DNA of 22,397 nt from a virus, in IMG/VR virus record IMGVR_UViG_3300032053_000576, positions 1-22,397 of that record; one strand, 5' to 3'. The translations under genes were made by a program, and so were the position numbers. Under the pieces are notes generated by a model. It saw only the letters and a list, made by a program, of their open reading frames with translations. It did no database searches and had not been told where the DNA came from. The number at the start of each line of letters is the position of its first letter. Position 1 is the stretch's first letter. Below are positions 1 through 22,397 of this stretch, piece by piece.

Positions 1-172
1 TAAACATATAAAACGTATTGCATGTTGTGCACAATAATCCTCTGGTTAAATCTTTTCCATATTCGCACGGTTTTCCGTTTATAGTATAGGTTACTGCAAA
101 ATTCAATGATTCGCAGTAAGGGCATACTGTTTCTTCAAAACCATTTTTCAAGTAACCCTGGGTTAGTTTCAT
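1..172 (-). CDS. Small zinc-ribbon protein, 3' end outside window
   Basis: Fifty-seven codons are visible from an ATG at 172 running off the left edge. The start overlaps the stop of the upstream gene (ATGA) and is preceded by GGGAGA, a good Shine-Dalgarno sequence. Residues CPYC (17-20) and CTTC (48-51) form a two-knuckle zinc-ribbon pattern, with a further Cys at 36. Such small ribbons usually bind nucleic acid or protein, but no specific function can be assigned. It is the most distal gene visible in the leftward operon and one of several unrelated small ribbon proteins there. Confidence 0.6.
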   Translation of the reverse strand, partial: MKLTQGYLKNGFEETVCPYCESLNFAVTYTINGKPCEYGKDLTRGLLCTTCNTFYMF

Positions 173-462
173 TTTGTCTCCCATGTTGGTCGAAATTCTT
201 CTTCTGCGATTGTTTTTGATGGTTTCTCGTCGGCGGTTGAGGCGGGTGTGTCGTCGGTAATCTCAAACATACAAACATCCACTTCTCGATAATCTGGCTC
301 GTCGCTGATATCGATAATGCAATGCTTACCAACAAACTGTAGTGCATCCTCTAACACGTCAGTATTGTAGAAATCGCCATGACAAATTTCACCATCATCA
401 GAAACAAACTCATACGTTTGTTTATTTGGAAATATCCCTGAAAGTTTTCCCTTTAGTTTCAT
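169..462 (-). CDS. Hypothetical acidic phage protein, 97 aa
   Basis: ORF with a GGAGGAG ribosome-binding site, coupled at both ends by ATGA overlaps to the amidase upstream and the zinc-ribbon gene downstream. The first half reads as a small beta-rich domain (KGKLSGIF, TYEFVSDDGEICHGDFY, CIIDISDE). The last third is Asp/Glu/Thr-rich and probably disordered. No family is recognised. Its place beside the amidase does not prove a lysis role, because the whole operon is tightly packed with mixed functions. Confidence 0.75.
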   Translation of the reverse strand: MKLKGKLSGIFPNKQTYEFVSDDGEICHGDFYNTDVLEDALQFVGKHCIIDISDEPDYREVDVCMFEITDDTPASTADEKPSKTIAEEEFRPTWETK

Positions 463-1058
463 TTTAAATACTCCTCCACGAACTTCGGCACGTCAAATCC
501 CGGGTCGGTGCGGTTAGGGTTTACCTGATAGTGTCCAAGGATATTAACTGCCGTCGGTATCACTCCTTGAATCATTTTAATAATGCTCGCAATGTCTCGA
601 AATTCTTTCTCGTCAGGCATCCTTCCCGATGGCCCGCGTCGCTCTATTCCAATAGAACATTGATTCATGCGTCCATCTTTAGATTTGCAATGCCAAGCTA
701 CCGTATTGAAATGTACCAATTGATACCAATATTCATCTTCCCAACATATATGGCATGATTTTATTTCACCATCTGGAGGGTCAACTAAGTATTCAGCACA
801 GCTCTCTCCATAAGCGGGCGAATGTAAAATAATGGTGTGAGGCGGATGGGCAAAAAACCCACCAACGTGAATGGACATGGGCGTATGAGTAATTATTTCC
901 TTTATTGTTGGGTGTATTTTTTGAACTGTACCGGTGGCAAACGGCTGATGACTCGCCTCAATAGGCTTACAGACAGGGCACACATAGGTCATTTGGTTGA
1001 TGGGGTCTTCCCATCCTCCAACGCCATTGCACATATAGCAGGGGGTTATTTCTGGCAT
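459..1058 (-). CDS. N-acetylmuramoyl-L-alanine amidase (Amidase_2/PGRP fold) with N-terminal zinc ribbon; endolysin
   Basis: This is a 199-aa protein. Residues 1-30 hold a zinc ribbon (C7, C10, C27, C30). Residues about 74-195 match the Amidase_2/T7-lysozyme fold, which cleaves the bond between N-acetylmuramate and L-Ala in peptidoglycan. Likely zinc ligands are H79 (TIILHS), H176 (ILGHYQV) and D185 (RTDPG); other family marks are W122-H123 and SIGIE at 135-139. I chose the ATG at 1058 over one at 1091 because AAAGGAG lies just upstream of it and only a 13-nt overlap with the previous gene remains. Extra Cys pairs (C87, C102, C105) sit inside the catalytic half. No signal peptide is visible, so export would need a holin, which is not identified here. 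Endolysin is the likeliest role; a T7-lysozyme-like regulatory function is possible. Confidence 0.85.
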   Translation of the reverse strand: MPEITPCYMCNGVGGWEDPINQMTYVCPVCKPIEASHQPFATGTVQKIHPTIKEIITHTPMSIHVGGFFAHPPHTIILHSPAYGESCAEYLVDPPDGEIKSCHICWEDEYWYQLVHFNTVAWHCKSKDGRMNQCSIGIERRGPSGRMPDEKEFRDIASIIKMIQGVIPTAVNILGHYQVNPNRTDPGFDVPKFVEEYLK

Positions 1059-1249
1059 TTGGCGAACTCCTTTTCTCTTTGTTCTTTCCATTCATCCTCT
1101 ACCGTAACGCATATCAGAACGCGAAGTGATGCGTAAAGATATTCGACGAGAACGCGAACAGGCAAACATACCCAGTCATTGACATCGTATTTGACTAGAA
1201 GTTTTTCAAGGTCGTCGATAAATTTCTTGTTTTCAAATGGGTTCTGCAT
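1046..1249 (-). CDS. Hypothetical protein, 67 aa
   Basis: Short ORF starting with ATG after a weak ACGAGAAATCA ribosome-binding region. It overlaps the gene before it by 17 nt and the amidase after it by 13 nt. The N-terminus is charged (NKKFIDDLEKLLVKYDVNDW), followed by a hydrophobic helix-like stretch (VRVLVEYLYASLRVLICVTV) that could be amphipathic or a weak membrane segment, and a very charged tail. A hydrophobic segment just upstream of an endolysin would fit a holin-like protein, but that is weak positional inference. No family is recognised. Confidence 0.6.
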   Translation of the reverse strand: MQNPFENKKFIDDLEKLLVKYDVNDWVCLPVRVLVEYLYASLRVLICVTVEDEWKEQREKEFAKCQK

Positions 1250-1421
1250 TGATTTCTCGTTTTTTGAAGTTTAGAGAAACATTATCGCCATGCACCTTAC
1301 GAAGCTCAAGCAGTCTGATTACGGCTTCGTCATGGTTGACATATTCGTCTGAGAAGAAAATCTCGTCATTAAACGATGTTCCTTTTCTCACCTCGACCAT
1401 ATAGACAAATTCGTTCGTCAT
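1233..1421 (-). CDS. Hypothetical protein, 62 aa
   Basis: ATG preceded by GAGAGGTGAAATA, a good ribosome-binding site. The predicted protein begins with a beta-strand-like stretch (EFVYMVEVRKG), followed by a probable helix (DEAVIRLLELRKVHG) and a final strand (VSLNFKKREI). This resembles the small strand-helix-strand proteins common in phage early operons. It overlaps the next gene by 17 nt. No function can be assigned. Confidence 0.65.
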   Translation of the reverse strand: MTNEFVYMVEVRKGTSFNDEIFFSDEYVNHDEAVIRLLELRKVHGDNVSLNFKKREINAEPI

Positions 1422-1433
1422 TATTTCACCTCT

Positions 1434-1751
1434 CTATGTCTTCGTATTTTGACCATATGGGTTTTGTGAATGATTTCCCCTTGGGCCTTCAATGAGCATA
1501 ACGTGCAACGGCTCAGATGTGTTATGAATTTCGTAATTATCATATTTCTGATTTACTGCGTGAACGTTTTTAGATTGTGTTAAAATTTTTGAAATAGCTT
1601 CAAGTGAGTCGTTCATTTGTTTTATTTGATGTACAATGTAAAAATACTCTCTACTAAATGAGATAGAATTTCTAACCATTTCATCAAGATTTCGTATTTC
1701 ATCAGCAAGTTTTTGAATTTTTGCAACAAATTCAGATGTTTTGTTTCCCAT
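1434..1751 (-). CDS. Hypothetical coiled-coil protein, 105 aa
   Basis: ATG with the ribosome-binding site CGAGGTGAAAA. Residues 1-60 are almost wholly helix-forming with heptad-like spacing of Ile/Leu/Val (FVAKIQKLADEIRNLDEM, IKQMNDSLEAISKIL), suggesting a coiled coil. The C-terminal 40 residues are polar and Asn/Pro/Gly-rich (GPRGNHSQNPYG), probably disordered. Only 3 nt separate it from the zinc-ribbon/winged-helix gene upstream. No family is recognised. Confidence 0.65.
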   Translation of the reverse strand: MGNKTSEFVAKIQKLADEIRNLDEMVRNSISFSREYFYIVHQIKQMNDSLEAISKILTQSKNVHAVNQKYDNYEIHNTSEPLHVMLIEGPRGNHSQNPYGQNTKT

Positions 1752-1754
1752 TTT

Positions 1755-2105
1755 TCACCTCGTTAAAAACCATTGTGCGGTACAGCCGCGTGAGTAATTC
1801 GCTTTTTCTTTTTCAACACGTCCATCTCTAAGCATGAAAAGCAAGTGTGTGTACAGTGAATTTCGATTAACCCCTGTTTTTTCTGCTAAGTCATGCGTCG
1901 ATTGCTTGCCCATACGAAGCAACTTCAACACCTCGTCTCTAACCCTAAGAGATTCGGGAAGCGGTTTTTTATGGTGACATTTTGTGAACCTAAATAGCGT
2001 CGGTCGGATCCATTTGTGATGACATTTGTCACACCGATAAAGGATGAGACCAGGTTCTTGAATGTCCGGTTTAGCACCACACTTGCATGTTATTTGTTTA
2101 CTCAC
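1755..2105 (-). CDS. Zinc-ribbon plus winged-helix DNA-binding protein
   Basis: 116-aa protein. Residues 7-28 form a zinc ribbon (CKCG, then CDKC, with CHH again at 43-45). Residues about 55-105 form a winged helix-turn-helix: RVRDEVLKLLRMGK is helix 1, STHDLAEKTG and VNRNSLYTHLLFML make the HTH, and RDGRVEKEK is the wing. The Cys/His-rich half suits rubredoxin-like ribbons that sit beside HTH domains. It probably binds DNA as a phage transcription factor, perhaps on its own operon; the target is unknown. The start overlaps the stop of the upstream gene by 4 nt (ATGA). Confidence 0.7.
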   Translation of the reverse strand: MSKQITCKCGAKPDIQEPGLILYRCDKCHHKWIRPTLFRFTKCHHKKPLPESLRVRDEVLKLLRMGKQSTHDLAEKTGVNRNSLYTHLLFMLRDGRVEKEKANYSRGCTAQWFLTR

Positions 2106-2371
2106 ATCTGCTCCTTTACTGCCTTGATAATACTATCATTTTCACCTTCATAAAATCTTTTATGCGTCAGTATCATCTCAGTGGAAATTTCTAATATGTC
2201 GTTTGAAAAGCGGTCTAAGTTGTTTTCTTTTAACAATTTCATTATTTTATTCAACGTTTCTTGTTTCAACTCTGAGTATTGATACTCACATTCGCATTGA
2301 AACTTATATGTCAGTGATAATGCTTCAATTTGTTTTTCTAATTCATCTGTTTTGTTGTTTTTCTTTTTCAT
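2102..2371 (-). CDS. Hypothetical helical protein, 89 aa
   Basis: Coupled to both neighbours through ATGA overlaps. The sequence is Lys/Glu-rich and predicted almost entirely helical (ELEKQIEALSLTYKFQ, LNKIMKLLKENNLDRF). A CEC pair sits in the middle. The composition is AT-rich compared with the helicase and nuclease genes upstream. No family is recognised. Confidence 0.65.
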   Translation of the reverse strand: MKKKNNKTDELEKQIEALSLTYKFQCECEYQYSELKQETLNKIMKLLKENNLDRFSNDILEISTEMILTHKRFYEGENDSIIKAVKEQM

Positions 2372-2772
2372 CTCTTATCTCTTTCCGCCATCGAAAGAAT
2401 GGCGTACCCTCCGATATCTTGCCAGGGGTCCTCTTTGTCTGAATTCGGAGATGCAATACGAAACAATTTGTCAATGATTCTGGTCACGGCTAACACGTCG
2501 GGGTACTGTTCTACGGTAATGCCGTGAGGGTATAGAATCGCCATAAGCTCAGGGCACCGTCGGAAAGAATCGCCATAGTTGAGTTGTTTCTTTTTTAATA
2601 ATTCTGCGATGTGTAACGCGTGTGTATGAAACTCTGTGTAGTCGCTCTCGATGCACTCCCCCGTTTGCTTAACTATTTGAATATGTGAAAACGTAGGTAC
2701 ATATGGGTGCATTGGTGTTGGTTTTGTTCCCATTTCTTCTAGCGTGCATTCTCTTACGATTTTATTGTCCAT
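2368..2772 (-). CDS. MazG/Nmad1-like all-alpha phage protein
   Basis: 134-aa protein. The C-terminal two thirds carry the pattern of small all-alpha proteins related to MazG-type NTP pyrophosphatases and the nucleotide-modification-associated domain Nmad1/DUF1599: YGDSF (66-70), RIIDKLFRI (98-106) and EDPWQDIGGYAIL (114-126). In that family the YGD and the RI-DK helix line a nucleotide pocket. In phages it is associated with nucleotide pools or base modification. No catalytic assignment is made, because the classical EExxE of MazG is not obvious. The first 30 residues are Pro/Thr-rich. It starts 2 nt before the next gene's stop-proximal end. Confidence 0.6.
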   Translation of the reverse strand: MDNKIVRECTLEEMGTKPTPMHPYVPTFSHIQIVKQTGECIESDYTEFHTHALHIAELLKKKQLNYGDSFRRCPELMAILYPHGITVEQYPDVLAVTRIIDKLFRIASPNSDKEDPWQDIGGYAILSMAERDKR

Positions 2773-2773
2773 T

Positions 2774-2962
2774 TTATTTGACCTTTCTTGTTACGAAATA
2801 AATTTCGACTTGATATTTCTCACCGCATTTGCACTCCACGTCAAAATCACCCCATTCAAGCATATGCTCAACCTGCCTGCCTTTTGACTCGGAAAACTTA
2901 AACTCATGGTGGCAGTAAGGGCACTCAATCGTTTCTTTGTAACTATCGTCGTAGTCTCTCAT
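2774..2962 (-). CDS. Small zinc-ribbon protein, 62 aa
   Basis: Starts with an ATGA overlap on the preceding ribbon gene; GTGAGGAG upstream acts as the ribosome-binding site. CPYC (14-17) and CKC (44-46) form a two-knuckle zinc ribbon enclosing a helix-rich insert, and the C-terminus is a strand (YQVEIYFVTRKVK). It resembles the protein of the adjacent upstream gene in size and knuckle spacing, so the two may be diverged duplicates. Function unknown. Confidence 0.65.
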   Translation of the reverse strand: MRDYDDSYKETIECPYCHHEFKFSESKGRQVEHMLEWGDFDVECKCGEKYQVEIYFVTRKVK

Positions 2963-3138
2963 TTTCTTAGCTCCTCACATGAGAAAAATATATCAATTTG
3001 AAATGCTTTATGACATTCTCTGCAAATTATTTCTGTCATATAATCGTTTACGATTTCATTTATTTCATTAAATCGTAAACTCCGCATCCCTATTTTTTCT
3101 CTACAGTGTGGGCACACGATTCTTTCAAGATAGGTCAT
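2959..3138 (-). CDS. Small zinc-ribbon protein, 59 aa
   Basis: This ORF fills the gap between the VRR-NUC gene and the 62-aa ribbon gene exactly, with ATGA overlaps at both ends, which argues strongly that it is real. It encodes CPHC (9-12) and CREC (39-42) separated by 26 residues, the spacing of a treble-clef or ribbon fold, followed by a strand (AFQIDIFFSCEE). The downstream neighbour has the same architecture. Function unknown; a nucleic-acid-binding or protein-bridging role is typical for the fold. Confidence 0.65.
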   Translation of the reverse strand: MTYLERIVCPHCREKIGMRSLRFNEINEIVNDYMTEIICRECHKAFQIDIFFSCEELRK

Positions 3139-3461
3139 TTTCTCATATCCTCGATTTTCCGTTTTGCATCCTCGGCGCCATAGCCGACGATGGTTTCATA
3201 TCCAACGCCCCGTAGGTACACTAACCAATCTGCTTGGTGTGGCTCTGGACATTTTCCCTTCTCTTTCTTCATCTCAATCCATAGCCGCCATTCAGGGATA
3301 AACAGGTCTGGCACTCCCCTTGTTACTCCTTCACACTTTAGGCGATTAGCGACAGAGATTGAACGTTTCTCACCGTTCGGAATGGCGAATATACGCACAG
3401 GCGAATATGTTTGCCGAAACCATTTTACAAATTCCATTTGCTCTTGATGTTCAGATTTCAT
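3135..3461 (-). CDS. VRR-NUC domain nuclease
   Basis: A 108-aa stand-alone VRR-NUC protein, a phage member of the PD-(D/E)XK nuclease superfamily. Visible family marks are EHQEQMEFVKWF at the start, the IPNG turn (27-30), GVPDLF (49-54) supplying the catalytic Asp, and WIEMKKEKG (61-69) supplying Glu and Lys. The C-terminal Q77 and G-VGYETIVGYG segment are also typical. Such phage proteins are thought to be structure-specific endonucleases acting on branched DNA. Fit with the adjacent SF2 helicase and Cas4-like nuclease is good. An ATG at 3497 would add 12 basic residues and overlap the helicase by 23 nt without a clear ribosome-binding site, so 3461 is preferred. Confidence 0.85.
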   Translation of the reverse strand: MKSEHQEQMEFVKWFRQTYSPVRIFAIPNGEKRSISVANRLKCEGVTRGVPDLFIPEWRLWIEMKKEKGKCPEPHQADWLVYLRGVGYETIVGYGAEDAKRKIEDMRK

Positions 3462-3474
3462 TTTGTTCTTTCTT

Positions 3475-5322
3475 TTATTCCATATTTGGATTCCCATTCG
3501 TCATTTCAAAGCAATTAAATTCGTTCAAATTGTTTATATTTATAGATTTTTTAATTATAAAATATTGAAAATAAAATTTATCTACACCACCTGCAACCGA
3601 ACGCCATTCAACGCTCCATCGTGTGCCACAGCGAAGGCAAATACACCGCAGATCTCTTTCTAATGGTGGTATTTTATAATTTTCCATTGCTACAAAATGA
3701 CAATGTGGGCAATTAATACCAGGGCACACAATAGGCCCTTGCATCTCTCTTAGATAGATTCTCCTCGTCACTTCATAAAATTTCCCATTTTTTTTGTACT
3801 TAATTTTCGACGGACACTTTCCTTTTGTCATGTTGCAAGCGATTTCAATCAACATCTCGTTTCCTACTATCGAGACCCCTGCATCCATAGCCATTTTCAT
3901 CAGGCGGTGGCGACCCATGTCGCCTCCTCTCCCCTCGTGAGTAACGGGCAAATATTCGGTTATTGGCGTATCGCTCATGTTCCCATAGTACGTTACTCTG
4001 AGCATATTTTTCCCACTGCCTCTCGAAACGTAATCGTCCCAACGCCAGCCCGTGACATCCATCTCAAGACCACCATCTCCCATAATATCGTCGTCATGGA
4101 GCTTGAAAACCTTGGGTTGCACTGGGAACGCTGCACCGCACACAGGGCAAACTTTCGCCGATAAGTGGACTAGCTCATTGCATTGCTCGCAAACCTTGAC
4201 AGGTGCCTCTCCAGTGCGCTTACCGTGCTTGGTTGGAGGCTGCACATTGGTTATGGGGCCGTGCCTCGATACGTTCCCTGCAAAGTCGAGAAAGAGACAA
4301 TCTTTGACGTGTTCTTTGACCCTCATGCCACGACCCGCCATCTGGCAATGAAGACCCGGGGATTCGGTCGGCCTAAGCATCACGATACAATCGAGGTTTG
4401 GCGCGTCAAATCCCGTGGTCAACACGTTGGCGTTCGTTAGGTGCCTTATCTCGCCAGCTCGAAATTTCTGGATTATTTCGTCTCGCTCTCCTTTTGGCGT
4501 CGCTCCCGTAATGCACGCGCTAGACTCCCCGAGTTCAGACAGGATGTCTCTAATGGCGTTTGCGTGGGCAACACCGCAGCAAAAGTAAAGCAGCGACCGT
4601 CTATCAGTCGCAAGTAGAAGGGTTTCTTCGACCACTTTAGCATTGGATGTTGTGGTATTAACTGCATGTTGTAACTCCTTTTCGATAAATTCCCCGCCTC
4701 GTTTCGCAACCCCTCTCACATCCAGTTGGGCTTGAGTGTGCTTCGACCGAAGCGGGGACAAATAGCCATGATAAATAAGCTCCTCGATTGATACGGGTTC
4801 AATGATGTCTGAAAAAATCGCAGGTTTTTCGGTGATTAACCCGTGGCCTAACCTGTAAGGCGTGGCGGTCAAACCACACACGCACATATTAGGATTAATT
4901 TCTTTCATCTTTAATATAAGCGTGCGATAGCGCCCATTTTCATTGTGCGAAATAAGATGATTTTCGTCGACAATAATTAAATCCGTGTGGCCTAGTTCAG
5001 CCTCGTGACCTGCGAGAGATTGAATCCCTGCAAACGTGATTTGATTAAGCTCTTTTCGTCCCATGCCGGCGCTATAAATTCCTAGCGGTGCTTCAGGCCA
5101 GATGGCGAGGAGCTTTGATGCGTTTTGCTCAATAAGCTCCCTCACATGTGATAACATCAATACGCGCGTCTCGGGCCATTTGGAGATAGCGTCCTTGCAT
5201 AGCTCAGCGATGATATGACTCTTACCTGAGCCTGTAGGCATTACGATACATGGCCAGCCTGAATGGTTCTGGAACCATGCGTAAAATTGGTCGAGAGTGC
5301 GCTGTTGGTAGGGTCTCAACAT
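3475..5322 (-). CDS. DEAD/DEAH-family superfamily 2 DNA helicase with two zinc ribbons
   Basis: A 615-aa ATP-dependent helicase. Visible motifs are Walker A PTGSGKS (29-35), motif II DENH (119-122, a variant of DEAH), motif III TATP (152-155), TTGFDAP (302-308) and motif VI QMAGRGMR (327-334). A zinc ribbon (C378, C381, C392, C395) follows the second RecA lobe. A phage-specific C-terminal domain then carries a second ribbon (C538, C541, C562, C565). The last 35 residues are AT-rich in codons and rich in Asn/Ile/Phe, unlike the body, so this tail may be a late extension. The start overlaps the nuclease stop by one base (TAATG). It probably unwinds or remodels DNA in phage replication or recombination. 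Confidence 0.9.
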   Translation of the reverse strand: MLRPYQQRTLDQFYAWFQNHSGWPCIVMPTGSGKSHIIAELCKDAISKWPETRVLMLSHVRELIEQNASKLLAIWPEAPLGIYSAGMGRKELNQITFAGIQSLAGHEAELGHTDLIIVDENHLISHNENGRYRTLILKMKEINPNMCVCGLTATPYRLGHGLITEKPAIFSDIIEPVSIEELIYHGYLSPLRSKHTQAQLDVRGVAKRGGEFIEKELQHAVNTTTSNAKVVEETLLLATDRRSLLYFCCGVAHANAIRDILSELGESSACITGATPKGERDEIIQKFRAGEIRHLTNANVLTTGFDAPNLDCIVMLRPTESPGLHCQMAGRGMRVKEHVKDCLFLDFAGNVSRHGPITNVQPPTKHGKRTGEAPVKVCEQCNELVHLSAKVCPVCGAAFPVQPKVFKLHDDDIMGDGGLEMDVTGWRWDDYVSRGSGKNMLRVTYYGNMSDTPITEYLPVTHEGRGGDMGRHRLMKMAMDAGVSIVGNEMLIEIACNMTKGKCPSKIKYKKNGKFYEVTRRIYLREMQGPIVCPGINCPHCHFVAMENYKIPPLERDLRCICLRCGTRWSVEWRSVAGGVDKFYFQYFIIKKSININNLNEFNCFEMTNGNPNME

Positions 5323-6440
5323 TAGAAAGGAATCTCCTCACTCGCCTCAATTCGCGCCCCTAGCTCTTTCCGTATCTCCATCACAATAGGCTCTTGCTTA
5401 ACGCACGCCTCGGTATTGCCGAGCAGCTCTTTCGAGCCGAAGGTATTCATACGATGATAGTTTGCCTCCTCGATTTCTGATATATTTTCCGATAGAAGTT
5501 CCTTGCTCCCAAACGTATGCGCGTCGGGTTCACCGTTCTGAATGCGTTTCCCGTCAATTAAGTATACTGCCATATGGGGATTTTGAGACGCTTCTCTCGT
5601 CCACGGCACACTATCCGGATGAATTACGTGGCTCTCACAACCAACCCTCTGAAACTCAACAGGGATACCGTCAGCTCCGTGTCTCTCACACCGCCATGTC
5701 GAATTTTCCAACGGCGTGGAGTGGGCACACGTTCTGCAATTTGCTTCCTTGGTTTTTTTGGTCACGTGGCAAAATTCCCAACAGTCACATATTTTACATT
5801 GGTACCATGTACTATTCTCTGATATTCGAGGCGGGGCGTGTGTTTCCTTCACGACACGATGCCCTCTCGTGATGGCCTTTTTGGCTACCTCCTCATCAAG
5901 TTTTATTCTCTCGATATGTAGGTCATCATCGTTTTTACCCACACCGTAATAAAGAGCGCGGTCAATGTTTGACCCCATCATATAGCAGTGCATTTGCACA
6001 ACATGAGATGGGTGTGACTTTTCTACTCCATCCTTTTCGAGAGCTTTAAACATGGTGTCCTTATGGGTTTTAATCTCAAGGATATGCTTCTTTTTTGGTG
6101 CAGCAGGCACACCCGAATGGATGATGCCATCCAAAGAACCCGACACATGACACCCAAAATCAACATGGAATTGATTTTTAACGTTCTGGACATCAACTCC
6201 AATAGCTCGCAGCTCTCGGATAACAATTTCTTCCTCTCGCTTTCCCCTCTCGAATAGGCCAAGCACGCGACCTGAGAAATGAGGAATCACCATCCAGCGA
6301 AATGACAGCCAGAGAAAACGGTCACATGGATGGCCCAACATCGAGCAACCCATATGAGGTCTAGGTTTTTCTTGCTTCGCTTCTCTCATTTGATAAATGA
6401 GATTTTTAATGTTGATAGTGGGTTCAGGGATGACGGCCAT
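5322..6440 (-). CDS. Cas4-like PD-(D/E)XK exonuclease with iron-sulfur-type Cys cluster
   Basis: 372-aa protein. An N-terminal Cys (C32 or C39) and the cluster C215, C218, C220, C224 (QCKICDCWEFC) resemble the [4Fe-4S] ligands of Cas4/AddB-type nucleases. Catalytic residues are likely D104 (SGSLDGII) and E122/K124 (ILEIKTHK). A second Cys set (C235, C238, C251, C268) forms a small ribbon. Residues 309-316 and 333-340 repeat TFGSKELL. The extreme C-terminus is EEIPF, like the acidic tip of bacterial SSB; its two Glu codons also spell the Shine-Dalgarno of the helicase gene. It probably resects DNA ends with the SSB and Sak4 proteins encoded just upstream. The ATG has AGGATAAAAT before it. Confidence 0.85.
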   Translation of the reverse strand: MAVIPEPTINIKNLIYQMREAKQEKPRPHMGCSMLGHPCDRFLWLSFRWMVIPHFSGRVLGLFERGKREEEIVIRELRAIGVDVQNVKNQFHVDFGCHVSGSLDGIIHSGVPAAPKKKHILEIKTHKDTMFKALEKDGVEKSHPSHVVQMHCYMMGSNIDRALYYGVGKNDDDLHIERIKLDEEVAKKAITRGHRVVKETHAPPRISENSTWYQCKICDCWEFCHVTKKTKEANCRTCAHSTPLENSTWRCERHGADGIPVEFQRVGCESHVIHPDSVPWTREASQNPHMAVYLIDGKRIQNGEPDAHTFGSKELLSENISEIEEANYHRMNTFGSKELLGNTEACVKQEPIVMEIRKELGARIEASEEIPF

Positions 6441-6489
6441 ATTTTATCCTATACGCATGGCGCCTACGAGAGACGCCAGCGGGAAAGGG

Positions 6490-6963
6490 TTATTGTTTCA
6501 CCCACGGCGGTGGGCTGTTTACTGGCACAGTGCCCTCAATAACGGCCTGCTTTGGAATGCTCGCAGGGATGGCACCCTCAGTTGCTTTGTAGCCCTTGAT
6601 GTCGTTGACCTCGGGATAGGCGTCTTTTGCTGGCTTAATAACGACGTTAATCATGCACGAAGCTCCAAGTAGCTCGTCAGTGTCTCTCACACCTTTTTTT
6701 CCAATAGCGCGCAGTAGCGCAGCAAACTGCTGATGACCAATACGCTCGGCCTCGATGCTAGGATTTTTCACGTTGTAATTTTGGAATACGCAGCGGCCTT
6801 GCATCGAGGGGCCGATAATGGCAAATGTGGTCTTGATATACTGGCCATTACCCGCTTTCGTCGCGCACAGCTCGGCCTTCGTGCAATTGGCCTGATACCA
6901 TCCGGCGGGGATGGGGGTGCTTTCGGGGATGCCTTCGGTTGAAAATGGTTGGTCTAATTGCAT
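6490..6963 (-). CDS. DUF669 family phage single-stranded DNA-binding protein
   Basis: 157 aa. The pattern FSTEGIPESTPIPAGWY, then NGQYIKTTFAI, GRCVFQNYNVKNPS and IGHQQFAALLRAIG matches DUF669, an OB-like phage family generally taken as an SSB. The tail is Pro-rich and ends PPPWVKQ, without the acidic IPF tip of cellular SSB. AAAGGAGAAATAACA before the ATG is a strong ribosome-binding site. It sits between the Sak4-like ATPase and the Cas4-like nuclease, as in many phages where Sak4 annealing depends on its own SSB. Confidence 0.8.
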   Translation of the reverse strand: MQLDQPFSTEGIPESTPIPAGWYQANCTKAELCATKAGNGQYIKTTFAIIGPSMQGRCVFQNYNVKNPSIEAERIGHQQFAALLRAIGKKGVRDTDELLGASCMINVVIKPAKDAYPEVNDIKGYKATEGAIPASIPKQAVIEGTVPVNSPPPWVKQ

Positions 6964-6965
6964 TG

Positions 6966-7160
6966 TTATTTCTCCTTTTTTGGTGTAAAAATAGAATCGC
7001 CGTTTTCGTTTATGTGTTCATGTCCTGGAACGCATTCCAGGAAATTCCCTTCTCCTCCACATGGACAAATGTCATCCATGTGACAACCGCATCCAGCACC
7101 ACATAAACCATCAAATCCATTATCTGTGAGATATTTTCTAACGATATCTGATATGTTCAC
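6966..7160 (-). CDS. Small Cys-rich phage protein, 64 aa
   Basis: Begins with GTG right after the TAG of the upstream gene; GAGGAG lies 6-7 nt upstream. The order is a helix (ISDIVRKYLTDNGFDGL), then a Cys-rich segment (CGAGCGCHMDDICPCGG, later FLECVPGHE). I recall proteins of this plan recurring across unrelated phages as conserved hypotheticals, often 60-70 aa. The Cys/His arrangement suggests metal binding. Function unknown. Confidence 0.75.
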   Translation of the reverse strand: MNISDIVRKYLTDNGFDGLCGAGCGCHMDDICPCGGEGNFLECVPGHEHINENGDSIFTPKKEK

Positions 7161-7556
7161 CTATTTCTCCTCTTTCTTGTTTATCGAAAAACTAGCTCGG
7201 CCAGGCTTCGAGGTTAGGGCCGCTGATAGTGGGCCTGTAATATCTCCATGTGCTTCTTTCCATTCCTTCATATTGAGTTCTGGCTTCCATCGGAACAGAT
7301 ATTTCAGATGCTCCATGAGACCGTACTCATTCGCTAAATCCTGCAAGGACTCTGAATTAACCTTAACATCTAATCTTCCAGTAATTTTTAAATCTTCAAT
7401 AATTATAGGTTTTGTAATAGATAAAGAATCATCTGTCATTCCTAAAAGTGTTTTTATTTTATCTTCAATCTCGCGACGCTTATCACAAGCGTCACGCTCG
7501 AGGGACTTTTGCGCCCACCACTCTTGGCAAAGTAGCTCGATGGGGTAGTCTTTCAT
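7161..7556 (-). CDS. Conserved phage protein, DUF7173-like, 131 aa
   Basis: The sequence has an N-terminal helix (WWAQKSLERDACDKRREIEDKIK), a central strand pair (IKPIIIEDLKITGRLDVKVN in degenerate form) and the block LFRWKPELNMKEWKEA followed by KPGRASFSI. This order, and especially KITGRL...FRWKPE...PGR-SFSI, is what I recall from the DUF7173 phage family found near Sak/SSB genes. The biochemical role is unknown. The start overlaps the stop of the upstream gene (ATGA) and uses AGGAGG seven bases upstream. Confidence 0.7.
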   Translation of the reverse strand: MKDYPIELLCQEWWAQKSLERDACDKRREIEDKIKTLLGMTDDSLSITKPIIIEDLKITGRLDVKVNSESLQDLANEYGLMEHLKYLFRWKPELNMKEWKEAHGDITGPLSAALTSKPGRASFSINKKEEK

Positions 7557-7804
7557 AGGGTGCCTCCTATTGTATTATATGTTCCCCATATTCGACGACT
7601 ACAACATTCACAATTCAGATATAGATTGTTGCTGTTTTTTATGGATGTATTAATTTTAAATTCTTTAGCCTCTGGATTAATTTCATAAAAATATGCCACT
7701 AAAACATCCATTTTTAAAAATGGTTTAAAAAGTTTATAAATAATGCTTTCATTTTTTAACTTTTCCATGTTAGAAAAGCACTTATCACACAATATGTATT
7801 TCAC
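7553..7804 (-). CDS. AT-rich Cys-containing hypothetical protein, 83 aa
   Basis: Starts with GTG preceded by AGGAGG. CDKC (6-9) and CECC (70-73 region) frame an AT-rich, Asn/Lys/Ile-rich middle, so it may be another small zinc-binding protein. The gene and the micro-ORFs before it are clearly more AT-rich than their neighbours. The segment is bracketed by an 18-nt direct repeat (7553-7570 and 7873-7890), which suggests an inserted cassette. The protein ends IGGTL because its last codons carry the next gene's Shine-Dalgarno. Function unknown. Confidence 0.65.
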   Translation of the reverse strand: MKYILCDKCFSNMEKLKNESIIYKLFKPFLKMDVLVAYFYEINPEAKEFKINTSIKNSNNLYLNCECCSRRIWGTYNTIGGTL

Positions 7805-7851
7805 GCGGCACCTCCTATTTCTTCAATACGCTTTTTAATATGTATGTTCAT
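7801..7851 (-). CDS. Possible 16-aa micro-ORF coupled to the following gene
   Basis: ATG at 7851 opens a 16-codon frame (MNIHIKKRIEEIGGAA) whose TGA overlaps the GTG start of the next gene (GTGA). Its last codons contain that gene's AGGAGG. Its own ribosome-binding site is poor. It may act as a translational-coupling leader rather than yield a working peptide, or be chance. Confidence 0.3.
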   Translation of the reverse strand: MNIHIKKRIEEIGGAA

Positions 7852-7876
7852 TTTTTATTCTTAATTTTATTATCAT
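7835..7876 (-). CDS. Possible 13-aa micro-ORF after the Sak4-like gene
   Basis: ATG at 7876 overlaps the Sak4-like stop (ATGA) and has AGGAGG at ideal distance, yet the frame closes after 13 codons (MIIKLRIKNEHTY). It looks like a gene start whose body was lost or replaced when the AT-rich segment downstream was inserted. It may also act as a leader. It overlaps the second micro-ORF in another frame. Confidence 0.3.
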   Translation of the reverse strand: MIIKLRIKNEHTY

Positions 7877-8547
7877 AGAGTGCCTCCTATCTTGCGAATT
7901 ATCTGACCAAGGTCGGGCGGCTCCCATGGTGAGAGCTTTCCGCTCCTCGATTTAGCGAGCCACGCACCATCACCATCAGTCATAAGGGCGCGTTGGGTGA
8001 CTCCATCGGAATCCTTTTCAATGCGTAGCGCTAAGACCTCATCAAAAAAGTAAGGGATAGCCTGCCCTGTTTTCTGACCAGGCATCGAGGGACCGTAGAG
8101 CATTTTGGCTGTCTCATCCTGGGTTTTGTCGAGCTTGGCGCTCATGTAGACGTGTTTTTTGATGTCTCGAAATGCACGGATAAGGTCGTGCATTTGGTCG
8201 GCCATCTCCCCGTACGCCTTACGAGGGTCTTTATTGATTTTTTTCTCAGAGGTCAAAACGACTTCGGCGATCTCCGAGATACTATCAAGGCACACCGTTT
8301 CAAACGGTTTAGCCTCATCTGATTGGATGAGCCAGGTGTACGCCTCTCGCAGACTCACCATATTGTCAATGGTGACATAGGGCAGCTCATAGGCTGCCAG
8401 GCTTAATAGGCCACCCTCCGCTGATAGTGTGATTGGATTAGGCAGCGTGCTAATGAGGCGCGTTTTTCCAGACCCGCTTGACCCATAAACGAGCAGCTTA
8501 ATGTGACCCGCTCCAAGGCGGGCGGTTGATTGGAGGTTAATCGCCAT
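7873..8547 (-). CDS. Sak4-like RecA-fold ATPase (phage annealing/recombination protein)
   Basis: 224 aa, the usual length of the phage nucleotide-binding AAA_24/Sak4 family. Walker A is GSSGSGKT (22-29), Walker B VCLDS (85-89), with the family's SAEGGLLSL strand after the first beta unit and MSAKLDKTQD (135-144) in the third. Sak4 proteins are RAD51-like single-strand annealing ATPases that act with a phage SSB; a DUF669 SSB lies three genes downstream. The ATG at 8547 overlaps the end of the small membrane-protein ORF, with GGAG-poor but coupled initiation. Confidence 0.8.
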   Translation of the reverse strand: MAINLQSTARLGAGHIKLLVYGSSGSGKTRLISTLPNPITLSAEGGLLSLAAYELPYVTIDNMVSLREAYTWLIQSDEAKPFETVCLDSISEIAEVVLTSEKKINKDPRKAYGEMADQMHDLIRAFRDIKKHVYMSAKLDKTQDETAKMLYGPSMPGQKTGQAIPYFFDEVLALRIEKDSDGVTQRALMTDGDGAWLAKSRSGKLSPWEPPDLGQIIRKIGGTL

Positions 8548-8641
8548 GGTTCACCCCATTCAATAATAGAAAGATAGGGGCCAGCGTGCAGCCAGCCACC
8601 ATCCAGAAAATTGTTAGTCCAGTTAGAATTTTATCTGTCAT
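8537..8641 (-). CDS. Small single-pass membrane protein, 34 aa
   Basis: ATG at 8641 follows AAGGAG at good spacing and opens a 34-codon frame that overlaps the Sak4-like start by 11 nt. Residues about 5-27 (ILTGLTIFWMVAGC, then TLAPIFLLL) make one hydrophobic segment long enough to cross a membrane. The short N-terminus MTDK and the polar end NGVNHGD lie outside it. It would be the first gene of the leftward operon. An early membrane peptide could act in host takeover, superinfection exclusion or lysis; nothing in the sequence chooses among these. Confidence 0.55.
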   Translation of the reverse strand: MTDKILTGLTIFWMVAGCTLAPIFLLLNGVNHGD

Positions 8642-8771
8642 TTCGTCGTCTCCTTATCGCGGTTTGCGTGATTGCAAGTTGCGATGTTAGAAATAGATTG
8701 ACACAATCATTTAATCATGTCAACATTTATTTTCATTTATTTTCATTTATTTTTCAAAAGGAGAAAGAAAG
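8642..8771. promoter_or_regulatory. Divergent early control region
   Basis: Lies between the leftward and rightward operons. Rightward: TTGACA (8698-8703), 17-bp spacer, CAACAT (8721-8726). Leftward: TTGACA (complement of 8718-8723), 17-bp spacer, CAATCT (complement of 8695-8700). The -35 of each overlaps the -10 of the other, so the two promoters should compete. Both -10 boxes are weak (A2 and T6 kept), suggesting an activator. TTGACA and TGTCAA also form the half-sites of a 26-bp operator-like inverted repeat, which the adjacent HTH protein could bind. Confidence 0.5.
8724..8753 (+). repeat. Three exact tandem copies of CATTTATTTT
   Basis: Three 10-bp units run head to tail, one per helical turn, followed by TTCAAAAGGAGAAAG and the HTH start. 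Phased A/T tracts of this kind bend DNA. The repeat lies from the candidate rightward -10 to the leader of the regulator gene. Confidence 0.8.
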
Positions 8772-8963
8772 ATGCTAACTATTAAAGAACTCAGGAAGAT
8801 TTTGAAGCCATTAAAAATGAGTCAAATAGCGGATGCTTGCGGAATTACCCCACATATGCTGTGGTATTACATGCACCACGAAAACCCTTCGTACGCTCTT
8901 GTCTATAAAATCGTCACCTATCTGGAATCCATAGGTATCCACATCGAGGAGAAAAAGAAATAA
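8772..8963 (+). CDS. Small helix-turn-helix regulator (Cro/CI-like)
   Basis: 63 aa after a strong AAAGGAG ribosome-binding site. Residues 16-37 (MSQIADACGITPHMLWYYMH) form a helix-turn-helix of the lambda-repressor/Cro type. A helix (ALVYKIVTYLESIGI) and a basic tail EEKKK follow, with no room for a dimerisation domain such as that of CI. As first gene of the rightward operon beside a divergent control region, it most likely controls those promoters. Its stop and the primase start overlap (TAATG), so the two are co-translated. Confidence 0.75.
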   Translation: MLTIKELRKILKPLKMSQIADACGITPHMLWYYMHHENPSYALVYKIVTYLESIGIHIEEKKK

Positions 8964-10999
8964 TGGCATCTTTAATAAGTATTCTTGGCGGGCCGTTCGT
9001 CGTGCCCGACGAAATATCACCGGAACAACAGTTAAAAGACGCCATTAGGAAAGAAGGATTGACCCCACCTGAACAGATATTTCTCGACGGCAAACTCCAT
9101 AGATTTGCATCCGGCACCAAGGGCGAGCCCGGACACGGCGATAAACCGGGGTGGTATGTGGCGTTTTCAGATGGCGTTCCTGCGGGGCGTTTTGGATGTT
9201 GGCGTGCAGGTATCGAGAATACATGGAAGGCGGACCATGAGCCCCTCACCATGATTGAGGATATGAATTTGTCTCGACGCATCAGCGAGGCAAAAGTCAT
9301 TCGAGATGCGGAACTCGAAAAGGTTCGAGCTGCCAGCCTCGACGCCATTGAAACCATTTGGTCAAACGGAATGCTGGCCCTCGAATCTCACGCTTATCTC
9401 GTCAAGAAAGGTATTCAACCGCATGGTGTCAGAATTACAGGTGACGGGCGTCTGATGGTCCCTCTTTTCGACGAGAAGAATGACATTTGTTCTATTCAGT
9501 ATATTAATGTGGATGGTGAGAAATTATACCATTCAGGGGCACCCACGAAGGGCAAATTCTGGATGTTGGGAACGCTCGACGAACCGGGCGTTTTATATGT
9601 TGCCGAGGGATTTGCTACGGCAGCCACCATCCACGAAGCCACCATGAGGCCATGCGTTGTGGCCTTTTCAGCCTCGAATATCGTGCCCGTTGTTGAGGGA
9701 TTTCGAGAACGAAACCCGAATCAACTCATTACCATCGTAGCAGACAATGATAAAAATGGTATCGGTCAAAAGTATGCAGACCAGGCTAGCGCCAAATACG
9801 GAGCGACGGTAATCGTTATACCTGTCGAGGGAATGGATGCGAATGACTATGCAGGCATCAAAGATTTAAACGCACTCCTTGAACCGAAGAAGCCGAAGGC
9901 ATATTTGATATCAGTAAAAGATTTTGCAACAAAACCCGCGCCTATTAAATGGCTCATTAAAGGATGGCTCCAAGACAATGCATCTATCATGTTATTTGGG
10001 CCTAGTGGCCTCGGGAAGACGTTTCTTGCCTTAGACTGGGGATTACATATAGCCAGCGAGAAAAACGACTGGTTAGGGCGCAAGATTAATCATGGACCCG
10101 TTGTTTATCTCGCAGGTGAAGGGCACCACGGCATCAAAGGACGTGTTGCCGCTTGGATGCAATCGCACCAAGTAACTGATGTAGACATGGTTGTCTCGAC
10201 GGATTCTTGTGATATTAATACGCCAACGGGTTATGATTTTTTATTAAATCACATCACATCACTCTCGAAATCTCCTCGATTAATTATCATTGATACATTA
10301 AACCGTTTCTTTTTTGGTGACGAGAACTCAGCCAAAGATACCAAGACAATGCTTGACGCCTGCAAAAATCTCATGGTGGCGTTTGATTGTAGTGTGATGA
10401 TTGTTCATCATACGGGCGTATCCGACGAGGCTCAACATCGCGTCAGAGGTTCTAGTGCTTGGAAAGGCGCAATGGACATTGAGATAGGGATAGGTAAAGC
10501 AAAATGCAAAGACCCGGTTATCGAGGTGACGCAACGAAAGTCAAAGGATGCTCAAGAAGAAAATAATATATATTTACATTTGCAGCCCGTCGATATCAAT
10601 GGATGGTTAGATGATGAAGGCAAACAAGTATCGAGTGCCATTATTATGGAGTGTGACAAAGATGTCGAAAGGGAGGAAAGAAAAAGTTCAAAGCCGAGCC
10701 CCATATTCACATGGAAGAAACAATTTGAACGTGCATGGTTTAAGGATGGGTCGCACGTTATTGTCATTAATTCAATTGAAGTTCCATTTATCACAAGAGA
10801 CGGACTAAGAGACATTTTGATTATCGACGGATACAGTAAGTCGGGTATAAAAAATCACCTAAACCCAAATGAGACAAATCGTCTTATTGGTGGGTTGATT
10901 TTAGCTGATATGATTGACCAACATGAAGATGGTTGGGTTGTTTCTGATGAGCAATGGATTGGAATTATGATGATGTTAAAAAACAATCACATAACATAG
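8963..10999 (+). CDS. TOPRIM primase / RepA-like helicase fusion
   Basis: 678 aa. Residues 1-200 are a phage primase-type N-terminal region (DGKLHRF, WYVAFSDG, GRFGCWR) without a Cys4 zinc finger. A TOPRIM domain follows: glutamate E215 (VLYVAEGFAT) and the acidic pair D261/D263 (VADNDKNG). Residues 335-510 are a RepA/AAA_25 hexameric helicase core with Walker A GPSGLGKT (346-353), Walker B LIIIDT (440-445), VHHTG (481-485) and RGSSAWKGAMD (495-505). The C-terminal 130 residues are helical and unassigned. It probably primes and unwinds at the phage origin. Candidate origin repeats lie 4 kb to the right. Confidence 0.9.
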   Translation: MASLISILGGPFVVPDEISPEQQLKDAIRKEGLTPPEQIFLDGKLHRFASGTKGEPGHGDKPGWYVAFSDGVPAGRFGCWRAGIENTWKADHEPLTMIEDMNLSRRISEAKVIRDAELEKVRAASLDAIETIWSNGMLALESHAYLVKKGIQPHGVRITGDGRLMVPLFDEKNDICSIQYINVDGEKLYHSGAPTKGKFWMLGTLDEPGVLYVAEGFATAATIHEATMRPCVVAFSASNIVPVVEGFRERNPNQLITIVADNDKNGIGQKYADQASAKYGATVIVIPVEGMDANDYAGIKDLNALLEPKKPKAYLISVKDFATKPAPIKWLIKGWLQDNASIMLFGPSGLGKTFLALDWGLHIASEKNDWLGRKINHGPVVYLAGEGHHGIKGRVAAWMQSHQVTDVDMVVSTDSCDINTPTGYDFLLNHITSLSKSPRLIIIDTLNRFFFGDENSAKDTKTMLDACKNLMVAFDCSVMIVHHTGVSDEAQHRVRGSSAWKGAMDIEIGIGKAKCKDPVIEVTQRKSKDAQEENNIYLHLQPVDINGWLDDEGKQVSSAIIMECDKDVEREERKSSKPSPIFTWKKQFERAWFKDGSHVIVINSIEVPFITRDGLRDILIIDGYSKSGIKNHLNPNETNRLIGGLILADMIDQHEDGWVVSDEQWIGIMMMLKNNHIT

Positions 11000-11007
11000 G
11001 AGATAAA

Positions 11008-11424
11008 ATGAGCGTCTATTCTGATAAATGCAAATCACTTCGTAAACATATCAACCATGAAAAACCGATACCATATGATAATGAGTATGCACCCACAAAG
11101 CGAATGGCCGAGCTTGTATGTAAAATGTCTTCGTGTGGTGTCCCTATCAGTCAGATTGCCGCCATGTGCAAATTGAATGTAGAAATGACACGGAGATATT
11201 ATGGCGATGATATTGATAGAGGACTCATAGAGACAAGTCATAAAGTAGGTCAAGCGATTGTTGACAAAGCCATTGAAGGTGACATGACAGCGGCCTCATT
11301 GTGGGCTAAAGCAAACATGGGGTGGTCGGATGTTAAACGCCATGAATTTCTGGGTGCGATTAAAATTGACAAGATTGAGCGGGTGATTATCGACCATGTG
11401 ATAAGTGATGGGGAGGAGGAATGA
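11008..11424 (+). CDS. Small-terminase-like helix-turn-helix protein
   Basis: 138 aa from an ATG with AGGAG six bases upstream; an in-frame start at 10954 lies within the primase and lacks a ribosome-binding site. Residues about 31-66 (AELVCKMSSCGVPISQIAAM, then CKLNVEMTRRYY) form a homeodomain-like HTH. Then comes the order ETSHKVGQAIVDKAIEGD-TAASLWAKANMGW, which matches the small-terminase-like phage family (HTH, then A-x6-A-xxG-xxxAA-xW-KA-xGW). If so, it recognises phage DNA for packaging. Being some 4.6 kb from terL and within the replication operon is unusual, so a regulator is the alternative. Confidence 0.6.
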   Translation: MSVYSDKCKSLRKHINHEKPIPYDNEYAPTKRMAELVCKMSSCGVPISQIAAMCKLNVEMTRRYYGDDIDRGLIETSHKVGQAIVDKAIEGDMTAASLWAKANMGWSDVKRHEFLGAIKIDKIERVIIDHVISDGEEE

Positions 11425-11498
11425 AAGAAGATATTTGCTATGGATGTGAATCAATAGAAAGAATTAGAACAAACATATGGAGGAGTCATGGAATATAG
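11421..11498 (+). CDS. Possible 25-aa micro-ORF
   Basis: An ATGA overlap with the preceding stop and a GGGGAGGAGGA ribosome-binding site favour initiation here. The peptide begins MKEDICYGCESIERIR, with one CxxC, and ends 11 nt inside the next gene. It may be a real micro-protein, or serve to hand ribosomes to the next start, which has its own GGAGGAG. Confidence 0.35.
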   Translation: MKEDICYGCESIERIRTNIWRSHGI

Positions 11499-11739
11499 AG
11501 CAGGGGTGACGGAGTCTGTCAAAGACATTGAAAGAGAAATTTGGAATACGGAAGGTCAACTTATGCTAATTGGAGGACTCAAGGAGGATAAAGTTTTACA
11601 CAGAACCATACGCTATGTTAGATTTTGTAGACGGCTTGTTTTTTTACTTGAAAAACGAGGCGCGTTTAAAGATATTGAAGAAATTATGAAAGATGTATAC
11701 GGGAAAGAAGATATTAACGATTATGATTTTGACATATAA
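11488..11739 (+). CDS. Hypothetical helical protein, 83 aa
   Basis: ATG preceded by GGAGGAGTC. The protein is charged and mostly helical (VTESVKDIEREIWNTEGQL, HRTIRYVRFCRRLVFLLEKR), with an acidic end (EDINDYDFDI). It closes the rightward replication operon; a terminator-like hairpin follows 100 nt later. No family is recognised. Confidence 0.65.
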   Translation: MEYRAGVTESVKDIEREIWNTEGQLMLIGGLKEDKVLHRTIRYVRFCRRLVFLLEKRGAFKDIEEIMKDVYGKEDINDYDFDI

Positions 11740-11835
11740 AATTATGTTTTAGATTATCGCCAGCCTGAAAAAATTCCAGCGAAAACTTAAAAATTCCTAG
11801 TCGATTCAATCTATTAAATTTGAGGTGTCCGAATT

Positions 11836-11877
11836 TTAAAAAAACCACCATCAGGAAGGGGGGTTTCTGTCTTTTTT
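11836..11877. terminator. Bidirectional rho-independent terminator candidate
   Basis: AAACC (11842-11846) pairs with GGTTT (11862-11866) and CC with GG inside after one mismatch, with a 9-nt loop. An A-run precedes the stem and a T-rich run (TCTTTTTT) follows it, so either strand ends in a U-tract. It lies between convergent operons, where such a terminator is expected. The stem is short. Confidence 0.55.
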
Positions 11878-11961
11878 CGTAGTCTAGATTTGGTGTGTGC
11901 GATAAAAACATATCACTACATCTTGCGTTAGGTTATCCATGCGTCAAAGCTCCTATCCGTT

Positions 11962-12025
11962 GATTCTAGGCGTTAGTTTTGGGGTCAAGGTACTAGTCTT
12001 AACTCCAAAAGTAAGGGCTAGAATC
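11962..12025. repeat. 64-nt imperfect inverted repeat
   Basis: Arms of 28 nt (11962-11989 and 11998-12025) flank the 8-nt loop GTACTAGT. The outer 8 bp are perfect (GATTCTAG with CTAGAATC). Inside, TTTTGG pairs with CCAAAA and AAG with CTT; 24 of 28 positions pair, plus one G-T wobble. It is too long for a typical operator and has no T-run, so an RNA structure or cruciform/protein site is likelier than a terminator. Confidence 0.7.
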
Positions 12026-12043
12026 GAGAGTGAAGAAGGGAAT

Positions 12044-12178
12044 TGACGAGGGAAGAAAAGGTAAAACACCAACGGGAAAAGATAGGTTACTGGCTATCGG
12101 GAAAGGTTAAGGGAAAAGAGAAGGAAAAGAAGGGGGAAAAATGACGAGGGAAGATAGGGTAAAACGGGGGAAAAGATA
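12044..12178 (+). repeat. Purine-rich tract with repeated module
   Basis: Two imperfect copies of a module starting TGACGAGGGAAGA and ending in GGGAAAAGATA (12044-12083 and 12142-12177) are separated by further GGGAAAAG-like units. Between 12026 and 12182 about five in six bases are purines. Such tracts may form triplex DNA or act as repeated protein sites. Confidence 0.65.
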
Positions 12179-12185
12179 AAAGGAA

Positions 12186-12530
12186 CTATTTCAGCAAATT
12201 TAAAACTACGCCGGAATCGTGAAAATTGCTATCGAAGTAAAATTTAGTCAATGGAACTGACTTTTCTTCATATGCGGATTCACCTGTTTTAAGATAATTG
12301 GCATTGTCAAAAAAATGAATGCTTTTAAAATTCTTTGAAAATTGAATTAGCGTAGTATTTGAACCTGTATCTATACGGTATACTCTCGGTTGAAAAAATT
12401 CAGTTTCTTCATATGAGCGTAAGTTTTGCAGAACCCACCCTAAAGGGTTCTCCTGTGTCGCAACATATCCAACGGTTATTATGTTATTCAAGTGATACCA
12501 TTTTGGATTTGATTCGTATCGGGGTGTCAT
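12186..12530 (-). CDS. Hypothetical protein, 114 aa (accessory island)
   Basis: ATG preceded by GAGGATAAAACA. The sequence is rich in aromatic residues and short strands (KWYHLNNIITVGYVAT, RVYRIDTGSNTTLIQFS, KSIHFFDNANYL), suggesting a small beta-rich domain. No motif or family is recognised. It is the last gene of the ArdC-containing leftward unit and AT-rich like the rest of it. A counter-defence role is possible by position only. Confidence 0.65.
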   Translation of the reverse strand: MTPRYESNPKWYHLNNIITVGYVATQENPLGWVLQNLRSYEETEFFQPRVYRIDTGSNTTLIQFSKNFKSIHFFDNANYLKTGESAYEEKSVPLTKFYFDSNFHDSGVVLNLLK

Positions 12531-12540
12531 TGTTTTATCC

Positions 12541-12786
12541 TCATTTCAAAAGGTTAATAATTTCTTGCGCGCGTTCATTATGATCAATAACACACGTTAT
12601 AATATTACCATCATATGATTTTAATAGTTGCGGCAATAATTCCCGTGGTAATTCTTCGCTAATTGCATTTAGTGCCGCTAGTTTATTTATAGTAGTTTTG
12701 AGCCGAAACATCTTGGCTAGTTCCATTCGTGCCATATATTTGTTGTCTAATGATTCTGATTTTAGCAGGTCAATGATGTTTTGCAT
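12541..12786 (-). CDS. Hypothetical helical protein, 81 aa (accessory island)
   Basis: Its ATG shares a base with the ArdC stop (TAATG), with GAAGAGGTG as the ribosome-binding site. The protein is predicted helical (IIDLLKSESL, MARMELAKMF, INKLAALNAISEEL) and closes with a short strand (NIITCVIDH) and helix (ERAQEIINLLK). Tight coupling to ardC suggests the two are made together. No family is recognised. Confidence 0.7.
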   Translation of the reverse strand: MQNIIDLLKSESLDNKYMARMELAKMFRLKTTINKLAALNAISEELPRELLPQLLKSYDGNIITCVIDHNERAQEIINLLK

Positions 12787-13679
12787 TATATCACCTCTTC
12801 TTTTTCTTTTTCGTTTAGAATATATTTAACGGCTTTCGTAGCGTTTCCACTAGCATGCACAATCAATTTCTTGTCATCCATTAACGCGCGTTTCCAGTTT
12901 TGTATATAGGCTACAGAATTGTTTAGTAGGTTATCATTTAGAATATTACATTTGCAATTTAACATAGCACTACCAATTTCTGCTATCAATTCCTCCTTGC
13001 TGTATGTTTCACTTCCAAAGTTCACGGATTCTGTTACGCCTTTTCTTGCAAGTCTGCTTTTGTGTCCTGTACTATGTACTAATTCGTGGAACATTGTACT
13101 ATAGAAATCATTCTCAGTTGTAAATTGCGCTTTTAGGGGAAGGGTAATCGAATCAATTGAAGGTTGATAAAAAGCACGATTACTATTGATTATATTAACG
13201 GTTGGTCGATTTGGCATGTTTGAAAGAATATATTCACATGCTAGGTTTTCAAATGATTCCTTTATTTCTTTTGTTTCTTTTGTTTTTAGTCCCTGTAGAT
13301 TTTCACATTGTGAAATATTGAACACGTTGAAATATTTCAGAATCGGAACGGTTTTTTCTTCTTTTGTTTCCTTGTCTTTCGTTTTTACCATACTCCAATA
13401 TACAATAAGAGTAGACTTCTCGCCTTTTTTTACACTCCCCTGTAAATCTTTCGCTTGCTTGAATGTTAGCCAAGCATTTTCTGGATACTTTTTCATTTCT
13501 TGGATTAATCCAAGAATCATAATATTAATTCCTTGATATTCCCTACCCGTTGCACCATTATAAGGTGTAGTGGCGTCTGTCCACGGTCTAAGCCAAGGGA
13601 TAATCCCCTTGTTTAAACCATCCAATACAAGGTCTGTTACTGTTTGATAAATGTCTTTTTTTTCAGTTTTATAGTCCAT
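12786..13679 (-). CDS. ardC: ArdC-like antirestriction protein (ssDNA-binding domain plus zincin metallopeptidase)
   Basis: 297 aa. Residues 5-120 match the ArdC N-terminal ssDNA-binding domain (DUF1738-type): IPWLRPW, PYNGATGREYQGINIMIL, AWLTFKQAKDLQGSVKKGEK, then VYWS and KYFNVFNISQ. Residues 185-245 hold a zincin protease motif HELVH (198-202), STGHKSRL, and a downstream EELIAEIGSAML that should give the third zinc ligand. ArdC proteins protect incoming DNA from restriction. The ATG at 13679 has GAGG upstream; a TTG at 13703 is less likely. The gene follows a leader that resembles those of the next two genes upstream. Confidence 0.9.
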   Translation of the reverse strand: MDYKTEKKDIYQTVTDLVLDGLNKGIIPWLRPWTDATTPYNGATGREYQGINIMILGLIQEMKKYPENAWLTFKQAKDLQGSVKKGEKSTLIVYWSMVKTKDKETKEEKTVPILKYFNVFNISQCENLQGLKTKETKEIKESFENLACEYILSNMPNRPTVNIINSNRAFYQPSIDSITLPLKAQFTTENDFYSTMFHELVHSTGHKSRLARKGVTESVNFGSETYSKEELIAEIGSAMLNCKCNILNDNLLNNSVAYIQNWKRALMDDKKLIVHASGNATKAVKYILNEKEKEEVI

Positions 13680-13744
13680 TGATTTTTCCTCGTTTCGGCG
13701 CAATGCCGGTTTGAGATTTTTTTTTGAAAAAATTACCTATAATA
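13680..13744 (-). promoter_or_regulatory. Leader of ardC with GCATTGCGC element
   Basis: Read leftward, TATTATAGG (complement of 13736-13744, -10-like) is followed by ACCGGCATTGCGCCG, which folds into a short CGGC/GCCG hairpin, then AACGAGG. The GCATTGCGC core and the TATAG box recur upstream of the 63-aa gene; the copy is weaker than the other two. Confidence 0.4.
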
Positions 13745-13773
13745 TTAATAACTATTTGTTAGATTTTTCATGG

Positions 13774-13956
13774 TTACAATCCTTTCAATAGTTTGTTAAT
13801 GATGGTTGATTTACTCATAGACAATGATGTGGATTTATGGCAACACACACCGCGATAAAACGTGACTCCTAGGAGCCTACGAGAGATTATAAGGCCAGAG
13901 TATTGCTCGTCGTGGCCAAACACCACGTCGAGATTATTGGATAGGTTATGGCTCAT
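13774..13956 (-). CDS. Hypothetical basic protein, 60 aa (accessory island)
   Basis: Starts two nt after the stop of the 63-aa gene, with GAGG about 12 nt upstream, a long spacing. The peptide is Ser/Leu/Lys-rich with a CC pair (GVCCHKS) and no recognised motif. It could be chance, but its position fits the operon. Moderate confidence only. Confidence 0.45.
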   Translation of the reverse strand: MSHNLSNNLDVVFGHDEQYSGLIISRRLLGVTFYRGVCCHKSTSLSMSKSTIINKLLKGL

Positions 13957-13958
13957 GG

Positions 13959-14150
13959 TTAGTTAGTCCTCATAACGAGGTCATAAGCGTCCCAAGTGTC
14001 ACAGCATATTAGTGTATCGTCCTCGAGGGATACGATGTTATAGGTGGCCGTTATTGGCTCGCCATCTTGACATTGGCATACGGTCCCTGATGCATCAGGA
14101 TGCATCCTGAGGGCTAGCACGTCATCTATGTGGATTAATTTGGTCGTCAT
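13959..14150 (-). CDS. Hypothetical acidic protein, 63 aa (accessory island)
   Basis: ATG preceded by AGGAGTTACCC. The predicted protein is acidic (DDVL, SLEDDTL, CDTWDAYD) with four Cys (CQCQ, CC), and strands alternate with turns, so it may be a small OB- or SH3-like domain. Small acidic proteins are common among DNA-mimic counter-defence factors, but nothing here proves that. The leader is nearly the same as that of the 103-aa gene. Confidence 0.55.
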   Translation of the reverse strand: MTTKLIHIDDVLALRMHPDASGTVCQCQDGEPITATYNIVSLEDDTLICCDTWDAYDLVMRTN

Positions 14151-14220
14151 GGGTAACTCCTAGGTTTTGGCCATTTCGCGCAATGCGTGTCGGCTTGTTA
14201 TGGTTTATTACCAACTATAG
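14151..14220 (-). promoter_or_regulatory. Repeated 5' leader element, copy 2
   Basis: Read leftward: CTATAG, then ATAACAAGCCGACACGCATT, GCGCGAAATGGCCAAAA, and the ribosome-binding site AGGAGTTAC before the ATG. About 35 of 50 positions match the leader of the 103-aa gene, including ATAACA-GCCGA, GCAT, CGC, GGCCAAAA and AGGAGTTAC. GCC and GGC ends can pair into a hairpin just before the ribosome-binding site. Confidence 0.6.
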
Positions 14221-14264
14221 GATTAAATCAAGATAGTTTATAGTCATATCTAGGACTGTATTAA

Positions 14265-14576
14265 CTAATATCCCTCCTCTACTAAAACTCTCCAAATCCT
14301 ATTTTCTAGGGAGACATTACGTCCCCCATTTTTACGATCACGCACAATCACCCCTTCTAGCTGGGGTTCGCTGATCGAGGAGTTGTAATCACTCCTCTTT
14401 ATTACAATATGCCATTTCTTGCTTTTGGCATGTAAACTCCATGCCATTTGGTAATAAGACCCAACACTTGGTTGGGTGTCTTCTTGGTCAAGACGACCAA
14501 GTTCTTGACATTGCACAACATGTTTGCTTATTAAAGACATAATTAATGAATTATTATTCGTTTGAACTCGGCGCAT
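14265..14576 (-). CDS. Hypothetical basic protein, 103 aa (accessory island)
   Basis: ATG with AGGAGTTACTA upstream. It opens the leftward accessory island. It is basic with helices (LIMSLISKHVVQCQEL) and strands (KWHIVIKRSDY, LEGVIVRDRKNGGRNV, IWRVLVEEGY). No family is recognised. Its leader is the best copy of the shared element, and it lies next to the candidate origin. Confidence 0.65.
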   Translation of the reverse strand: MRRVQTNNNSLIMSLISKHVVQCQELGRLDQEDTQPSVGSYYQMAWSLHAKSKKWHIVIKRSDYNSSISEPQLEGVIVRDRKNGGRNVSLENRIWRVLVEEGY

Positions 14577-14645
14577 TAGTAACTCCTGTTTTTTTTTGGC
14601 CGGTTAGCGTTATGCTGGTCGGCCTGTTATGATTAAACCTATATG
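14577..14645 (-). promoter_or_regulatory. Repeated 5' leader element, copy 1
   Basis: Read leftward: CATATAGG, then ATAACAGGCCGACCAGCAT, AACGCTAACCGGCCAAAA, a run of A, and AGGAGTTAC. GGCCG and CGGCC form a 5-bp hairpin. No U-run follows, so it is not a terminator; a translation or RNA-binding control site is more likely. Confidence 0.6.
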
Positions 14646-14873
14646 CAGTTGGCATGCCAGATATTTAGGAATGAGTAAGTGATTGAAAAGATTAGAATAG
14701 TGAATAAGTGAATGACAGAGATATTACAATAAGTGCGTAATTCTTTACACACCACATGTTAGTATTCATATCTTATCAATAGTTTAGATGTGTTGTTTAT
14801 TTTCACAGTGTGTATACTTTTTGCAACACTTTTGGAAGGGATTGGCTCGGATAGTTGACACCATATGGGAGGT

Positions 14874-14899
14874 ATTTATTTTTTTGATTTATTTTTTTG
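14874..14899 (+). repeat. Tandem ATTTATTTTTTTG, two copies
   Basis: Two exact adjacent 13-bp units in an AT-rich stretch. A tandem 7-bp repeat TAGTGTA follows at 14961-14974. AT-rich 13-mers next to initiator sites recall DNA-unwinding elements. Confidence 0.75.
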
Positions 14900-15013
14900 C
14901 CTATCGGTACTACTGACACCATGTTAGAGTATATGGTTAGCTAGTGCTTATTTATATCGGTAGTGTATAGTGTATAGCTAGCATAGAGAGTAAGATAATT
15001 GGTTACAATATGA

Positions 15014-15139
15014 TACCGCACAAAAAGGCACAAAAGCGCACAAATGTGCGTGTGCGTTTTTTGACGCAAAACGTACCGCACAAAAACGCACAAAAGACCG
15101 TAGGTCTTGTGCGCTTGTGCGTGTGCGTTCCGTTTGTGC
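15014..15139. repeat. Iteron-like repeat array, candidate replication origin
   Basis: GCACAAA starts at 15018, 15028 and 15038, then at 15078 and 15088, i.e. at exactly 10-bp steps. Inverted TTGTGC lies at 15107, 15115 and 15134. The block TACCGCACAAAAA recurs 60 bp apart (15014, 15074), and GTGCGTGTGCGTT recurs at 15046 and 15117. Palindromes CGCACA-AA-TGTGCG (15037-15050) and AAGACC-GTA-GGTCTT (15094-15108) are inside. The layout fits initiator-binding iterons; a packaging or partition site is the alternative. Confidence 0.75.
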
Positions 15140-15237
15140 CTCGTAAGTCATTGATATTATTAGAGTGAAAGCTAAGTACTTGAAATTATTAGAACAGACT
15201 TTTCGTAGTACATAGTAGTAGATATATATAACTTAAC

Positions 15238-15309
15238 TTATCCTTATCATAGTGCTAATAGCTAGCCGTGTGCTTTAGGCTAAGGCTTAGGATAAGGATA
15301 ACCTTAGCC
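15238..15309. repeat. Two overlapping inverted repeats
   Basis: TTATCCTTATC (15238-15248) is a perfect inverse of GATAAGGATAA (15291-15301). GGCTAAGG (15278-15285) is a perfect inverse of CCTTAGCC (15302-15309). The right arm of the first lies in the loop of the second, so the hairpins exclude each other or form a pseudoknot. Confidence 0.7.
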
Positions 15310-15530
15310 CATGGTGTCAATGGCTAGCCCGCCTGCCCTCCTCATGGATTGACTTGAGCGGGTGATTGTGGCAGTCTGTTAGTTGCGAGCGATTCTAGAG
15401 GCGATTAGAGCCCCTCCTTGTTATGGCGTAGGGGTTAGGCTAGGCCGTGATTAATCCTAGCGTGTGGCGTGGTAGTTGAGGAGGGGGATAGCCTTGGATT
15501 ATGGAGGGATAAGTGCTTGATATCATTAAC

Positions 15531-15559
15531 TTGACGCAATGTGTTATGGCTGCTAGATA
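15531..15559 (+). promoter_or_regulatory. Candidate promoter of the rightward late operon
   Basis: TTGACG (15531-15536), a 17-bp spacer and TAGATA (15554-15559), with TG one base before the -10 (extended -10). It lies about 50 nt before the first rightward gene. Transcription would cover terL to coat. Confidence 0.45.
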
Positions 15560-15612
15560 TAGGCTAGGCAGGTATCTGGCTGGCGGGGGGGTATACCAAC
15601 GAGGAGGGGTAC

Positions 15613-15876
15613 GTGGTTTGGCATGAACGTATACGTATTGCAGTCGCCATTAAATTTACACTTTTCAAGAAAGATGATTCACACATGGATGCAGAAGCTA
15701 TAAAGAAAATACAAGAAGAATATTTTAAAGTCAAAGGGATGTACAAAGACCTCAGTGAAAAGAACATAGGAATAATAGAATCATTTCTGTTTAACAATGA
15801 TTATATGATAATATCAAGAAAGGAATATAAAGAACTACAAGACCTAAAAGAGTTCTGCGAGAGGTTGGAAAAGTAA
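15613..15876 (+). CDS. Hypothetical helical protein, 87 aa
   Basis: GTG at 15613 has GAGGAGGGG five bases upstream. An internal ATG at 15685 (MDAEAIKKIQEEY, 63 aa) has a weak site, and the shorter form looks more like a natural protein start. Both are possible. The C-terminal part is helical with coiled-coil character (YKELQDLKEFCERLEK). It opens the rightward late unit. No family is recognised. Confidence 0.55.
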   Translation: MVWHERIRIAVAIKFTLFKKDDSHMDAEAIKKIQEEYFKVKGMYKDLSEKNIGIIESFLFNNDYMIISRKEYKELQDLKEFCERLEK

Positions 15877-15877
15877 C

Positions 15878-15952
15878 ATGCAAACCATCCTTATCTACTT
15901 CATGCTATTAGTAACTAAGATAGCCCTATATATATTCCCTATACAACTATGA
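15878..15952 (+). CDS. Possible 24-aa membrane micro-protein
   Basis: ATG two nt after the preceding stop opens a 24-codon frame, almost all hydrophobic (ILIYFMLLVTKIALYIF), enough for one membrane span. A weak GGAAAAG lies upstream. It could be a small membrane peptide or chance in AT-rich DNA. Confidence 0.35.
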   Translation: MQTILIYFMLLVTKIALYIFPIQL

Positions 15953-15986
15953 ACTCGCTCGTCCCATTCTAACAATGGAGAAACAA

Positions 15987-16019
15987 ATGCAGATTAATAC
16001 GCCAGTTCAAAAAAGATAA
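15987..16019 (+). pseudogene. terL 5'-end remnant 1 (10 codons)
   Basis: ATG after GGAGAAACAA opens MQINTPVQKR then stops. The first six residues match the terminase N-terminal pattern M-(Q/K)-I-(S/N)-T-P seen in the next two ORFs. It keeps a working ribosome-binding site. The match is short, so chance is possible on its own, but position and order support it. Confidence 0.45.
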
Positions 16020-16028
16020 AGGTTACTT

Positions 16029-16115
16029 ATGCAAATCTCAACCCCACGCTGGTGTCTCCCTCTTCTCGCTCCAAGTAGATACAAAGGCATTAAGAGCGAA
16101 GGGAGCACGTTATGA
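16029..16115 (+). pseudogene. terL 5'-end remnant 2 / leader peptide (28 codons)
   Basis: This ORF begins MQISTPRWCLPLLAPSRYKG, and 19 of its first 21 residues equal those of terL. At DNA level only 40 of 63 bases match, and 13 of the 15 differing codons are synonymous. It is therefore the start of a diverged, once functional terL, not a recent copy. After codon 21 it reads into the leader of the present terL and its stop overlaps the terL start (ATGA). It may still be translated and couple ribosomes onto terL. Confidence 0.8.
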
Positions 16116-17449
16116 AAATATCAACGCCTAGATGGTGTTTACCATTACTTCAACCTTCCCGCTATAAAGGCATCTACGGCGGTCGAGGCTCTGGCAAATC
16201 TCACTTCTTTGCCGAACTGGGCGTAGAGCACCTCGTTATAAACCCACAACACCGCATGGTGTGCATCCGTGAAGTTCAACGAACCTTAGCCCAATCGGTC
16301 AAGCGGTTAATCGAGGATAAAATAATCTCACTGGATGTTGGGCACCTCTTCCAAGTCACCGAGAATGAAATTAGAACACAAGCCAATGGTTTAATCATCT
16401 TTATAGGTATGCAAGACCGGACGGCTGAAAGTATCAAATCCTTGGAGGGCTATGACATCGCCTGGGTAGAGGAGGCTCAGTCTCTTTCCCAACGGAGCCT
16501 TGACCTCCTCCGTCCAACCATTCGTTCCCCACATTCTGAACTATGGTTCTCTTGGAACCCGCGGTATCCTAGTGACCCAGTAGACCGACTCCTACGTGAA
16601 GACAATCCACTCAACCAAATATCTCAAGCCAAACCACCCCCGGGTACCATAACGGTCAAGGTCAACGGAGATGAAAACCCCTGGTTTCCCAAAATCCTGC
16701 TCACAGAAATGGAGTATGACCGTGGCAGGGATATTGACAGGTATAACCATGTATGGCGGGGAGCCTACTTAACATCCAGTGAAGCGACCGTGTTCCATAA
16801 TTGGTCAATCAGGGAATTTAACCTAATACCAACGGACCATAGCACAAAACCTCCCTATGGTGTGCTTTTGACGAATGGTGCCAGTGGGCCTGTCCGTGTT
16901 GATAATCCAGGCGACGAACCGTTAATCTTTCGCTTTGGTGCCGACTGGGGCTTTGCGAAAGACCCAACAGTGCTCGTGCGGTGTTTCATGATTGATAAAA
17001 CCATCTATATAGATAATGAAGCCTGGTCCATTGGTTGCGAAATCACAGACACACCGAATTTGTTCAAAACCATACCTGAATCCTTACGCTACCCGATTAT
17101 CGCCGATTCAGCACGACCTGAAATTATATCACATATGCGAAAACAACGATTCAACATTATCCCTTCCAAGAAGGGTGCCAAATCCGTCGAGGAGGGCATC
17201 CGTTTTCTGAAAGGCTATGACATGGTGGTGCATCCGAGGTGCAAACACACGATTGATGAGCTAACAACATACTCCTACAAAATTGACCCACATACCAACG
17301 CCATTCTTCCGGTATTGAAGGATACCAAGAACCATGTGATTGATTCGCTGAGATATGCGTTTGAAGGAGTCCGTCGGGTCAAGACACCGAATATACCGAA
17401 GGGGTTTAAGCCGTTGCCGACAAGGAATATGTGGAATAAAAAGAGGTAA
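16112..17449 (+). CDS. terL: Terminase large subunit (PBSX/Terminase_3 type)
   Basis: 445 aa, full length for the family. The ATPase half has Walker A GGRGSGKS (23-30) and Walker B YDIAWVEEAQ (114-123). The RNase H-like nuclease half has acidic residues at D278 (FGADWGFAKDP), D332 (IIADSARPE) and D411 (HVIDSLRYAFE). It pumps DNA into the prohead and cuts concatemers. The ribosome-binding site is GAAGGGAG, within the end of the terL-like leader ORF whose stop overlaps this start. The gene order terL, portal, scaffold, coat is P22-like apart from the inserted methyltransferase. Confidence 0.95.
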   Translation: MKISTPRWCLPLLQPSRYKGIYGGRGSGKSHFFAELGVEHLVINPQHRMVCIREVQRTLAQSVKRLIEDKIISLDVGHLFQVTENEIRTQANGLIIFIGMQDRTAESIKSLEGYDIAWVEEAQSLSQRSLDLLRPTIRSPHSELWFSWNPRYPSDPVDRLLREDNPLNQISQAKPPPGTITVKVNGDENPWFPKILLTEMEYDRGRDIDRYNHVWRGAYLTSSEATVFHNWSIREFNLIPTDHSTKPPYGVLLTNGASGPVRVDNPGDEPLIFRFGADWGFAKDPTVLVRCFMIDKTIYIDNEAWSIGCEITDTPNLFKTIPESLRYPIIADSARPEIISHMRKQRFNIIPSKKGAKSVEEGIRFLKGYDMVVHPRCKHTIDELTTYSYKIDPHTNAILPVLKDTKNHVIDSLRYAFEGVRRVKTPNIPKGFKPLPTRNMWNKKR

Positions 17450-17454
17450 AAAAT

Positions 17455-17481
17455 CCCTCGAGAATTTGCCGTTCTCAAGGG
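17455..17481. terminator. Hairpin after terL, terminator-like on the minus strand
   Basis: CCCTCGAGAA and TTCTCAAGGG pair over 10 bp with one mismatch and a 7-nt loop. On the plus strand no T-run follows, but an A-run precedes, so the minus strand has hairpin plus T6. It may stop antisense transcription or serve as an mRNA-stabilising stem at the terL 3' end. Confidence 0.45.
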
Positions 17482-17635
17482 AAACAAAGAACAACAGCAG
17501 TGCACGAGAATGTAGCGCACTTTAAGAAAGAATGCAAGAAATAAACGATAGCCTATCGACCATTCTATCAACATCTATCAACCATGACGATATAAAACCA
17601 TCAAATGTACAACTTTAACCCGATTGAGAAAAATT

Positions 17636-18604
17636 ATGATTGAAAACATTGTTTCATTAAACCAACTAAAAAACGTGTCACGCTTCTTTATATTCGGACA
17701 AGGACTACTTGCAGACGATTTACAAATGTTCTTATCTGGCGCGTTTCCCGGCCGTTTCTTTGGATTCATCGGTATGGATGATGGAAGGCATGGACCAAGT
17801 CAATACTCTATATTCCCGATTCACTACGCAACGGGAATGCTTTGCAAGGGTGACTTCGTTTTTTTATGTGAAGAGAATCAATCTGTAGTCAATACCCTAC
17901 AAGCATTACAGGTTCGTATGGGGTATGGTGAGAATCTTGTGACTATCTATCGGACGTATGAGCTACCGACGTTCGTGATGTTTTTGGAGAAATATGCAAA
18001 AAATTATTGCTTTGCTTTAGACATCGGCGCGAATCACGGACTGACAACGGCTCTTATGGCGTATTACTGTAACCATGTTCACGCTTTTGAACCGTCTCCT
18101 ATCCTGCAAGGCTCCATAGGACATCATACAAAATATTGTCAGAATGTAACGATTCATGAGATGGCGGTGTCAGATGTGGATGGGCCAATAACCGTCTATG
18201 ACGTAGACGGCTCCAATACAACCATGAGACCGACAGCGGCAGGTGACTTTTATGACGTTCAATCGACGACAATAGACACGTTTTGTAAGACAAAAAATGT
18301 TAAACCAAAATTAATCAAAATCGACGTGGAGGGAGTTGAAAGTGAAGTCATTTTGGGAGCTATGAAAGTGATTGAAGCGTGTAGACCTGTCTTATTTTTA
18401 GAACACCCCCTATTGAACGCGGGTGCATATGCGATTGACAAGGATAAGGCTACGAAAGTATTAAACTTTCTAAAATCAGAGTACACATTGTTAGCGTATC
18501 CTGATTTGAATAGCCTATGTGATTGTGATGACATAGGTATGCCGCTTGACGATTACGTTCTGACATACAAGACATTTCCGACAAATATAGCAGCGGTTGT
18601 CTAA
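17636..18604 (+). CDS. FkbM-family methyltransferase inserted in the head module
   Basis: 322 aa. Residues 1-110 form a Rossmann-like domain (RFFIFGQGLLADDLQMFL, then FFGFIG and FVFLCEE) resembling sugar-nucleotide binding domains. Residues 120-320 match the SAM-dependent FkbM methyltransferase: LDIGANHGL (128-136), FEPSP (151-155), VAVSD-like MAVSD (176-180) and KIDVEGVE (228-235). FkbM enzymes O-methylate sugars and related hydroxyls. ATG at 17636 is preferred to TTG at 17624; the ribosome-binding site is weak. A gap of some 185 nt after terL and about 100 nt before portal, with hairpins in both, suggests a self-contained insertion (moron). Target may be host surface glycan or phage component. 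Confidence 0.85.
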   Translation: MIENIVSLNQLKNVSRFFIFGQGLLADDLQMFLSGAFPGRFFGFIGMDDGRHGPSQYSIFPIHYATGMLCKGDFVFLCEENQSVVNTLQALQVRMGYGENLVTIYRTYELPTFVMFLEKYAKNYCFALDIGANHGLTTALMAYYCNHVHAFEPSPILQGSIGHHTKYCQNVTIHEMAVSDVDGPITVYDVDGSNTTMRPTAAGDFYDVQSTTIDTFCKTKNVKPKLIKIDVEGVESEVILGAMKVIEACRPVLFLEHPLLNAGAYAIDKDKATKVLNFLKSEYTLLAYPDLNSLCDCDDIGMPLDDYVLTYKTFPTNIAAVV

Positions 18605-18634
18605 CCACAACATCTTGTGCTAGGTAAACCCTCC

Positions 18635-18656
18635 AGCATACCATATCTCGTATGCT
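18635..18656 (+). terminator. Hairpin after the methyltransferase gene
   Basis: AGCATAC and GTATGCT form a perfect 7-bp stem with an 8-nt loop, followed by TTTGT. The short T-run makes it a weak terminator; an attenuator or processing site is possible. Confidence 0.4.
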
Positions 18657-18670
18657 TTGTAAATTAAGTG

Positions 18671-18710
18671 TTGACACTCACAAATAATTGCTTCATTCTA
18701 AGAAGCAATG
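18671..18710 (+). promoter_or_regulatory. Promoter-like -35 and start-occluding hairpin before portal
   Basis: TTGACA (18671-18676) is followed 17 nt later by the weak CATTCT. ATTGCTTC (18687-18694) and GAAGCAAT (18702-18709) form a perfect 8-bp stem that contains the AAGAAG ribosome-binding site and two bases of the portal ATG. It could reduce portal translation unless melted by ribosomes or a factor. Confidence 0.5.
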
Positions 18711-20948
18711 TCACGCCCTTCCAAAGCAGCCAGGTTACAAGCCATTCATGACACGGCGCTCCGTTCGTTTGACGAGATTCAAACGGCGCTTGCGGATGAA
18801 CGCGTTCAGTGTCTCCAAGACCGTCGTTTCTATTCCATAGCAGGAGCGCAATGGGAAGGGGCACTCGCAGAACAATTCGAAAACAAACCCCGCTTTGAAG
18901 TGAACAAGATTCACCTGTCGGTGATGCGCATTATCTCCGAATATCGAAACAATCGAATCACGGTGGATTTTATCCCGAAGGACGGTTCAAAGAACGACAA
19001 GCTCGCGGACACCTGTGACATGCTGTACCGTGCCGATGAACAAGATAGTTGTGCCGAGGAAGCCTATGACAATGCCTTTGAGGAGGCCATAGGCGGTGGG
19101 TTTGGGGCATGGCGATTGCGAGCCGAATTAGAAGACGAAGAAGACGAGGAGAACGAACAACAACGCATACGAATTGAACCCATTTTCGACGCGGATAGTT
19201 CCGTTTTCTTTGACCTGAATGCAAAACGTCAAGACAAATCCGACGCGAAGGAATGCTTCGTAATTACAGGCATGTCAAAAGATGCCTTCGAGGAAGCGTA
19301 TCCAACGCCAGATGGTTTAAATCGGTACCCGTCGAGCATGAATAAGAGCATCACGCAATCTCAGTTTGATTGGGTAACACCGGATGTTGTATATGTCGCG
19401 GAATATTATCGAGTGGATAAGAAACCGACGACGTTCATTACATTTGCGGGAATTATGGGTGATGAAGAAGAGGTATCCGAGGACGACCTTGACGAGGAAA
19501 AACAATCGGCGCTCGATGCGACAGGGTTTAAAGAATCGTCGAGAAAAACCATCAAGAAACGCGTGGTTCGGAAATACATCCTGTCAGGGGACCGAACCAT
19601 CGAGGACTGCGGCATCATTGCAGGTAATCAAATTCCCGTGGTTCCCGTTTATGGAAAACGGTGGTTTATCGACGGTGTGGAACGGTGCATGGGTCACGTC
19701 CGATTGGCGAAGGATGCCCAACGCATCAAGAATATGCAGCTCTCGAAACTGGGCGAACTGTCCTCACTCTCTTTCCTCGAAAAACCCATTCTCACACCGG
19801 AACAAATCGCCGGACATCAAATCATGTGGGAGGATGACAACATTAAAAATTGGCCATACCTCCTCGTAAACCCGATAACAGACGCGAGTGGACAACAACT
19901 TAACCAAGGGCCATTAGCCTATACAAAAGCTCCCAGTGTCCCCCCTGCAATGGCGGCGCTCCTCCAAATAACCGACCTCGATATGCAAACGCTCCTCGGT
20001 AATCAAGGAGCAGGGGAAGAAGTGAGGGCGAATCTTTCGGGACATGCCGTCGAGCTGGTCCAGGGGAAGATTGATATGCAGTCCTATATCTACATCTCAA
20101 ATATGTCAAAAGCCATTAAACGAAGCGGTGAAATATGGCTCGGCATGGCAAAAGATGTCTTTGTCGAGGAGAAACGTAAGGTTAAGGGGATTGATGTTCA
20201 CGGTGAAACATCCTCGATTGAGCTGATGCGACCCGTTCTTTCAAAGGATGGCGATGTTGAGCTTGAGAACGACCTATCACGCGCAAAATTCGACGTGGCG
20301 GTGACGGTAGGGCCGATATCCGCCTCGAAGCGTTCAGCGACCGTCAAGGCGCTCACGGGCATGATGGCAATCAATCAAGACCCAGAGACGCAGCAGGTTT
20401 TAAGCGCCATGGCGATGATGAATATGGACGGCGAGGGGGTTATAGATGCGAGGGATTATTTCAGGGGCAAGCTCGTTAAACTAGGCGCGATGAAACCGAC
20501 GGAAGAAGAAGCGCAACAGATGGCACTAGAAGCCCAACAGCAAGGACAAGATCCGCAAGTGGCCTATTTGCAAGCCGCTGCCGCACAAGCCCAAGCTGAG
20601 GGCGAGAAAGCCCAAGCAGGGGCAATGCTAGCGGCGGCGAAGGTTGAGGAAACAAAAGCAAAGACCATTGCGACCTTGGCGGGTATCAGTCGCGACGACC
20701 AGAAGCAAGTTTTAAATACTGTCAAGACGGCATCGGATGCCATGTTTCAAAAGCATGAGAACGTCCGTAAAAACGTCGAGATGGTTCACAATAGTAGACA
20801 GCAACATCAACAACTATTAGATGGTTCCGGTGCCGGCGCTATCCTTCCAACGCCGACAATTGAAGGGCACCAACGAAAACAAATGGAAGAGGAAAAGAAC
20901 AAACCGTATGGAAACGAACCAGGGTATTCCCTCGGAAGAGGAGCTTGA
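18708..20948 (+). CDS. P22-type portal protein
   Basis: 746 aa, close to the length of P22 gp1. The N-terminal part (FEVNKIHLSVMRIISEYRNN, then DTCDMLYRADEQDSCAEEAY and FEEAIGGGFGAWRL) is the P22-like portal signature, and the core continues to residue 560. The last 150 residues are Gln/Ala-rich helices (EEAQQMALEAQQQGQ, AQAEGEKAQAG) like the P22 barrel region. It forms the dodecameric ring through which terminase pumps DNA. The last 41 nt overlap the scaffold gene. The start lies in an 8-bp hairpin. Confidence 0.93.
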   Translation: MSRPSKAARLQAIHDTALRSFDEIQTALADERVQCLQDRRFYSIAGAQWEGALAEQFENKPRFEVNKIHLSVMRIISEYRNNRITVDFIPKDGSKNDKLADTCDMLYRADEQDSCAEEAYDNAFEEAIGGGFGAWRLRAELEDEEDEENEQQRIRIEPIFDADSSVFFDLNAKRQDKSDAKECFVITGMSKDAFEEAYPTPDGLNRYPSSMNKSITQSQFDWVTPDVVYVAEYYRVDKKPTTFITFAGIMGDEEEVSEDDLDEEKQSALDATGFKESSRKTIKKRVVRKYILSGDRTIEDCGIIAGNQIPVVPVYGKRWFIDGVERCMGHVRLAKDAQRIKNMQLSKLGELSSLSFLEKPILTPEQIAGHQIMWEDDNIKNWPYLLVNPITDASGQQLNQGPLAYTKAPSVPPAMAALLQITDLDMQTLLGNQGAGEEVRANLSGHAVELVQGKIDMQSYIYISNMSKAIKRSGEIWLGMAKDVFVEEKRKVKGIDVHGETSSIELMRPVLSKDGDVELENDLSRAKFDVAVTVGPISASKRSATVKALTGMMAINQDPETQQVLSAMAMMNMDGEGVIDARDYFRGKLVKLGAMKPTEEEAQQMALEAQQQGQDPQVAYLQAAAAQAQAEGEKAQAGAMLAAAKVEETKAKTIATLAGISRDDQKQVLNTVKTASDAMFQKHENVRKNVEMVHNSRQQHQQLLDGSGAGAILPTPTIEGHQRKQMEEEKNKPYGNEPGYSLGRGA

Positions 20949-21762
20949 GAAAGACGACGTAGAGGAACCAGAAGAAGAAGAACAGGAAGAAAAGCCAGAG
21001 GAGGACGAAGGCTCAGACGATGATGAACTTGTTGTTTCGATTGGCGATGAGAAGCCACCTGAGGAGGACGACCGAAAGGCCGCCGGATGGATTCGAGAAC
21101 TTAGAAAAAGCCATAGAGAAACGGTTAAGAAGAATCGGGAGCTTGAAGAAAAACTACAGTCATTAACGAGTGCTCAGCCTTCCCAAGCGGTGAGAAAAAA
21201 ACCAACGCTTGACGACGATGACATCAACTTTGATGCTGAAAAATACGAAAAGGCTCTTGAAGATTGGCACGAACAAAAACATCAACACCGTAAAGAAGAA
21301 GAGAAGCAAAAACAAGCACAAGAGGCAGTCCAAAAAGAATGGCAAAGCAGGTTAGACAGTTATGGAACAGCCAAAAAGGCGTTGAAGGTGAAAGACTTCG
21401 ACGACGCGGAAGCCGTTGTGCAGGAACAACTATCTATGATTCAACAAGGGATACTTCTTCAAGGCGCGGAAAATGCGGCTTTGCTGGTGTATGCACTTGG
21501 GAAGAACCCGAAGAAAGCGAAAGAACTTGCATCCATCGCGGACCCTGTAAAGTTCACAGCTGCACTTGTGAGGACTGAAATGAGCTTAAAAACGGGAACA
21601 CGAAAAGCCCCGCCGCCTGAAACACGGGTGAGTGGAACAAAGGGCGCGGCAGGGTCCGTTGACTCGAATCTTGAGAGACTACGCGCTGAAGCAGAACGAA
21701 CAGGCGATATGTCAAAAGTGATTCAATATAACAGGCAACAAAAACTAAAACAAAAAGGATAG
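20908..21762 (+). CDS. Head scaffolding protein
   Basis: 284 aa from ATG 20908 (METNQGIPSEEEL), with GAGGAAAAG upstream within portal; a 20821 start would add 29 basic residues unlike the rest. Residues 1-60 are extremely acidic (EEPEEEEQEEKPEEDEG), and coiled-coil helices follow (RETVKKNRELEEKLQ, EKQKQAQEAVQKEWQ). The C-terminus is basic with a helix (RLRAEAERTGDMSKVIQ) and KLKQKG end. In P22 the basic C-terminal helix-turn-helix binds coat protein. Order portal-scaffold-coat confirms the call. Confidence 0.85.
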   Translation: METNQGIPSEEELEKDDVEEPEEEEQEEKPEEDEGSDDDELVVSIGDEKPPEEDDRKAAGWIRELRKSHRETVKKNRELEEKLQSLTSAQPSQAVRKKPTLDDDDINFDAEKYEKALEDWHEQKHQHRKEEEKQKQAQEAVQKEWQSRLDSYGTAKKALKVKDFDDAEAVVQEQLSMIQQGILLQGAENAALLVYALGKNPKKAKELASIADPVKFTAALVRTEMSLKTGTRKAPPPETRVSGTKGAAGSVDSNLERLRAEAERTGDMSKVIQYNRQQKLKQKG

Positions 21763-21768
21763 AAAATC

Positions 21769-22397
21769 ATGGCAAACGCATTTAATAAAGAAGAACGTAT
21801 CGGCTTTGAGAACGTCTTGGAGAAATTCCAAGATGCTCTCGTACTCTCAAAACAAGTCACCGTATCGCGTCCAGATTCTCAGATGACGGAACGCTCAGGG
21901 AATACCATTTGGCTCCCCGTTCCCCCCATCATGCAATCATTCGCTGGTACAGATATGACGGGTAATTGGGTAGACAATACCCGTTTGGCCGTTCCCGCAA
22001 CGATTGGCTTTCCTCGGTCGGTGCCGTTTGAATTGACGGGCGCTGAAATGCGTGACCCGTCGCAAGCGAATGCACTTCGAGAAGCCGCAGCTGACAAATT
22101 AGCCTCTGACATCAACTTAGCCATCATGTTAATTGCTGGCTATCAGTCTACGCTCGTCGTGTCGCGGCCTGCCGCTTCTGTTGGGTTTGACGATGTGTCT
22201 CAGTGTGAAGCGATTATGAACGAGCAAGGCGTCGTACAACGTTATCGTAATATGGCGCTTTCGACGAGAGACTATAACGGCATGGCGTCCGATTTGGCGA
22301 ATCGAAACAACATGCTTGGTAAGAAAGTCGAGAACGCTTGGGAAGAGGCGTATTGTGGCCGCGTCAGTGCGTTCGATACCTTCAAACTCGATTACGC
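21769..22397 (+). CDS. P22-type major coat protein, 3' end outside window
   Basis: First 209 codons, starting six nt after the scaffold stop with AAAGGA upstream. The segment SGNTIWLPVPPIMQSF, then GNWVDNT, PRSVPFELTGAEMRDPSQ and REAAADKLASDINLAI matches P22 gp5 coat features (TIW-PV and the later RDE-A-RR-IQSAARKLA helix region). It builds the icosahedral capsid in the HK97 fold. The P22 insertion domain would lie past the end of the window. Confidence 0.88.
   Translation, partial: MANAFNKEERIGFENVLEKFQDALVLSKQVTVSRPDSQMTERSGNTIWLPVPPIMQSFAGTDMTGNWVDNTRLAVPATIGFPRSVPFELTGAEMRDPSQANALREAAADKLASDINLAIMLIAGYQSTLVVSRPAASVGFDDVSQCEAIMNEQGVVQRYRNMALSTRDYNGMASDLANRNNMLGKKVENAWEEAYCGRVSAFDTFKLDY

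Follow-up and report, generated by a model that had tools for sequence, protein, structure and literature searches.

A codon-diverged copy of the beginning of terL just upstream of the gene in a phage record, and its possible role as a translational-coupling leader

The terL locus and the copied gene start

The window, meaning the whole stretch of DNA analysed, was the 22,397-base virus record IMGVR_UViG_3300032053_000576. Its phage has a portal of the P22 type, and its large terminase subunit is of the Terminase_3 type. A putative small terminase gene (terS-like) was assigned from its position after the primase-helicase and from a C-terminal motif resembling that of the ORFs which immediately precede terL in relatives. 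The features of the locus were as follows.

11008..11424, plus strand: terS-like gene, C-terminus KIERVIIDHVISDGEEE; no Pfam or PHROG match
11425..16111, unstranded: 4.7-kb block between terS and terL, minus-strand genes included
12786-13703, minus strand: ArdC-like anti-restriction gene within the 4.7-kb block
15878..15952, plus strand: ORF0, a 24-aa hydrophobic peptide
15977..15980, plus strand: GGAG, Shine-Dalgarno-like sequence of ORF1
15987..16019, plus strand: ORF1, MQINTPVQKR and stop; six-residue match to terL-type starts
16018..16022, plus strand: AAAGG, Shine-Dalgarno-like sequence of ORF2, predicted open, 6 nt before the ATG
16029..16115, plus strand: ORF2, candidate leader cistron MQISTPRWCLPLLAPSRYKGIKSEGSTL and stop; its first 21 residues copy the TerL N-terminus and are followed by KSEGSTL; its stop overlaps the terL start
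16052..16071, plus strand: predicted hairpin 5' arm (anti-Shine-Dalgarno), leader codons 9-15, GTGTCTCCCTCTTCTCGCTC
16094..16108, plus strand: predicted hairpin 3' arm GAGCGAAGGGAGCAC, holding the terL Shine-Dalgarno sequence AAGGGAG (16099-16105)
16112..16115, plus strand: ATGA, leader stop overlapping the terL start
16112..17449, plus strand: terL, terminase large subunit (Terminase_3 / Terminase_3C), start MKISTPRWCLPLLQPSRYKGIYGGR

In the phage collection, no DNA similar to 11425-16300 was found beyond a 70-nt terL stretch, and the terS end (11400-11440) showed no remnant of a terL start. The same leader arrangement was present in only one public record, IMGVR_UViG_3300031999_006459 (4,336 bases; hereafter L003), whose TerL is 96-97% identical to that of the window. 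Within the 4.7-kb block, a long noncoding region (14577-15612) lies between divergent gene blocks and contains GCACAAAA repeats at 15014-15127. Terminator-like hairpins were more numerous there than in shuffles, and the region was mostly 96-100% identical in L003, a conservation higher than that of terL. Promoter-like sites were no more frequent than in shuffles, and an Rfam search gave no match of note. Downstream, terL is separated from the P22-like portal gene by an FkbM-type methyltransferase gene (17624-18604), which is absent from that place in the annotated relative MW202867. ORF0 differed from its L003 counterpart (2081-2155) by 5 synonymous and 2 nonsynonymous changes in the first codons, by inspection. 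Since the differences are mainly synonymous, ORF0 probably encodes a genuine, very small protein.

Rechecking confirmed what the original prediction gave as coordinates and counts for ORF1, ORF2, terL and the ATGA. ORF2 agrees with the first 21 terL codons at 19/21 amino acids and 40/63 nucleotides; 15 codons are changed when read by eye, 13 of them synonymously. The TerL N-terminus matched ORF2 at an E value of about 1e-9 (tblastn). When the terL start was made to drift neutrally until 23 differences had accumulated, a mean of 7.6 of the 21 residues was retained, with a maximum of 14 in 20,000 trials. When both peptides were back-translated with randomly chosen synonymous codons, the resulting sequences agreed at 43 +/- 2.7 of 63 bases, so that the observed 40/63 indicates saturated synonymous sites. 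This saturation and the drift simulation together exclude a drifting, nonfunctional local duplicate. Both copies therefore diverged under protein-level selection, which acted either on separate terL alleles before they were joined or on a selected leader since.

ORF1 and ORF2 had been read as serial fossil copies of the terL 5' end, each keeping a ribosome-binding site. The second point held: all three starts, that of terL included, have a Shine-Dalgarno match of at least 4 nt at 6-9 nt upstream, compared with 18% of window ATGs. The series is less secure, as it depends on the six residues of ORF1, but when the 151 nt upstream were Markov-shuffled, a start of the ORF1 type (M[QKE]I.TP) arose at a frequency of only 6e-5, which makes MQINTP improbable by chance. 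For ORF2, "fossil" may be the wrong word if the hairpin described below is functional.

The arrangement is unusual. Among 2,579 ORF starts in the fetched loci, no other true case of a gene-start copy upstream of its own gene was found, L003 representing the same event; three further matches were set aside, two as low-complexity and one as an exact tandem repeat. The last, a short duplication at an ORF start (MAARKLGLASLPVMVA twice), lies at 1467-1567 of its locus (L182). No further copy of a relative's own TerL N-terminus was found upstream of its terL. Apart from L003, degenerate searches of viral and genome contigs for M-x-I-x-TPRWCLP starts returned nothing but terL genes that had an extended start and lacked an upstream copy.

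Start overlap and predicted closure of the terL ribosome-binding site

In 134 of the 148 relatives, terL begins within the stop codon of the ORF before it or overlaps that stop, and the preceding gene is usually terS. MW202867 shows this gene order: repA, methyltransferase, a DNA-binding protein at the terS position, terL and a P22-like portal. Where terS is not the neighbour, a small ORF of 18-94 codons often ends 4 nt into terL (L127, L128, L130, L145, L148, L167, L173 and L174). As a rule, then, this terL overlaps an ORF upstream of it, and coupling of terL seems to be kept in relatives that lack a neighbouring terS. In the window, terS lies 4.7 kb from terL, and the stop of ORF2 re-creates the stop/start overlap.

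Folding predicted a hairpin over the terL Shine-Dalgarno sequence that sits wholly within the leader ORF, at -18.9 kcal/mol for the isolated hairpin. The unpaired probability of the terL Shine-Dalgarno sequence was 0.006 (0.004-0.018 across six sequence contexts). None of the other starts among the 35 tested in the window had a predicted accessibility as low, the next being 0.164, and the value also lay below those of the terL starts of all 148 relatives (minimum 0.049). The leader's own Shine-Dalgarno sequence was predicted open, with an unpaired probability of 0.55-0.66. Closure as tight or tighter was reached at a frequency of 0.008 in synonymous recodings of the leader that left its peptide unchanged and 0.006 when only the 5' arm codons were recoded. 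The corresponding values were 0.0065 for base shuffles, 0.008 for other window DNA placed before the linker and 0.003 for linker shuffles. The closure was noticed during the analysis, and the p of about 0.006 is to be discounted several-fold.

When a ribosome footprint was masked at leader codons 21-28, the terL Shine-Dalgarno sequence was freed in the prediction (0.89-1.0, and 1.0 at codons 22-28); it was also largely freed by a footprint at codons 10-12. Swapping resident terL codons into the leader weakened the closure (0.29 or 0.15). The overall folding energy of the leader was unremarkable (MFE z -0.87), so the argument rests on closure of the Shine-Dalgarno sequence and not on general structure. 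The hairpin is identical in L003, the only relative that carries it, and thus offers no covariation.

The original prediction had suggested that ORF2 may act as a coupling leader peptide for terL. This suggestion, made from the ATGA overlap, is strengthened by the hairpin, which the earlier reader had not seen and which is itself a folding prediction. The locus shows the stop/start overlap of a coupled leader (ATGA), together with a predicted accessible ribosome-binding site of its own and, by folding, an occluded one downstream.

We propose, with slightly better than even confidence, that ORF2 is a recombination relic of the start of a terL allele that was recruited as a translational-coupling leader of terL. 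The separation from terS, the copy and the overlap are all read directly from the DNA; translation of the leader, its coupling to terL and the order in which the steps took place are what we infer. The 4.7-kb block would have parted terL from terS and abolished the usual terS-terL overlap. Recombination in a variable region would then have left a diverged copy of 21 terL codons upstream of the resident gene, and this copied start, with its own ribosome-binding site, would have become joined, in frame, to the linker preceding terL, ending at the ATGA. Leader codons 9-15 are predicted to pair with the terL Shine-Dalgarno sequence and close it. A ribosome translating the leader would melt the hairpin, a release that the footprint predictions support, and would terminate on the terL start. 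terL would then be translated by reinitiation or by entry of a new ribosome.

The main rival is an exchange scar without function, to which we give a considerable chance, though short of even. ORF1 and ORF2 would then be recombination leftovers at the terL boundary, and the hairpin and ATGA overlap would be fortuitous. Any ORF open in that frame stops at the ATGA, so there is a substantial chance of this overlap arising unaided, and the p for closure is about 0.006 before its discount for looking. The lineage is moreover a fine-scale mosaic. Just upstream of the leader, segment 15641-15905 is replaced between the window and L003, with about 50% identity inside and near 100% on both flanks. The phage also encodes a Sak4-like annealing protein, an exonuclease and a single-strand binding protein (SSB), and phage recombinases often swap short diverged segments by relaxed recombination, small gene fragments being common (PMC3945230). 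However, closure of the Shine-Dalgarno sequence to 0.006 would be crippling for an essential gene that had no opener, for which a ribosome on the leader is the obvious candidate, and the terL stop/start overlap is nearly universal in relatives. In the replaced segment, a small-gene slot, the products of the window and L003 share similar motifs (IISRKEYKEL / VISNKDYQEL).

Origin of the ORF2 copy

Exchange of terL segments, in line with the exchange at the terL boundary originally proposed, was supported by the comparison with L003. Between the window (16138-17404) and L003 terL (2315-3673), 84 synonymous and 13 nonsynonymous codon differences fall in tight clusters with identical tracts between them, and one such patch (16138-16151) covers TerL codons 9-14. 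The lineage therefore does swap short, synonymously diverged terL segments. These patches imply that the window terL has synonymously diverged alleles which are swapped a short stretch at a time, and this makes import of ORF2 credible. The leader and its surroundings run for about 230 bases without any difference between the two records. A leader kept at constant spacing in relatives, co-diverging with terL, had been named as the sign of a conserved leader rather than exchange scars; only L003 carries it at the same spacing, but in identical form and not co-diverging with terL.

Derivation from another phage lineage, and not from local duplication, was likewise part of the earlier reading. It stands insofar as a recently drifted duplicate is excluded (at most 14/21 amino acids in simulation), but no terL clearly matched ORF2 better than the resident gene did. 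Among about 200 loci, the nucleotide matches to ORF2 were 42/63 for L003 terL and L151 and 40/63 for the resident terL, with saturation at 43 +/- 2.7, and no donor terL was found. On this sequence evidence, a foreign-lineage origin is plausible.

An old local duplication is an improbable alternative. ORF2 would have come from the resident terL, with its peptide kept by selection while the codons drifted, perhaps because identical direct repeats recombine away. The peptide might even act itself, for instance by mimicking the TerL N-terminus and competing for TerS or another packaging partner. At the protein level the ORF2 peptide is indeed nearest to the resident terL, with which it shares M-x-IST...C...KGI features absent from the other fetched terL genes, and the saturated synonymous sites are explained equally well by prolonged purifying selection and by import. 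However, the synonymous patch at TerL codons 9-14 between the window and L003 indicates that diverged alleles circulate, and import needs no long selection on the peptide; an active peptide and its partner are purely hypothetical.

An assembly chimera, suggested by metagenome contigs with two near copies 83 nt apart, is very improbable given the identical junction in a second contig with different flanks, as is frameshift translation from ORF2 into terL, which was rejected on inspection for want of a slippery heptamer at the ORF2 end.

Implications and comparison with known systems

The near-universal stop/start overlap, even without a neighbouring terS, points to a constraint on coupled terL translation in this phage group. 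If ORF2 is a recruited coupling leader, the locus would be a testable case of modular phage genomes mending gene regulation after insertions, in which the lost partner of an essential packaging gene was apparently replaced by a scrap of the gene itself. A more specific form of this idea is tentative and, in our judgement, rather unlikely: that a copy of the gene's own 5' end, codon-diverged for direct-repeat stability, is a dedicated leader doubling as the anti-Shine-Dalgarno arm and restoring the coupling lost when terS and terL were separated. In that case, coupling of terL would be a requirement that phages re-establish by improvisation. A literature search, conducted largely outside subscription journals, found no paper describing a leader copied from the start of the gene it precedes.

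The RNA-unfolding and termination-reinitiation models of translational coupling are established (PMC12548453, PMC6728339). As in known coupling at ATGA overlaps, the upstream ORF in the window ends at the downstream start, and the buried downstream ribosome-binding site is here a folding prediction. What appears new, from the sequence, is that the upstream ORF is a short leader copied from the 5' end of the very gene it precedes. The terS-terL overlap of related phages also places the terL start over an upstream stop, whereas in the window 4.7 kb separate terS from terL, and the ORF that overlaps terL is copied from the start of terL itself. At the mosaic boundaries of phages, relaxed homologous recombination likewise exchanges short diverged segments, and small fragments of genes are common (PMC3945230); the fragment in the window differs in lying upstream of an intact resident copy and in running in frame into a coupling stop. 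The engineered bicistronic design (BCD) is similar in that a short first cistron contains the Shine-Dalgarno sequence of the second, with overlapping stop and start (PMC5995908). In contrast to BCD leaders, the candidate leader of the window is natural, is found in a phage, is 28 aa long, derives from its target gene and includes the 5' half of the predicted closing hairpin.
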